A DNA stretch of 64,000 nucleotides, taken from positions 128,619 through 192,618 of the forward strand of contig NZ_JADNRL010000037.1 in assembly GCF_015595025.1 (NCBI RefSeq). Direction: 5' to 3'. Of the stretch, positions 1 to 64,000 are shown one piece after another (the stretch's first letter is position 1; every line of letters starts with the position of its first letter). The notes under the pieces were generated by a model. The model worked only from the letters and a program-made list of their open reading frames with translations, did not search any database and was not told where the DNA came from. This stretch comes from Halomonas sp. KAO. GTDB lineage: Bacteria; Pseudomonadota; Gammaproteobacteria; Pseudomonadales; Halomonadaceae. The position numbers were made by a program, and so were the translations under genes.

Positions 1-2
1 TG

Positions 3-284
3 GATATCGACAACGCGACCCGCGAGGCGTGGCTGGCGGGCGAGCGCATCGAGCTGACCAGCGCCGAGTTTGACCTGCTGTGGCTGCTGGCCAGCAACGC
101 GGGCAAGGTGCTGACCCGTGAAGAGATATTCTCTCAGCTGCGCGGCATCAAGTATGACGGCCAGGACCGTTCCATCGATGTGCGCGTCTCGCGCATTCGC
201 CCCAAGATCGGTGATGATCCCAACCAGCCGCACCGCATCAAGACCGTGCGCAGCAAGGGCTACCTGTTCGTCAAGGATGCCTGA
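3..284 (+). CDS. rstA: RstA-type response regulator, C-terminal DNA-binding domain (partial, 5' end outside window)
   Basis: Only the last 93 codons are present. They form an OmpR/PhoB winged-helix domain, seen from the segment LTSAEFDLLWLLASNAGK through the recognition helix region DRSIDVRVSRIRPK to the wing TVRSKGYLF. The receiver domain lies upstream of the window. The sequence closely follows the RstA C-terminus as I know it (YDGxDRSxDVxxSRxR, then RIKTVRxKGYLF). The stop codon lies 3 nt before the start of a sensor kinase that is itself RstB-like, so the two are probably cotranscribed as a two-component pair. Family is certain; the RstA name is by resemblance. Confidence 0.85.
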   Translation, partial: DIDNATREAWLAGERIELTSAEFDLLWLLASNAGKVLTREEIFSQLRGIKYDGQDRSIDVRVSRIRPKIGDDPNQPHRIKTVRSKGYLFVKDA

Positions 285-287
285 ACC

Positions 288-1901
288 ATGCGCCGAGTCC
301 TGGCCGACAGCACCTTCCTGCGTGTCTATCTGCTGCTGGCGCTGGCGCTGCTGCTGACCTTCGGTCTCGGCCTGCTGGGTGTGGCGCTGGTTGACCAGGT
401 ACGCCGAGAAGCCCATCGCGAACAGCTGGCCGAGGCGCCGATGCGTCTGCTGACCGAACGACTCTCGAGGCTGCCACCCGCGGCGCACCAGGCCTGGCTC
501 GAGGCGCAAGGCAGACGCCTGGACATGCAGGCCAGTATCGGGCCGCTGGAGGAGGCCTCACTAGGCTACTTCTCGCGGCGCCGCCTGGCCGATGGCAAGG
601 TGCTGGTGCAGCCGCGTGACGATCAGGGCTGGCGGCTGTTTTCGCTGCTGCCCGGGGGGGAGCGCCTGCTGCGTGTCGATCTCGTCAACCTGAGCGAGCA
701 TCAGCTGCGTGGCCTGACCGAGCTGCTTGGCCGATGGCTGTCGGAGATGCCCCCCTCTGCACGCCATTCGAGTCTCGAGGACCTGACCCGCGGTAGCCTG
801 TCGGTGTCTCTGGAGGAGGCGCCTCCTCAAGGCCTGGATGACTACCAGCTGCGTCGACTTACCGCCGGTGAGGTGGTGATCGAGCTGCTGCCTGGGCGCT
901 GGTCGGTCGCGATCTATCTGGCGCTTCAGGATCTCAGTGGTGATGCCAGCTGGCTGGTGGTCGGCCCGGTCCAGGCCTTCGAACCGATGCCTGGGTCGCT
1001 TCAGCTCCTGCTGGTGCTGATCATGCTGGCCGTGCTGGGCGTGACCATCTATCTGATCGTGCGCGGTGTCGAGGCGCGCATGGTGCGGCTGGAGCTGGCC
1101 GCGTCGCGTATCGCGGCCGGACGACTGGATACCCGGGTCAAGGTGGAGAGTGCCGATTTCATCGGGCGTCTCGGCATGGCACTCAATGGCATGGCGGCGC
1201 AGGTGCAGTCGCTGCTGCGCGCCCAGCAGGACATGATTCGTGCGGTATCCCACGAGTTGCGTACCCCGGTGGCCCGCATTCGCTTCGCCGTTCAGATGGT
1301 CGAGGACATGACCGAGGACCCGGCGGTGCGTCGGCAGCTTCAGGGAGCCGATGGGGATATCCAGGAACTCGATGACCTGATCGACGAGATCCTCACCTAT
1401 GCCCGGCTGGGCAGCGAGGCCATCAATGGGCGCCAGATGAGTGCCGTGCCGGTGGAGTGTCGCGAGATGGCCGAACGGGTCATCGAGGCGCTGGCCCTTC
1501 TGCATGAGGGGCTGACGCTCGAGCTTGCCGAGGGCCCCAGCATGGAGGTGCTGGCCGAGCCGCGTTACCTTCAGCGCGCCCTGCAGAACCTGGTGGCCAA
1601 CGCCTGCCGTCACGCACGCTCCCGGGTGGTGATCCGGTTGCAGCGAGAGCCTGCCCTGGTGAGGATCGATGTGGAGGATGATGGTCCCGGCGTGCCGCTG
1701 GCCGAGCGCCAGTCGATCTTCAAGCCCTTCTCGCGTCTCGACGACAGCCGCACGCGCAGCGCCGGCGGCTATGGCCTGGGGCTCTCCATCGTGCACAAGG
1801 TGATGAGCTGGCACGGTGGCAGCGTCGGTGTGGACGACAGTCCCGCGCTTGGGGGGGCACGCTTCACCCTGCTGCTGCCCCAGCGCCGCGAGGCCGAGTA
1901 G
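288..1901 (+). CDS. rstB: RstB-like sensor histidine kinase
   Basis: Inner-membrane sensor kinase of 537 residues. A first membrane segment lies near residues 11-31 and a second near 240-262, leaving a periplasmic sensor loop of about 200 residues. A HAMP linker follows. The phosphoacceptor histidine is about residue 322 in VSHELRTPVARIR. The ATPase domain shows the N box (NLVANACRHA), G1 (DDGPGV), an F box and G2 (GGYGLGLSI). It is longer than E. coli RstB (about 433 residues), mainly in the periplasmic part. The start 3 nt after rstA implies translational coupling. It presumably phosphorylates the adjacent RstA-like regulator; the signal cannot be read from the sequence. Confidence 0.88.
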   Translation: MRRVLADSTFLRVYLLLALALLLTFGLGLLGVALVDQVRREAHREQLAEAPMRLLTERLSRLPPAAHQAWLEAQGRRLDMQASIGPLEEASLGYFSRRRLADGKVLVQPRDDQGWRLFSLLPGGERLLRVDLVNLSEHQLRGLTELLGRWLSEMPPSARHSSLEDLTRGSLSVSLEEAPPQGLDDYQLRRLTAGEVVIELLPGRWSVAIYLALQDLSGDASWLVVGPVQAFEPMPGSLQLLLVLIMLAVLGVTIYLIVRGVEARMVRLELAASRIAAGRLDTRVKVESADFIGRLGMALNGMAAQVQSLLRAQQDMIRAVSHELRTPVARIRFAVQMVEDMTEDPAVRRQLQGADGDIQELDDLIDEILTYARLGSEAINGRQMSAVPVECREMAERVIEALALLHEGLTLELAEGPSMEVLAEPRYLQRALQNLVANACRHARSRVVIRLQREPALVRIDVEDDGPGVPLAERQSIFKPFSRLDDSRTRSAGGYGLGLSIVHKVMSWHGGSVGVDDSPALGGARFTLLLPQRREAE

Positions 1902-1903
1902 CC

Positions 1904-2818
1904 TCAGGCCGGCTTGATGCCGTCGAGTACCGCGAAGGAGGTCTCCCGAGCGGTACGCAGGAAGTCCTCCATCCATGTCGCCTGGCGTGTCTCCTCCCGA
2001 ATCGCCGCGAAGAGTGTGCTCCACACGCCCTTCTCGCCGAGTGCCACGGCCTTCACGTAGTCGCGCTCCAGGTACTCGGTCAGGGCCCAGTTGGGCAGTG
2101 CACAGACACCGCGGCCGCTGGCCACCAGCTGCATCATCATGATGGTCAGCTCGGCGGTGCGTATCTCCCTGGGCTGTATGCCTGCCGGGTCGAGGAACTG
2201 GGTGAAGACGTCCAGCCGTGAGTGCTCCACCGGGTAGGTGATCAGGGTCTCTTCGCCGAGGGCCTCGGGGGTGACGAAGCCCTTGCCGGCCAGAGGGTGT
2301 TGACGGGCCACTGCCAGCAGTCCCTCATAGCGAAACAGCGGCTCGTAATGCACCCCGGGCAGGGGCTGGGGGTCGGCGGTGATCACCAGGTCGAGCTGCT
2401 CGCGGGCCAGGGCCGGGAGTGGGTCGAAGTGGTGTCCGCCGGGGATATCGATCTCCACTTCCGGCCAGTGATCCCGGAAGTGGTCGATGGTAGGCATCAA
2501 CCACTGAAAACAGCTGTGGCACTCGATGGCCATATGCAGGCGCCCCTGCTCGTTGCCGGCGAGTCGTGCCAGGTCGCGCTCGGCCATGCGCACCTGGGGC
2601 AGCACCTGCTCGGCCAGGGTCAGCAGTCGCTGCCCGGCCCTGGTGAACTCCACGGGGCGCGTCTTGCGCACGAACAGCGGGCTGCCCAGACGCTCCTCCA
2701 GATCCTTGATCTGGTGGGAGAGGGCCGACTGGGTCAGGTGCACCCGTTCGGCCGCCTCCACCAGGGAGCCGGCGTCGCGCAGGGCGATCAATGTGCGGAG
2801 GTGTCGCAGCTCGAGCAT
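1904..2818 (-). CDS. metR: MetR-type LysR-family transcriptional regulator
   Basis: LysR-type activator of 304 residues. The N-terminal helix-turn-helix (about residues 17-37, GSLVEAAERVHLTQSALSHQ) and the following DLEERLG...LFVRK segment match MetR, which activates methionine biosynthesis genes with homocysteine as coinducer. The C-terminal effector domain has the MetR-like segment MMMQLVASGRGVCALPNWA. The reading frame stays open upstream to 3013, but the MLELRHLRTL start at 2818 fits the family. It converges on rstB with a 2-bp gap. No metE or metH gene lies in the window, so its targets are elsewhere. The upstream 180 bp is shared with the divergent lipoprotein gene. Confidence 0.85.
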   Translation of the reverse strand: MLELRHLRTLIALRDAGSLVEAAERVHLTQSALSHQIKDLEERLGSPLFVRKTRPVEFTRAGQRLLTLAEQVLPQVRMAERDLARLAGNEQGRLHMAIECHSCFQWLMPTIDHFRDHWPEVEIDIPGGHHFDPLPALAREQLDLVITADPQPLPGVHYEPLFRYEGLLAVARQHPLAGKGFVTPEALGEETLITYPVEHSRLDVFTQFLDPAGIQPREIRTAELTIMMMQLVASGRGVCALPNWALTEYLERDYVKAVALGEKGVWSTLFAAIREETRQATWMEDFLRTARETSFAVLDGIKPA

Positions 2819-2998
2819 GGGTGAGTCACTTTCATTTAAAAGACTTGGAAGCTTAGTTTGATTCACCACTAATGGCCAGCCGGAATCCGCCATATGCTTC
2901 ATGCAGATCGTTCCAGCCATGACCGTTGGAGGCCGGGGAACGTGGGGGCTGTTATGCTTGGCTCCATCATGAAATCCTGATTCCCGAGAGGAGATGCC

Positions 2999-3694
2999 GT
3001 GTCCCGCCTTCACGCATTCGCCGCCCTGGGCCTGTCACTGCTGCTGGCAGGCTGTGCCACCGCCCCGGCGCCGATCACCACCGATGAGCATGCACCGCTG
3101 TTGCCCTCGACCCTCTTTCCCGGCGATGCCGAGGCCTTTATCGCCTGGCGGTGTTCGCCGGACCAGGGGCTGGTAACCGCCGGCGCCGAGGACGAGTTGA
3201 GAGTGTGGTCGACCCATGGCGCCTGGCGGCTCACGCCAGCCGTGGTCGCCGGTGGGAAGCGCTACGAGCAGGGGGAGCTGAGCTTCTGGAACACGGCCGA
3301 TGGCGCCGTCGTCGAGTCGCCGCGTGGGCGGCTGATGTGCCAGGCGAGCATGCGTCGCCTGGCGCTGACTCGCGAACAGCGCCCCGGTGTGATGTTCCAT
3401 GCCCGCGGCAATGAACCGGGCTGGACGGCAAGCCTTGCCCACGACCGACCCGAAGTGCTCCTCAGCCTCGATTACGGCAGTCGTGAGCAACGCCTTCCCT
3501 ATCGTGTCACCCAGATGGATAACGAAGCGGGGAGGGTGGTCCTGGCCAGCGGTCGTGGTGATACCCCCTTCGAGCTGCGAATCGAGGCGCGGGCCTGCTT
3601 CGATGACATGAGCGGCGAGCCCTTCCCGGCCCGTGTGACCCTGAACGTGGGGGGCGAGCAGTATCGAGGCTGTGGTCAGGGTATCGCCCCCTGA
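2999..3694 (+). CDS. Lipoprotein with MliC-like and COG3650-like domains
   Basis: Predicted lipoprotein of 231 residues starting at GTG 2999, preceded by a strong GAGAGGAG ribosome site. The signal peptide ends in lipobox LLAGC with the lipidated Cys at residue 19. Residues about 45-115 resemble the MliC lysozyme-inhibitor fold (WRC...YEQGELSFWN...LMCQ with paired cysteines). Residues about 130-230 (GNEPGWTASL ... ACFDDMSGEPFPARVTL) resemble the COG3650 lipoprotein domain. Likely anchored in the outer membrane. Protection against lysozyme is an inference from the fold only. It is divergent from metR. Confidence 0.72.
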   Translation: MSRLHAFAALGLSLLLAGCATAPAPITTDEHAPLLPSTLFPGDAEAFIAWRCSPDQGLVTAGAEDELRVWSTHGAWRLTPAVVAGGKRYEQGELSFWNTADGAVVESPRGRLMCQASMRRLALTREQRPGVMFHARGNEPGWTASLAHDRPEVLLSLDYGSREQRLPYRVTQMDNEAGRVVLASGRGDTPFELRIEARACFDDMSGEPFPARVTLNVGGEQYRGCGQGIAP

Positions 3695-3884
3695 GCGAGG
3701 CGAACCACGGGGGCGAGGCCTGTCCGTTCCGGTCAGATCGCTGGCCGGCTGGATAAGGAGGCCCCCGACAAGAGTTGATTTTTCGCTTATTTCGAACGTA
3801 ATGCGCGTTTTTATGCGCTTTTTATTTCACTTCGTTCATCTATCATGGATGTCATTCACTTTTACCTGATCCAGGGAGACCTCC

Positions 3885-4493
3885 ATGACCACTCGTGTCC
3901 TTATGCTTACCGCTTCCATTCTCGGCGAAAACGGTCAGTCGAAGGCCCTCGCCGACCACTTCATCGCCAGGGCCGAGGCGCGTGATGGAGTGGAGGTCAC
4001 CCATCGCGACCTGGTGGCCGAGGAGCTGCCGCATCTGGGGCTGGCCGAGCTGGGTAGCTGGCAGGTTCCCGTGGCGGAGCGCAGCGATGAACAGCGTGAG
4101 CTGGTCGCCCGCTCCGATGCCCTGATCGCCGAGCTTCACGACCACGATGTGATCGTCCTGGCGGTACCGATGTACAACCTTGGCATCCCCAGCCAGCTCA
4201 AGGCGTGGTTCGATCGCGTGATGCGCGCCAGGGTAACGTTCCGCTATACCGAGAACGGCCCCCAGGGCCTGTTGGAGGGCAAGCGGGCGGTGATCCTGGC
4301 GGCGCGTGGCGGCCAGTATGCCGGCACCGAGAAGGATACCCAGACCCCGCATCTCAAGCTGATGCTGGGCATGATGGGCATTACCGAGGTGGACAGCGTG
4401 TTTGCCGAGGGGCTCAACATGGGCGGGAGTCATCGAGATAGCATGCTCAATGAGGCGCGGCAGGCCATCGATGGCCTGGTGGAGCGCCTGTAA
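3885..4493 (+). CDS. azoR: FMN-dependent NADH-azoreductase
   Basis: Cytoplasmic flavodoxin-like reductase of 202 residues, the usual AzoR length. It reduces azo compounds and quinones with NADH through bound FMN. Visible features are the N-terminal FMN phosphate loop (ASILGENGQSKALADHF), the PMYNLGIPSQLKAWFDRV segment near residue 95 that contacts the flavin, and AARGGQY in the middle. An AGGGAG ribosome site sits before ATG 3885. Monocistronic, with a hairpin terminator downstream at 4535-4566 shared with the convergent tag gene. Confidence 0.93.
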   Translation: MTTRVLMLTASILGENGQSKALADHFIARAEARDGVEVTHRDLVAEELPHLGLAELGSWQVPVAERSDEQRELVARSDALIAELHDHDVIVLAVPMYNLGIPSQLKAWFDRVMRARVTFRYTENGPQGLLEGKRAVILAARGGQYAGTEKDTQTPHLKLMLGMMGITEVDSVFAEGLNMGGSHRDSMLNEARQAIDGLVERL

Positions 4494-4534
4494 CTCCAGT
4501 TACCGGCTCTTAAGCTGAAGCACCCGGACACAAT

Positions 4535-4566
4535 ACAGCGGGGCGGTCATCGGGCCGCCCCGCTGT
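4535..4566. terminator. Bidirectional hairpin between azoR and tag
   Basis: Perfect 12-bp GC-rich stem ACAGCGGGGCGG paired with CCGCCCCGCTGT around an 8-nt loop, in the gap between two convergent genes. Neither side has a long U tract, so termination is inferred from stem strength and placement. Confidence 0.75.
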
Positions 4567-4606
4567 GTGTCGGTTGTGCGTCGGCGGCGAGGGAAGGCGC
4601 ACCGGC

Positions 4607-5143
4607 TCAGATGCGGGTCCAGGGTGGGGCGGCTGCGAGGATGCGCGCCTGCACCGGGCAGTCATCACGGTGGGCGCCGGGCAGGTAGCCGGTACTCATC
4701 AGGAACTCGCCGGTGATCTCCGGCCCGGTGAACTTGAAGGTGCGCTTGAAGAGCCTGACCCAGTCGCCGTGGCTCAGCGGATGGTGGTGGTCGAGCCAGC
4801 CACGAAAGCCGCCGTGGCGAGCCCGTAGGGCCTGGATAACGCCGGCGTTGTGGATGACCGCCTCGATCTTGAGGCGATTGCGGATGATGCCTGCATCCTC
4901 GAGCAGCCGCCGGCGTTCCGTCTCCCCGTAGCTCGCCACCCTGTCGATGGAAAAGTTCTCGAAGGCTCGTTGGAAGGCCTCGCGCTTCTTCAGCACCGTG
5001 AGCCAGGAGAGCCCGGCCTGGTTGATCTCCAGCGCCAGGCGCTCGAAGAGGTCATCATCGTCGCCTACCGGGAAGCCGTACTCGTGGTCGTGGTAGGGAC
5101 CGTGGAAGGGGTGCCCTAGGGCCAGATCACAGTAGTCGCTCAT
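4607..5143 (-). CDS. tag: DNA-3-methyladenine glycosylase I
   Basis: Base-excision repair enzyme of 178 residues that removes 3-methyladenine from alkylated DNA. The helix-hairpin-helix family signature ALEINQAGLSWLTVLKKR is present, with Glu39 corresponding to the substrate-binding glutamate of E. coli Tag. The zinc-site residues are recognisable: Cys5, His18 (YHDHEYG), and near the C-terminus His158 and Cys162 (GAHRDDC). It is divergent from the glyoxalase gene across a 98-bp spacer. No Ada-type regulator is nearby. Confidence 0.93.
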   Translation of the reverse strand: MSDYCDLALGHPFHGPYHDHEYGFPVGDDDDLFERLALEINQAGLSWLTVLKKREAFQRAFENFSIDRVASYGETERRRLLEDAGIIRNRLKIEAVIHNAGVIQALRARHGGFRGWLDHHHPLSHGDWVRLFKRTFKFTGPEITGEFLMSTGYLPGAHRDDCPVQARILAAAPPWTRI

Positions 5144-5241
5144 GGACGGGCCCCCCTCTCTGGATAATCCATCGAGTCATTACACCTCCCTCCTGTTGGG
5201 GTTTACACTGAGAGCTTACGCTACACGACAAGGAGTCTCAC

Positions 5242-5682
5242 ATGCAGTACCTGCATACCATGGTGCGTGTCAGCGACCTCGATGCGTCGCTGCGTTTCTA
5301 TTGTGACCTGCTGGGCCTCAAGGAGGTGCGTCGCAAGGAGAACGACAAGGGGCGCTTCACCCTGGTCTTCCTGGCCGCCCCCGAGGATGAGGCCCGCTCG
5401 GCGGAGCTCAAGGCGCCGGAGCTGGAACTGACCTACAACTGGGACCCCGAGGAGTACGACGGCGGGCGCAACTTCGGCCACCTGGCCTACCGCGTGGATG
5501 ATATCTACGCGCTCTGCGAGAAGCTTCAGGAGGCCGGCGTGACCATCAATCGCCCGCCTCGAGATGGCCATATGGCCTTCGTGCGAAGCCCCGACGGCAT
5601 TTCGGTGGAGCTGTTGCAGAAGGGCGAGGCACTGCCGCCCCGCGAGCCCTGGGCATCCATGGAGAACACCGGCACATGGTAA
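5242..5682 (+). CDS. gloA: Glyoxalase I-type lactoylglutathione lyase (VOC fold)
   Basis: VOC-superfamily metalloenzyme of 146 residues expected to isomerise the methylglyoxal-glutathione hemithioacetal to S-lactoylglutathione. All four metal ligands of GloA line up: His5 (MQYLH), Glu62, His80 ([11 protein letters not shown]) and Glu123 (GISVELLQ). An AGGAG ribosome site lies just before ATG 5242. Its stop overlaps the start of a META-domain lipoprotein gene by 7 nt, implying a two-gene operon. The family is clear; substrate choice is inferred. Confidence 0.9.
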
Positions 5683-6152
5683 CCCTGACGCGTATGCCCC
5701 GGGCGCGCATGGCCCGTGCGGTGGCGTCACTGGCGGCGCTCTCTGCGCTGGCCCTGCTGGCCGGCTGTGGCAGTCATGCACCGGCGCCTGGCGAGCCGGT
5801 CGGCAGTGACCTGAGCGGCCCGATGGTGGAACAGCGCTGGAACCTGCTGCTGGTGGGCACCAGCGAGCGGCTGTCGATGCCCGAGACACCCTGGTTCGAG
5901 ATCGGCCGTGACGGTCGCCTGGTCGGCAGCGACGGCTGCAACGAGATGCATGGCCAGGTGCGTCTCGGGGATAGCCAGCGCATCGAGGTCACCGAGCTTG
6001 CCACCACCCGTCGCGGCTGCCCCCAGCTGGATGACGCCGCACGGGTCACCACCATGCTGGAGAGCGCCTACCGCTACCTGATCGATCACGATCGCCTGGT
6101 GTTCTTCGGTCCCGACCAGCGGGTGCTGGGGGGCTGGCGCGAGGCCAACTGA
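5676..6152 (+). CDS. META-domain (HslJ-like) lipoprotein
   Basis: Predicted lipoprotein of 158 residues: positive N-terminus, hydrophobic stretch, then lipobox LLAGC with Cys31. The remainder is a META domain of the HslJ type, recognised by WNLLLVG near its start, the conserved [10 protein letters not shown] motif and the TxxGCP segment ([12 protein letters not shown]). HslJ-type proteins are associated with heat shock and novobiocin resistance in E. coli, but the biochemical role is unknown. It starts within the last codons of gloA (ATGGTAA), so it is translationally coupled. A strong hairpin follows. Confidence 0.8.
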
Positions 6153-6211
6153 GGCGGCCCCGGGTCCTGTGACCCGGCCTATAGAAAACGGAAACGAGAA
6201 GTGGAAAAGAG

Positions 6212-6255
6212 AAGCGCCCCGCCGAGCTGAAGTTCAAGGGCTCGGCGGGGCGCTT
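6212..6255. terminator. Bidirectional hairpin terminator between META lipoprotein and secF
   Basis: Perfect 15-bp stem (AAGCGCCCCGCCGAG paired with its complement) and a 14-nt loop. On the minus strand the stem is followed by the T-rich run CTCTTTTCC, a good intrinsic terminator for the secDF operon. It can also stop the plus-strand transcript. Confidence 0.85.
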
Positions 6256-6280
6256 GCGTTGCGGCCTGTCGGCATGTTGC

Positions 6281-7204
6281 CTATGGCAGCTCTTCGGCCT
6301 CCGGGTCCTCCTTCTGTGCCGGGATCAGATCCTCGCGATTCAGCTTGATCGCGAGCAGCAGTGCCGAGGCCACATAGATGGAGGAGAAGGTACCGATCAC
6401 CACGCCGATGATCAGGGCGATGGCGAAGCCCTCGATCATGTCGCCACCCAGCAGCAGCAGGGCGACCAGCACCAGCAGGGTGGTGCCGGAGGTGGCGAGG
6501 GTGCGCGACAGGGTCTGGTTGAGCGAGTCGTTGAAGATCGCCGGCATGTCGTCGATGCGTGACTTGCGGATGTTCTCGCGGATGCGGTCGTAGACCACGA
6601 TGGTGTCGTTGAGCGAGTAGCCGATCACCGCCAGCACGGCGGCCAGCACGGTCAGGTCGAACTCGAGCTGGAACAGCGAGAAGGCACCCACCACGATGAT
6701 CACGTCATGCATCAGGGCCAGCAGCGCGCCGATCGCGAACTTGTACTGGAAGCGGAAGGCCACGTAGAGCATCACGATGCCCAACGCCACCAGCAACCCG
6801 AGGCCGGACTGGTCGCGCAGCTGATCGCCCACCTGGGCGCCGACGAACTCGGCGCGTACCAGGTTGACCTCCTCGCCACCATGGCGCAGCAGCTCCACCA
6901 CGCGGTCGCCGACGTCGGCATCGAAGGCCTGCTGCAGACGAATCAGCACCTCGTTGGCGGCGCCGAAGGTCTGCACCGAGACGTCACGGAACTCGGCGGC
7001 CTCCAGGGTCTGGCGCACCGCATCCAGGGAGGGCGCCACGGCGTAGCGTACCTCCACCAGGGTACCGCCGGTGAAGTCCAGGCCCAGGCTGAGCTGCTGG
7101 AACAGCAGCGAGAGGAGCGATGCCAGGATCAGCAGGGCGGAGATCCCGAAGGCGATCTTCCGCTTGCTCATGAAGTCGATCTGTCGATTGGCCAGGCTTT
7201 TCAT
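6281..7204 (-). CDS. secF: Protein translocase subunit SecF
   Basis: Inner-membrane RND-type subunit of the SecDF complex, which uses the proton gradient to pull proteins through SecYEG. 307 residues from ATG 7204, which has a good AGAGGTG ribosome site. The SecF signature FTGGTLVEVRY follows the first membrane helix. The C-terminal five-helix bundle contains GYSLNDTIVVYDRIRENIR and the conserved TTLLVLVALLLLGGDMIEGF region. It lies 9 nt downstream of secD in the same operon. Length is normal for the family. Confidence 0.96.
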   Translation of the reverse strand: MKSLANRQIDFMSKRKIAFGISALLILASLLSLLFQQLSLGLDFTGGTLVEVRYAVAPSLDAVRQTLEAAEFRDVSVQTFGAANEVLIRLQQAFDADVGDRVVELLRHGGEEVNLVRAEFVGAQVGDQLRDQSGLGLLVALGIVMLYVAFRFQYKFAIGALLALMHDVIIVVGAFSLFQLEFDLTVLAAVLAVIGYSLNDTIVVYDRIRENIRKSRIDDMPAIFNDSLNQTLSRTLATSGTTLLVLVALLLLGGDMIEGFAIALIIGVVIGTFSSIYVASALLLAIKLNREDLIPAQKEDPEAEELP

Positions 7205-7213
7205 GATCACCTC

Positions 7214-9064
7214 TTATATCCAGAGCTTCTTGACCGGCTTGCCGCCATAGACGAGATTCACCATGGCGCGGGTCACCATCAGGGCGGTGAACAGCGAGGT
7301 GAGAATGCCCAGCGACAGGGTCACGGCGAAGCCCTTGACCGGTCCGGTGCCGATCGAGAACAGAATCACCGCCACCAGCAGGGTGGTGATGTTGGCGTCG
7401 ACGATGGAGGTGAAGGCGCGCTCGTAGCCGGCGTGTATCGCCTGCTGTACCGAGAGTCCCGTGCGCAGCTCCTCGCGTATTCGCTCGAAGATCAGCACGT
7501 TGGCGTCCACGGCCATGCCCAGCGTCAGCACGATGCCGGCGATGCCGGGCAGGGTAAGGGTGGCGCCGAGCATCGACATCGCCGCCACCAGCAGGGTCAG
7601 GTTGAGTGCCAGTGCCAGGTTGGCGAAGATGCCGAACACCTTGTAGCGGATCAGCATGAACAGCACCACCAGCAGCAGGCCGATCTGCACCGACATCACC
7701 CCGCGCTTGATGTTCTCCGCCCCCAGGCTGGGACCGATGGTGCGCTCCTGCACGAAGTAGATCGGTGCGGCCAGCGAGCCCGAACGCAGCAGCAGGGAGA
7801 GCTCCGCCGCCTCGGTGGGAGAATCGAGCCCGGTGATGCGGAAGCTGTTGCCCAGGGCGCTCTGGATGGTGGCCAGGCTGATGATGCCGCGCTCGGTGTA
7901 GGGGTCGCGGACCACCGTCTTCTCGCCATCGACCACCTCCACGCTGTCGCGGGTCTTGTGCTCGATGTAGACCACCGCCATGTTGCGGCCGATATTGGTG
8001 CGGGTGGCGCGGTTCATCAGGGTACCGCCGGTGCCGTCCAGGTTGATGTTGACCTGGGGGCGACCGTTCTCGTCGAAGCTGCGGTTGGCGTTGGAGACCT
8101 GGTCACCGGTGATGATCACGTCGCGCATCAGGTCGGCGCTGCGTGACGGCGCATTGCGGAACGTCAGGGTCTCGATCTCGCTGTCCGACGTATCGGGGCG
8201 CGCCTCGAGGCGGAACTCCAAGTTGGCGGTGGCACCGACGATGCGCTTGGCCTCCGCCGTGTCCTGGACCCCGGGCAGCTCGACCACGATGCGGTCCGGC
8301 CCCTGGCGCTGTACCAGCGGCTCTGCCACCCCCAGCTCGTTCACCCGGTTGCGCAGGGTGGTCAGGTTCTGGTTGATGGCGTAGTCCTGAATCGCGTTGA
8401 CCGCCTGGTCGGTCAGGGTCATGGCCAGGGCGGCGCCGCGCCCATCACCGAGATTCTCGTACTGGAAGTCGGGGAACTCGCGGCTGATCAGGCTACGCGC
8501 GGTGTTGCGATCGTCGGCATCGGTGAAGGTCAGCGTCAGGGTTCGCCCATCGATCCGGGTGTCACGGTAGCGAATGCGCTCGTCGCGCAGCTGCTCGCGC
8601 ATGGCGCTGGCGTTGACCTCCAGGCGCTGACTCACGGCGGCCGCCATGTCCACTTCCAGCAGGAAGTGCACGCCGCCGCGCAGGTCGAGGCCCAGGGTCA
8701 TGGGGGAGGCGGAGAGCGACTGCAGCCATGCCGGGGTCGACTCGGCCAGGTTGAGGGCGACCACATACTCTTCGCCGAGCATGGCGGCCACGCGGTCGCG
8801 GGCGGCGAGCTGGGCGTCGGGATTGCCCAGGCGCAGCAGGGTGCTGGTCGGACTGCTTTCGACGTCCTTGATCTCGATGCCGGCATCGGCCAGGGATGAC
8901 TGAATGCGCTCGAGCTGGCGCTCATCGACGGTGGCATCACCGCGCTCGCTGCTGATCTGGATCGCCGGATCCTCGGGGAAGAGGTTGGGTAACGAGTAGA
9001 CCAGGCCGACGAGCAGGACGATGAGTATCAGCAGATACTTCCACAGGGGATAACGGTTGAGCAT
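7214..9064 (-). CDS. secD: Protein translocase subunit SecD
   Basis: Partner of SecF, 616 residues, typical for gammaproteobacteria. An N-terminal membrane helix (about residues 10-27) is followed by a large periplasmic domain containing LGLDLRGGVHFLLEVDM near residue 125. The C-terminal six-helix membrane domain includes the conserved LTLPGIAGIVLTLGMAVDANV, ending in the IFERIREELRTG loop. An AGGG ribosome site precedes ATG 9064. Order yajC-secD-secF is the classical arrangement. Confidence 0.96.
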   Translation of the reverse strand: MLNRYPLWKYLLILIVLLVGLVYSLPNLFPEDPAIQISSERGDATVDERQLERIQSSLADAGIEIKDVESSPTSTLLRLGNPDAQLAARDRVAAMLGEEYVVALNLAESTPAWLQSLSASPMTLGLDLRGGVHFLLEVDMAAAVSQRLEVNASAMREQLRDERIRYRDTRIDGRTLTLTFTDADDRNTARSLISREFPDFQYENLGDGRGAALAMTLTDQAVNAIQDYAINQNLTTLRNRVNELGVAEPLVQRQGPDRIVVELPGVQDTAEAKRIVGATANLEFRLEARPDTSDSEIETLTFRNAPSRSADLMRDVIITGDQVSNANRSFDENGRPQVNINLDGTGGTLMNRATRTNIGRNMAVVYIEHKTRDSVEVVDGEKTVVRDPYTERGIISLATIQSALGNSFRITGLDSPTEAAELSLLLRSGSLAAPIYFVQERTIGPSLGAENIKRGVMSVQIGLLLVVLFMLIRYKVFGIFANLALALNLTLLVAAMSMLGATLTLPGIAGIVLTLGMAVDANVLIFERIREELRTGLSVQQAIHAGYERAFTSIVDANITTLLVAVILFSIGTGPVKGFAVTLSLGILTSLFTALMVTRAMVNLVYGGKPVKKLWI

Positions 9065-9195
9065 GCGAGCCCTGTCCTAGGTTGCTGACGAAGGGGGAGC
9101 TGACGCGATCACACTACGGCGGCCACCGGTATGGCCGGCGGCGGTCGAAGATCGGCGCCGGCGTGTCGAGATGCCGGCACCGGGCAGGAGACGGG

Positions 9196-9528
9196 TCAGA
9201 TGGACTTGATGGTGCCCTTGGGCAGCACCGCGGCAACGGCGCTCTTCTGCACGTTGACCTGGGTGCCCTCGGCGATCTCCATGGTCAGGAACTCGCTGTC
9301 GTCGCTGACCTTGGTGATGCGGCCGAGCATGCCGCCACCGATGACGATCTCGTCACCCTTGGCGAGGCCGGCGATAAGCTGCTTGTGCTGCTTGGCACGC
9401 TTGGCCTGGGGGCGCCACAGCAGGAAGTAGAAGATCGCAACGAAGCCGACCAGCATGACGATCTGGGCGATGCCGCCACCGGCGGGGGCATCCTGGGCGT
9501 AGGCCGGGGCGATGAAGAAATCCAGCAT
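9196..9528 (-). CDS. yajC: Sec translocon accessory protein YajC
   Basis: Small single-pass membrane protein of 110 residues that associates with SecDF. The membrane helix is about residues 19-39 (IAQIVMLVGFVAIFYFLLWRPQ), followed by the basic KRAKQHKQLI segment and the YajC core KGDEIVIGGGMLGRI. The gene lies between tgt and secD on the minus strand, as in E. coli. Confidence 0.95.
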   Translation of the reverse strand: MLDFFIAPAYAQDAPAGGGIAQIVMLVGFVAIFYFLLWRPQAKRAKQHKQLIAGLAKGDEIVIGGGMLGRITKVSDDSEFLTMEIAEGTQVNVQKSAVAAVLPKGTIKSI

Positions 9529-9627
9529 TGATGAGGGTCTCCTGATTGGGGTAGGTAAGGGGGACTGTCTCGCTCGGGAGGCAGTGACAACCGGTACCGG
9601 GCCCTGAAGAACCGGTACCGGTTGCCG

Positions 9628-10803
<1,176 letters not shown>

Positions 10804-10890
10804 TCAGGCAGGCAAACGCTGTCGAGGAACACGGAGCTTACTGGTGTAAATGAGTGTTTTAAGACAGCTTTTAACGCAGCATGGCCGAAC

Positions 10891-11931
10891 TCAGGGCGTC
10901 TTGCGGGTCAGGAACATGGCATCGCCATAACTAAAGAAGGCGTAGCGCTCGGCGACCGCCTCGCGGTAGGCGGCGAGGGTGGTGTCGTAGCCGGCGAAGG
11001 AGGCCACCAGCATCAGCAGGGTGGACTCCGGTAGGTGGAAGTTGGTGATCAGGGCATCGACGCAGCGCCATTCGTAGCCCGGATAGATGAAGATATCGGT
11101 CTCGCCGCGATAGGCGGCGATCTCGCCATCCGTGCTCTTGGCGCAGGCACTCTCCAGGCAGCGTACGCTAGTGGTGCCCACGGCGATGACGCGGCGGCCG
11201 GACGCGCGGGCGGCCTCTACCTTGGCGCAGGTCTCCTCGCTCACCTCCAGCCACTCGCTGTGCATCTGGTGTTCGCGGATATCATCGACGCGTACCGGCT
11301 GGAAGGTGCCGGCCCCCACGTGGAGGGTGACGAAGGCGCGCTCGATGCCCTTCTCGGCCAACCGCTCGAGCAGGGGGTCGTCGAAGTGCAGCCCCGCGGT
11401 GGGTGCGGCGACTGCGCCATCGCGTCGCGCATAGACGGTCTGGTAGCGCTCGCGGTCGCTGCGCTCGTCGTCGCGGTCGATATAGGGCGGCAGCGGCATA
11501 TGGCCATGGCGCTCGAGAAGCTCGATCAGCGGCGTCTCGCCGAGGAAGCGCAGTTCGAACAGGGCGTCGCGGCGGCCCTCCACCACGGCCCGGACGTCGC
11601 CCTCGAAGACCAGCTCGGTGCCGGGCCTGGGTGACTTGCTGGAGCGCAGATGGGCCAGGCCGCGGTGGGCGTCCAGGGGGCGCTCGAGCAGCATCTCCAC
11701 CCTGCCTCCGCTGGCCTTGTGGCCATGTAGCCGCGCCGGGATCACCCGGGTGTCGTTGAACACCAGCAGGTCGCCCGGTTCGAGAACCTCGAGCAGATCC
11801 GGGAAGCGGCGGTGGGATAGCTCCCCGCTCGGGCCATCCACGCACAGCAGCCGGCAGTCGGTACGCTGCTCGGAGGGGTAGCGGGCGATAAGCTCGTCGG
11901 GAAGCTCGAAATGGAAGTCGGCGCGCTGCAT
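10891..11931 (-). CDS. queA: S-adenosylmethionine:tRNA ribosyltransferase-isomerase
   Basis: Transfers and isomerises the ribose of SAM onto preQ1-tRNA to form epoxyqueuosine. 346 residues from ATG 11931 ([19 protein letters not shown]), which matches the family N-terminus; the frame extends to a TTG at 11967. Conserved blocks include [40 protein letters not shown] and [14 protein letters not shown]. It is first in the queA-tgt-yajC-secD-secF order on the minus strand, with 144 bp between it and tgt. Confidence 0.95.
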
Positions 11932-12003
11932 GCGGTTCGGGTCCGGTGGTGTCTGGCAAGCCGCCAAGGATACCGGCTTGGTCGCCTGAAGTCAGGTCCG
12001 CGA

Positions 12004-12031
12004 TTGACCTGCGGCCGGGTGCACGTATAAT
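12004..12031 (+). promoter_or_regulatory. Sigma-70 promoter of tRNA-Leu
   Basis: TTGACC at 12004-12009 and a perfect TATAAT at 12026-12031, separated by 16 bp, about 12 bp before the mature tRNA 5' end. The GC-rich discriminator GCTTCGCGC after the -10 box is typical of stringently controlled stable-RNA promoters; that control is inferred. Confidence 0.85.
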
Positions 12032-12043
12032 GCTTCGCGCGTT

Positions 12044-12130
12044 GCCGGCGTGGCGGAATTGGTAGACGCAGGGGATTCAAAATCCCCCGGGTGCAAGCCC
12101 TTGTCGGTTCGAGTCCGACCGCCGGTACCA
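12044..12130 (+). tRNA. tRNA-Leu (anticodon CAA)
   Basis: Complete 87-nt tRNA. Acceptor stem GCCGGCG pairs with CGCCGGT, the anticodon stem GGGGA/TCCCC encloses the loop TTCAAAA with anticodon CAA (reads UUG), and the T arm GTCGG-TTCGAGT-CCGAC is perfect. The long variable arm with a GGG/CCC stem is a class II feature expected of leucine tRNA. The CCA end is encoded. Confidence 0.97.
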
Positions 12131-12136
12131 TATATG

Positions 12137-12162
12137 GAACAGCCGCTTACGAGCGGCTGTTC
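12137..12162 (+). terminator. tRNA-Leu terminator
   Basis: Perfect 11-bp stem GAACAGCCGCT/AGCGGCTGTTC with a TACG tetraloop, 6 nt after the tRNA 3' end and followed by GCGTTTCT. Confidence 0.85.
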
Positions 12163-12306
12163 GCGTTTCTGGCCCTTCTCTTCCACCTTGCCTCGCCTTC
12201 GTGCAGCGTCCTCTTTTGCGCCGGCACGGCCATTGGGTCTGCGCCGACTCGGCCATTGGGTGCTGAGTAGCGTTCACACCCACTCCCTGAGCCAGGCGTG
12301 CATGAA

Positions 12307-13131
12307 TCAGTCGACACTGGTATCCCGAAAGCCGGCGTTGATCAGGCAGTAGAGGCCGTAGCTGAACAGGCCGAGGGCCACCACGCCGAGCAGCCAGGGG
12401 CCGAAGGGGCGGGCGGCCAGCACCGTCAGCGCGCCACCGAGACCCTGGGCCTGACTGGGGTCGGTCTGCCAGGCCGACAGGCACAGGAACAGGCCGATGA
12501 TCATGAAGACCACACCCCGTGCCAGGAGGCCCCAGCGGGTAATGCCCTCGAAGAAGCGGCGCTGGCCGGTCGACATCTGGCGATGATGCCAGTTGTCGAG
12601 GTAGCTTCGGGTGATGGCTCGCCATAGCTGGCGCAGACCCACCCCCAGGAATACCAGGCCGACACAGAAGACCAGAATCACGCCTCCCTGGTGACTCATC
12701 AGCAGGGCCGTACGGTCCTGGGCGGCGGTTTCACCCGATGACATCGCCGCATTGAGCAGCAGGTCGATGCAGTAGACCCCGAGGCTGGCGTGGGTCAGGC
12801 TGCTGATCGTGAAGCCCAGGCGTGTGACGACTCCCTTGGGACCGCGGCCTGCGTCCTCGGTGTCGAGCAGGGCCTGCAGCAGTCGCCAGAGGGCATAGGC
12901 GAACAACCCGGCGCCGAGCAGTCCCACCATGATGTCTCCGAATGGGCGCTGGATCAGCTGGTTGATGGATTCCTTGGTGCCCGCATGGCCGCCGCCAAGG
13001 CCGGTGGCGGCCATCACGGCCAGGCCCCCGATCAACAGGTAGACGACCCCCTTGGCGATATAGCCGATGCGCGCCGCTACGGAGAGGCCCCGCTTGAGAT
13101 GCTTCTTGGGGCGGGAGCTGGGAGGTGTCAT
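12307..13131 (-). CDS. DUF1206 family integral membrane protein
   Basis: 274-residue membrane protein. It is built of about three repeated two-helix units, each beginning with a similar phrase (RIGYIAKGVVYLLIGGLAV, RLGFTISSLTHASLGVYCI, RWGLLARGVVFMIIGLFL), the hallmark of DUF1206. Function is unknown. The start at ATG 13131 has GGAGA five nt upstream; the longer open frame to 13326 overlaps the exoD-like gene and is unlikely. Together with the ExoD-like and 53-residue genes it may form a minus-strand envelope operon. Confidence 0.85.
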   Translation of the reverse strand: MTPPSSRPKKHLKRGLSVAARIGYIAKGVVYLLIGGLAVMAATGLGGGHAGTKESINQLIQRPFGDIMVGLLGAGLFAYALWRLLQALLDTEDAGRGPKGVVTRLGFTISSLTHASLGVYCIDLLLNAAMSSGETAAQDRTALLMSHQGGVILVFCVGLVFLGVGLRQLWRAITRSYLDNWHHRQMSTGQRRFFEGITRWGLLARGVVFMIIGLFLCLSAWQTDPSQAQGLGGALTVLAARPFGPWLLGVVALGLFSYGLYCLINAGFRDTSVD

Positions 13132-13156
13132 GAGGTCTCCATATCGCAGGTGTGGC

Positions 13157-13750
13157 TCAGGCCAGGCTGACGACGACCACCGCCAGGGTGCCACCGGTGA
13201 GCAGGTAGCCCGCCAGGGCGAACAGGCCATCATCGGCGAGCAGCGCCAGGCCGAACAGGGTAAGCGCGAGACCGGCGCCGTTGGCACTGAAGGGGATGAA
13301 CTCCATGGGCGGCATGGCCAGCGCAATCACCAGGCAGACCAGGGCCACGGCAATATGGGCCGGAGGGCGGGTCAACGAGGTCAGACGCTGATGCAGTAGC
13401 CGATCCGTCCAGCCGGCGGGGCGCTCCAGCCAGCCCAGCAGGCGATGAAAGCGCTCGCGCGCGATGCGGCGCTCAAGTAGCCACCGCGGTAGCCAGATGC
13501 GTCGCCGCCCCAGCAGGAGCTGGCTGCCCGCCAGCAACACCAGGCTCGCCATCAGTGTCGGCATACCCGGGATATCGCCGACCAGGGGAGCCAGCGTTAC
13601 CAGGCCGGCGAGCAGCAGGAAGGGGGCGAAACTGCGACGCCCGACCGTCTCCAGAATGACACCCAGGCTGATGCTGGCTTCATGCTGGCCGGCCTGACTG
13701 ACCCGTGCCAGCAGGCCGCTCAGACTGGTGGGCCCACGCTCAGCGCCCAC
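13157..13750 (-). CDS. ExoD-like exopolysaccharide synthesis protein
   Basis: 197-residue membrane protein of the ExoD family (SLGVILETVGRRSFAPFLLLAGL, then GDIPGMPTLMASLVLLAG, and the basic RRRIWLPRWLLERRI loop). ExoD was linked to exopolysaccharide production and alkali tolerance in Rhizobium; the mechanism is unknown. The GTG start at 13750 lies inside the last codons of the upstream 53-residue gene (11-bp overlap), indicating coupling. Confidence 0.8.
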   Translation of the reverse strand: MGAERGPTSLSGLLARVSQAGQHEASISLGVILETVGRRSFAPFLLLAGLVTLAPLVGDIPGMPTLMASLVLLAGSQLLLGRRRIWLPRWLLERRIARERFHRLLGWLERPAGWTDRLLHQRLTSLTRPPAHIAVALVCLVIALAMPPMEFIPFSANGAGLALTLFGLALLADDGLFALAGYLLTGGTLAVVVVSLA

Positions 13751-13901
13751 GGCGGGTCACCAGCAGCAGGATTCCCAGCAGGATCAGTGCCGGGCCGATG
13801 AAGCCGGCCGGGCTGGCGACTTGCCAGCCCACGATGGGAAGCAGAATGCCCAGGCCGATCATCAGCCAGGCGAACGGTCGAACCGACATGATATGTTCCA
13901 T
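13740..13901 (-). CDS. Small two-helix membrane protein, 53 residues
   Basis: Short hydrophobic protein with two predicted membrane helices (about residues 10-25 and 33-48) and a basic C-terminus TRRGR. Start at ATG 13901 (GGAG 11 nt upstream) or ATG 13889. It overlaps the start of the ExoD-like gene by 11 bp. I do not recognise a family. Confidence 0.6.
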   Translation of the reverse strand: MEHIMSVRPFAWLMIGLGILLPIVGWQVASPAGFIGPALILLGILLLVTRRGR

Positions 13902-14125
13902 ACTGAAATGGATCTCCAGTCTAGTCGCTCGCCAGGCAGGCTGCAGCCCGCCATGCACAATGGACTGCGCGCGAATGGGCGGGATGACACAAGGACTGTT
14001 GCGGCGTCGCGGGATGTCGTATGGTGGAGCTTTGCAGTCCTTCGCCCACTCGCGGGTGAAGGACTGTCTTTGTTGGTTTCTTGGATAAGCGTTCAATGAA
14101 CGTTTATCAGCGTGCAGGAGGTGTC

Positions 14126-14539
14126 ATGCTGTCCCGTCCCCCTATTACCATCAATCGGCTCGATGCCGATCGTCTGCAGCGCCTGATCGATGAGGCCAGC
14201 GACAAGGACCGCTTCGTGGCCGATGCTCTCGAGGAAGAGCTCGAGCGTGGCGAGGTGGTGGATCCCGAGGAAATTCCCGAGGATGTGGTCAGCATGAACA
14301 GCCGCGTCCAGTTCACCGACATGAAGCGTGATCGCCAGATGACGCGCACCCTGGTCTACCCCCATTCGATGGGTGAGGTGGAAGATGCCATCTCGGTGAT
14401 GGCGCCGGTAGGTGCCGGCCTGATCGGCCAGCGAGTCGGCGACATCATCGACTGGCCGCTGCCCGACGGTGGTCAGGTGCATCTGCGGATAGATGCCGTC
14501 CTGTGGCAGCCCGAGCGCGAGAAGCAGTACCACCGCTGA
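14126..14539 (+). CDS. rnk: Rnk, regulator of nucleoside diphosphate kinase
   Basis: 137-residue cytoplasmic protein related to GreA-type factors. The N-terminal coiled segment is short; the C-terminal FKBP-like domain carries DVVSMNSRVQF, TRTLVYPHSMG and SVMAPVGAGLIGQRVGDIIDW, the Rnk/GreA C-domain signature. E. coli Rnk binds RNA polymerase in competition with GreA-like factors. ATG 14126 has a perfect AGGAGG five nt upstream, so the longer open frame from 14081 is not used. Confidence 0.93.
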   Translation: MLSRPPITINRLDADRLQRLIDEASDKDRFVADALEEELERGEVVDPEEIPEDVVSMNSRVQFTDMKRDRQMTRTLVYPHSMGEVEDAISVMAPVGAGLIGQRVGDIIDWPLPDGGQVHLRIDAVLWQPEREKQYHR

Positions 14540-14549
14540 GGTCGCCGCG

Positions 14550-15170
14550 ATGCCTTTCTCTCTATGGCTCTCTCTGGCGGCGGTGTGTGCCATGGGAGCC
14601 ATGTCGCCGGGCCCCAGCCTGGCCATGGTCCTGCGCCATACCCTGGGCGGTGGCTGTGCCCCGGGCGTGGTGGCAGGGCTCTCGCATGCCCTGGGCGTCG
14701 GCTTCTATGCGCTGCTCACCGTGTGGGGGCTGGGCGCGCTGATCGTGCGTGAGCCGATGCTGTTCCAGATCATTGGCTGGGGTGGGGCGGCATACCTGGC
14801 CTGGCTGGGCATACGAGCGCTGCGAGCCGGGCGCAACGGCCCGCTGGAGGCGGGGATGGTGGCGACCACGCGGCGCCAGGCGGCTCGCGATGGTGTGCTG
14901 GTGGCGCTGGGCAACCCCAAGCTGATCCTGTTCTTCATCGCCCTGCTCAGCCAGTTCATCAGCCCCGGGATGAGCCTGATGGCTCAGGGGGTGATCGTGC
15001 TCACCGCCATGCTGATCGATGGTGGCTGGTACGTGCTGGTGGCCCTGGGGCTCTCGCACTCCCGGGTACTGCCCTGGCTTCAGGCGCGTGCCCACTGGAT
15101 CAATCGCGCCACCGGCGTCATGCTCCTGGCGCTGGCGGCGCGGGTCGTCGCCGGAGCGCTGCCGGGCTGA
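14550..15170 (+). CDS. LysE/RhtB family amino-acid exporter
   Basis: 206-residue inner-membrane protein with about six hydrophobic segments. The family signature GAMSPGPSLAMVLRHTLGGG lies near residue 16, followed by GLSHALGVGFYALL and, mid-protein, LVALGNPKLILFFIALL. RhtB-type proteins export neutral or basic amino acids; the substrate is not predictable. It begins 10 nt after rnk and may be cotranscribed. Confidence 0.88.
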   Translation: MPFSLWLSLAAVCAMGAMSPGPSLAMVLRHTLGGGCAPGVVAGLSHALGVGFYALLTVWGLGALIVREPMLFQIIGWGGAAYLAWLGIRALRAGRNGPLEAGMVATTRRQAARDGVLVALGNPKLILFFIALLSQFISPGMSLMAQGVIVLTAMLIDGGWYVLVALGLSHSRVLPWLQARAHWINRATGVMLLALAARVVAGALPG

Positions 15171-15191
15171 ATGCCTAACCCGGCTTAACGC

Positions 15192-16868
15192 CTAGCCGGG
15201 CAGGCGCGCCAGGATCTCCGCGACCGGAGCTCCCATGGGCAGCACGCCATAGGCGGGGCTCACCTCGCTGCCCAGCCGCGTTCGGCAGAAGGTCTCGCCG
15301 ACCGCATTCGGGGCATGGCGCAGCAGCAATGCCCCCTGCAGGCACTGGGCCAGGCGCTGGACGAGCCAGCGTACCCTTGGTTCCCGCTCCGGCGGAGGGG
15401 CGTCGAGCAGTCGCTCCAGATCATTCAGGGCGGCGTCCAGCTCGCTCTGTTGCCCACGCACCGAGGCCAGCTCCTGCCATAGCGCCTCCAGCACCTCGGG
15501 GTGGCGTGCAAGCGCCCGGAGCACGTCCAGGCAGATGACGTTGCCCGAGCCCTCCCAGATCGAGTTGACCGGCGCCTCGCGATAGAGCCGCGCCAGCGGA
15601 GCCTCCTCCACATAGCCGATGCCACCCAGGCACTCCATGGCCTCGGCAATGAGCCCCGGGCCCCGCTTGTTGTGCCAGTACTTGGCCAGTGCCGGCAACA
15701 GCCGGGCCAGGGCGCGTTCGCTGGCGTCGCCCCGGGCCGCGCCGTCGAAGGCGCGGGCGGTGCGCAGGGCAAGGGCGATACCGGCCTCCACCTCCAGCGC
15801 CATGTCGGCGATCACCATCCGCATCAGCGGCTGCTCGGCTAGTACCCGGCCGAAGACGTGGCGGCCCTGGGCGTGGAGCCAGGCCTCGACCAGGGCCTGG
15901 CGCATCATGCCCACCGGGGCGGTGGCGGCATCCAGGCGGGTCTGCTGCACCATCTCGAGGAGGGTGGCGATACCGCGATCGGGCGCGCCGATGGGCTCGG
16001 CCCAGGCGCCGTGGTACTCGATCTCAGCCGAGGCATTGGCACGGTTGCCGCACTTGTCCTTGAGTCGCTGAAGCTCGATGGCGTTGCGTTCACCATCGGG
16101 GGTGAAGCGCGGTACCAGAAAGCAGCCCAGCCCCGCTCCGGTCTGGGCCAGCGTCAGGAAGGCGTCGGACATGGGGGCGCTGCAGAACCACTTGTGACCA
16201 GTCAGTCGCCAGCCACCCTCGGCGGGTTCTCCCTGAGGGGTGTCGCTGGGCTGGGCCTGGGTGGAATTGGCTCTGACATCGCTGCCGCCCTGCTTCTCGG
16301 TCATGGCCATGCCGAAGGTCAGACCCTGTTTCCGGCTCGCCGGCAGGGCCCGAGGGTCGTAGTGGTTGGCCAGCAGCCCCGGTGCCCAGCGGGCCGCCAC
16401 GGCGGGCGAGTGACGCAGCACCGGCATGGCGGCATGGGTCATGGTCACCGGGCAGCAGAACCCCGGCTCGGCCTGAGTCATCAGATAGAGGGCGGCGACA
16501 TGGGCCTGGTGGCCGCCACGGCCCTCCTGCTGCCAGGCCACGGCGTGCCAGCCGCCCTCGATGGCCAGGCCCATCAGCTGGTGATAGGCGGGGTGGTAGC
16601 ACACCTCATCGAGCCGCCGGCCGTGGCGGTCGAAGAGTCTCAGCTCGGGGGGGTGACGGTTGGCCTGCTCACCCAGGTCACGAACGCGCTCGCTGCCGAT
16701 ATCGCGACCCAGCGGGGCCAGCTGCTCGGCGACCCAGGACGGCGCCTCCCGGGCCAGGGCCTCACGCAGAGGAAGATCGTCGACCAGCAGGTCGCGGTCG
16801 CCGACCGGGGGCGGTTGATTGGCGACCTCGTGGGTAGCCAGATGAGTACGGGGGGCGTGATCGGGCAT
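15192..16868 (-). CDS. aidB: AidB-like acyl-CoA dehydrogenase family flavoprotein
   Basis: 558-residue FAD protein. The N-terminus THEVANQPPPVGDRDLL, the phrase NRHPPELRLFDRHGRRLDEV, and MAMTEKQGGSDVRANST are characteristic of AidB, induced by alkylation damage in E. coli and proposed to protect DNA. The C-terminal four-helix and tail region (CLGGIGYVEEAPLARLYREAPV) is full length. ATG 16868 has GGAGA eight nt upstream; ATG 16883 is the alternative. No ada gene is adjacent. It is divergent from the Nudix gene. Confidence 0.9.
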   Translation of the reverse strand: MPDHAPRTHLATHEVANQPPPVGDRDLLVDDLPLREALAREAPSWVAEQLAPLGRDIGSERVRDLGEQANRHPPELRLFDRHGRRLDEVCYHPAYHQLMGLAIEGGWHAVAWQQEGRGGHQAHVAALYLMTQAEPGFCCPVTMTHAAMPVLRHSPAVAARWAPGLLANHYDPRALPASRKQGLTFGMAMTEKQGGSDVRANSTQAQPSDTPQGEPAEGGWRLTGHKWFCSAPMSDAFLTLAQTGAGLGCFLVPRFTPDGERNAIELQRLKDKCGNRANASAEIEYHGAWAEPIGAPDRGIATLLEMVQQTRLDAATAPVGMMRQALVEAWLHAQGRHVFGRVLAEQPLMRMVIADMALEVEAGIALALRTARAFDGAARGDASERALARLLPALAKYWHNKRGPGLIAEAMECLGGIGYVEEAPLARLYREAPVNSIWEGSGNVICLDVLRALARHPEVLEALWQELASVRGQQSELDAALNDLERLLDAPPPEREPRVRWLVQRLAQCLQGALLLRHAPNAVGETFCRTRLGSEVSPAYGVLPMGAPVAEILARLPG

Positions 16869-16983
16869 GACGTGTCTCCGCATCGACGGCCTAGCTTGAG
16901 CATGGAAGTCGCAGGGCGCGCGGTCAACGTGACGTCATGTCCGGGACTGGTTAGGCTGAAGGCATTTTTTCGGGAGCACAGCC

Positions 16984-17520
16984 ATGATCAATGATTCGCG
17001 TCTGCCGGCGCCGCATATCGCCCGCGAGCGCATCCAGCTGGTGGATTCCCGCAACCGCCCATGCGGCAGTGCCTGGCGCGCCGAGATGCGTCGGTTCCGC
17101 TTCTGGCACCGCGCCACCTATGTGGTGGTGTGCAACACTCGCGGCGAGCTCTGCGTGCAGCGCCGCACCCTGACCAAGGAGGTCTTCCCCGGCGGGCTCG
17201 ACCTGGCCGCCGGTGGCGTGGTGGGGGCCGGGGAGGCGGTTCATCTGGCGGCCCGTCGCGAACTCGAGGAGGAGCTGGGCATCCACGGTGCGACGCTGGT
17301 GCCGGCGGGGGACTTCGTGCATGCCCGGGATGGCAACCATATCTTCGGGAGTCTCTACCTGGTCGAGCATGATGGGCCCCTGGCCCTCCAGGCCGAGGAG
17401 GTGGCCGAGGCGTTCTGGCTGCCCCCCGCCGAGGCCCTGGCTCTGGAAGGCATTACGCCGGATACCCGACAGGCCGTTGAGATTCTGCGTGATGCGGGGC
17501 TGCTGGAGGGCACTGCATGA
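16984..17520 (+). CDS. Nudix hydrolase (YfcD/IDI-like subgroup)
   Basis: 178-residue Nudix protein. The catalytic Nudix box is intact near residues 79-101 (GGVVGAGEAVHLAARRELEE followed by ELGI; pattern GX5EX7REUXEEXGU). The N-terminal AEMRRFRFWHRATYVVVCNT and the PGGLDLAAGG segment resemble YfcD and isopentenyl-diphosphate isomerase-like Nudix enzymes. Substrate unknown. A GGGAG ribosome site precedes ATG 16984. Confidence 0.88.
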   Translation: MINDSRLPAPHIARERIQLVDSRNRPCGSAWRAEMRRFRFWHRATYVVVCNTRGELCVQRRTLTKEVFPGGLDLAAGGVVGAGEAVHLAARRELEEELGIHGATLVPAGDFVHARDGNHIFGSLYLVEHDGPLALQAEEVAEAFWLPPAEALALEGITPDTRQAVEILRDAGLLEGTA

Positions 17521-17600
17521 ATCGCCCCGTGAACCTCACCCATCTGGACACCGTGACGGCAGCTCTCGAGGGGGCGGCGGCGCCGCCGCCGGCTGGGTAG
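17517..17600 (+). CDS. Possible 27-residue ORF coupled to the Nudix gene
   Basis: An ATG overlaps the Nudix stop codon as ATGA and opens a 27-codon frame (MNRPVNLTHLDTV, then an Ala/Pro-rich end). The frame finishes in a GC-rich palindrome (GGCGGCGGCGCCGCCGCC, 17573-17590) that could equally be a terminator hairpin. It may be a chance ORF or the remnant of a longer gene; no family is recognised. Confidence 0.2.
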   Translation: MNRPVNLTHLDTVTAALEGAAAPPPAG

Positions 17601-17673
17601 GCAGGGCATCACGGGGTAGCGCTGCCGTGGGCGGCGTGGCATCGTGAAGGATATCGACTATCGGGGCCAGCGC

Positions 17674-18159
17674 ATGACCATCCACGATCAACGGTCTCTC
17701 ACCGCCCAGGGCGAGCCCTTCAACTTCGGCGCGCTGCGTGGCCAGGTGCTGCTTATCGTCAATGTCGCCAGTCGTTGCGGCTTCACGCCACAGCTGCGAG
17801 AACTGGAGCGACTCTATCGCCGCTATCGCCAGCGTGGCTTCATGGTGATCGGCTTCCCCTGCAATCAGTTTGGCCGCCAATCACCGGAGTCCGCGCAGGA
17901 GTTCTGCGCCTTGAGTGCGCGCGACTACCAGGTCAGCTTTCCGCTGATGGAGAAGGTGAAGGTCAACGGCGGTGATGCCGACCCGCTGTTTGTCGAGCTC
18001 AAGCGCCAGGCACCCGGAGTGCTGGGCACCGGTATGATCAAGTGGAACTTCACCAAGTTTCTGGTGGGGCGCGATGGTCGGGTGATCCGCCGCTTCTCGC
18101 CCCGCGACGGTGAGGCTGAGCTACGCATCGCCATCGAACTAGCCCTGGATGAGGCCTGA
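17674..18159 (+). CDS. Glutathione peroxidase family (BtuE-like) thiol peroxidase
   Basis: 161 residues from ATG 17674 (MTIHDQRSLTAQGEPF), which matches the family start; a GTG at 17644 would add ten residues. The catalytic tetrad is visible: Cys35 in NVASRCGFTPQ, Gln65 in FPCNQFG, and Trp124-Asn125 in KWNFTKFLV. It reduces hydroperoxides in the cytoplasm with thioredoxin or glutathione. The active site carries Cys rather than selenocysteine, as usual in bacteria. Confidence 0.92.
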   Translation: MTIHDQRSLTAQGEPFNFGALRGQVLLIVNVASRCGFTPQLRELERLYRRYRQRGFMVIGFPCNQFGRQSPESAQEFCALSARDYQVSFPLMEKVKVNGGDADPLFVELKRQAPGVLGTGMIKWNFTKFLVGRDGRVIRRFSPRDGEAELRIAIELALDEA

Positions 18160-18209
18160 GGGGGCTCGAGATCCGCTCGTTCCCGCCTGACGCTGCGAGG
18201 GCCTGGTCA

Positions 18210-18599
18210 TCATGGGGGCGTCTCGCCGCGTTCCACCATCAGGCGGCCGATCAGCTCGTTCCAGCGATGCCGCGTCATCATGGTCGTCAGCCCCGAGAAG
18301 AGCGCCCAGCTCTTGCGTCGCCACCCCTTGAGCCGCAGGTTGTGGGCCACCAGCTGCTTCATCAGCGCATATTCGTCGAAGCGCTGCCACTCGCCGACCA
18401 CCGACACCTGGTGGCGCGCCAGGACCGGTGCCAGCTCGATGCGAAACACCCACTCCAGTTCGTTGACCGTCAGCCCGTGGCGTTCGATCACCTCGAGCAT
18501 CTGCGCATAGTCGCGCTCGCCCGGCTCGCGCTCCAGCCATAGCGGTGCCAGCGACAGCCACAGCTCACCGCGTTCGTCGACCAGGGTCTGGGCATCCAT
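18210..18599 (-). CDS. Conserved hypothetical protein, possible DUF7079 family
   Basis: 129-residue soluble protein without signal peptide or membrane helices. The phrases LWLSLAPLWLEREPG, NELEWVFRIELAPVLARH and VVGEWQRFDEYALMKQL recall the uncharacterised DUF7079 family (LWxALSxLFLDTE, ELExIxxxEVAPVL, VAGEWxGFD); this link is from memory. GGGAG lies seven nt before ATG 18599. No operon partner is evident. Confidence 0.65.
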   Translation of the reverse strand: MDAQTLVDERGELWLSLAPLWLEREPGERDYAQMLEVIERHGLTVNELEWVFRIELAPVLARHQVSVVGEWQRFDEYALMKQLVAHNLRLKGWRRKSWALFSGLTTMMTRHRWNELIGRLMVERGETPP

Positions 18600-18773
18600 C
18601 GTTTGCTCCCGGGGTTCTAGGCAAGGGTAACCAGCTTCAGGACGGCATCCTGCCCCAGCTACCGGTCGGGCTCAAGGGCGGACAGCGGTGGACGTGAACG
18701 GCTAGAATAGGGCGATTACCACTCCATGACAGGGTGGCCAAGGCCGCCCACCACACAAATAGCGAGGTCTGAC

Positions 18774-19985
18774 GTGATCATCAAGCCCAAGGTACGCGGT
18801 TTCATCTGCACCACCACCCACCCCGTCGGTTGCGAGAAGAACGTACTCGAGCAGATCGAGGCGACCCGGGCCCGCGGCCTCGACAAGGCGAACGGACCCA
18901 AGAAGGTGCTGGTGATCGGCGCCTCCAGCGGCTACGGCCTGGCGGCCCGCGTCACCGCCGCCTTCGGCTACGGCGCCGATACCCTGGGTGTGTTCTTCGA
19001 GAAGCCCGGCAGCGAGAAGAAGCCGGGCACCGCCGGCTGGTACAACAGCGCCGCCTTCGACAAGTTCGCCAAGGCCGAAGGGCTCTACAGCAAGTCGATC
19101 AACGGCGATGCGTTCTCCCATGAGGCCCGCGAGAAGGCGATCGAGCTGATCCAGCAGGACCTGGGGCAGGTCGACCTGGTGGTCTACTCGCTGGCCTCGC
19201 CGGTGCGCAAGCTGCCCGACTCGGGCGAGCTCAAGCGTTCCAGCCTCAAGCCGATCGGCGAGACCTATCGCGCCACCGCCATCGATACCAACAAGGACGC
19301 CATCATCGAGGCCGAGGTCGAGCCCGCCACCGAGCAGGAGATCGAGGATACCCGAGCGGTGATGGGCGGTGAGGACTGGGAACTGTGGATCGATGCCCTG
19401 GATCGCGCCGGCGTGCTGGCCCCCGGTGCCCGCAGCGTGGCCTTCAGCTATATCGGTACCGAGATCACCTGGCCGATCTACTGGCACGGCGCCCTGGGCA
19501 AGGCCAAGGAGGATCTGGATCGCGCCGCCGGCGAGATCAATCAGCGTCTTTCGGCCAGCGGCGGCGGCGCCAATGTGGCGGTGCTCAAGTCGGTGGTGAC
19601 CCAGGCCAGTGCGGCCATCCCGGTCATGCCGCTCTATATCGCCATGGTCTACAAGGTAATGAAGGAGAAGGGCCTGCACGAGGGCACCATCGATCAGCTC
19701 AACCGGCTGTTCGGCGAGCGCCTCTACCTGGGCGAAGGACAGGGCGGCAGCGCCGAGACCGATGAGGCCGGCCGTCTGCGCCTGGATGACTGGGAGCTGC
19801 GCGACGACGTTCAGCAGGCGTGCAAGGAGCTCTGGCCGCGCGTGACCACCGAGAACCTCTTCGAGATTACCGACTATGCTGGGTACAAGCACGAGTTCCT
19901 GAAGCTGTTCGGCTTCGAGCGGGATGATGTCGACTACGATGCCGACGTGGATCCCGTGGCGGAATTCGATGTCGTAACCCTGTAA
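18774..19985 (+). CDS. fabV: Trans-2-enoyl-ACP reductase FabV (NADH)
   Basis: 403-residue enzyme that reduces enoyl-ACP in the last step of fatty-acid elongation and is naturally insensitive to triclosan. GTG 18774 ([14 protein letters not shown]) matches FabV proteins and has GAGG six nt upstream. The NADH fold shows [17 protein letters not shown]. The SDR-variant active site Y-X8-K, characteristic of FabV rather than FabI, is Tyr236 and Lys245. The C-terminal [22 protein letters not shown] is full length. It may serve in place of FabI, though another reductase outside the window cannot be excluded. Confidence 0.96.
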
Positions 19986-20038
19986 GGGCAGGACGCCCCC
20001 GGCGACCTGCCCTGACATTCGCCGACCCGGAGGGCGCC

Positions 20039-20248
20039 ATGGATACCCGCGAGAGTCAGACCCCGGAAGAGGAACTGCAGCGTCTCAAGGAAATCAACGA
20101 ACCCGAGGACTTCGAACACCCCGAGCCCGACGAGACACAGCCCGAGGCCCGCGACCCCGCCCGGGGCCTGTCCTGGCTGTTGCCGCTGGCCATCGTGCTG
20201 GCGGTTGCCGTGCTGGGTTATCTACTGGTGGTGGGCATGAGCGGCTAG
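20039..20248 (+). CDS. Small membrane protein with acidic N-terminal domain
   Basis: 69 residues: an acidic, Glu/Pro-rich first 42 residues and one membrane helix at about residues 46-66 (WLLPLAIVLAVAVLGYLLVV). GGAGG lies upstream of ATG 20039. It follows fabV by 53 bp and could be cotranscribed. No recognised family. Confidence 0.7.
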   Translation: MDTRESQTPEEELQRLKEINEPEDFEHPEPDETQPEARDPARGLSWLLPLAIVLAVAVLGYLLVVGMSG

Positions 20249-20325
20249 CCGCGCGCGACCGGTAGGGCTGCCGCGAGGCGGGGCTTTGGCTACAATGGGC
20301 GACCCTGTTGTTGCGAGAGCCCCGC

Positions 20326-21282
20326 ATGCCCGATACGCCAGCCACTCCCATCGCCTCCACCCAGCGTCGGGTCGGGGTGGTGGTACTGCCGGGGTTCTCC
20401 CTGCTGGCCGAGGCCTGCGCCACCGAGCCGCTGGCGGTGGCCAATCGGCTGGCCGACACCCCCCTCTATTCGCTCGTCACCCTGGGGCTGGATGATCGTC
20501 CGGTTCCCAGCGGCTCGCGTCAGGTGCTGACTCCCGATCGCGCCATCGCCGAGGATGACGCCCTCGACCTGCTGCTGGTCTGCGCTCCCTGGGGCGAGGC
20601 ACCGGCGTCGACGCTGCTTGTCTGGCTACGCCGGCAGGCCGCCCAGGGACGCAGCCTGGCGGGCATCGGTGGCGGTGCCGAGCTGCTGGCCAGCGCCGGC
20701 CTGCTCGACGGTTATCGTGCCACGGTGCCCTGGCCTCGGTTCGAGGCGGTGGCGGGCGCTCATCCCAGGATCCGCCTCTCGCGTCAGCTGTTCGAGATCG
20801 ACCGCGACCGGCTGACCTGCGGCGGTGGTACCGCGGCCATGGACATGATGATGACCCTGATAGCGACGCATCATGGCAGCGAGCTTGCCGAGCGGGTCTC
20901 GGCGCACTTCGTGCTGGAGCGAGTGCGCATGGCCGACGAGCCCCAGCCATCGGCGCCGCTGGCCGGCGCTCCTCAGAGCCTGGTCGATGCCGTGACCCTG
21001 ATGGAAGCCAATATCGAGGAGCCCCTGACGACCCATGAGCTGGCCGAGCATCTGGGGGTCTCCCGTCGCCAGCTGGAACGCCTGTTCAAGAAGCACCTGC
21101 AGGCGGTGCCCAGCCGCTACTACATGGGGCTGCGGCTGCAGCGGGCCCGGCGACTGCTGCGCGAGAGCGACCGGCCGGCGGGCGAGATCGCCCTGGTGAC
21201 CGGTTTCTCCTCGGCGGCGCACTTCTCCACCACCTACCGCAATCACTTCGGCCTGACGCCGCGAGAGGAGCGCCTGAGCTGA
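20326..21282 (+). CDS. GlxA/ArgR-like AraC-family transcriptional regulator
   Basis: 318-residue regulator. Residues about 10-190 form a DJ-1/glutamine amidotransferase-like sensor domain; residues about 215-315 form a double helix-turn-helix AraC domain (LAEHLGVSRRQLERLFKKHL and FSSAAHFSTTYRNHFGLTP). This is the architecture of Pseudomonas ArgR, which activates the aruCFGDB arginine succinyltransferase operon. The position about 0.8 kb upstream of the ast genes makes the same role likely here. ATG 20326 is preferred; an in-frame TTG lies at 20308. It ends directly against the convergent methyltransferase stop. Confidence 0.87.
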   Translation: MPDTPATPIASTQRRVGVVVLPGFSLLAEACATEPLAVANRLADTPLYSLVTLGLDDRPVPSGSRQVLTPDRAIAEDDALDLLLVCAPWGEAPASTLLVWLRRQAAQGRSLAGIGGGAELLASAGLLDGYRATVPWPRFEAVAGAHPRIRLSRQLFEIDRDRLTCGGGTAAMDMMMTLIATHHGSELAERVSAHFVLERVRMADEPQPSAPLAGAPQSLVDAVTLMEANIEEPLTTHELAEHLGVSRRQLERLFKKHLQAVPSRYYMGLRLQRARRLLRESDRPAGEIALVTGFSSAAHFSTTYRNHFGLTPREERLS

Positions 21283-21900
21283 TCAGGCCGGCCTGGCCAG
21301 CAGGGCGCGAACCAGCGAGCCCATCATCACCGGCGTATCCTGCTCGATAACGAAACCGCCGGCCTTGAGCAGCGGACGGGCCTGACGGGTAATATCGGTG
21401 GCGATGGCCGAGGTCAGGGCGTTGAGGGCCCGGCGACCCACGCCGGAGGGGCGATCATCGGCCTGAAACTTGTCCAGCACGCAGAGCTGGCCGTCCGGCT
21501 TCATCACCCGCCTTGCCTCGGCCAGTCCCCGCTGCGGGTCGGGCATCACCGCGAGTATCAGGTGCATCACCACCACATCGAAGTGGTCGTCCGGGTACTC
21601 CAGGCGCTCGGCATCCATCACCGTGGTCTGGACGTCCATGCCCAGCGACTCGGCGCGGCGCGCGAGGCGCCGCACCATGGCCGGTGCGAGATCGCTGGCG
21701 TGGAGTTCGACGTCCCGGGGCAGGAAGTAGAGATCGAGCCCGGTGCCGGCACCCACCACCAGCACCCGCATGCCGCGCTGCCAGTGCACCTGGGAGAGGG
21801 CGATGCGGCGTGCACGGCGGAAGGCGCGCCGGGCCACGGCGTCGTAGATGGGGGCATAGAGGCTATAGCGCCGCCGGTTCCAGGCAGTGGTATTGAACAT
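21283..21900 (-). CDS. Class I SAM-dependent methyltransferase
   Basis: 205 residues from ATG 21900 with AGGAG seven nt upstream. The SAM-binding motif I is VLVVGAGTGLDLYF, followed by an acidic loop (HASDLAPAMV) and motif VVMHLILAVMPDP. The opening RRYSLYAPIYDAVARRAFRRAR resembles phospholipid N-methyltransferases of the PmtA type and UbiE-like enzymes, but the substrate is uncertain. It sits between the ArgR-like regulator and astC, divergent from the latter. Confidence 0.82.
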   Translation of the reverse strand: MFNTTAWNRRRYSLYAPIYDAVARRAFRRARRIALSQVHWQRGMRVLVVGAGTGLDLYFLPRDVELHASDLAPAMVRRLARRAESLGMDVQTTVMDAERLEYPDDHFDVVVMHLILAVMPDPQRGLAEARRVMKPDGQLCVLDKFQADDRPSGVGRRALNALTSAIATDITRQARPLLKAGGFVIEQDTPVMMGSLVRALLARPA

Positions 21901-22067
21901 GCGCGGCTCCTCGCAGGGGAACGTCTCCAGCCTAGCCCAACCAGCCGGAGTGGGGGGCTTTTTCACAAGTTGGCGTCCCAACGCTGAAAGCGGTGGATGG
22001 CGCGCCTCTCTATACTCGATGACTGGCGTATCCTGAATGCGCTTTCCCGACTTCACAGGAGGATGTC

Positions 22068-23282
<1,215 letters not shown>

Positions 23283-23302
23283 GCGAGAGAGGAGACGCCA
23301 CC

Positions 23303-24391
23303 ATGCTCGTCGTGCGTCCTATCGCCGCGGCCGACCTGCCCGCCCTGGAGCGGCTGGCGGGGGGCGCCGTGCCGCGGCTTACCAACCTCCCGGTCCATCG
23401 CGACCGTCTCGAGGAGCGTATCGCGCGCTCGCGTCAGGCCTTTGCCAAGTCGGTGGAGTGCCCCGGTGACGAGCACTACACCTTCGTGCTCGAGGACCTG
23501 GTTCGTGGCGAGGTGGTGGGTACCGCCACCGTGCGGGCCCAGGCCGGCGCCCAGGATGCCTACTACACCTATCGCCAGGAGACGCTGATCCACGCCTCCC
23601 AGCAGCTCAACGTGCGTCGTGAGGTGCAGACCCTGGCGCTATCCCACGAGGTCTCGGAGGCGAGCCTGCTGTGTGCCTACTCGCTGGCGCCGCGCTACCG
23701 CGGTACCAGCGCCGAGAGCCTGTTGCGCCGAGCACGCCTGATGCTGATCGCTCAGTATCCCGAGCGCTTCGCCACACTACTGGCCATGGCCTTCCCGGGT
23801 TATCTGGACGCGGATGGGGAGTCGCCCTTCTGGAACAGCGTGGGGCGCCACTTCTTCGTGCGGGACTATGAGGAGATCAATACCCTGGCCGGGATTCGCT
23901 CGAAGAGTTTTATCGCCGAGGTGATGCCGCAGTTTCCGCTTTATCTGTCGCTGCTCACGCCCCAGGCGCGGGCCGCCATCGGCCGCGAGCATCCCGACCA
24001 CGAGGTGGCCCTGGCGGAGATGCTGGGCGAGGGATTCCAGCGCTCCCGACATGTCGATATCTTCGACGCCGGTCCGGTGATCAAGGCCGAGCGGGAGCGC
24101 CTGCAGAGCTTTCGGCGCGCCGCCTGGCATCCGGTGCGAATCCGTCCCGCCCACACCCTGCCCGACGCCGAGCCGGCCATGGTCGCCAACCAGCGTCTGG
24201 CCGACTTCCGCTGTGTGGTCGCGCGCTATGCGCTATCCCCCACCGGCCAGCTGATGCTCTCGCCGGAGCATGCCGAGGTGCTGGGCGTGGAGGAGGGGCG
24301 CGCGGTGCTGGCCGCGCCGCTTTCCCTGCCCGGCGGCGAGGACCCGGCTACCGAGGCTCATGACCCGGGCTATGACGAGGGGGAGCTGTAA
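23303..24391 (+). CDS. aruF: Arginine/ornithine N-succinyltransferase subunit alpha
   Basis: 362-residue AstA-family protein. It begins MLVVRPIAAADLPALERLA at ATG 23303, with GGAGA upstream; the open frame runs back to a GTG inside astC. AstA features include FVLEDLVRGEVVGT, YRQETLIHAS, LAPRYRGTSAESLLRRAR and the MPQFPLYLSLL segment. The alpha/beta pair catalyses succinylation of arginine with succinyl-CoA. Its stop shares one base with the start of the beta-subunit gene (TAATG). Confidence 0.93.
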   Translation: MLVVRPIAAADLPALERLAGGAVPRLTNLPVHRDRLEERIARSRQAFAKSVECPGDEHYTFVLEDLVRGEVVGTATVRAQAGAQDAYYTYRQETLIHASQQLNVRREVQTLALSHEVSEASLLCAYSLAPRYRGTSAESLLRRARLMLIAQYPERFATLLAMAFPGYLDADGESPFWNSVGRHFFVRDYEEINTLAGIRSKSFIAEVMPQFPLYLSLLTPQARAAIGREHPDHEVALAEMLGEGFQRSRHVDIFDAGPVIKAERERLQSFRRAAWHPVRIRPAHTLPDAEPAMVANQRLADFRCVVARYALSPTGQLMLSPEHAEVLGVEEGRAVLAAPLSLPGGEDPATEAHDPGYDEGEL

Positions 24392-25440
24392 TGCGTATTC
24401 GACCCATCGCCGAGGGTGACCTGGAAGAGCTCCAGGCGCTGGCCCGGGAGACCGGCGTCGGCTTCACGTCGCTGCCCGACAACCGCGACTTTCTGGCCGC
24501 CAAGATTGCCGCCACCACCGACACCTTCCTGGAGCGTACGCCCCCCGGGCGTCGCAACTACTTCTTCGTGCTCGAGGATGAGGTCAGCGGTCAACTCGCC
24601 GGCTGCTGTGCCATCGAGGGCGAGGTGGGCCGCGAGACGCCCTTCTATCACTATCGTCTGGGCACCCTGGCCCACTCATCGGTGCAGCTCGACCTGCATC
24701 GCACCATCGACACCCTGTTCCTGTGTTCGGATCACACCGGCGACGCCGAGGTGGCCTCGCTGTTCCTGCGTCCCGCCTATCGCGGCGGCGACCGTCGCGC
24801 CGAGCGCAATGGCGCCCTGCTCTCCATGGTGCGCTGGCTGTTCATGGCGGAGTTTCGCGACCGCTTTCCCGACAAGGTGCTCGCGGAGATGCGCGGCGTC
24901 TTCGACGAGCAGGGCAAGAGTCCCTTCTGGCACTGCCTGGGCAGCCACTTCTTCCCCATGGATTTCGACGAGGCCGACCGCCTGACCGGGCTGGGCCAGA
25001 AGAGCTTTATCGGGGAGCTGATGCCCAAGTACCCGATCTACACTCCCTTCCTCTCCGACGAGGCGCGGGACTGCATCGGCAAGGTTCACGAGCAGACCCG
25101 ACCGGCCCTGGCCATGCTCAACAAGGAGGGGCTGCGCTGGGAGGGCTATATCGACATCTTCGACGGGGGGCCTACCGTTGAGGCCTATCTCGATGACGTG
25201 CGGGGAGTGCGCCTGTCACGACGCTGTGTGGCGGAGATCGACCCTGGCCTGAGCGAGGCGGGCGAGCGTCCGCGCTGGCTGGCCGCGACGACCGAGATGG
25301 CCCACTTCCGTGCCGCCTGGGTGGGGCGCGGCCCCGATGCAGATGGCACGCTGCACCTGACCGCCGCCGAGGCGGCCCGCCTCGAGGTGGAGGCAGGCGC
25401 GACTCTGCGAATCCTGGATACCGAGGAGGATGCATCATGA
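24391..25440 (+). CDS. aruG: Arginine N-succinyltransferase subunit beta
   Basis: 349-residue paralogue of the preceding gene, beginning [17 protein letters not shown]. Shared blocks include [43 protein letters not shown] and [11 protein letters not shown]. Pseudomonas-type bacteria carry this two-subunit form, unlike the single AstA of enterics. It overlaps astD by ATGA, so aruF, aruG and astD are translationally linked. Confidence 0.94.
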
Positions 25441-26906
25441 AGCCGACCCAGTCGCTGCTGATCGGTGAACGCTGGCGCGAGGGCGCCGCTGCGCCCTTTA
25501 CCAAGCTGGACGGGGTAACGGGGGAACGACTGTGGCAGGGGGGAGGTGCCAGTGCCGAGGACGTCGCCGCCGCGGTGGATGCGGCACGCGAGGCCTTCCC
25601 GGCCTGGGCCAGGACCTCCTTCGCCGAGCGCCAGGCGCTGGTGGAGCGTTTCCGGGAGGTGCTGGAGAGCCACCGCGAGGATCTCGCGGCGGCCATCGCC
25701 CACGAGACCGGCAAGCCGCTGTGGGAGGCGCGCACCGAGGTGGGTGCCATGATTGGCAAGGTGGCGATCTCGCTGCGTGCCTGTCAGGAACGTACCGGTC
25801 AGCGCGAGCGTGACCTGGGAGAGGCGCGTGCCGTGCTGCGTCATCGGCCCCATGGGGTGATGGCGGTGTTCGGTCCCTATAACTTCCCGGGGCATCTGCC
25901 TAATGGCCATATGGTGCCGGCGCTGCTGGCCGGCAACAGTGTCGTGTTCAAGCCCAGCGAGCAGTCGCCGCTGACCGCCGACCTGACCCTGCAGTGCTGG
26001 CAGGAGGCGGGCCTGCCGGCCGGGGTGATCAACCTGGTGCAGGGCGGAGCGGAGACCGGTCAGGCACTGGCCGCCCACCCCGGTATCGATGGCCTGCTGT
26101 TCACCGGCAGCGCCAAGGTGGGGGGGATCCTGCACCGTCAGTTCGCCGGCCAGCTGGACAAGATCCTGGCGCTGGAGCTGGGTGGCAACAATCCGCTAGT
26201 GGTCCGGGACGTGCCCGACCAGGATGCCGCGGTGCTGACCATCCTGCAGTCGGCCTTTCTCTCCGGCGGCCAGCGTTGCACCTGCGCGCGTCGCCTGATC
26301 GTGCCCGAGGGGGAGGTGGGCGACCGCCTTGTCGAGGCGCTGGTGGATGCCATCTCGCGGTTGCGGGTCGCCGCCCCCTTCAGCGAACCGGCCCCCTTCT
26401 ACGGCGGCCTGGTCAGCGTGGCCGCCGCCGATGGCCTGCTGGCGGCCCAGGCGGCCCTGGAGGCGCAGGGTGGCACGGTGCTGGCGCGCATGGAGCGACT
26501 CGAGGAGGGCACCAGCCTGCTCAGCCCGGCGCTGATCGATGTCACCGGCCTGGAAGTGCCCGACGAGGAGCACTTCGGCCCGCTGCTGCGGGTGCACCGT
26601 TACCGTCGCTGGGACGAGGCGCTGGAGCTGGCCAATGCCACTCGCTACGGGCTCTCCGCCGGACTGGTCGGTGGAACGCCCGCCGACTGGGATGACTTCC
26701 TGCTGCGCATTCGAGCGGGCATCGTCAACTGGAACCGCCAGACCACCGGCGCCTCCGGCGATGCTCCCTTCGGCGGGGTGGGGGATAGCGGCAACCATCG
26801 GCCGAGTGCCTACTACGCGGCGGACTACTGCGCCTATCCGGTGGCCTCCATGGAGAGCGAAGACCTGCACCTGCCCGACCAGCTGCCCCCGGGAGTGAGC
26901 CTGTGA
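25437..26906 (+). CDS. astD: N-succinylglutamate 5-semialdehyde dehydrogenase
   Basis: 489-residue aldehyde dehydrogenase that oxidises succinylglutamate semialdehyde with NAD. Catalytic elements are the asparagine segment [20 protein letters not shown], the glutamate in [12 protein letters not shown] and the nucleophilic cysteine in [14 protein letters not shown]. The C-terminal [20 protein letters not shown] is diagnostic for AstD. It starts in the last codon of aruG and its own end overlaps astB by GTGA. Confidence 0.96.
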
Positions 26907-28291
26907 ACGAGAACCTGAAGACAGAGCAGGGTCTCACGGATTACCGTGAGGTCAATTTCGACGGCCTGGTGGGCCCGACCCACAACTATGCCGGCCTGGC
27001 GCTGGGCAATGTGGCATCGATGCGCCATGGAGGCCTGGAGGCCAACCCCAGGGAGGGCGCCCTGCAGGGGCTGGCCAAGATGAAGGCGTTGATGGACGCC
27101 GGCTACCCCCAGGGAGTGCTGCCGCCCCAGCAGCGCCCGGACCTGGGTGCGTTGCGAACGCTGGGCTTTAGCGGCAGTGATGAGCAGGTGCTGGCACGGG
27201 CCGCCGGCGAGGCGCCGCAGCTCCTGCGCGCGGTATGCTCCGCCGCGAGCATGTGGACCGCCAACGCCGCCACCGTGACGCCCAGCCGGGATGCCCCCGA
27301 TGGCCGCGTGCACTTCACCCCGGCCAACCTGCAGTCGAGCTTCCACCGCTATCTCGAGCCCGCCACCACCGGGCGCGTGCTGGCGGCGATCTTCCGCGAC
27401 CCGGCACGCTTCGCCCACCATCCGGTGCTGCCCGCCACCCCGGCCTTCTCCGACGAGGGGGCGGCCAACCATACCCGCCTGGCCGGGGAGCATGGCGAGG
27501 CGGGAGTGCATCTCTACGTCTATGGCCGCACCGCCTTCGGCTGGGGCCATCAGGAGAACCCGGCGCCCCGACGCTTTCCGGCGCGTCAGACCCTGGAGGC
27601 GAGCCAGGCGGTGGCGCGCCAGCATGGCCTCTCCGCGGCGCAGACGGTATTCGCCCAGCAGCACCCCGGGGCCATCGACGCCGGGGTCTTCCACAACGAT
27701 GTGATCGCGGTGGGCAACGGGCCGGTGCTGCTCTACCACGAGATGGCCTTCCTGGACGAGGAGGGCACCCTGGAGGCGCTGCGCGAGCGCATGAGCACGC
27801 CGCTGATTCCCCTGCGAATCCCCCGGGAAGCGGTGAGTCTCGAGGATGCGGTGGGGTCGTATCTCTTCAACTCCCAGCTGCTCTCCAATGCGGATGGCTC
27901 CATGACCCTGGTGGTGCCCGGCGAGTGTCGGGAGAACGAGAGTGTCTGGCGTACCCTGCAGGACCATCTGCTGGCGGGGGCCAACCCCATCGGCGAGGTG
28001 GTGGTCAAGGACGTCAAGCAGAGCATGCGTAACGGTGGTGGCCCCGCCTGCCTGCGCCTGCGGGTGGTGCTGGCGGCCGAGGAGCGTGCCGCGCTCTCCG
28101 GCCTTGTGCTGCTCGATGACGGGTTGCATGCCGAGCTGGTGGGCTGGGTGAAGCGTCACTACCGCGACCGCCTGACCCCCGAGGATCTCGCCGATCCTGC
28201 CCTGGCCAGGGAGACACTGACCGCACTCGACGAACTCAGCCGGCTGCTGGGTATCGGCAGCGTCTACCCCTTCCAGCTGGAGGGGGCGTGA
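26903..28291 (+). CDS. astB: N-succinylarginine dihydrolase
   Basis: 462-residue amidinotransferase-fold enzyme that splits succinylarginine into succinylornithine, ammonia and CO2. The family opening [21 protein letters not shown] is present, then [28 protein letters not shown] with the catalytic histidine, and the catalytic cysteine in [12 protein letters not shown]. It uses GTG 26903 overlapping the astD stop. About 15 residues longer than E. coli AstB at the N-terminus. It is the last recognisable ast enzyme here; astE is not found. Confidence 0.95.
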
Positions 28292-29487
28292 CGGAGTCGA
28301 GGCGTAATGAGGCCTTGGCTGATGAGACGCTGAGTGATGAGGCGTCCCGCCAGCCGCCCGTGACGAGCACGCCGTTGGCTGCCTATCGGCATGCCCTGGC
28401 CCACCAGGGATTCGTCGAGGACAGGTATCAGCGGCTCGCCGCCGAGGCCCTCGAGGCCTGCTTCGATGTCGTGCATGACGCGGCACCGGCGGCCCGGGTG
28501 TCGGGCGTCTATCTGTGGGGACCGGTGGGGCGCGGCAAGACCTGGCTGATGGACGCCTTCCATCAGGGCCTTCGCGTGCCCGCTCGACGGCAGCACTTCC
28601 ACCACTTCATGCGCTGGGTGCATCGTCGACAGTTCCAGCTCGGCGGCACCCCGGACCCGCTGGTCGCCCTGGCCCTGGAGCTGGCGGCCGAGATACGCGT
28701 GCTCTGCCTCGACGAGCTTTTCGTCAACGATATCGCCGATGCCATGCTGCTTGGCGGTCTCCTGACGGCACTCTTCGAGCAGGGTGTCGTGCTGGTCTGC
28801 ACCTCCAATCAGGCGCCTTATCAGCTGTATGCCGACGGCTTCAATCGCGAGCGCTTCCTGCCCGCCATTGCCGCCATCGAGCGCCATATGCGTACCGTCG
28901 ATCTCGGCGAGGGCCAGGACCATCGCCTGCATCCCGGGCGCCGCCATCAGCGCTACTGGGTCGTCGAGAGCGGAAGTCCCAGGGCGCTGCCCACTCTCTT
29001 CGACGAGCTGACGGCCGGCGAGCAGACGACCCAGGCCCCCATCGAGCTGGGACATCGCACCATCGCGGTGCGTGGGCGCAGCGACTCGGTCGTCTGGTGC
29101 GGCTATACGGAGCTCTGCGAGCAACCCCTGGCGGCGCTGGACTTCATCGAACTGGTCGACCGCTTCGCGCATATCCTGCTCGATGACGTGCCCCGCCTGA
29201 GTGAGGCGCCTCCGATAAGAGGCATCGCCAGGGGAACCGAGGATGGGGTCAGCCGTGTCGAGGCGGGAGATCGTGAGCTGCCACCACTGACGCGCCGGGA
29301 CGATGGCGTGCGGCGCTTCATCGCCCTGGTCGATGAGTGCTATGACAGGCGTACGCCGCTCTATCTGGAGGCGGAGGTAGCCATGGAGCGGCTCTATCCC
29401 CAGGGGCACCTGGCCTTTCCCTTCCGGCGCACCCTCAGCCGATTGCGGGAGATGCAGCTGGCCCGATTCGGCACAGGAGGAGGCTGA
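28288..29487 (+). CDS. AFG1/ZapE-family ATPase encoded in the arginine operon
   Basis: 399-residue P-loop ATPase. Walker A is [14 protein letters not shown] and Walker B is [21 protein letters not shown] and [35 protein letters not shown] follow the AFG1/ZapE pattern. ZapE acts at the division site in E. coli; the mitochondrial homologue Afg1 helps membrane-protein turnover. The first 30 residues are an extension without clear structure. The GTG start overlaps astB (GTGA) with GGAGGG upstream, so it is coupled to arginine catabolism in a position that could hold astE. It may be a paralogue of the usual zapE; only one copy is in the window. Confidence 0.85.
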
Positions 29488-29560
29488 CTCCTTCGGAGTC
29501 GTGTGACATGGTCTATGCTGTGCGGCCATTTGAGGCCGGACCAGCGGGAGAGGGCATACC

Positions 29561-30313
29561 GTGAGTGAGTTGATCTACTGGCTGGACCTGGCGGGAGTCA
29601 TTGTCTTTGCGTTGTCGGGGGTGGTGCTGGCCTGCCGCAAGAGCATGGACCCCTTCGGCATGCTGGTGCTGGCCGCCGTGACCGGTATCGGTGGAGGCAC
29701 CCTGCGCGACCTCGTGCTCGGTGTACGGCCGGTATTCTGGGTCACCGACCCGACCTACCTGTGGGTCATCCTGGCCACGGTGGCCCTCGCCATCCTCGGG
29801 TTCCACTATATCCACCGCCTCTCGCGCGGCTTCCTGCCGGTGGCCGATGCCTTCGGGCTGGCGCTGTTCGTGGTGATCGGTGCCCACAAGGCGCTCCAGA
29901 TGGGGACGTCGGGGCTGGTGGCCGTACTGATGGGGATGATGACCGGGGTGGCCGGCGGCATGGTGCGCGATGTGCTGGCGCGCCGTGTGCCCATGGTGCT
30001 GCGTGAGGAGATCTACGCCACCGCGGCGATCGCCGGTGGAACCGCCTATGTGAGTCTGGATGCGTTCGGGGCTCCCGGCCCCCTGGCCATTGCCCTGTCG
30101 CTGCTGACGACTCTCGGCATCCGTCTGGCCGCCATTCACTGGCATCTGGCACTGCCGACCTTCGCCTGGGTGGAGATCCCTAGAACTCCCGAGCCATCTC
30201 CGCCGGTCGCCAAGGGCGAGCCGCCGGCACCGCCTGCCGAGCCACCACGGCCCAAGGTAAGAGTCCGCATGATTCGTCCCGAGCAGTCACGGCGCAGGAA
30301 GAATCGCTCATGA
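29561..30313 (+). CDS. TRIC-family (UPF0126) cation channel-like membrane protein
   Basis: 250-residue inner-membrane protein with seven hydrophobic segments in two repeats, each carrying a glycine-rich hinge: GIGGGTLRDLVLG and GVAGGMVRDVLA. This is the bacterial trimeric intracellular cation channel family (E. coli YadS/YicG type), possibly a potassium or glycine conduit. Unlike compact family members it has a C-terminal tail of about 50 residues, proline-rich then strongly basic (ending RRRKNRS). GTG 29561 has GAGGG upstream. It overlaps the downstream lipoprotein gene by ATGA. Confidence 0.85.
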   Translation: MSELIYWLDLAGVIVFALSGVVLACRKSMDPFGMLVLAAVTGIGGGTLRDLVLGVRPVFWVTDPTYLWVILATVALAILGFHYIHRLSRGFLPVADAFGLALFVVIGAHKALQMGTSGLVAVLMGMMTGVAGGMVRDVLARRVPMVLREEIYATAAIAGGTAYVSLDAFGAPGPLAIALSLLTTLGIRLAAIHWHLALPTFAWVEIPRTPEPSPPVAKGEPPAPPAEPPRPKVRVRMIRPEQSRRRKNRS

Positions 30314-31383
30314 GCCTGCCCCTGCCCAGCCTCCACGCGCGGCAGCTGTCATGGCTTGCCCTCTGTGTGCTGGCGCTGCAGCTTTCGGCCTGTGCCGTGC
30401 AGCAGCCCGATGCCGGCCCGGCCGAACGCCACCGGCTGGCGGCGGAGCGAATCCGGGCGACCTATGAAGCCGTGCTCCCCGAACTCTCCGGCGGCAAGCG
30501 CCGCCACTACGCCCAGCGCCTCTACCGAGTGACCGGCGAGGAGCGTTACCTGCCGGCCAACCGTGAGTATATGCTGCACCTGGCGGGGCGCCTGGAGGCC
30601 GAGATTGCCGAGCTCGCAGTGCCAGGGCAGATCGAACGGCTCGCCAGAGAGAGCGTCGAGGGGTACCCGCGGCGCACCGCAAAACAGCGTGCCCGGGCCG
30701 AGATGTTCACCCGGTGGGGCGAGTTCGCCTATGCCAAGGGGCTGCTGTTCCGACTGGTGCAGGCGCACTACCACGGCATGCTGGACGAGGTTCCCGGCCA
30801 TGAGCGGGCGCTGGACTATCTGGAAGATCTAGCCTGGGAGGCGTTCCTGACGGACGCTGAAGTGCTGGAGGTCTATGCCGCCCAGGTCGCCAATCAGGTG
30901 CACTTCCTTCACCAGCTCGGCGTGATGGATCTGCGCCGGGAGGTGGAGGCCGCCTTCCGGCGGCGCTATCCCCCGGACACTCTGGCGCTCCTGTCGACCG
31001 CCGAGTATCGCAACTGGCTCTACGGGCTGACACATTTCGTCATTGGCGCCAGCCGTTACTACCAGCAGGAGGTGGATGCCGAGGCGTATGCCTGGATACT
31101 CGAAGCCTTCTCGGAACAGTCCGAGCGGATCATGCGCGATGCCACCGAGGATATCCAGGCGGAGGTGGCGCTGAGCTTCCTGCTCGCGGGCCGCGAGGGG
31201 CACCCTCTTGTGGACCGGGTACGCGATGCCCTGGCCGCGGCGGTGGACCCCGCCAGCGGCATGATTCCCTCGCCGGACGGCAGCACCGACCTGGAGGGGG
31301 GCGAGCACCGCAATGTGCTGGCGATCATGGTGCTTGGGTGGCAAGGGCGACTGTATACGGGGCCTGCCTGGCCGGCCCTCTAA
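30310..31383 (+). CDS. DUF3541-like lipoprotein
   Basis: 357-residue predicted lipoprotein: hydrophobic signal, then LSAC with Cys28. The rest is helical and soluble (RIRATYEAVLPELSGGKRRHYAQRLYRVTG, MFTRWGEFAYAKGLLFRLVQAHYHG, TDLEGGEHRNVLAIMVL), resembling the DUF3541 family of Vibrio and relatives from memory. Function unknown. It is translationally coupled to the TRIC channel gene, so it may be its envelope partner. The gene ends 2 bp before low-identity IS remnants begin. Confidence 0.7.
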   Translation: MSLPLPSLHARQLSWLALCVLALQLSACAVQQPDAGPAERHRLAAERIRATYEAVLPELSGGKRRHYAQRLYRVTGEERYLPANREYMLHLAGRLEAEIAELAVPGQIERLARESVEGYPRRTAKQRARAEMFTRWGEFAYAKGLLFRLVQAHYHGMLDEVPGHERALDYLEDLAWEAFLTDAEVLEVYAAQVANQVHFLHQLGVMDLRREVEAAFRRRYPPDTLALLSTAEYRNWLYGLTHFVIGASRYYQQEVDAEAYAWILEAFSEQSERIMRDATEDIQAEVALSFLLAGREGHPLVDRVRDALAAAVDPASGMIPSPDGSTDLEGGEHRNVLAIMVLGWQGRLYTGPAWPAL

Positions 31384-31393
31384 AGATTGGTTC

Positions 31394-31580
31394 TGGTTTG
31401 CCTCCCAGGCCCGGGTAGGCCATCAGTTGACGGGGCGAGCCGAAGAGGGTGATGTCCAGTTCGGCGAGCATCGTCATCGCCGTGATCGGACTCATGCCGT
31501 GCGTCGGCCTCAGCGCCTCGGCCACTGGGGCAGCGACCAACCAGGCGGGCACCTGTTGCTTGAATTCAGGGCTTGCAGGC
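31394..31580 (-). pseudogene. IS110-family transposase remnant
   Basis: In one minus-strand frame, the peptide PVAEALRPTHGMSPITAMTM continues LAELDITLFGSPRQLMAYPGL, a clear match to the C-terminal transposase_20 region of IS110/IS1111 elements (LRxLxGVGPITALTLLAEIG...FxSPRQLMAYLGL). The catalytic N-terminal DEDD domain and the remaining C-terminus are absent. No inverted repeats are seen. It lies at the junction between GC-rich DNA and the AT-richer acyltransferase gene. Confidence 0.75.
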
Positions 31581-31586
31581 GAAGCC

Positions 31587-32432
31587 CTACACTTCCTGGT
31601 AAAGGCCATGGGCCCTGACCTTGTCGCGATCGTGAAGGCTAAGCTGCTGCTCCAGGCAGCTTTTTATTCGCGTATACAGAGGTTTGATGCTGTCTGGGAG
31701 GTCGCTTTCTGCCTGCTTCTGATCGATATAATACGCCGCTCTCAATCCGCAGTGATCAATGGTTTCTCCCGCTTTTTGAAAACGAAGCCCCGAGAGTTTT
31801 AGCAATCTGTTAAATCTCGGCTCCATCATGGCAAAGACATGTCGGCGTCCTGAAATTCCTACGATGGCGGTTGCGGCAAGAAATAGACTCAAGCTTATTA
31901 ATGCAGTCTGATTTCCGTTGTTTTTAGAGACAATATTGCTTATATCCTCGCCTATTGTTCCCGTGGGGGGGGAGGTTTTTTTTCTGAAGCCTGGATGAAC
32001 GGCAAGCCTGGAAACCTCGCAAAGCTGGTTTTTTGGATAAAAGGCTGGATGAAAGTCGGAGCCTTCTAAGCTGTCTCCACTGTACTCTTCAAGTGGCAGG
32101 TTGTTAACCGGATGGTTGGGGTTGTTGTCTATGGTGACCACCCTCAAGCAGCCTGCATCTATATTGCTTTCCTTGTGTTGAAGCAGGCATAGTATAGAGT
32201 TATGGTCATACGCGTCCTTTTCTATTGGGCTGTTTGTTTTCTCTCCTATATCATAGTGAAGTTCCTCATGGAAAACCGCATGACGGAGAGAGAAGGCACG
32301 CTCTTTTTGCGAGGCAGTATGAGCTATTATTAAGCTAAAGTTATCGAAGAGCTGGTCGGGGTTGATGCCGATACCGCTACCAGAGGAGTGGGACATGACC
32401 ATTTTCTGGTTTTTTGTTGTGACACCTTTCAC
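31587..32432 (-). CDS. GNAT-like acyltransferase resembling the PEP-CTERM/exosortase-associated family
   Basis: 281 residues. The pattern is that of the exosortase-associated acyltransferase family (TIGR03694 type, related to N-acyl amino acid and acyl-homoserine lactone synthases): LRHAVFHEELHY, EKDAYDHNSILCLLQH, GCLRVV, CEVSRLAVHPGFR, VFAMMEPRFNRLLKLSGLRF and LRAAYYID. It would transfer an acyl chain to an amine, but the product is unknown and no exosortase gene is in the window. The GTG start overlaps the upstream GGDEF/EAL stop by 4 nt with AGGAG upstream. Codon and base composition are markedly AT-richer than neighbours, suggesting acquisition. Confidence 0.78.
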   Translation of the reverse strand: MKGVTTKNQKMVMSHSSGSGIGINPDQLFDNFSLIIAHTASQKERAFSLRHAVFHEELHYDIGEKTNSPIEKDAYDHNSILCLLQHKESNIDAGCLRVVTIDNNPNHPVNNLPLEEYSGDSLEGSDFHPAFYPKNQLCEVSRLAVHPGFRKKTSPPTGTIGEDISNIVSKNNGNQTALISLSLFLAATAIVGISGRRHVFAMMEPRFNRLLKLSGLRFQKAGETIDHCGLRAAYYIDQKQAESDLPDSIKPLYTRIKSCLEQQLSLHDRDKVRAHGLYQEV

Positions 32433-35293
32433 CGACTATCTCCTTTTGGCTCGCCCTGCGAGGCATGCTGTGTGGTCTTGAATGTTTCTCTAAGCAGTGA
32501 TGGCCTGCCCAGGTGGAAGCCTTGTCCGTAGGAGATGCCGTAGGACTTCAGTATCGGCAGGAGAGCCTCCTGGTCGACGAATTCGGCGATAGCCTGCTTG
32601 CCGAACCCGGCGGCAATATCGGCAATGGCCTGGACGATGACTCGGCTCTCCTGGCTGACCAGGAGGCTGCGAATGAAAGACCCGTCGATCTTGATATAGT
32701 CCACCGGCAGTTGCCCCAGGTAGTGGAAGCTGCTGAACCCTACCCCGAAGTCATCCAGGGCGGTTCGACACCCGAGGTCGCGTAGTGCCTGAAGGACACC
32801 ACGTGCCGTGGAAAAGTCGGTCACGGCGGCGGTCTCGGTGACCTCCAGGATAAGATAATGAGGGTCGGCTCCGCTGGCGGCCAGTTCCTCGGCCAGATAC
32901 TGCTTCAGCCCAACATCGTGCAACGACTGTCCGGACAGATTGACCGCCAGAGAGATGCCTTGTTCCTGCAGTTGGTTGAGCGCCCGCAGGCTGTGGCGCA
33001 GTACCCAGCGATCGATCTTCACGATCTGGCCGCTGCGCTCCGCGATAGGAATGAACGCCGCAGGGGAGATCAGGCTACCGTCGGCATCGCGCATGCGCAG
33101 TAGAACCTCGTAGTGTTTTACGTCGTGATCCTCCAGCCGCATGATCGGTTGTACCATCAGTTCGAAGCTGTCCTCTGCCAGGGCACTACGCACACACTCG
33201 ACCCAGTGCACCCGCTCCTGCAATTCGTCCTTGGCATTCTCGGAGTGCGAGAGCAGGTGCCACTGCTGGACGCCACTCTCCTTGGCCTTGTACATGGCCA
33301 CGTCGGCGCTGGCCATCATGTCGGCTGGTGTCGTGCCGTGCGTGGGATACAGGGCAATGCCGATGCTGGCGGTCACCCGATGGCGTCGTCCTGTGGCAGT
33401 GAATCCCAGGTTATCGAGCAGCTGGTCGATGTGCTGGGCAACCTGAATCGCCTGGTCCGCATCGGCATGCTCCAGCAGTAGCGAGAACTCGTCGCCTCCC
33501 AGGCGGGCGATAGCCCCGCGATGCCCCAGGTTTCGCAAGAGAGTGTTGGCCACCTCGCGCAGCAGACGGTCACCGACATGGTGGCCGCTCAGCTCGTTGA
33601 CCTCCTTGAACTGGTCGAGATCCAGTAGCAGCACTGCACCTTGCGACTCGCGCGAGAGCGCCATCTGTAGGGCGTCCTGGAAGTAGCGTCGGTTATAGAG
33701 CTTGGTCAGGGGGTCGCGTTCGGCCAGCCAGGTCAGGCGCGCCTCTGCGGCCTTGCGCTTGGTGATATCGAGCCCCACCGAGATTCGTGACTTGCCCTCG
33801 TCGCCGCCCGAGGGCAGGGGGGCATGGTACCAGGCGATGGTGTACGGACGCTGCCCGGAGATATGTAGGCTCCGCTCTTCCTGCTGCGGAATATCGACGT
33901 TGTTTACCGGCGAGGGGCGACCGGCCTCGAACAAGTCGACGAAATGGCGACCCAGGAGAGAGGCGTCGTCGAGGTTGAGCATTGTTCGAGTGTAATCGTT
34001 GACCAGGGTGATCCGCCCCCGGCTGTCCTGGGCAATGATGAAGACACGGGCGGTGTCCAGCAGGCTGTTGACGAAGTCTCGTTCCTTGGCCAGCTCATCG
34101 ACGCGTTGTGCCAATTGGTCGCCGCGCTCCTGAACCTCCACTTCAAGTATCTCGAGCTGGCGAGAGAGTGCCAGGGTGGTGCCTTCCAGCACGTCGATTT
34201 CGTCTGGTAGCCGATAGTGGGTCGCGGGAATCGCAGCTCTGACATCGTCGAAGCAGCCGTTGGCAAGCGTTGGGAGTACGCCGGCGATACGACGCAGGCG
34301 TGCCATGGGGCGCAGCAGGATCAGCAGCAGCATCAGTTCGGCGGCCAGCCAGCCGATCAGGCCGGCTCCCATCAGGGTATGTGTGTCCTGGTTGATGGCT
34401 TGGATCTGCGAGGAGATATCGGAGATCAGCAGGAAGTAGCCGTTACCGCCACCGCTGGTGTCCTCGTTCATTCTTACCGCACTAAGCCCGAGGTCTCGCC
34501 CCCGGTCCTGCAGCTGCACAGGGTGCTGAAGCAGGTCACTGATGGGGCTGAGGTGCGAGGCCCGCTGCAGCAGGGGCAGGCTCTCTTTCTGGCGTGTCAG
34601 CGCCAACAGGTAACCGTCCCAGGGCGCAAGCTTGCGCCCCTCGGTCAGCTCCTGATCCTCCCGCGGGCCCGTGACCAGCAAGGCAACCTCGGCGTTGGAG
34701 ACCTCCCTGATCTGGCGGGTCACATCGGCCAGCGAGCGGGAGAGCACGACCAGGCCGACGCTTTTACCCTCCACCAGTATCGGAACGGCGGCTACCTGTT
34801 GGCAGTTCCTCGTGCAACTAAGCCGTGTGAGGGGCATTTCCGTGCTTATGACTTGTTGTACCCAGGCATGGATCGGAGGGCTGTCCTCTTCTCGACTGGA
34901 GCCCCAGTGACCCAGGAGCCGCCCTTGGGTGTCCGCGACCCATATCTCGTCTACGCCAGCTTCGAGTTGCAGGGTTGGCCACTGGGAGGCCAACGCCCTG
35001 TCGATATCGTCTGTATTGCCAGCCTCGAGCGAGAGGCCCAGGTGCGGTGTGGCCGCGGTCAACCCTGCCAGCTGGCGAAGATTCTCGGCTGAGCGCTGGA
35101 GGGCGAGGCGAATCATGCGCTGCTGGCGTTCATGATCCTCGTTGCGGCTCTCCTGGAACTGATTCGTCAGGTTCTGATGTCCAAGCCAGGTGAACAGCAC
35201 CACGAGGCAGACCAGCAATAGACTGCTCAGGGCAATGACGCGCCATGTCAGACTGAGTCGATGACGGAGCTGCAGGGATGAAGGAACAGTCAT
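32429..35293 (-). CDS. Membrane-bound GGDEF/EAL c-di-GMP enzyme with PAS domain
   Basis: 954 residues. A membrane helix at about 18-38, a periplasmic sensor of about 260 residues, a second helix near 307-330, a coiled linker (EVQERGDQLAQRVDELAKE), a PAS domain (about 405-515), then GGDEF with an intact ARLGGDEFSLLLE near residue 598 and no RxxD I-site. The C-terminal EAL domain reads EVLLR in place of EALLR and retains the NLSGQS, EVTET, DDFGVGFSS, IKIDGSFI, AEFVD and GQGFHLGRP motifs, so phosphodiesterase activity is plausible. It is third in an operon with a PstS-like protein, a porin and an acyltransferase; the periplasmic part may sense what they deliver. Confidence 0.92.
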   Translation of the reverse strand: MTVPSSLQLRHRLSLTWRVIALSSLLLVCLVVLFTWLGHQNLTNQFQESRNEDHERQQRMIRLALQRSAENLRQLAGLTAATPHLGLSLEAGNTDDIDRALASQWPTLQLEAGVDEIWVADTQGRLLGHWGSSREEDSPPIHAWVQQVISTEMPLTRLSCTRNCQQVAAVPILVEGKSVGLVVLSRSLADVTRQIREVSNAEVALLVTGPREDQELTEGRKLAPWDGYLLALTRQKESLPLLQRASHLSPISDLLQHPVQLQDRGRDLGLSAVRMNEDTSGGGNGYFLLISDISSQIQAINQDTHTLMGAGLIGWLAAELMLLLILLRPMARLRRIAGVLPTLANGCFDDVRAAIPATHYRLPDEIDVLEGTTLALSRQLEILEVEVQERGDQLAQRVDELAKERDFVNSLLDTARVFIIAQDSRGRITLVNDYTRTMLNLDDASLLGRHFVDLFEAGRPSPVNNVDIPQQEERSLHISGQRPYTIAWYHAPLPSGGDEGKSRISVGLDITKRKAAEARLTWLAERDPLTKLYNRRYFQDALQMALSRESQGAVLLLDLDQFKEVNELSGHHVGDRLLREVANTLLRNLGHRGAIARLGGDEFSLLLEHADADQAIQVAQHIDQLLDNLGFTATGRRHRVTASIGIALYPTHGTTPADMMASADVAMYKAKESGVQQWHLLSHSENAKDELQERVHWVECVRSALAEDSFELMVQPIMRLEDHDVKHYEVLLRMRDADGSLISPAAFIPIAERSGQIVKIDRWVLRHSLRALNQLQEQGISLAVNLSGQSLHDVGLKQYLAEELAASGADPHYLILEVTETAAVTDFSTARGVLQALRDLGCRTALDDFGVGFSSFHYLGQLPVDYIKIDGSFIRSLLVSQESRVIVQAIADIAAGFGKQAIAEFVDQEALLPILKSYGISYGQGFHLGRPSLLRETFKTTQHASQGEPKGDSR

Positions 35294-35326
35294 CTCTATG
35301 GAGTCCAGGTCTGGAGTATGGGGTCG

Positions 35327-36529
35327 TCAGAAACGCAACGAGAATTGAAACAGTAGCATGCTCCAGTAGCGCTCTGTTTTTGAGCTATCCGGGTTGTCCT
35401 GAAGTGGTAACCATCCAGTACCATCAATGTGATGATATTCGGCCGCGAGAAGGGCGCGTGGATTCACGTTCCATTGCAAGCCTATGGTGATGTCTTCGGC
35501 AAATCGTGAGTGTGCGGGGCCTAGGCCCTGCTCTTCGTATTTCTTTCCCGATCGGTCGTCTTTGTCTCGGATCAGCCTGTCGTAACGAAGTAGCCACTGC
35601 CAGTCATCATGGAAGCGCTTTGAATATTGAACATACCAACTTTCACCAGTGAGGTCCGATTCGCGCATTGAGCCACTACCTTTAAGCTCAAGGTTGCGAA
35701 TCGCATATTCACTAGTTACTGCCCAGCTCCCCGTGTCATATTGTAAGGATAATATCCACGGCTGGAAGTTAAGTTTTCCGCTGCTAGGACCTAGGTTGAT
35801 ATCAAGGTTTACGTCTGCAGTGCTTACCGCTGCGTTAAAACGACCGTTGCTATGTTCGTAAAGTATCTGCGCAATCGATGATGTGTCTCCATTTACTTCA
35901 CTGTTAAGGCTGGGCGGGAAGAGTTGCGTGCCCAAATCTCGAGTGGTGGGTGTGCCCACGCCGCCTTTAAATCGGACTACGCCGCTATCGAAGCGTTCTT
36001 CAGCGTAAATGCTGGCGCCATCTGCCGAGAGGCCCAGGGATCGGGTTCGGTCGAAGTAGATGGACTGAGGAAGCAGAATGCTCGGGCGAGTAAACGCCAC
36101 ATCACGCGTCTGGTTATAGAAGCCGAAGGGGTTCTTGAAACGACCGACCTGTACGCCGAAAGTGCGCTGCTGGTTCGACAGCACCTGATAGTCGATAATA
36201 CCGTAGTCCAGGACGGGGCGGGCGTCGTCCCCGTCTCCACCGGCGCGTCGACTCAGTGCCTGTGCGGCAATTAATACATTCTCATGGGGACGGAGCGAGA
36301 CGTTGGCGCCGATCTCGGTGAATTCAAAACTCCCCTCGCCTTCGCTGCTGGGGCCGAAGAAGTTGTTGTCATCGGTGATCACCAGAGCCTGACTCAGAAA
36401 ACCATGCATCTGCAGAGTGTCCAGCACGCCATTGTCGGCCAGTGCCTGTCCCGACAGGCTCGTCAGGGCCGTCACCAGCAGAGGCGCGAGGTGTCTTTCA
36501 ATCCATCGAAATGACTTGGACACGTTCAT
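35327..36529 (-). CDS. Outer-membrane beta-barrel (porin-like) protein
   Basis: 400 residues with a signal peptide cleaved after GQALA (about residue 31). The mature part alternates polar and hydrophobic residues, has many aromatic girdle residues and ends in FQFSLRF, a terminal phenylalanine typical of Bam-assembled barrels. FGVQVGRFKNPFGFYNQTRD is a porin-like strand. Substrate unknown. ATG 36529 has GGAG upstream and overlaps the 3' end of the PstS-like gene by 32 bp. It lies 33 nt upstream of the GGDEF/EAL gene. Confidence 0.8.
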   Translation of the reverse strand: MNVSKSFRWIERHLAPLLVTALTSLSGQALADNGVLDTLQMHGFLSQALVITDDNNFFGPSSEGEGSFEFTEIGANVSLRPHENVLIAAQALSRRAGGDGDDARPVLDYGIIDYQVLSNQQRTFGVQVGRFKNPFGFYNQTRDVAFTRPSILLPQSIYFDRTRSLGLSADGASIYAEERFDSGVVRFKGGVGTPTTRDLGTQLFPPSLNSEVNGDTSSIAQILYEHSNGRFNAAVSTADVNLDINLGPSSGKLNFQPWILSLQYDTGSWAVTSEYAIRNLELKGSGSMRESDLTGESWYVQYSKRFHDDWQWLLRYDRLIRDKDDRSGKKYEEQGLGPAHSRFAEDITIGLQWNVNPRALLAAEYHHIDGTGWLPLQDNPDSSKTERYWSMLLFQFSLRF

Positions 36530-36929
36530 CCAGGTACTCCCTTTCCAGATAGCCTATTGCGCCGGGGGTGGTGGCGATACGCTCGACCATCTCGGCCTGG
36601 TGTCTCACACGATCCGGCGCCTGGCCGGTACCGGAGAAGACCATGCGGTCCCACGCCAGCTGCAGTTGATGGGGATAGACGGTCAGGCGCTGCTTGACGA
36701 AGCGCTCATGGACCGGATGGTTGTTGGGCAGCACGAACACCCGTACAGCCTGGCCATCAGGCCAGGTGCGCTGACGCATGGCGAAGATGCCTCGCGTGGT
36801 ATCCCGTGTGAGATGCTGGGTGGTGACATCGCCGTGGGCAACCAGCAGGATCGTCTGCTCGCTGGCAATGGCTCTCCCTCCCGCCAGGGCAATCAGACAG
36901 AACAGCAGGGCAGCCTTCAGCCACGCCAT
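36498..36929 (-). CDS. Short PstS-like periplasmic binding protein
   Basis: 143 residues with an N-terminal signal peptide (hydrophobic stretch ending GGRAIAS). The body resembles the C-lobe and hinge of phosphate-type substrate-binding proteins: TRGIFAMRQRTWPDG, VRVFVLPNNHPVHERFVKQ, WDRMVFSGTGQAPDRV and TTPGAIGYLEREYL. It is about half the length of PstS, and no ABC permease or ATPase genes are adjacent, so a sensory role is more likely than uptake. It heads the four-gene operon that includes the GGDEF/EAL protein. Confidence 0.8.
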   Translation of the reverse strand: MAWLKAALLFCLIALAGGRAIASEQTILLVAHGDVTTQHLTRDTTRGIFAMRQRTWPDGQAVRVFVLPNNHPVHERFVKQRLTVYPHQLQLAWDRMVFSGTGQAPDRVRHQAEMVERIATTPGAIGYLEREYLDERVQVISMD

Positions 36930-37122
36930 GTCACGCCCTCGGATCGAGTGGCATCGCGAAACGGCAGCGAGGCGAGATGGCTGAGGAGTGTCATCTGCAA
37001 GGGAACTCTTGTCACGTCATGGGGCGGGTAGGGCGCTGAATGCCGCGGAGGTCCGGGGCAGGCTTCAACGTATTAAGCTACATGACGTGAAGAGGATGTA
37101 AAGCGATCGCCTCAACGCGGCT

Positions 37123-37145
37123 GCCCGGCGGCGGTGCCGCCGGGC
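37123..37145 (-). terminator. Hairpin downstream of nhaD
   Basis: Perfect 10-bp GC stem GCCCGGCGGC/GCCGCCGGGC with a 3-nt loop, starting 8 bp beyond the nhaD stop. No U tract follows on the minus strand, so its strength is uncertain. Confidence 0.6.
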
Positions 37146-37152
37146 GGGGGGC

Positions 37153-38631
37153 TTAGCCGAAGACCTGGAAGCTTTCGGCATTGATCCACAGGTGAACGGC
37201 AATGCTGGCGATGTAGCCCAGCGCGATCACCGGGGCCCAGCGCAGATGGCCCATGAAGGTGTAGTAGCCGCGGGCCTGGCCCATCAGCGCCACGCCGGCC
37301 GCCGAGCCGATGGAGAGCAGGCTGCCACCGACGCCGGCGGTGAGGGTGATCAGCAGCCAGTGGCCGTGGGACATCTCCGGCTCCATGGTCAGCACCGCGA
37401 ACATCACCGGGATATTGTCGACCACCGCCGAGATCAGGCCCAGGGCGATGTTGGCCCAGGTGGCATCCCAGCCGGTGTAGAGCGCCTCGGAGAGCATGCT
37501 CAGGTAGCCCATGTAACCCAGGCCGCCCACACACATCACCACGCCGTAGAAGAACAGCAGGGTGTCCCACTCGGCGCGGGCGACGCGGTTGAAGACATCG
37601 AAGGGCACCACGCTACCCAGCTGGGCGAGCTTCTTGTCGTCGCCGCGGCGGGCGTAGCGGGTGCGCTTCTTCTCCAGCGAGCGGGGCAGGGTGCGACGCA
37701 GGAAGTAACCGAAGAACTGCAGGTAGCCGAGGCCTGTCATCATGCCCAGGACCGGCGGCAGATGCAGGAAGGTATGAGAGGCCACCGCGGTGGCCACGGT
37801 GAACAGGAACAGCAGCACGATGCGGCGTGCACCTCGCTTGAGCCAGACCTCTTCCTCGAGGCTGTCCGGCTTGCGGTTCTTGATGAACAGGGTCATCACC
37901 ACCGCCGGGATCAGGAAATTGACCAGCGAGGGGGCCAGCAGCACGAAGAACTCCTGGAACTGGATCATGCCGGCCTGCCATACCATCAGGGTGGTGATAT
38001 CGCCGAAGGGGCTGAAGGCACCGCCGGCGTTGGCCGCCACCACGATGTTGACGCAGGCCAGGTTGATAAAGCGCTTGTCGCCCTCGGCTACCTTGGTCAC
38101 CACGGCGCACATCAGCAGCGCGGTGGTCAGGTTGTCGGCGATGGGCGAGATCACGAAGGCCAGGCTGCCGGTGATCCAGAACAGCTGACGATAGGTGAAG
38201 CCCTTGCGCACCATCCAGCTGCGCAGAACGTCGAAGGCGCGGCGCTCATCCAGGGCATTGATGTAGGTCATCGCCACCAGCAGGAAGAGCATCAGCTCGG
38301 TGAATTCGAGCAGGGTCTCGCGGAAGGCGTGCTCGGCCTCGGTGGGCATGCCGGCCTGCACATAGACCCAGCCGATCAGCGCCCAGATGATACCGGCGGC
38401 AACCAGCACCGGCTTGGACTTGCGCATGTGCAGCTTCTCCTCGCCCATGACGAGCGCATAGGCGAGGACGAAAATGCTCACGGCGATAACACCGACCACG
38501 GAGCTGGTGAGATCCAGCTCGCCGGTCACCGCGAAGGCGGCGGGGCTGAACAGTAGACAGACAAGCACGAGACATCCCGACCACCAGGCGGGTTGCCGGG
38601 GCCGTAGGGTGGGGTATCCGTAGGATGACAT
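37153..38631 (-). CDS. nhaD: Na+/H+ antiporter NhaD
   Basis: 492-residue inner-membrane ion-transporter-superfamily protein that expels sodium in exchange for protons, common in halophilic and marine bacteria. A cleavable-looking signal (ending SPAAFA) is followed by about a dozen hydrophobic helices. Characteristic NhaD blocks are FALVMGEEKL-like ALVMGEEKLHMRKSKPVL, ALLMCAVVTKVAEGD, VVAANAGGAFSPFGDITTLM and VDNIPVMFAVLTM. ATG 38631 fits the signal peptide; ATG 38682 would add 17 residues. It is divergent from the DUF3581 gene. Confidence 0.93.
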   Translation of the reverse strand: MSSYGYPTLRPRQPAWWSGCLVLVCLLFSPAAFAVTGELDLTSSVVGVIAVSIFVLAYALVMGEEKLHMRKSKPVLVAAGIIWALIGWVYVQAGMPTEAEHAFRETLLEFTELMLFLLVAMTYINALDERRAFDVLRSWMVRKGFTYRQLFWITGSLAFVISPIADNLTTALLMCAVVTKVAEGDKRFINLACVNIVVAANAGGAFSPFGDITTLMVWQAGMIQFQEFFVLLAPSLVNFLIPAVVMTLFIKNRKPDSLEEEVWLKRGARRIVLLFLFTVATAVASHTFLHLPPVLGMMTGLGYLQFFGYFLRRTLPRSLEKKRTRYARRGDDKKLAQLGSVVPFDVFNRVARAEWDTLLFFYGVVMCVGGLGYMGYLSMLSEALYTGWDATWANIALGLISAVVDNIPVMFAVLTMEPEMSHGHWLLITLTAGVGGSLLSIGSAAGVALMGQARGYYTFMGHLRWAPVIALGYIASIAVHLWINAESFQVFG

Positions 38632-38850
38632 GGCGTTGGATTCCGAAAACGAGGTTCGTGGGAAGGGTGAGAAAGCGCGCATATTCTAACACCTGTAGTG
38701 CAGCGCAATATAGGCGCAAAGCCTTACCACCAAAGGAGTAGTGGTGCATTCAGACGACCTCGGCCTCCCTCCTGGCTCGTTTTATGGCATCATCTGCCAT
38801 CCGGCAGCCGCCGGCCGCTTTCGGATCGCCAACGACGCAGGCAGTGACGC

Positions 38851-39558
38851 ATGTTTCTCGATGAATTTCATACGCTGGCAGGGGACCGTCTCACCATCAC
38901 GGCGGAGCAGGCCAGTCGATTCGCCAAGGGAGTCGCCGGCGATTACAACCCGATTCATAACCCGGAGGCACGCCGCTTCTGTGTACCCGGGGACCTGCTG
39001 TTCGCCCTGGTGCTGGCGCGTTTTGGCCTCTCACAGCGCATGGAGTTTCGTTTCCTCAGCATGGTGGGTGACGGCGTTCCACTGGTTTTCCAGGAGCATG
39101 CCGACGGACAGATTCGCGTTTGTGACGACGCCGGCAAGTCCTATCTGGAGGTCTCACGCAGCGGGGCGACCACCCACGACGAGGCAATAGTGGAGGCCTT
39201 CACCCGCTGCTATGTCTCGTTCTCGGGCAAGAACTTTCCGCACTACCTCAAGCCGCTGATGGAAGAGAAGGGCGTGATGTTCAATCCGCGCCGGCCGCTG
39301 GTGATCTACGACAGCATGGGCTTCTGTCTGGAGCGCCTCGAGGGTCTGACGCCATTACTCGAGCTGCTCGACTCCTCGCTGGAGGTCAATGGCAAGCGTG
39401 GCGACACCCTGCTCGAGTTCAGCATCCAGTCCGAAGGCGAGCAGGTGGGGACAGGCTCCAAGAAGCTGGTGGTCAGTGGTCTGTGTGACTACGACGCCGA
39501 GGCCATGGACGAGATCGTCGCCGAGTTCTATCGCCTCAAGGCCGCCTACGAGGCTTGA
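38851..39558 (+). CDS. DUF3581 family protein
   Basis: 235-residue soluble protein of a widely distributed gammaproteobacterial family of unknown function. The phrases FAKGVAGDYNPIHNPEARRFCVPGDLL and YVSFSGKNFPHYLKPLMEEKG are family hallmarks; GDYNPIHN resembles the catalytic hydration segment of hot-dog fold MaoC-like enzymes, hinting at a hot-dog fold. This is inference. It is convergent with arfB. Confidence 0.82.
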   Translation: MFLDEFHTLAGDRLTITAEQASRFAKGVAGDYNPIHNPEARRFCVPGDLLFALVLARFGLSQRMEFRFLSMVGDGVPLVFQEHADGQIRVCDDAGKSYLEVSRSGATTHDEAIVEAFTRCYVSFSGKNFPHYLKPLMEEKGVMFNPRRPLVIYDSMGFCLERLEGLTPLLELLDSSLEVNGKRGDTLLEFSIQSEGEQVGTGSKKLVVSGLCDYDAEAMDEIVAEFYRLKAAYEA

Positions 39559-39571
39559 ACGGGGCCTAACG

Positions 39572-39985
39572 TTACACCTTCACCTTGCCCCGCAGGGCCT
39601 TGGTCTTGCCCTTGCGGGTCTTGTTGTCCACCCGGCGACGCTGGGAGCCGCGGGTCGGCCGGGTGGGCTTGCGCACCTTGTGCTGTTTCACCGCCTCACG
39701 GATCAGTTCGCGCAGCCGAGCCAGGGCATCCTCGCGGTTCTGCTCCTGGGTGCGAAAGCGCTGGGCCTTGATGACCACCACACCCTCCTGATTGATGCGC
39801 TGGTCGCCGAGCGCCAGCAGCCGCTCCTTGTAGAAGGCGGGCAGGCTGGAGCGCTGGATATCGAAGCGTAGATGGATCGCCGTGGCCACCTTGTTGACGT
39901 TCTGACCGCCGGCGCCCTGGGAGCGAATCGCATTCAACTCGATCTCCCAGTCGCCAAGCTCCACGCTGTTGGAAATTTTCAGCAT
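39572..39985 (-). CDS. arfB: Alternative ribosome-rescue factor / peptidyl-tRNA hydrolase ArfB
   Basis: 137-residue ArfB (YaeJ) protein. The release-factor-like domain has the catalytic GGQ at residues 26-28 within RSQGAGGQNVNKVAT. The highly basic C-terminal tail (KKxxR type: KPTRPTRGSQRRRVDNKTRKGK) inserts into the mRNA channel of stalled ribosomes. The length matches the family. Confidence 0.95.
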   Translation of the reverse strand: MLKISNSVELGDWEIELNAIRSQGAGGQNVNKVATAIHLRFDIQRSSLPAFYKERLLALGDQRINQEGVVVIKAQRFRTQEQNREDALARLRELIREAVKQHKVRKPTRPTRGSQRRRVDNKTRKGKTKALRGKVKV

Positions 39986-40001
39986 AAGGGATCTCTACGG
40001 G

Positions 40002-40214
40002 TCAGGTGCCGCGCAGCGGCTCGAGCAAGCCGCCCAGGCCGTTGTGGTCGATCTCGTGCATCAGCGCGAGCAGGCGCCCAAGCTCGCTGTCCGGGAAGCC
40101 CTCCCGGGCAAACCACGCCAGGTAGGGCCCCGGCAGGTCGGCGAGCAGCGACCCCTGGTACTTGCCGAAGGGCATGCGCAGCCTGACCAGGGTCAGCAGG
40201 TCCTCGGGGTTCAC
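40002..40214 (-). CDS. DUF3820 family small protein
   Basis: 70 residues from GTG 40214, which has GAGGTGA upstream (ATG 40247 is possible but poorly placed). The family pattern is clear: MPFGKYQGSLLADLPGPYLAWFAREGFPDSELGRLL, then EIDHNGLGGLLEPL. DUF3820 proteins are also described as putative quorum-sensing-regulated virulence factors; the function is unknown. It lies between arfB and the CbiX-like gene on the minus strand. Confidence 0.85.
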   Translation of the reverse strand: MNPEDLLTLVRLRMPFGKYQGSLLADLPGPYLAWFAREGFPDSELGRLLALMHEIDHNGLGGLLEPLRGT

Positions 40215-40248
40215 GTTGTCACCTCGTCGATGGTGGGGGGCGGCCATG

Positions 40249-41136
40249 CTACCGGGATCGGGTCGCCTTGCCCATGGCCGGCAGTTCCACAAGCAGCCCA
40301 TCTCCCGATAGTCCCTGGGCCACGCGGCTGGCGAGGATCTCGAGGATGCCGGCGTGCTCACCCACCAGGCGTGTGGTGGCCACGCGCAGGCCGGGGGAGG
40401 CGGCCATGGCCTGGTCGCAGATCTCGGCGATATCGCCGCCCTCGCCGGCATGGCGCCCCGGGGAGAGAAACAGCATGGCAAGAATCACCTCGCTGCCGGC
40501 CAGCGCCTTCGCGGCGAGCAGGTCGGCCAGCAGCGGCTCATTGAAGCGATACGCATCGCCATCCCGGCGCTCCATGGAGGCATAGGTGACGCAGTCGGCC
40601 TCGTCGGCCAGCAGCACGCCGAGCTGCCCGGCCACATAGTTGCGCACCGCGGTGACCTCGGGCATCGGGCTGCCATGGTCGACCAGCACCACCTTCGGCG
40701 GCTGGCTTTCGCTCATCGTCCGGCGCGCCATGACCTCACGCACGTTATCGGCCAGCAGCCGGGCCAGGCGCAGGTCGAGCCCCGAGAGGGTGTCCACCAG
40801 CGGCGCCGTTACCTTGATGCCGAGGTTCGGGTACCTTTCCTGCACTTGTGCCAGGCGCTCCGGCAGATAGCGGGTCAGCGCCTGGCTGGGGCCGAAGAAG
40901 AAGGGCACGATCACCAGCTCGGTTACCCCCTCCGCCGCCAGACGCTCGGCCAGCGGGCCCAGCGTCGCCGCCGGCTCGCCCTCCAGCTGCTCGGCCGGGA
41001 CCTTGTGGGAGTGCAGCAGCGAGGCGGCTTCCACCGGCTCCCCGGTTGCCGCGGCCAGGGCGCTGGCCAGGCGGCGCAGGTTGAGCACGGCCTGGGGGCG
41101 AAGGGAGCCATTGTCGACGAGTAGAATGCGTTGCAT
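40249..41136 (-). CDS. CbiX/SirB-family chelatase-like protein, two-domain
   Basis: 295 residues from ATG 41136 (MQRILLVDNGSLRPQAVLNL). Two CbiX-type lobes are visible: the first with ELVIVPFFFGPSQALTRYLPE, the second with VVLVDHGSPMPEVTAVRNYVA and ILAMLFLSPGRHAGEGGDI. Members insert Co2+ or Fe2+ into sirohydrochlorin for cobalamin or siroheme. Several expected metal-binding histidines are seen only in the second lobe (DHGSP, GRHAG), so the first may be degenerate. No cobalamin genes are adjacent. Confidence 0.8.
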   Translation of the reverse strand: MQRILLVDNGSLRPQAVLNLRRLASALAAATGEPVEAASLLHSHKVPAEQLEGEPAATLGPLAERLAAEGVTELVIVPFFFGPSQALTRYLPERLAQVQERYPNLGIKVTAPLVDTLSGLDLRLARLLADNVREVMARRTMSESQPPKVVLVDHGSPMPEVTAVRNYVAGQLGVLLADEADCVTYASMERRDGDAYRFNEPLLADLLAAKALAGSEVILAMLFLSPGRHAGEGGDIAEICDQAMAASPGLRVATTRLVGEHAGILEILASRVAQGLSGDGLLVELPAMGKATRSR

Positions 41137-41252
41137 GCAGGGCCTCGAGATGGTCGCCTTGGGAGGCCTCACCCTAGCCGGCGCCGCCGTCGCTGAAAAG
41201 CGAGGCGGGGAAAGGCGGTACAAGGGGAGCTCGTATCGTGGAACAATGCGTC

Positions 41253-41285
41253 TATTAAGCCACTCGGCGTTTATTAAGCCACTCG
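41253..41285. repeat. Two direct repeats of TATTAAGCCACTCG upstream of nfsA
   Basis: The 14-mer TATTAAGCCACTCG occurs perfectly at 41253-41266 and again at 41272-41285, 19 bp start to start. They end 28 bp before the nfsA start codon. The near two-turn spacing suggests a binding site for a regulator or a duplicated promoter element. Confidence 0.75.
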
Positions 41286-41313
41286 TCATACGTGACATCA
41301 GCAGAGAGGACTC

Positions 41314-42045
41314 ATGAACCCAACCATCGAGCTGCTCAAGTCCCACCGCTCCATCCGCAAGTTCACCGACCAGCCGGTTTCCCGGGAGCTGCTGGAGGAG
41401 CTGGTGAGTGCCGGCCAGGCCGCGGCCACCTCCAGTCATGTGCAGGCCTACAGCATTATCCATGTGAAGAAGCCGGAGAATCGCGAGGCGATCGCCGAAC
41501 TGGCCGGCGGTCAGCGCTATATCGCCACCTGTGGGGCCTTCCTGGTGTTCTGTGCCGACATGAAGCGTCCCACCGATGCCGCCGAACGCACCGGGGCGCG
41601 GGTGGTGCGCGGCATGACCGAGCAGCTGCTGGTGGCCAGCGTGGATACCGCGCTGATGGCCCAGAACATGGCCGTGGCCGCCGAGTCGGAAGGGCTGGGT
41701 ATCTGCTATATCGGCGGCATTCGCAACAACCCTCAGCAGATCAGCGATCTGCTGGACCTGCCCGAGCATGTCTATCCGGTGTTCGGCATGTGCCTCGGCT
41801 ACCCGGCCCACGACCCCGACGTGAAGCCGCGTCTGCCCGTGGAGGCGATCCTCAAGGAGGATGGCTACCAGGATGACAGCGAGCTGGTAGCGGCCTACGA
41901 CGATGCCATGCACGCCTACTACCAGTCCCGTAAGGGCGGTCCCAAGGACATCACCTGGTCACAGAACCTGACTCCGCTGTTCGATACCAAGCTGCGCCCC
42001 CATATGCGTGACTTCCTGGTCAAGCGCGGCTTCGAGATGAGGTGA
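41314..42045 (+). CDS. nfsA: Oxygen-insensitive NADPH nitroreductase
   Basis: 243-residue flavin reductase, standard NfsA length. It reduces nitroaromatics and quinones by two electrons using NADPH and FMN. FMN-binding features are HRSIRKFTD near the start, SSHVQAYSIIHV, and YIGGIRNNPQQISDLLDLPEHVYPVFGMCLGYP, diagnostic of the NfsA/FRP group. Its stop overlaps a possible GTG start of the next gene. A pair of direct repeats lies just upstream. Confidence 0.94.
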   Translation: MNPTIELLKSHRSIRKFTDQPVSRELLEELVSAGQAAATSSHVQAYSIIHVKKPENREAIAELAGGQRYIATCGAFLVFCADMKRPTDAAERTGARVVRGMTEQLLVASVDTALMAQNMAVAAESEGLGICYIGGIRNNPQQISDLLDLPEHVYPVFGMCLGYPAHDPDVKPRLPVEAILKEDGYQDDSELVAAYDDAMHAYYQSRKGGPKDITWSQNLTPLFDTKLRPHMRDFLVKRGFEMR

Positions 42046-42050
42046 CCGTC

Positions 42051-42620
42051 ATGCAAACGCTGCTCGACACCCGCACGGAAGTGACCCAGGCGGCGCGTGC
42101 CGCCATCGCCCATATGCCCACCGCCAGCCTGCCGGTGCTGATGGATGAGGGCTTCGCCCGCCGCCTCACCGATGCCGACTTCATGCGTATCGCCGTGCTG
42201 CTGGCGCAGAAGAGCTTCGATGAGGGCGGCTGCCCCATCGGGGCGCTGATCATCGACAACGCCACCCGGCGCATCGTCGGCAAGGGGCACAATACCCTGG
42301 TGCAGGAGAATCACCCCTACCACCATGGCGAGACCTCCGCCATCCGTGATGCCGGGCGAATCGACTTCAGCCGCACCACGCTCTTCACCTCGCTGAGCCC
42401 CTGCGAGATCTGTGCCACGCTGGTCAGCATGCGCGGCTTCAGCCGGGTCGTGGTGGGCGATGTCACCAATGCCTCGGGCACCGAAGCGCTGCTCCAGAGC
42501 CGGGGCGTGCGGGTCGATATTCTCGAGGATTCGCAAGGCATCGAGCTCTACGCCCGCTTCCGCGCCGAGCGCCCCGAGCTCGACCTCGAGGACTGGAAGG
42601 GGCTCTGCGCCACTAACTAG
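42051..42620 (+). CDS. Cytidine/deoxycytidylate-type (nucleoside/cytosine) deaminase
   Basis: 189 residues from ATG 42051 with GAGG upstream; a GTG at 42042 is also in frame. The zinc deaminase signature is complete: HGETSAI (His and catalytic Glu) and SPCEICATL (two Cys). The FDEGGCPIGALIID segment places it with the guanine/cytosine deaminase-type Fcy1-like group; the substrate is uncertain. It starts six nt after nfsA, making a two-gene operon. Confidence 0.85.
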   Translation: MQTLLDTRTEVTQAARAAIAHMPTASLPVLMDEGFARRLTDADFMRIAVLLAQKSFDEGGCPIGALIIDNATRRIVGKGHNTLVQENHPYHHGETSAIRDAGRIDFSRTTLFTSLSPCEICATLVSMRGFSRVVVGDVTNASGTEALLQSRGVRVDILEDSQGIELYARFRAERPELDLEDWKGLCATN

Positions 42621-42657
42621 GCGCTGCGGCCGCCTCCAGTCCGCACCCGCTAGCCGG

Positions 42658-43275
42658 TCACTCCAGCACGATCAGATGGTTGGGCAGCTCGTTGCGCTCG
42701 TGGGTGGCCGGCACCTGCTCCTTGAGATGCTCGCCGCAGGCCTCGATGCACTCGAGGAAGCCCTGCAGCGTCTCGCCCTCCTTTACCCGCCGGGTGAATG
42801 CCGCCACGATGGACTGCCAGGCCTCGTCAGAGATACGCGCCGAGATGCCACGGTCGACCAGGATCTCCACATAGCGCTCGGCTTCCGAGACGAAGATCAG
42901 CATCCCCGTTCCCACCTCGGTATGGTGGAGGTTCTGTTCCAGGAACTGCCGCCGGGCGAGGTTGGCCGCCCGCCAGTGGCGAACCGCGCGCGGGATCATT
43001 CGGGTGGTGATGGCGGGATGGCGGAATACCAGGCCCAGCACGATAAAGGTGGCCCACTGCACCAGAGTCAGTTCCCAGGCCGAGAACCAGCCGGGAAAGT
43101 AGTTGACCGCCCCGGGCACTACCAGGGCCAGCAGGCCCGCCCAGAGCAGCGGGATATAGGCGTAGTTGTCCGCCTTCGGCGCCAGTACCGTCACCAGCTC
43201 GGCATCGGTGTCGCGTTCGACCCGCTGAATTGCCTCGGTTACCCGGCGCTGCTCGTCTTCACTCAATAAAGCCAT
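42658..43275 (-). CDS. TPM-domain membrane protein (cytoplasmic-start form)
   Basis: 205 residues from ATG 43275 (MALLSEDEQRRVTEAIQRVE). It lacks a signal peptide. Two membrane helices near residues 41-58 and 70-87 interrupt the TPM-fold, with the later TEVGTGMLIFVSEAERYVEILVD typical of TPM proteins. TPM-domain proteins of this group accompany LemA; function is unknown. It lies at the end of a lemA-TPM-TPM cluster. Confidence 0.8.
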   Translation of the reverse strand: MALLSEDEQRRVTEAIQRVERDTDAELVTVLAPKADNYAYIPLLWAGLLALVVPGAVNYFPGWFSAWELTLVQWATFIVLGLVFRHPAITTRMIPRAVRHWRAANLARRQFLEQNLHHTEVGTGMLIFVSEAERYVEILVDRGISARISDEAWQSIVAAFTRRVKEGETLQGFLECIEACGEHLKEQVPATHERNELPNHLIVLE

Positions 43276-43333
43276 GGGGATCGTGATCTCCGAATCCTGA
43301 TTGTCCTGTCGGTGTCGCCACCGGTAGGGGGAG

Positions 43334-44104
43334 TTACCAGCCGCCGGACGCGCCGCCGCCACCGAAGCCGCCACCGCCACCGCCGAAACCACCCCCGTCG
43401 CCGAAGCCGCCGCCTCCGCGGGATCCGCCACCCAGCGCACCGCCGAGTAGCAGGCCGGCCAGCAAGCCGCCGCGACCACCACGTACCAGGCTCATGACGA
43501 TCACGAACATCACGAAGAAGAGGATCGATGCCGGCCCCTGCGGGCCCTGCTCGTCGGCTGGGGTGCCGGAAGTGGTGCCGGAAGTGGCGCGGGTATCCAT
43601 GGGCTCGCCCCCTAGCACCCGGATCATCGCCGCCACGCCTTCGCTGATCCCGCGGGCGTAGTCACCCTCGCGAAAGGCCGGCGTCAGGGTCTGGTTGATG
43701 ATCGCCGAGGACTGGGCGTCGGTCAGGCGACCCTCGAGGCCATAGCCGACCTCGATGCGTACCTTGCGCTCGTTGGGCGCCACGATCAGCAGGGCGCCGT
43801 TGTCCTTTTCCTCCTGGCCGATGCCCCAGTGGCGGCCCAGTTGATAGCCATACTCCTCGATGGTGACGCCCTGCAGGTCGGGCAAGGTGGCCACCACCAG
43901 CTGCTCGGTGGTGGCTTCCTCGTGGGCCGCGAGGCGCTCGCTCAGGCGTGTTTCGGTGGCCGGGTCCAGCAGCTCGGCTCGGTCCACCACGCGCCCGGTC
44001 AGTTCAGGGAAGTCGATCTCCTGGGCCTGGAGGCCTTGTGCCTGAAGAGCAAGGGTCGCCGTCAGCAGCAGCGCCAGTAGCGGAATGCGCAGAAGATGAC
44101 TCAT
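43334..44104 (-). CDS. TPM-domain protein with glycine-rich C-terminus
   Basis: 256 residues. A signal peptide (ends LQAQG) precedes a periplasmic TPM domain (FPELTGRVVDRAELLDPAT, LVVATLPDLQG, NGALLIVAPNERKVRIEVGYGLEG). A membrane helix near residues 195-215 and a GGGFGGGGG-rich C-terminus ending SGGW follow, exactly the architecture of TPM proteins encoded next to lemA. It starts four nt inside the end of lemA. Confidence 0.87.
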   Translation of the reverse strand: MSHLLRIPLLALLLTATLALQAQGLQAQEIDFPELTGRVVDRAELLDPATETRLSERLAAHEEATTEQLVVATLPDLQGVTIEEYGYQLGRHWGIGQEEKDNGALLIVAPNERKVRIEVGYGLEGRLTDAQSSAIINQTLTPAFREGDYARGISEGVAAMIRVLGGEPMDTRATSGTTSGTPADEQGPQGPASILFFVMFVIVMSLVRGGRGGLLAGLLLGGALGGGSRGGGGFGDGGGFGGGGGGFGGGGASGGW

Positions 44105-44721
44105 TCAAACTCCACCTGTGGGGCCTGGTCCGCATTGTCGGTCGTGGCTTCGAAGCTTTCGCGAATCTCCATGTCGCTGTAAAGCACGCTGTGCCAGAGG
44201 CGGCCGGGGAAGGTGCGGATCTCGGTGTTGTAGCGCTCTACGGCGGTGATGTAATCGCGTCGCGCCACGGCGATGCGGTTCTCGGTGCCTTCCAGCTGTG
44301 ACTGCAGGCTCAGGAAGTTCTGATTCGACTTCAGCTCGGGGTAACGCTCGGAGACCGCCATCAGCCGGCTCAGCGCACCGGTCAGCTGCTGCTGGGCCTG
44401 TTCGAACTGGCGCATCTTCTGGGGGTCGTCCAGCGACTCGGCGTCGATCTGGATGGAGGTCGCCTCGGCACGAGCCTCCACCACGGCGGTCAGGGTCTCC
44501 TGCTCCTGTCGGGCAAAGCCCTTGACCGTCTCGACCAGGTTGGGCACCAGGTCCGCGCGCCGCTGGTACTGGTTTTCCACCTGGGCCCAGGCCGACTTCA
44601 CCTGTTCGTCATAGGTGGGGATGTTGTTGACGCCGCAGCCCGTCAGCAGCACCGCCATGACCAGCACGAGGGTGAAACGCCAGAGGCGAGAGTCGGGAAG
44701 TGGAGGGTGTCTCGTCGGCAT
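44101..44721 (-). CDS. lemA: LemA family lipoprotein-like protein
   Basis: 206 residues from ATG 44721. The N-terminal hydrophobic segment ends LLTGCG, a lipobox or membrane anchor. LemA features follow: YDEQVKSAWAQVENQYQRRADLVPNLVETVKGFA, then long helices and SVLYSDMEIRESFEA. Its stop overlaps the next TPM gene by ATGA. This lemA-TPM-TPM set is widespread and poorly understood. Confidence 0.93.
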   Translation of the reverse strand: MPTRHPPLPDSRLWRFTLVLVMAVLLTGCGVNNIPTYDEQVKSAWAQVENQYQRRADLVPNLVETVKGFARQEQETLTAVVEARAEATSIQIDAESLDDPQKMRQFEQAQQQLTGALSRLMAVSERYPELKSNQNFLSLQSQLEGTENRIAVARRDYITAVERYNTEIRTFPGRLWHSVLYSDMEIRESFEATTDNADQAPQVEFE

Positions 44722-44957
44722 GGGTGAGTCATCCTGTGATTGCGATTTTATGTCGTCTACGGTACAGCTCAGGTGGATGCGAAGGAAGCGATGCCATACC
44801 GAGATTCTGCCCGGTGGCGTCGTCGGTGCGACAGGTCCGGATGCCGGGCAGGCGGGTCCACCTTGATTCCCGTCGGACGCGCCCGCATGCAGGGGAGAGG
44901 ACACGCCCTTATCATCGAACGCTTTTCAGTCCACCTCACGCTACCCGAGGAGAGCCC

Positions 44958-45590
44958 ATGACGACCCTGGTGATCGGTGCCAACGGCCAGATCGGCCGGC
45001 AGTTCTGTGAGCTGTCGAAGGCCGCCGGCGAGCCCATCAAGGCGATGATCCGCGACACGGCCCAGCAGCCCTGGTTCGAAGAGCGCGGCATCGAAACGGT
45101 CATCGCCGACCTGGAGGGTGACTTCCGTCATGCCTTCGACGGTTGCGACCAGGTGATCTTCACCGCCGGGTCGGGCCCGCATACCGGCCCCGACAAGACC
45201 CTGCTGATCGACCTCTACGCGGCCATCCGCAGCGTGGATATCGCCCAAGAGCAGGGCATCGAGCGTTTCCTGATGGTCAGTGCCATGCGGGCCGAGAACC
45301 CCATGGAGGCCCCGGAGAAGCTGCGCCCCTACATGGCGGCCAAGTTCGCCGCCGATGCTCACCTGCGCATTGCCGGCGTGCCCCACCTGATCCTCAAGCC
45401 GGGCCGGCTCACCGACGTGCCAGCCTCCGAGCGGGTGGCCACCTCGCTCGCGGAAACCGGCGGCGAGAACCAGGTGTCACGCGCCAACGTCGCCCATGCC
45501 CTGTTGCACCTGCTCAAGGCACGAGAGCTGGTCGACCGCGAGTTCGTGCTGCTCGACGGCGAGCGGGAGATCGGCGAGGCCCTGCGCTGA
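44958..45590 (+). CDS. NAD(P)-binding Rossmann (atypical SDR) protein
   Basis: 210 residues with GAGGAG upstream of ATG 44958. The nucleotide-binding motif is TLVIGANGQIGRQFC; VIADLEGDFRHAFDGCDQVIFTAGSG and LMVSAMRAENP follow, and YMAAKFAADAHLR places the Tyr-x3-Lys pair. This is the pattern of NAD(P)H-binding atypical SDRs (YhfK/YwnB-type). Substrate unknown. Confidence 0.87.
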   Translation: MTTLVIGANGQIGRQFCELSKAAGEPIKAMIRDTAQQPWFEERGIETVIADLEGDFRHAFDGCDQVIFTAGSGPHTGPDKTLLIDLYAAIRSVDIAQEQGIERFLMVSAMRAENPMEAPEKLRPYMAAKFAADAHLRIAGVPHLILKPGRLTDVPASERVATSLAETGGENQVSRANVAHALLHLLKARELVDREFVLLDGEREIGEALR

Positions 45591-45599
45591 GCCGACGCC

Positions 45600-45995
45600 A
45601 TGTCCTCGACACCCAGGCCCTCGACACCCAGGCCCTCGACACCCAGGCCCCCGACGATGCACGACCCCGACCTGCCGCCGCGCCTGCGCGCCCTGCTCGA
45701 GCGCCTGCCCGCCGAGCAGCTGCCGATAACCTACCAGCAGGCCGCCGAGGCGCTGGGTCTTTCACCGCCGCGCACCATCCAGCGCGTCGCCCTGGCCCTC
45801 GAGGCATTGATGCGCGAGGACGTGGCCGCTGGCCGCCCACTGATCGCCGCCCTGGTGGTCAGCCGCCGCGGCGAGCTGCCCCGGGCGGGCTTCTTCGAGC
45901 TGGCCGTCGAGCTCGGCCGCTTTCCCGCCGACCCGACCGAGCACGTGGAGGCCTATCGCCGGGAGCGGGCGAAGGCCTTGAGCGGCGGGGGGTGA
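45600..45995 (+). CDS. Conserved hypothetical protein with STPRP repeat at N-terminus
   Basis: 131 residues from ATG 45600, or 112 from ATG 45657 if the repeat is a leader. A 15-bp direct repeat (three copies) encodes STPRP three times. The rest has a likely winged-helix segment (LPITYQQAAEALGLSPPRTIQ) and a conserved RPLIAALVVSRRGELPRAGFFE. The same arrangement occurs in conserved hypothetical proteins I cannot name. A remnant of its 3' end occurs near 49.3 kb. Confidence 0.65.
   Translation: MSSTPRPSTPRPSTPRPPTMHDPDLPPRLRALLERLPAEQLPITYQQAAEALGLSPPRTIQRVALALEALMREDVAAGRPLIAALVVSRRGELPRAGFFELAVELGRFPADPTEHVEAYRRERAKALSGGG
45606..45650 (+). repeat. Three perfect 15-bp tandem repeats (TCGACACCCAGGCCC)
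   Basis: Identical units at 45606-45620, 45621-45635 and 45636-45650. The unit is a multiple of three, so expansions would keep the frame. Confidence 0.95.
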
Positions 45996-46068
45996 GGGCG
46001 TCGCATATCGGCGCCAGGAGGAAGGCAGCCGCTACTTGAAGCGCGAGCGCGCCTCGAAGGGGGCGCCA

Positions 46069-46770
46069 TCACTCTGCTGGAATCGTCAGCCCACGTTGCA
46101 CGGCGGGGCGCGCCAGGAAGGCGGCCAGCACGCGATTGACCTGCGGGAAGTCGTCGATACCCACCAGCTCCCCCGCCTCGTAGAAGCCGCCAAGGTTGCG
46201 CACCCAGGGCAAGATCGCGATGTCGGCGATCGAGAAGGCCTCGCCCAGCAACCAGTCACGCCCCGCCAGCTGCCGGTCCAGCACGCCCAGCAGGCGCCGG
46301 GATTCGCCTACATAGCGATCCCGCGGGCGCTTGTCCTCGATCTCCCGGCCGGCGAACTTGTGGAAGAACCCCACCTGGCCGAACATCGGGCCAATGCCGC
46401 CCATCTGGAACATCAGCCACTGCAGGGCCTGATAGCGATCATGGGGGAGCTCGGGCATGAGTTGCCCGGTCTTGTCGGCGAGATAGACCAGGATCGCCCC
46501 CGATTCAAACAGCGGCAGCGGCTTGCCCTCCGGGCCGTCGGGGTCGAGGATAGCCGGGATCTTGCCGTTGGGATTCAGCGACAGGAACTCGGGGGAGCGT
46601 TGATCATCGCCATCGAAGCTGACCCGGTGCGCCTCGTAGGGCAGGCCGGTCTCCTCCAGCATGATCGATACCTTGACCCCATTGGGCGTGGGCAGCGAAT
46701 AGAGCTGCAGGCGCTCGGGATGCCGGGCAGGCCACTTGCGTGTGATGGGGAAGGCAGCCAGGTCGGTCAT
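46069..46770 (-). CDS. Glutathione S-transferase (YfcG/nu-class-like)
   Basis: 233 residues from ATG 46770. The thioredoxin-like N-domain begins QLYSLPTPNGVKVSIMLEE, matching YfcG-type disulfide-bond oxidoreductases in which Thr/Asn rather than Cys interact with glutathione; LNPNGKIPAILDPDG and the ESGAILVYLADK motif follow. The all-helical C-domain has GEAFSIADIAILPWVRN. Function probably thiol-disulfide or detoxification chemistry. Confidence 0.9.
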   Translation of the reverse strand: MTDLAAFPITRKWPARHPERLQLYSLPTPNGVKVSIMLEETGLPYEAHRVSFDGDDQRSPEFLSLNPNGKIPAILDPDGPEGKPLPLFESGAILVYLADKTGQLMPELPHDRYQALQWLMFQMGGIGPMFGQVGFFHKFAGREIEDKRPRDRYVGESRRLLGVLDRQLAGRDWLLGEAFSIADIAILPWVRNLGGFYEAGELVGIDDFPQVNRVLAAFLARPAVQRGLTIPAE

Positions 46771-47007
46771 GAGGGAAATCCTTGTGGGAACAACGAAAGT
46801 TGAGGAACGTCTTTTCCATCCTGCGTCATAGGGTTCATCCCGGTGAGCCGACAAGCCCGGCCACGCTGACCAATACCAGCACCACGCCCAGGACTCGGAA
46901 GAAGACATGCGTCTCGGCAGATAGCAGGTAGCGGTGGACGCGCTTCCCGAGGACCTTGATGGGTGGAAGGCGAGCGGTGTGACGTCATGTCGATCCTCGT
47001 GGCGGCG

Positions 47008-48354
<1,347 letters not shown>

Positions 48355-48564
48355 GATGTGCCTCGTGAGTCGCTTGAGTGGTGGAGTGACTCGCTCAGCG
48401 TAGCAGAGCCCACGACCGGGGCTGCGTTCCCAGTGGAACCGGGATATGTGGAGAGATGACGACTCCACGGGATATGCTCGATGGCCATGATGGACGCCCC
48501 GACAGGCCGTCATGACCCTTGTGCCAGAACGATGCCCACCCGGCATGCCGCCGGGCGGTTCAAT

Positions 48565-49041
48565 TCATTCTCGGGCTGGTGACGCCTCCGGCTTTATCTC
48601 CACACGGATCAGGCGCAGCGTGACCTCGTCACTCAGGTTCTCCACCGAGTGGGGGGCTTCCGGCGCCTTCCACATCGTCAGCGGGATGGTCAGGGGCGCA
48701 TCCAGTTCTCGGGTGTCGAAGATGATGTTGCCGTCCGCGTCACGGTCGATGAACTCCCCCGCCGCCTGGAGATAGAGGACGCTGGGCCATCGATGGGAAT
48801 GTAGGGGCTCCACCACGCCCGGCAGCAGGGTGACTTCCAGCACTCGCACCCTGTCGTTCTCCAGGAGGATCTTGTGGTTGTCCGGTGCGGCGACCACGGC
48901 ATCCAGCTCTTCTGGCCAGTTGGCAGGGTCCCCCGTCTTGTAGGTGACGGCAGAAGCCGGCGCGGTGTCCTGGCTGAATGCCGTCATGGGGTGAAGGCAC
49001 AACATGAGGATGGCAGGGAAGGTGATCAGGGGCTTTTTCAT
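48565..49041 (-). CDS. Periplasmic cupin-domain protein
   Basis: 158 residues from ATG 49041 with a signal peptide ending TAFSQ. The cupin barrel includes ENDRVRVLEVTLLPGVVEPLHSHRWPSVLYL (HxH metal pair), and later APHSVENLSDEVTLRLIRVEI with another histidine. Function unknown; a sensor or small-molecule-binding protein is plausible. Confidence 0.8.
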   Translation of the reverse strand: MKKPLITFPAILMLCLHPMTAFSQDTAPASAVTYKTGDPANWPEELDAVVAAPDNHKILLENDRVRVLEVTLLPGVVEPLHSHRWPSVLYLQAAGEFIDRDADGNIIFDTRELDAPLTIPLTMWKAPEAPHSVENLSDEVTLRLIRVEIKPEASPARE

Positions 49042-49399
49042 GGCGAGATACCGGTGGTCGAGCGCCCACGTGGAGGGGTGGCGGGTGTGGGTCACTCCAG
49101 TGTAGGGAGGTTTTCGGCGGAGAGGTGAGCAGGGGCGTCGCCCGGGTCCGCCCAGTCGCTGGCCAGGGCTCTCGCTCGATGCGCCTTCGGGCTCACGCCC
49201 CGCACCCGCTTGAACGCGGCGCTGAACTATCTGTTCGAGACGGTGCTCGACGGCCGCAATGCCTACATTGCCTACATTGCCTACGTAGCCGACGGGCCCG
49301 GCCGAGCACATCGAAGCCTATCGCCGGGAGCGGGCGAAGGCCTTGAACGGCGGGGGATTAGGGCGCTGCCCTTGCCGCCGTTGCTCGAGCACGCGGACG
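49042..49399. other. Gene-poor degraded region with remnant of the 45.6-kb gene
   Basis: About 358 bp between the cupin and zntA. Positions 49288-49365 resemble the 3' end of the 45600-45995 gene (45927-46000), sharing CCTATCGCCGGGAGCGGGCG and neighbouring bases, but the frame is disturbed and the TGA stop is lost. Just upstream lie three 9-bp units GCCTACATT/GCCTACATT/GCCTACGTA (49261-49287). A peptide LNYLFETVLDGRNAY in the plus strand looks protein-like but is unrecognised. No complete gene is seen. Confidence 0.6.
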
Positions 49400-51583
<2,184 letters not shown>

Positions 51584-51615
51584 GGTGGCACTCCTGCTGG
51601 TAGGTTACTGTCTAC

Positions 51616-51646
51616 AGCATAAACCTTGTAGCAACTATAGATTCAA
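51616..51646 (-). promoter_or_regulatory. MerR-type promoter/operator of zntA
   Basis: On the minus strand, -35 TTGAAT (51641-51646) and -10 TATGCT (51616-51621) are 19 bp apart, the stretched spacing characteristic of MerR-family promoters. The spacer contains the imperfect dyad CTATAG...CTACAAGG, resembling ZntR/CadR/PbrR operators. Transcription start would be about 25 bp upstream of the zntA ATG. Confidence 0.85.
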
Positions 51647-51686
51647 GGAATAGATTCAAGGGATAGGTTCAAGGAATAGGTTCAAG
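51635..51686. repeat. Four tandem 13-bp repeats in the zntA-merR intergenic region
   Basis: Units read (plus strand) CTATAGATTCAAG, GAATAGATTCAAG, GGATAGGTTCAAG and GAATAGGTTCAAG, at 51635, 51648, 51661 and 51674. On the minus strand each holds a TTGAA(T/C) -35-like hexamer followed by a CTAT half-site; the promoter-proximal unit forms the real -35 and operator half. Confidence 0.9.
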
Positions 51687-51708
51687 TCGTTACGGGAGGT
51701 TCGTCAGC

Positions 51709-52182
51709 ATGTCGGAGACCAACGCCGCCATCGGCATCGGGGAGCTGGCGCGTCGTGCCGGCTGCAAGCCTGAAACGGTGCGCTATTACGAACGTGTCGG
51801 CTTGATGAGTGGTGCGATGCGTACCGAGGGGGGCCAGCGCCGCTATGGTGAGGAGGCCGTGAGACGGCTGACCTTCATTCGTCATGCCCGGGACTTCGGG
51901 TTCTCGGTGGACGCGGTGCGTGAACTGCTGACGATGTCGGATCGGCCCGACATGTCCTGTCATGAGGTGGATGTCATCGCCAAGCACCACCTCGAGGAGG
52001 TGGAGTCACGGCTGCAGCGCCTCGAGGCACTGCGCGACGAGCTGCGCCGGATGGTGGGACAGTGTGCTGGCGGCAAGGTCGAGAGCTGTCGCATCATCGA
52101 GGTGCTGAGCGATCACCAGTTGTGCAACAGCGAGCAGGCCCATGGTGGCGCCGGTGATCTGAAACAGGGCCCTCATTCGTAG
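51709..52182 (+). CDS. MerR-family metal-responsive regulator (ZntR/CadR-like)
   Basis: 157 residues. N-terminal winged helix: IGELARRAGCKPETVRYYERVGLM, then GGQRRYGEEAVRRLTFIRHARDFGFSVDAVRELL. The dimerisation helix carries Cys84 (MSCHEVDVIAKHHLEEV), and the metal loop has Cys119, Cys127 (GQCAGGKVESC) and Cys139. This multi-Cys layout fits divalent-metal (Zn/Cd/Pb) sensors rather than CueR. It would activate the divergent zntA promoter. Confidence 0.92.
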   Translation: MSETNAAIGIGELARRAGCKPETVRYYERVGLMSGAMRTEGGQRRYGEEAVRRLTFIRHARDFGFSVDAVRELLTMSDRPDMSCHEVDVIAKHHLEEVESRLQRLEALRDELRRMVGQCAGGKVESCRIIEVLSDHQLCNSEQAHGGAGDLKQGPHS

Positions 52183-53174
52183 CGCTGTCGCCACTCCTTG
52201 ACCGCGACCTGCTCCTTGAGCAGCTCCAGCATGTCGACCAGCACCTGCTCGGTGACCTGTTCGGAGTGCGGGTCGGTGCGCAGCCAGGCATCGAGGCCGC
52301 TTTCGGCCAGATGCTCCACCAGGGTGGAGAACTCTGGCGACTGCAGCCCTGCCAGGGCCTCGTTGACCAGACGACAGGCCAGGTCGGAGAGCGAGGCCTC
52401 GAGTCCCCGGGTCAACTGGCCGCCCATCGGCAGGCGCGAGAGCCGCTGGATCTCCGGGCTCTCCGTCAGGGTGCGGCCCACCAGGCCGCGCACGTAGCGC
52501 AGGATATCCGGGCGATTGTGGGTGTAGGCACTGCCCGCCATGGCCTCCAGGCGCTGGCTGATCTCCTGGATCAGTGCCTGCTGGCGAGGCCGCACCACCC
52601 GCTCCACCACGCTATTGGTGAGGGAGTCGCGAGAACGCACCTGGGCCTGGACGTTGTCCAGCATGCGGATGGCGATGCGGTCGGTGAGCTCCTCCATCAG
52701 GATGTCGTAGTACTTGGCGAGAACGGCATAGAGGTACCAGCGGCGTACATCGATCATGTCCAGCCGCTGCAGACGGTGCAGCAGCGAGATGACCCGCAGG
52801 ACACGCAGCAGCCGGAAGCCACCCAGCGGGATGCAGCCGAGCACGTCGTACCAGTGCACGAAGGGGTAGAAAAACCAGCGGTGATAGCGCCGCTCGGCGA
52901 TGGCCACCGCCCAGCCCAGCAGCACATCGAGAATAAATACCGCCACGAACGCCAGGTCGATGGTGAGAAAGTTGGCATGGATATGGCGCTCGTAGGCGCC
53001 GTGAAGGCCTGGCGTCACGGCCTCGAAGGCGCCGTTCAGCGGCGGCAGCAGAAACAGGCTGTCGAACAGCAGCAGGGCCAGGTTGGCGATGACCAGCGCA
53101 ATGATCAGCAGGTCCCAGGCCAGATGAACGCGCTCCCCTAATGGGCCGAGAGACGTGTTGCGGGCATCTGACAT
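52173..53174 (-). CDS. Voltage-sensor-domain membrane protein lacking a pore (ion-transporter family)
   Basis: 333 residues from ATG 53174 with AGGAGG five nt upstream. Four helices are visible: S1 about 15-38, S2 about 65-88, S3 near the HWYDVLGCIP segment (about 105-115), and S4 FRLLRVLRVISLLHRLQRL with arginines at three-residue spacing. That is the voltage-sensor pattern of PF00520 proteins, but no pore helix or selectivity filter follows; the remaining 190 residues are helical and cytoplasmic (VVERVVRPRQQALIQEISQRLE, GRTLTESPEIQRLSRLPMGG). Role unknown. Overlaps the 3' end of the merR gene by 10 bp, convergent. Confidence 0.75.
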   Translation of the reverse strand: MSDARNTSLGPLGERVHLAWDLLIIALVIANLALLLFDSLFLLPPLNGAFEAVTPGLHGAYERHIHANFLTIDLAFVAVFILDVLLGWAVAIAERRYHRWFFYPFVHWYDVLGCIPLGGFRLLRVLRVISLLHRLQRLDMIDVRRWYLYAVLAKYYDILMEELTDRIAIRMLDNVQAQVRSRDSLTNSVVERVVRPRQQALIQEISQRLEAMAGSAYTHNRPDILRYVRGLVGRTLTESPEIQRLSRLPMGGQLTRGLEASLSDLACRLVNEALAGLQSPEFSTLVEHLAESGLDAWLRTDPHSEQVTEQVLVDMLELLKEQVAVKEWRQRYE

Positions 53175-53210
53175 GGCGCCTCCTGGCGGCGGCATCGTCG
53201 TTCGGGGCGG

Positions 53211-53504
53211 TTACTTGAAGCGTGAGCGAGCCTTCTCGAAGGAGTCGCTCATCGACTTCCAGGCGCGCTCGGCACCCTGCTTGAGGTCATCCCAGGCGTC
53301 ATCGCCGGAGGCACGCATCTCCTCCAGCTTCTGGCGCAGTTCTTCACGCTTCTGCTCCAGCTGCTCGGCCTCCTGCTTGCGTTCCTCCTTGAGCCTTGCA
53401 TCGGCCTCGGAGCTTTGCGCCTGTGCCTTCAGCTTGTCGATCTCGGCCTGCCATTCGTCCAGCTTGGCGCGCAGCTTCTGCTCGTAGGCGTCTCGCGTGC
53501 TCAT
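53211..53504 (-). CDS. Small coiled-coil protein (sll1863-like)
   Basis: 97 residues, almost entirely charged helix: MSTRDAYEQKLRAKLDEWQ, then heptad-rich EERKQEAEQLEQKREELRQKL, and the terminal AWDDLKQGAERAWKSMSDSF. This matches the widespread sll1863-type stress-related coiled-coil proteins of unknown function. Lies 36 bp upstream of the voltage-sensor gene in the same direction, likely cotranscribed. Confidence 0.82.
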   Translation of the reverse strand: MSTRDAYEQKLRAKLDEWQAEIDKLKAQAQSSEADARLKEERKQEAEQLEQKREELRQKLEEMRASGDDAWDDLKQGAERAWKSMSDSFEKARSRFK

Positions 53505-53629
53505 CTGTCGCTCTCCTCGTTGTCGACGGTCTGGATAACCTCGAACCCCTCGAAGCGCGGTGGGCCCAGGAAGAGCCCCTGCGCGGCAGGGGTGGCACTA
53601 TTGATGACATGCTCCTTTGAAGATGACAT
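53501..53629 (-). CDS. Possible 42-residue ORF overlapping the coiled-coil gene start
   Basis: A frame beginning MSSSKEHVINSATPAAQGLF and ending VDNEESDR terminates within the ATG of the next gene (ATGA). The overlap suggests coupling, but there is no well-spaced ribosome site before ATG 53629 and no recognised family. Confidence 0.35.
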   Translation of the reverse strand: MSSSKEHVINSATPAAQGLFLGPPRFEGFEVIQTVDNEESDR

Positions 53630-53738
53630 CTCTACGTCGGTGGGACAAGGGCGCGCCGGGCCAGCCCCGCGGTTGGCCTTGGATCCATCGAGAATAGTCA
53701 ATTCCTGACCGCCTGGGTCATGGGCTTCCTGGCAGAGT

Positions 53739-54959
53739 TCATCGCCCAGACTCTTCTGGCTCTTCGACGTTGAACACGCTTCGCAGGTAGTGGACATATT
53801 CCGGGTCGCGGGTGGAGGCCTTGCCCGGGGCATCGGAGATCTTGGCTACCGGCTGACCGTTGCACGAGACCATCTTGATGACGATGTTCATCGGCGTCAC
53901 TCCGGGCAGGTCGCAGGTCAGGCTGGTGCCGATGCCGAAGCTGGTGCGAATGCGCCCCTTCAGCGCCTGCTTGATGGCCATGGCCGAGTCGAAGGTCAAC
54001 GCATCGCTGAAGATCAGCGTCTTGCCCCTGGGGTCGATGCCCAGCCGCTCATAGTGGCGGATGCACTTCTCGGCGAACACCAGTGGATCGCCGCTGTCGT
54101 GGCGCAGGCCATCGAACAGCTTGGCGAAGTAGAGATCGAAATCGGCCAGGAAGGCATCTAGGGTGATGGTATCGGTCAGCGCCACGCCGAGGTGGCCGCG
54201 ATACTCCTGGACCCAGGCCTCCAGGGCGGCGCGCTGGCTATCCACCAGTCGGCTGCCCAGCTGCTGATGGGCCATCACCCACTCGTGGGCCATGGTACCC
54301 ATGGGCGCCAGGCCGTGGCGGCGGGCGATATCGACGTTGCTGGTGCCGACGAACTGGCCCGGAAACTCCTCGGCCAGTACGCCGATAATCGCCTCCTGCA
54401 CCGGCTGCGACAGCCGCCGTCGGGTGCCGAAGTCGGCCAGGCGGAAGTCGGCCAACTGGGCCGGCGTGTAGTCGCGGCGCAGCGCCGCCAGCTTGTCGCG
54501 CAGTCGGTCCACCGCCTCATCGATGCGGGCACCGGGATGCAGCACCCGATTGCGCACCTCGCTGATGATCGCCAGGATCACGATCTCGAACAGGATGCTG
54601 TGCGACCAGGGACCGTCGATGACGATGCACAGCTCGCTGCCTTCCATATAGGTGGACACGTACTCCGGGCGGAAGCGGTACAGCTCCAGGAAGCGAATGA
54701 AGTCGGGGGACAGGTAGGGAAAGCCGCTCAGGTAGGTCGACTCGTCACGGCTCAGGGCCAGGCTGGCCAGCCGATCGATCTGGTCGCGAATCTCGCCCAG
54801 GTAGGGCGCCAGGTTCTCGGCGTTGCGGCAGCGAAACTCCCAGGCCACGTTGGCGTTGGGGTACTTGTGGTGCACCCCCTGCATCATGGTCAGCTTGTAC
54901 CAGTCGGTATCGAGCAGTGAGGTGATGATCTGGCCCGGTGCGCGATACGCGGCCGCCAT
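53739..54959 (-). CDS. pncB: Nicotinate phosphoribosyltransferase
   Basis: 406-residue enzyme of the NAD salvage pathway, making nicotinate mononucleotide from nicotinate and PRPP with ATP. ATG 54959 has AGGGAG six nt upstream. Key segments: [94 protein letters not shown], and GLRHDSGDP with the phosphorylated-histidine region. Full length. Confidence 0.96.
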
Positions 54960-55160
54960 GGAGTGCTCCCTGTGTGGTGATGGCATCGATGGTCATCGTA
55001 TCGCCCGGGGGCGGCCATTTCGAGAGGCAACAGACAAGACACCCTTGCTTCGGTGGCATGGCGACCCGGGTCGGTGGCAAGGTCGAGTCAGGCATGTCCG
55101 CGTCGCCATTTCGGCCACACCGCGGGAGCGCACCCTCGAAATCCGACAGGAGGAGCCGCC

Positions 55161-56447
55161 ATGAAAGCACTTTCGGGAACGGGATTCGCGATCTTCGGGG
55201 CCGCGCTGATTGCCATCAGCTATGGACTGGCGCGCTTCGCCTTCGGGCTCTTCGTGCCCCCGATACGCGACGAGTTGGGCCTCTCCTCCTATGTGATCGG
55301 CATCATCGGCTCACTGCCGCTGATCAGCTTCCTGCTGGCCACCGCGGTGGCCCCCGTGATCACCGACCATCTCGGCGCCCGCTATACGGCGGTACTCTCG
55401 GGACTCTTCGGTGCTGTGGGGCTTACGCTGATCAGTCGGGCCAGTGGGGCGCTGATGCTGGGCTCGGGGGTATTCGCATGTGGCATCTGCACCGGCTTGA
55501 TGATGCCTGCGCTGACCGCGGCCATGCAGGCGACAGTCAGACGGTCGTTGCATGGCCGCGTCAGCTCGGTGATGAACGCGGGGACCAGCATCGGCGTGAT
55601 CGTGGCCGTCCCGACGGTGCTGTTCCTGGCTGGCGCCTGGCGCCACGCCTATCTCTCCTTCGCCGTTCTTGCCGTTCTCGGTGTGATCGCCGCCTGGCTT
55701 CTGCTACCCTCGGTCTCGCGGGTCGTGCCGGCCGACGCGGCGGAACCGCCGCCACTCAATGAACTGCCATGGTCGCGTCTGATCCGGCTATCGCTCTTCG
55801 CCTACGTGATGGGTTTCGTCTCCTCTGCCTACTGGATCTTCGCGCCTGACCTGGTGGTCACCCTGGGTGGCCTTCCCCCGGGCGTTACCGGGTGGTTATG
55901 GCTGGCGGTGGGCATCGCGGGGCTTGGCGGTGCCGTGGTGGCCGATCTGGCCGATCGCAACAACCCGCCGATTACCCAGGCCCTGATGCTGATGATGCTG
56001 GCGGCGAGCCTGGCGCTACTGGCTGCCAGCCCCGCCAACGCGGTGCTGGCGGCCTTTTCCGCGCTGGTCTTCGGCCTGGCCTACATGAGCCTGACCGGTC
56101 TCTATCTGATGACCGGCATCCGGTTGCTGCCGGGCCGGCTCTCGATGGGGCCGGTGCTGCCCTTCATGGCGGTATCGCTGGGCCAGGCCACCGGCTCGCC
56201 GGCAGTGGGGGCGCTGGTGGAGGGCTTCGGCCATGCCGACGCCTTCGCCATGTTCGCGGCCCTCGGCATCCTGGTGGCCATGCTCTCGCCCTTCTACCCG
56301 GGCGCCATCGCCCTGGCGGAAGAGGAGGCCACCGAGGAGGAGAGCGGCCTTCAGGCGGCCTATGATCACCAACTCAAGAATGAGGAGGGCGAGCCGCTGG
56401 AGGAGCCCGTCGAGGGGGAAGACGAGGCACCCGCCTCCATGTCGTGA
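55161..56447 (+). CDS. MFS transporter (YbfB/YjiJ-like)
   Basis: 428 residues with AGGAGG upstream of ATG 55161. Twelve hydrophobic segments; the first contains ISYGLARFAFGLFVPPIRDELGLS, typical of the YbfB/YjiJ MFS group. A hydrophilic acidic tail of about 35 residues (ending EDEAPASMS) extends the C-terminus. Substrate unknown. Likely exports or imports a small metabolite by proton coupling. Confidence 0.85.
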   Translation: MKALSGTGFAIFGAALIAISYGLARFAFGLFVPPIRDELGLSSYVIGIIGSLPLISFLLATAVAPVITDHLGARYTAVLSGLFGAVGLTLISRASGALMLGSGVFACGICTGLMMPALTAAMQATVRRSLHGRVSSVMNAGTSIGVIVAVPTVLFLAGAWRHAYLSFAVLAVLGVIAAWLLLPSVSRVVPADAAEPPPLNELPWSRLIRLSLFAYVMGFVSSAYWIFAPDLVVTLGGLPPGVTGWLWLAVGIAGLGGAVVADLADRNNPPITQALMLMMLAASLALLAASPANAVLAAFSALVFGLAYMSLTGLYLMTGIRLLPGRLSMGPVLPFMAVSLGQATGSPAVGALVEGFGHADAFAMFAALGILVAMLSPFYPGAIALAEEEATEEESGLQAAYDHQLKNEEGEPLEEPVEGEDEAPASMS

Positions 56448-56555
56448 ACGGCCCCGGTGGCCGGGTGATCACCCAGCCACCAATGGCGAAGGGCAGGGCG
56501 ATGCCCGGGCTGCTACCCTGTGGGGCATATTAGAAAAACCACACAGGGAACGATC

Positions 56556-56888
56556 ATGGACGATGCCCCCGAGCCCTGCATCACCCTGCACCCGCACTCG
56601 CGTCGGGTGCGTATCGTCATCGACGGCACCCTGCTGGCCGACACCACCCGCGCCATCGAGCTGCGCGAGCGCGACTACCCGCCGCGGCAGTACCTCTCCC
56701 GCGACGATGTACGGATGGATCTGCTGACCTCCTCCCACACCGTGACTCATTGCCCCTTCAAGGGCGATGCTATTTATTACTCCTTCGGCGAGCACAAGTA
56801 TGTGGCGTGGAGTTATGAGCGGCCAAAGGAGGGAGTGGAGGAGATTGAGGGGCGGTTGGCATTCTATGGTGATGAGGAAGATAAATGA
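56556..56888 (+). CDS. DUF427 family protein
   Basis: 110 residues from ATG 56556 with AGGGAAC upstream. The single DUF427 domain shows RRVRIVIDGTLLADTTRAIEL, PPRQYLSRDDVRMDLL, HCPFKGDAIYYSFG and VAWSYERPKEGVEEIEGRLAFY. The function of the family is unknown; the fold is a small beta barrel. Monocistronic. Confidence 0.92.
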   Translation: MDDAPEPCITLHPHSRRVRIVIDGTLLADTTRAIELRERDYPPRQYLSRDDVRMDLLTSSHTVTHCPFKGDAIYYSFGEHKYVAWSYERPKEGVEEIEGRLAFYGDEEDK

Positions 56889-57024
56889 ACATTTTCGACT
56901 CGAGCGGGTCATCGCATGGTTATCGTGGGAGCCCGGTTAATCGGGCGATTATTGAACACGCGTACACGTTGAAGTGCAGTATCAGTCTTGCGGTATAGTG
57001 CCTGTTGGGTATAAGCGAGGGCAT

Positions 57025-57426
57025 ATGTTTAGCCACGTAACATTCGGATGCTCGGATCTGAGTCGAGCTGCCAGCTTTTACGATGCCGTTCTTGAGGTGT
57101 TGGGGATTCATCGGCGACCAGTAACTCCAGACGGCGCCCCGGAGTCAGCGTGCTGGGGACTCGCCGGAAATTCTTTGCCGTGTTTTTATGTATATCAGCC
57201 GTTCAATGGTAAGGCAGCCAGCGCCGGTAATGGCAGCATGGTCGCCTTCGCAGCATCGTCTGTCGAGAATGTCGAAGCTGCGTACAAGAAGGCTGTAGAG
57301 AATGGGGCCGTAGACGAAGGTGCGCCAGGTGAAAGGCCTCACTATGGCCCCGGTTACTATGGCGCGTATTTTCGAGATTTAGATGGGAATAAGGTCCATA
57401 TCGTCTATCGCGGCGATGTCGAGTAG
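57025..57426 (+). CDS. VOC-family (glyoxalase/dioxygenase-like) protein
   Basis: 133 residues from ATG 57025 (MFSHVTFGCSDLSRAASFYD) with GAGGG upstream. The single VOC module ends GPGYYGAYFRDLDGNKVHIVY with the usual metal-site His/Glu region partly changed. Bases are AT-richer than surrounding genes. Such single-module proteins are often of unknown substrate. May be horizontally acquired. Confidence 0.82.
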   Translation: MFSHVTFGCSDLSRAASFYDAVLEVLGIHRRPVTPDGAPESACWGLAGNSLPCFYVYQPFNGKAASAGNGSMVAFAASSVENVEAAYKKAVENGAVDEGAPGERPHYGPGYYGAYFRDLDGNKVHIVYRGDVE

Positions 57427-57596
57427 CACAAGCAAGACATGCGCCGATTACTGGCGAACCTGAGCGGTCGAGAGGAGCTGGCGGAGAACTCTTTTTGCTC
57501 CACGAGGGGGCCTCGGCGGCCTGGCCCACGCCGGGAGAGGAAGCCATTCGCTCGGCCTGGACGGCGGGGCCCAACAACTGATGAGGAAAACCGATC

Positions 57597-58652
57597 ATGA
57601 AGCTGCCTGACACGATGCTCGGCATCCAGCTTACCGGACATGGCGGACCGGATGTCCTTCACGCCCGCCACGATATCCCCGTGCCGACCCCGGGGCCGGG
57701 GGATGTGCTGATTCGGGTGGCTGCTGCCGGCGTCAACAACACCGACGTCAATACTCGACTCGCCTGGTACTCGAAGGGCGACGCTGACAGTGAGGATGCC
57801 AGCTGGTCCGGCAACCCGCTTCAGTTCCCGCGTATTCAGGGGGCCGATGTCTGCGGCCGGATCGCCGCCGTCGGGGAGGGCGTGAGCGCCGAGCGGATCG
57901 GCGAACGGGTGCTGGTCGAGCCAGCCCTCAGGGAGCATCGCGGCGTGCCGCTGGATTCGCCCTGGTACTTCGGCTCCGAGTGCGACGGCGGCTTCGCGGA
58001 ATACACCACCGTAGCCGCGCGGCATGCCTATCGCGTCGACAGTGAGCTGAGCGACGTCGAGCTCGCCTCCTTTCCCTGCTCCTACTCCACTGCCGAGAAT
58101 CTGTTGACGCGGGCCCGGGTCGCATCGGGGGAACGCGTGCTGGTCACGGGGGCCTCCGGCGGGGTCGGCTCGGCCGCCGTCCAGCTGGCCAAGGCGCGTG
58201 GGGCCTATGTCATCGCTATCACCAGCGCGGAGAAGGCCGAGATGCTGCGGGAACTGGGCGCCGACGAGGTGGTATTGCGAGACCAGGCGCTGCGCGATGC
58301 CCTCGAAGCCGGCAGCGTCGATGTCGTGGCAGATCTGGTCGCCGGCGAGCAGTGGCCGCAATACCTGGAGGTGCTGCGCCGTCAGGGACGCTATGCCGTC
58401 TCGGGCGCCATCGCCGGCCCCATCGTCGAACTGGATGTTCGAACGCTCTACCTCAAGGACCTGAGCCTGTTGGGCTGCACGGTGCTGGAGCCGGAGGTCT
58501 TCGGCAATCTGGTCGCACACATCGAGAAGGGGCGCATTGCCCCCCTGGTGGCGGCGACTTTTCCCCTCGAGCAGATTGGTGAGGCACAGGCGCTGTTCCA
58601 GGAAAAGCGTCATGTCGGAAAAATCGTGCTTGAGGTTGGCGCAGCGGGGTAG
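57597..58652 (+). CDS. Zinc-binding-dehydrogenase-family (quinone oxidoreductase-like) enzyme
   Basis: 351 residues of the medium-chain dehydrogenase/reductase type. N-terminal GroES-like domain (PTPGPGDVLIRVAAAGVNNTD, FPRIQGADVCGRIAAVGEGV), then the Rossmann domain GERVLVTGASGGVGSAAVQLAKARG with NADPH motif. Catalytic zinc ligands are not all evident, so it is closer to QOR/Nad(P)H:quinone-type reductases. AGGAAA precedes ATG 57597. Confidence 0.88.
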   Translation: MKLPDTMLGIQLTGHGGPDVLHARHDIPVPTPGPGDVLIRVAAAGVNNTDVNTRLAWYSKGDADSEDASWSGNPLQFPRIQGADVCGRIAAVGEGVSAERIGERVLVEPALREHRGVPLDSPWYFGSECDGGFAEYTTVAARHAYRVDSELSDVELASFPCSYSTAENLLTRARVASGERVLVTGASGGVGSAAVQLAKARGAYVIAITSAEKAEMLRELGADEVVLRDQALRDALEAGSVDVVADLVAGEQWPQYLEVLRRQGRYAVSGAIAGPIVELDVRTLYLKDLSLLGCTVLEPEVFGNLVAHIEKGRIAPLVAATFPLEQIGEAQALFQEKRHVGKIVLEVGAAG

Positions 58653-58806
58653 TCACCTGGACGCCGAATCGTGGCCACCTCGGGTGTATGGCACTTGCTG
58701 TCGATACGGCGAGAGTTAACTCAGCTCACATGATTGTCTTGACTCAGGCCGCGCCTATCATCCAGATGACGGCAGCTCAGCTGATGGTGATGTCCGCCTG
58801 GATATT

Positions 58807-58921
58807 CCCAACCCACTCACCCGCATTACCCGTCTCTCCACCGCGTCCAACAGTTGGCCGCGTCCGGTTTCCACCAGGCTGAGCCAGTGTCTGGCGCGGG
58901 TGATGCCGGTGTAGACCAGCT
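58807..58921 (-). pseudogene. Second copy of the recD 3' end (115 bp)
   Basis: This stretch aligns without gaps to 61691-61805, the last part of recD, with six mismatches in 115 bp. The minus-strand frame still reads LVYTGITRARHWLSLVETGR and QLLDAVERRVMRVSGLG before diverging. The copy ends 7 bp from the stop codon of the diguanylate cyclase gene. It marks the left edge of an apparent insertion or duplication. Confidence 0.92.
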
Positions 58922-58927
58922 TTGGTC

Positions 58928-60202
58928 TCAGGGTTGGGTTGAGGGGGCCTCTTCGCTCCCTTCGTGACTGACCACCCGATTCCTGCCGCCGTGCTTGCCG
59001 GCGTAGAGGGCGCGGTCGGCCCGCTGGATCAGGTCGTCCAGGTCGGCTTCCTCGTCGCGAACTCCTGCGATGCCGATGGTGACGGTCAGGCGGTGGGCGG
59101 GCACCGCTTCCATCACCGTCAGCTCGCTGACCTGCCTCCGCAGGCGCTCCGCCACCATCCGTGCGTCCTTCAGATGGGTCTCCGGCAGGGCCACGATGAA
59201 CTCCTCGCCTCCGAAGCGTCCGATCACATCCTGGGGCCGGAGGGATCGCTGACAGGCTTCGGCGATCGCGGTCAGTACACGATCCCCCTGATCATGTCCC
59301 CAGGTATCGTTGATGGCCTTGAAGTGATCCACGTCGATCATGAACAGGCAGAAGGGCGCCTGGGCGTGCCGCGAGCGCCGTAGCATCGCCTCGGCGCGGG
59401 TCATGAAGTGGCGGCGAGAGTCCAGGCCGGTCAGTGCATCCTGCTCGGCGAGCCTGCGCAGCTGAGCCTCGAGTGACCTGCGGTGCGTGATCTCCTCGAC
59501 CAGCTGGCGGTTCTGCACGCGCTCCTCCTGCAGAAGCGCGAACTGCTTGCGCTGCAGCTTCTCCAGGCGCAGCAGGGTGAAGAAGCCTACGCCATTGGTC
59601 ATGATAAGCAGCAGGGTGGTGCGCATCACGACCACGGCAGGGGCGTCCGCCGCCATCACGGACGCAACCAGAAAGCCGATGCCCAGATAGAGGCTGGCGA
59701 CTGCCGCGACGGGCAGCAGATTGGGGATGAGCAGGTAGAAGGCCATGGTGGCGACCACCACCGCCGGCACCTGGGTCGAAAGGGTCTCGGGGCGCAAGGG
59801 AACGATCAGGATGATACCGGTCGCCAGTATCCAGAGTGGCAGGGCGTGCAGCCAGACATGGGGGGTGTCGTTGCCCCGCCGTCCGATCACGACGGCCAGG
59901 GTCAGGCATGAGACGACCACCAGGGTGCGCATGGTGGTCAACAGGAAGAACTCCGGGGTCAAGCCGGTATAAAAGTAGTCCGAGATGGCAAACATGGCGT
60001 AGATCAGGGACGCCACGCTTAGCGCCAGGCCGGTTTCCGTTCGGACTCGTGGCTCGATGCTCCGGCGATACAGCGCTTCCCTGCTCTGCTCGTGGAACTG
60101 ACCGGTCAGCCGGTGCAAGTGATGTGTGGTGCCTGGTGCCGGCAAGGCCAGGTCCTCCCCGTCCAGTTTGGGTTGAAGGGCATGGCGCCTCTCGCTGGGC
60201 AT
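58928..60202 (-). CDS. Membrane-bound diguanylate cyclase (GGEEF)
   Basis: 424 residues from ATG 60202 with AGGG upstream. About six membrane helices (residues roughly 50-240, LALSVASLIYAMFAISDYFY etc.) form a MASE-like sensor; a coiled linker follows. The GGDEF domain has an active-site GGEEF (FGGEEFIVALPE) and an I-site RPQD five residues before it, so c-di-GMP synthesis with product inhibition is expected. It is the main gene of the segment flanked by recD copies. Confidence 0.9.
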   Translation of the reverse strand: MPSERRHALQPKLDGEDLALPAPGTTHHLHRLTGQFHEQSREALYRRSIEPRVRTETGLALSVASLIYAMFAISDYFYTGLTPEFFLLTTMRTLVVVSCLTLAVVIGRRGNDTPHVWLHALPLWILATGIILIVPLRPETLSTQVPAVVVATMAFYLLIPNLLPVAAVASLYLGIGFLVASVMAADAPAVVVMRTTLLLIMTNGVGFFTLLRLEKLQRKQFALLQEERVQNRQLVEEITHRRSLEAQLRRLAEQDALTGLDSRRHFMTRAEAMLRRSRHAQAPFCLFMIDVDHFKAINDTWGHDQGDRVLTAIAEACQRSLRPQDVIGRFGGEEFIVALPETHLKDARMVAERLRRQVSELTVMEAVPAHRLTVTIGIAGVRDEEADLDDLIQRADRALYAGKHGGRNRVVSHEGSEEAPSTQP

Positions 60203-60272
60203 GGTGGCCCTGAAGGTGCCTGGATCCCGGGTCAGGGTATCGGAACCGGGCGTTGCCTGACGTTGAATCGGC

Positions 60273-60420
60273 CTACGTGGTATTCGCTGGCGCGGAGTCG
60301 TGCTGGGGCAGCGAGGCCGGTGATGCCAGACAGACGCGATCGCGGCCGCCGCGCCTGGCGCGGTAGAGCGCCTCGTCGGCACTCTTGAGCAGCAGCGGTA
60401 GCCGAGCGGGCCGCAGCTTA
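60273..60420 (-). pseudogene. C-terminal remnant of another GGDEF protein
   Basis: A minus-strand frame reads LPLLLKSADEALYRARRGGR, then DRVCLASPASLP, and ends at TAG 60273-60275. It matches the last part of GGDEF domains (here LIQRADRALYAGKHGGRNRV in the intact neighbour). Upstream, at about 60420, homology stops abruptly where the DNA becomes AT-rich. Confidence 0.8.
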
Positions 60421-60473
60421 GGCTACGCAAATTTTTCTATTTTTTAGAATTTAAATTCCAATTTAAGCCGCTT

Positions 60474-60501
60474 TTGTTCGACTTTGTCGTTCCGCTAGTA
60501 T
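60474..60501 (+). promoter_or_regulatory. Candidate promoter of the 60.6-kb small gene
   Basis: TTGTTC at 60474-60479 and TAGTAT at 60496-60501, 16 bp apart, in an AT-rich patch. A perfect palindrome GAATTTAAATTC (60447-60458) lies just upstream and could be an operator. Confidence 0.35.
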
Positions 60502-60554
60502 GCTCACAAGCCGTTAGGGCATGAATCTCAAAGCCGAAACAAAGGAGGCACCTC

Positions 60555-60857
60555 ATGAAGTTCAAACCGACCCTTTTCGCTCTGTTCATCGCCGCTCTTC
60601 CGATGGTCGCTCAGGCCGGCCAGGCCTCCGAGCGCAGCATTCAGTTGCACGAACCGCTGTCCACTCCCGAACAGGCCACTATCCAGGATTCTCCGGAGCC
60701 CGTTGCGATGATGACGATTGCCCAGACCTTCGAGCATGCCGACCAGAGCACTGCGATGGCCAAGGCCCGAGCAAACCTGAGCGCGCAACACCAGGACGTT
60801 CCACGTGTGGAAGCGTCCAGCGATGCTCTGCAGTTGAGCCTGAATGCGACCAAATGA
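60555..60857 (+). CDS. Small exported protein, 100 residues
   Basis: Signal peptide at the N-terminus (MKFKPTLFALFIAALPMVAQ, likely cleavage after AQA) with a perfect AAAGGAGG ribosome site. The mature part is about 78 residues, polar and without cysteines. No family recognised. It ends in a very strong hairpin. It shares style with the small exported protein at 61148-61384, though the sequences differ. Confidence 0.75.
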   Translation: MKFKPTLFALFIAALPMVAQAGQASERSIQLHEPLSTPEQATIQDSPEPVAMMTIAQTFEHADQSTAMAKARANLSAQHQDVPRVEASSDALQLSLNATK

Positions 60858-60950
60858 AAGGGTGTAGCCGAACGAGGCTACTGAGAGGAAAGGCACGAAA
60901 TGTGTCGTCGATACAGCAGTGCCTTCCTCTGCCGGTTAGCACGATCCAGC

Positions 60951-60995
60951 CGACACGATAATGGCCCGCTCATCGAGCGGGCCATTATCGTGTCG
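60951..60995 (+). terminator. Perfect 20-bp hairpin terminator
   Basis: Stem CGACACGATAATGGCCCGCT pairs perfectly with 60976-60995 around a CATCG loop, followed by GGGCGTCTTTCTTTG. The extraordinarily long perfect stem also works for the other strand. Confidence 0.9.
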
Positions 60996-61076
60996 GGGCG
61001 TCTTTCTTTGTCATTCCGGCCGAATAGATTCATCGATTGATTCGATGAGCCAAAAGAATTTTTCGTGCAGATAGAG

Positions 61077-61105
61077 ATGTGCCCCGCCAACCTGGCGGGG
61101 CACAT
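61077..61105 (-). terminator. Hairpin terminator of the small minus-strand gene
   Basis: Perfect 13-bp stem ATGTGCCCCGCCA/TGGCGGGGCACAT with a 3-nt loop, downstream of the 61148-61384 gene; on the minus strand it is followed by CTCTATCTGCACGAAAAATT. Confidence 0.8.
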
Positions 61106-61147
61106 CGTGTGGGTCTCTGGAGTCGGGTCTCCTGCTTCAGTGAAGCG

Positions 61148-61384
61148 TTACAGCCACCAGAAGCGCAGGGCTTCCTGTGTCAGTGATTCTGCGCCATCTT
61201 CCCTTAGGTGCTGGCCGTCCTCGCGCTGCTGGTCGTTGGAAGAATCCGCCTGCATGGCCACGCCTGTGCTTTCTTCCTGCAACGCCTTACGCTGACTTTC
61301 CTGATACTGGGAATCCATTGCCATCAGGGGGCCTGTGCTCAGCATCAGTGTCATCATGGCCAGTGCGACGTTTCGAGTTTTCAT
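61148..61384 (-). CDS. Small exported protein, 78 residues
   Basis: Signal peptide (MKTRNVALAMMTLMLSTGPLMA) followed by a very polar, Gln/Glu-rich mature chain of about 56 residues ending EALRFWWL. GAGG lies eight nt before ATG 61384. No family recognised. It sits in AT-richer DNA between the cyclase island and recD. Confidence 0.7.
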   Translation of the reverse strand: MKTRNVALAMMTLMLSTGPLMAMDSQYQESQRKALQEESTGVAMQADSSNDQQREDGQHLREDGAESLTQEALRFWWL

Positions 61385-61671
61385 GGCAATACCTCGTGTC
61401 TATAGGGTGATAAGTGGCCTGTACTTGGCAGGGCGACGTAGAGGCAACCTCTCTCGCCGATAGTTAGAATGATAATTCAACCACTATGTAGAATAAAAAG
61501 TGCTTATATCGCACTTTTCATTCAATAAAATTGAATGATTTTGGGGCGGGGGCTAACAGCCGCTGACAGCGACAGCCTGCCGCGCGACTGACAGCATCCG
61601 GTGAACCCCCGTAGGAGCAGAAGCCTGCCCCTCGAGGGTCAATGTCGTCATTCAGCCAGTTTTCCGGGTGT
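61385..61671. other. AT-rich spacer with two inverted repeats
   Basis: No gene. It holds the upstream region of the small exported protein. Inverted repeats AAAAGTGC/GCACTTTT (61496-61518) and ATTCAA/TTGAAT (61520-61536) lie close together and could be operators or a weak terminator. Confidence 0.5.
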
Positions 61672-63939
61672 TCAGGTCTTCCCGGGGGCTCCCAGCCCAC
61701 TCACCCGCATCACCCGTCTCTCCACCGCGTCCAGCAGCTGGCCGCGGCCGGTTTCGACCAGGCTGAGCCAGTGTCTGGCGCGGGTGATGCCGGTGTAGAC
61801 CAGCTCCCGGGTCAGGATCGGATTGGGGGCATCGGGGAGGAGCAGGGCGGTGTGGGTAAATTCCGAGCCCTGGGACTTGTGCACCGTCATGGCGTAGACC
61901 GTCTCCACCGCCTGCAGGCGGCTGGGCAGCACCCACTTGATCCGGCCACTGCCGTCCCCGGCCGGGAAGGCGACGCGCAGTGCCTGAACGCCGCGAACAG
62001 GCCCCTCGGATGGAGCTCGCGGCCGCGGCAGCGCCAGGGTGATGCCGATATCGCCGTTCATCAGCCCCAGGCCGTAGTCGTTGCGGGTCACCAGCACCGG
62101 CCGGCCGGGGTACCAGAGCCGCCGGCCGTTGCCGGTGTCGATCAACCCCTCCTTCTCCAGCGCGGTGCGGATGCGCTCGTTGAGCCCCTCCACGCCCCAG
62201 GGGCCGCGGCGCAGGGCGCAGAGCAGCTGAAACTGGCCGTGGGCGGCCAGCACCGCGCGGGCCCAGTCATCCAGGGTCTCCCGGTCGATTTCACCGTTCG
62301 TTTCCGCCGGTGGCGCGGTGTCTTTCATCGTCTCCAGATAGTGGCGATACCCCACCGGTGGCGGCAGCGGCTGGCCGCGCAGCCGGCGACCCTCGCCGGC
62401 GCCGGGGAAGCCTTCGGCGTGACCCGAGACCACCAACCGTTCCAGGCGGCGGTCGTGGTCGGTGTCGAGCTTGAGGTGCGAGAGATCGGCGTAGCCGTGT
62501 TCGAGCACGCGGCGAATGTCGGCGCGCTTCTGCCTGCCCGGTACATCTCGATTGACCGGGTCACGCCTGACCGGGGCACGCTTGACCGGGTCGCGATTGA
62601 CCGCACCGGCGAGCTGGCCGATGCCGCTCTCGGCATCGAAGCGGTGACTGACCCGCAGCATGGCGATGGCCTGGTCCAGCGGCGCCCCAGCGGGGTCGAG
62701 CATCTCCGTGGGCAGCACCTGGCCGGTGGCCTCGCTGAGCCAGTCGGCGGTAGCCGGCGTGTAGTGGCCACCCTCGGCCCGGGCACACAGATCGCCCAGC
62801 ACCGAGCCGGCCTCGACCGAGGCGAGCTGGTCCTTGTCACCCAGCAGCACCAGGCGGGCACGGCGCGGCAGGGCGTCGAGCAGCGCGGCCATCATCTCCA
62901 CATCGACCATGGAGGCCTCGTCCACCACCAGCACATCCAGCGGCAATGGATTACGCGCGTTGTGGCGGAAGTGGCGGGTATCGGGGCGCGAACCCAGCAG
63001 GCGGTGCAGGGTGGTGACCTCGGTGGGGACCGCTTGGCGAAGTCGCTCGCTGTTGTCCTGGGAGGACTGATGAGTCGCCGATAAATTGGGCTCCCACAGG
63101 GTGGCCAGGCCGTCCAGTCCCAGGGAGCTGACCTGCCCGGCGATGGACTCGTTGAGTCGCGCGGCGGCCTTGCCGGTGGGGGCGGCCAGGCGAATGCGCA
63201 GCGGGCGCTGGCCTTCGCTCAGGGCCAGGGCCTGCAGCAGGGTCAGCAGCTTGACCACGGTGGTGGTCTTGCCGGTGCCGGGCCCGCCGGTGATCACCGC
63301 GAAGGGCGAGCGGATGGCCAGGGCACAGGCGGCCTTCTGCCAGTCCAGGGTGTCGGATGACGGGAAGAGGGCGGCAAGCGCCTGGGAGAGCGTGCTGGTC
63401 TCTGCCGCATGGTGAGCATGATCGGTGCCCCCACCGGCGTCGCCCTCCAGGCGGGCGGCGATATGCTGCTGGATCGAGCGCTCATGATGCCAGTAGCGGC
63501 GCAGGTAGAGCCGAGTGCCCTCGAGCACCAGCGGGGTACTGCCGGGGCCGTCGCCGATGATCGTCGGGTGAGCGAGCGCCGTCAGCCAGTCGGCGAGGCT
63601 GAGCTCGGTGAGCAGCTGGCTGGGTCGAGGCGGTGGGTCCTCCAGGCTGTCGCCCTCCGGCGGCAGCGAGAGTGCCAGGTCGGGCTCGGCCAGGGTCTGG
63701 GTCAGGTCCAGGCAGACATGGCCGCGGCCGAGCTGGTGGCTGGCGAGTGCCGCGGCCAGCAGCAGCGGGGTGGGGGTGTCGGCCACCTCCCGGGCCAGGA
63801 AGGCGGCGAAGGCGCGGTCCAGGGCGCGCAGCCAGCCGCGATCCACCCAGCGGTCGAGCAGGGCGAACAGTGCTGCGGTGTCGTGCAGGGCCTCGGCGGT
63901 GGGTGAGAAATCGCTCACGGTGGACTCCCTGGACCTCAT
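61672..63939 (-). CDS. recD: Exodeoxyribonuclease V subunit alpha
   Basis: 755-residue 5'-3' helicase subunit of RecBCD. Walker A is ITGGPGTGKTTTV, Walker B VLVVDEASMVD, then GDKDQLASVEAGSVLGDL, VSHRF, and the C-terminal motif YAMTVHKSQGSEF and LVYTGITRARHWLSLV. ATG 63939 has GGAGG eight nt upstream and overlaps the recB stop (ATGA). A repeat of about 15 bp inside the gene (62552-62596) adds residues RDPVKRAPVRRDPVNRD between conserved motifs, an unusual insertion. Confidence 0.95.
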   Translation of the reverse strand: MRSRESTVSDFSPTAEALHDTAALFALLDRWVDRGWLRALDRAFAAFLAREVADTPTPLLLAAALASHQLGRGHVCLDLTQTLAEPDLALSLPPEGDSLEDPPPRPSQLLTELSLADWLTALAHPTIIGDGPGSTPLVLEGTRLYLRRYWHHERSIQQHIAARLEGDAGGGTDHAHHAAETSTLSQALAALFPSSDTLDWQKAACALAIRSPFAVITGGPGTGKTTTVVKLLTLLQALALSEGQRPLRIRLAAPTGKAAARLNESIAGQVSSLGLDGLATLWEPNLSATHQSSQDNSERLRQAVPTEVTTLHRLLGSRPDTRHFRHNARNPLPLDVLVVDEASMVDVEMMAALLDALPRRARLVLLGDKDQLASVEAGSVLGDLCARAEGGHYTPATADWLSEATGQVLPTEMLDPAGAPLDQAIAMLRVSHRFDAESGIGQLAGAVNRDPVKRAPVRRDPVNRDVPGRQKRADIRRVLEHGYADLSHLKLDTDHDRRLERLVVSGHAEGFPGAGEGRRLRGQPLPPPVGYRHYLETMKDTAPPAETNGEIDRETLDDWARAVLAAHGQFQLLCALRRGPWGVEGLNERIRTALEKEGLIDTGNGRRLWYPGRPVLVTRNDYGLGLMNGDIGITLALPRPRAPSEGPVRGVQALRVAFPAGDGSGRIKWVLPSRLQAVETVYAMTVHKSQGSEFTHTALLLPDAPNPILTRELVYTGITRARHWLSLVETGRGQLLDAVERRVMRVSGLGAPGKT
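62552..62606. repeat. In-frame 15-bp tandem repeat inside recD
   Basis: Units TTGACCGGGTCACGC, CTGACCGGGGCACGC and TTGACCGGGTCGCGA (62552, 62567, 62582), followed by a partial fourth starting TTGACCG. It encodes a (V/P)xRDPV-like repeated peptide. Confidence 0.85.
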
Positions 63940-64000
63940 GGCTGTGCCTCCGGGGTGGTAGCGTCGGCGTCACGAAACAGGGCATCGAGCGCCTCGATCA
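63936..64000 (-). CDS. recB: RecB C-terminus (partial, rest outside window)
   Basis: The last 21 codons read LIEALDALFRDADATTPEAQ with stop overlapping the recD start (ATGA). The position upstream of recD and the tight overlap are those of recB in RecBCD operons; only 65 nt are present, so the identification rests mainly on context. Confidence 0.6.
   Translation of the reverse strand, partial: IEALDALFRDADATTPEAQP

Follow-up and report, generated by a model that had tools for sequence, protein, structure and literature searches.

We identified in Halomonas a four-gene operon in which two polymorphic islands switch type together. One island is the entire gene of a predicted cytosolic N-acyltransferase (ACT); the other is the middle of a predicted outer-membrane porin (POR). 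The gene of a PstS-like protein (SBP) and the 2.9-kb gene between the islands, which encodes a dCache-PAS-GGDEF-EAL protein (DGC), are conserved as the islands change. The reading we favor, with a probability of about 0.48, is that of a polymorphic envelope signaling operon, in which ACT would make an N-acyl signal that is recognized by the cognate half of the porin and read out by SBP and DGC as c-di-GMP.

In the window, the 64,000-nucleotide stretch of Halomonas sp. KAO DNA analyzed here, the operon lies on the minus strand, as do all of its features given below, and runs from SBP (36498..36929, 143 aa) through POR (35327..36529, 400 aa) and DGC (32429..35293, 954 aa) to ACT (31587..32432, 281 aa). 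SBP and POR overlap by 32 bp, POR and DGC are separated by 33 bp, and DGC and ACT overlap by 4 bp, exactly as a preliminary description of this DNA had claimed for its four minus-strand open reading frames. The 954-residue GGDEF/EAL protein of that description was likewise confirmed, and profile matches above cut-off revealed dCache_3 and PAS domains besides. The G+C content is ~58% over 32-36 kb, versus 62-71% in most of the window. A promoter scan was uninformative (3 sites, with 2.1 expected), and all 8 terminator-like sites were on the strand opposite to the operon. Directly downstream of ACT is a fragment of an IS110-family transposase (31325-31609, minus strand; PF02371, 22.9 bits, cut-off 21.3). 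Genes for a DUF3541 protein (30310-31383, plus strand) and a DUF3581 protein (38851-39558, plus strand) flank the region in many relatives.

SBP has an N-terminal signal-like segment and about 120 mature residues, and is predicted to be periplasmic. It matches PBP_like_2 (PF12849) weakly (20.1 bits, below the cut-off of 27), weakly matches the PstS chains 4ecf and 4exl, and is probably too short for a two-lobe binding protein; 44 columns of its alignment are invariant in 26 rows. DGC is a membrane-anchored protein in which all four domains score above cut-off: PAS, a dCache_3 periplasmic sensor domain (residues 62-296, 34406..35110; 83.1 bits, cut-off 25.7), GGDEF (residues 525-675, 33269..33721) and EAL (residues 701-931, 32501..33193). 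The RLGGDEF motif is invariant in 24 DGC rows, as are E729, N785, E817, D847-D848, K868 and E904, which we take to be the EAL catalytic residues. DGC keeps both catalytic motifs, as a bifunctional GGDEF-EAL c-di-GMP enzyme would, and this anatomy would fit an envelope ligand that sets c-di-GMP.

The sequence of POR matched Porin_4 weakly (24.5, cut-off 27), and a PDB sequence search gave weak matches (best E 0.013; FapF 0.03). Its AlphaFold model (pLDDT 77) is a barrel of 16 strands, for which Foldseek returned VhChiP (E 2.8e-13), OmpT, Omp32 and OprP; the L3 region (residues 139-166) was modeled at pLDDT <50.

The AlphaFold model of ACT (pLDDT 85) has the fold of AHL synthases and FeeM, the closest PDB structures by Foldseek being LasI (E 1.6e-9), BjaI, TofI, MesI and FeeM. 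ACT resembles the LuxI-type synthases (LasI, BjaI, TofI) in these top matches, in a PF00765 match above the gathering score (37.7 bits versus 24) and in conserved charged residues. Invariant in ACT are R50, E71-x-D73-x-x-D76, R97 and E139-x-S141-R142, which we take to be the typical AHL-synthase motif. Unlike those enzymes, ACT falls far below the equivalog cut-offs (19.1 and 18.6 bits against the TraI models, cut-offs 250 and 292), and there is no LuxR-type gene in the operon; its sequence alignment to a solved AHL synthase spans part of the first half only. Among 42 aligned members, PF13444 matched all, Autoind_synth 24 and FeeM 19 (E up to 0.001), and an ornithine N-acyltransferase model matched 18. 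ACT should move an acyl chain onto the amino group of a small molecule. The window gene carries homopolymer runs at 31958-31974 (on the plus strand, eight consecutive G and a T tract), and by raw count a run of at least 7 occurs in 33 of 100 ACT genes; such runs could be phase-variable tracts.

The preliminary description had called ACT "exosortase-type". As a family label the term holds: ACT scores 163.3 bits against TIGR03694 (cut-off 111.95), and this model matches 42 of 42 aligned members at E<0.001. A link of N-acyl amino acid synthases to exosortase genes has been reported (Craig et al. 2011, as cited in PMC7293339), and ACT resembles these PEP-CTERM/exosortase-associated enzymes in passing the family cut-off and in having FeeM among its best folds. 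It differs from them in being fixed in a c-di-GMP operon of a host family without an exosortase match: TIGR02602 matched none of 131 family genomes and, in a search that gave matches in 3 of 6 outgroups of the order, none of 13 genomes of the genus. The name therefore misleads, and we rejected an exosortase partner for ACT. A tie between ACT and an exosortase system, for which one could also cite the ~10-11 kb that separate the two genes in two genomes outside the family (G093 and G090), is already largely refuted by these counts; there is no sorting gene inside the operon either, and we regard the tie as extremely improbable.

Conservation of the operon was assessed in three samples. ACT was present in 75 of the 90 genomes of the genus searched, our own included (one match in 73, two partial matches in 2), and its surroundings were examined in all 74 other positive genomes. 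The order SBP-POR-DGC-ACT was complete in 70 of these 74 loci, and the remaining four (L049, L093, L099 and L106) are truncated by the end of their contig. Therefore, the four-gene operon is real and not a product of chance. POR was absent from 14 of the 15 ACT-negative congeneric genomes as well, the exception (G063) being 72% complete. Among the family members from other genera listed from 390 genomes of the order, 12 of 14 had both SBP and ACT, and all 12 loci showed the four-gene order, with DGC split into two ORFs in L141 and L142. A search with the window porin found 80 named loci from Halomonas, Billgrantia, Vreelandella, Onishia and Litchfieldella; 74 have the four genes complete, five (L242, L243, L261, L264 and L276) are cut by contig ends, and L231 is the sole true exception. 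The preliminary description had staked its operon on the four genes being neighbors elsewhere, and in each of these samples they are.

Finer features of the layout also recur. The 32-bp overlap of SBP and POR was found in 66 of the 69 congeneric loci with both ends definable, and 74/74 complete named loci have an in-frame POR start codon at precisely this position. The flanks vary more than the operon; NhaD, for example, was not found upstream in many Billgrantia-type loci. Parts of the operon are missing or broken in several loci. In L231 (9679-13728, Vreelandella nigrificans), SBP and POR are kept, DGC stops after GGDEF, and EAL and ACT are missing; the contig continues for ~1.9 kb past the shortened DGC, with unrelated genes there. 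The porin is broken in L084 and L085 (genomes G004 and G005), which keep SBP, DGC and ACT, and that of L085 lacks about residues 101-309. In L058, L070, L101, L141 and L142, DGC is split into at least two pieces, which may reflect decay or assembly error. The 70 congeneric loci with the complete order include L084, L085, L058, L070 and L101.

Polymorphism within the operon was analyzed in 100 non-redundant complete operons drawn from 167 sources, in which all parts reached minimum lengths, duplicates with identical ACT and sensor part of DGC (SENS) were removed, and broken operons such as L085 were excluded. Background genes were available in a subset of these: NhaD in 53, DUF3581 in 60 and DUF3541 in 62. 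Of the four proteins, ACT diverges by far the most, with a median distance of 0.57 (versus 0.43-0.47 for SENS and 0.24-0.26 for EAL). Under four choices of background (40 to 60 operons each), the partial rank correlation of ACT distance with POR distance was 0.59-0.65; the corresponding values were -0.11 to 0.20 for SBP, 0.15-0.26 for SENS, 0.24-0.29 for PAS, 0.22-0.30 for GGDEF and 0.21-0.31 for EAL. A sliding window located the signal in the middle of the porin, at residues 172-301 (POR-mid, 35627..36016), with the rest of the barrel forming POR-N and POR-C. Given the DUF3581 distance (n=60), POR-mid and ACT correlated at 0.77, and POR-mid correlated at 0.09 with SBP, 0.14 with SENS, 0.13 with EAL, 0.05 with POR-N and 0.39 with POR-C. 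ACT tracked the other parts weakly (partial correlations of 0.13 with SBP, 0.25 with SENS, 0.27 with EAL and 0.15 with POR-N). Over all 100 operons the correlation between POR-mid and ACT was 0.71 raw and 0.66 given SBP, SENS and EAL; none of 2000 Mantel permutations reached 0.71, the largest value being 0.14. POR-N covaries with SBP (0.74) and SENS (0.72).

Closely related operons show the same pairing. Among 32 disjoint closest pairs, POR-mid had switched in 14 of the 15 in which ACT had switched and in none of the 17 in which it had not (Fisher 3e-8); when pairs were picked for switches instead, POR-mid had switched in all 19 disjoint pairs with switched ACT and in none of 29 disjoint pairs with unswitched ACT. 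The thresholds were first chosen after the distances had been seen and were then varied, and over 15 combinations p ranged from 1.8e-9 to 3.2e-8, with disjoint pairs being only approximately independent. Median distances in the 19 switched pairs were 0.60 for ACT and 0.55 for POR-mid, 0.19 for POR-C, 0.11 for SENS, 0.09 for POR-N, 0.07 for SBP and 0.05 for EAL. DGC was equally close in switched and unswitched pairs (SENS 0.11 versus 0.14; EAL 0.05 in both). The partial correlations with ACT in the 32 pairs were 0.83 for POR-mid, 0.77 for POR-C, 0.52 for POR-N, 0.21 for EAL, 0.10 for SENS and -0.12 for SBP.

The pair L044 and L092 illustrates the pattern: the two differ by 2-5% in SBP, POR-N, SENS and EAL, by 58% in POR-mid and by 62% in ACT. 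At the DNA level, identity is 91-100% along DGC except in the last, mixed window, 50-63% over most of the porin island and 42-59% over most of ACT. Likewise, Vreelandella sedimenti QX-2 (L225) and Vreelandella boliviensis LC1 (L228) are at distances of 0.08 in SENS and 0.04 in EAL, against 0.58 in POR-mid and 0.62 in ACT. Profiles of eight pairs showed the same two islands, the first from about nucleotide 480 to 1100 of the porin gene and fading to its end, the second starting from the end of DGC. In most of these pairs the 2.9-kb DGC gene is about as similar as the upstream flank, L058/L097 being more divergent (69-91%). Similarity resumes right after ACT in six of the eight pairs; in L034/L083 and L033/L060, the sequences past ACT are unrelated as well.

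The matching is imperfect. POR-mid distances below 0.25 went with ACT distances above 0.45 in 22 of 4950 pairs, and the 20 of these listed involve L090, L098, L102 or L103. The converse mismatch was absent, as none of 230 pairs with ACT below 0.4 had POR-mid above 0.45. The window ACT is 0.41-0.43 from those of L223, L228 and L230, yet its POR-mid is 0.52-0.54 away. A nearest-neighbor test that excluded close relatives did not tell the regions apart (median percentiles of 0.021 for POR-mid, 0.022 for EAL, 0.026 for POR-C, 0.04 for POR-N, 0.049 for SENS and 0.065 for SBP), and it is the close pairs and the partial correlations that carry the evidence for pairing.

On the porin model, POR-mid comprises strands 6-12 with loops L4-L6 and begins directly after the conserved loop L3. 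Switching was highest in L4 (0.60), L5 (0.87) and L6 (0.78), which by the usual porin topology would be extracellular. Turns T3 (0.70) and T5 (0.60) likewise gave high values, as did strands 6-12 (0.25-0.54). Loops L1 (0.09), L2 (0.14) and L8 (0.18) were quiet, and L7 stood at 0.35. Strand parity and hydrophobicity gave no consistent answer as to whether the variation faces the lumen or the lipid.

We compared these operons with loci from outside the Halomonas family. Better-scoring SBP matches gave 28 further loci, 27 outside the family and one a second paralogue in G305. The order SBP-POR-GGDEF/EAL was present in 16 of the 28, and homologous parts in the same order make this module a close counterpart of the window operon. 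Four others had SBP and a GGDEF protein of the same type with no porin match; two had SBP-POR with a sensor lacking GGDEF, two had SBP with a shorter GGDEF protein, one was cut and three had SBP alone. ACT occurred in none of the 28, and conversely SBP, POR or the sensor occurred in none of 20 ACT loci from outside the family. The three-gene sensing module is thus widespread in the order and, because module and enzyme occur apart outside the family, ACT appears to have been added to the module and to have become fixed in the Halomonas family. Loci with the module but no ACT, some of them incomplete, come from many families of the order (L153-L175, L281-L291, L294, L295 and L297). Variants include L177 and L180, where SBP is followed by a shorter GGDEF protein and no porin, and L157 and L159, where the protein encoded after SBP and porin is a sensor that lacks GGDEF and may be a kinase. 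We discarded the idea that another gene replaces ACT in these modules: in 14 of the 18 loci examined, the first downstream ORF listed has the opposite orientation. The only recurrence downstream, in L156, L162 and L167 of one family, is a small opposite-strand gene followed by ABC-transporter-like genes. In the available parts of the open-licence literature we found no name for the SBP-porin-GGDEF/EAL module.

The ACT-less module also served as a control. In 13 such operons of one genus, the porin segment is not decoupled: it tracks POR-N (rho 0.75) and DGC (0.79). In the Halomonas family, the same segment correlates at 0.33 with POR-N, 0.33 with SENS and 0.71 with ACT, and random sets of 13 family operons gave 0.01-0.63 (5-95%) for POR-mid versus POR-N. 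The control is indirect, because its genus is more divergent (median 0.40 in the N part and 0.55 in DGC) and few of its pairs are close.

A functional fit between ACT and POR-mid is the best explanation for types that stay matched on either side of a long conserved gene, and a cytosolic enzyme and an outer-membrane barrel would fit each other most simply via a small molecule. The fit need not involve signaling. The porin could be a selective channel for export or uptake of the ACT product, such as a surfactant, a lipid or a nutrient-capturing compound, while SBP and the GGDEF/EAL protein sense something else or an invariant part of it. Such privatized transport would account both for the pairing and for the constancy of SBP and sensor, and the ACT-less modules indicate that SBP, POR and DGC work without ACT. 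FadL, moreover, is reported to be an uptake route for long-chain AHLs in Sinorhizobium (PMC9938287). Left unexplained are the enzyme's place in a sensor operon across the family and the absence of POR from 14 of 15 ACT-negative congeners, and we judge this account somewhat unlikely.

Porins are common phage receptors. Pressure from phages or predators could diversify the exposed half of POR, with ACT altering the cell surface to match and its product having no signaling role; the high switching of L4-L6 is as expected on such an account. However, strands and turns vary as well as loops, L1, L2 and L8 show little switching, and in the control genus without ACT the segment stays coupled to the rest of the porin and to DGC. 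Nor would phage pressure by itself account for a porin that switches together with a cytosolic acyltransferase, and we consider this explanation improbable. In a last alternative, nothing couples the islands functionally: recombination would exchange one large block that extends from POR through ACT, with DGC conserved for other reasons. Larger block exchanges do occur, since L103, the nearest locus to the window by NhaD (0.02) and close to it in SBP (0.06), differs in ACT (0.67), POR-mid (0.58) and SENS (0.48), that is, over window positions 31587-36529; the unrelated DNA downstream of ACT in L034/L083 and L033/L060 points the same way. Yet the intervening DGC diverges no more in the 19 switched pairs than in the unswitched ones, it stays at 91-100% identity apart from its last window in L044/L092 while most of the islands drop to 50-63% and 42-59%, and after background correction SBP (-0.12), SENS (0.10) and EAL (0.21) hardly follow ACT. 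Exchange without coupling is accordingly a poor candidate.

The signaling reading that we prefer would work as follows. ACT would make a type-specific N-acylated small molecule in the cytoplasm, and outside the cell the variable half of the cognate porin would recognize or admit it. The conserved part of the porin, together with the single-domain PstS-like protein, might then pass the message to the periplasmic dCache domain, upon which the GGDEF/EAL protein would shift c-di-GMP. Each allelic type of this ACT/porin-half pair would mark a communication group, comparable to the pherotypes of Gram-positive bacteria. The operon, its conservation, the predicted folds and the pairing of porin-half type with ACT type are observed, and from them we infer the chemistry, the role of the molecule as a signal, the route from POR through SBP to DGC and the direction in which c-di-GMP would shift. 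The covariation of POR-N, SBP and sensor fits a transduction chain from POR through SBP to dCache, without proving it. As SBP and sensor hardly vary with ACT type, they are hardly specificity determinants, so the reading of the signal would have to fall to the porin or depend on a portion of the molecule that the types have in common. The preliminary description had proposed that c-di-GMP controls an acylated product. That order is probably reversed: ACT type tracks the porin and hardly the sensor or GGDEF/EAL (0.2-0.3), and the acylated product is therefore more likely the ligand than the output. Two features sit badly with signaling, namely the retention of DGC and ACT beside a broken porin in L084 and L085, and of SBP and POR without ACT in L231.

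Known systems offer partial parallels. In the ComQXPA pherotypes of Bacillus and in the agr groups, polymorphism affects segments on both the synthase and the receptor side, which vary in concert while the flanks are conserved; in both, the signal is a peptide and the receptor a sensor kinase. Our operon resembles these quorum-sensing loci in its two matched polymorphic segments and conserved surroundings, the porin being the presumed receptor. It differs in that the partner is half of an outer-membrane porin, and in that a conserved c-di-GMP enzyme lies between the islands. Pherotypes have been described as communication groups (available part of PMC4408185). In ScrABC of Vibrio parahaemolyticus, ScrA makes a signal, periplasmic ScrB binds it and the GGDEF-EAL protein ScrC is switched through ScrB (passages of PMC10269520 and PMC9303241); the chemoreceptor-like SscL and SscS are also named as S-signal sensors (PMC9303241, same passages). 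The likeness, which is not homology, is in the types of gene that one operon unites, ACT being a candidate signal enzyme and SBP a candidate periplasmic binder beside the GGDEF-EAL protein. Unlike ACT, with its GNAT/AHL-synthase fold, ScrA is a PLP-dependent aminotransferase, and the passages on ScrABC mention neither a porin nor a matched polymorphism. By analogy, ScrABC may serve as the functional precedent, FadL as a precedent for an outer-membrane protein that handles AHLs (PMC9938287, in the part available) and pherotypes as a precedent for matched polymorphism. Within the open-licence literature, no paper was recognizable by its title and the start of its abstract as treating the operon or the pairing of ACT with POR-mid. 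Polymorphic self-signaling is itself known; new here would be its use of parts not known in that role.

A more specific version, which we hold tentatively and would not put at even odds, is that the operon is a Gram-negative pherotype locus. Half a porin would be the specificity receptor for a secreted N-acyl signal, the matched alleles would be under balancing selection across the Halomonas family, and a periplasmic adaptor with a conserved c-di-GMP enzyme would form the readout, so that signaling would begin at the outer membrane and dispense with a cytoplasmic receptor of the LuxR type.

If the pairing is one of signal and outer-membrane receptor, the operon would be a Gram-negative counterpart of the peptide pherotypes in which a porin determines specificity and c-di-GMP is the direct output, and the exosortase-free members of the TIGR03694 acyltransferases would gain a function. 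The role of the widespread SBP-porin-GGDEF/EAL module becomes testable, with the variable half-barrel marking the place of ligand recognition. Even if no signaling is involved, nature offers here a clear experiment on channel specificity, since half of a porin varies along with a cytosolic acyltransferase throughout a family.
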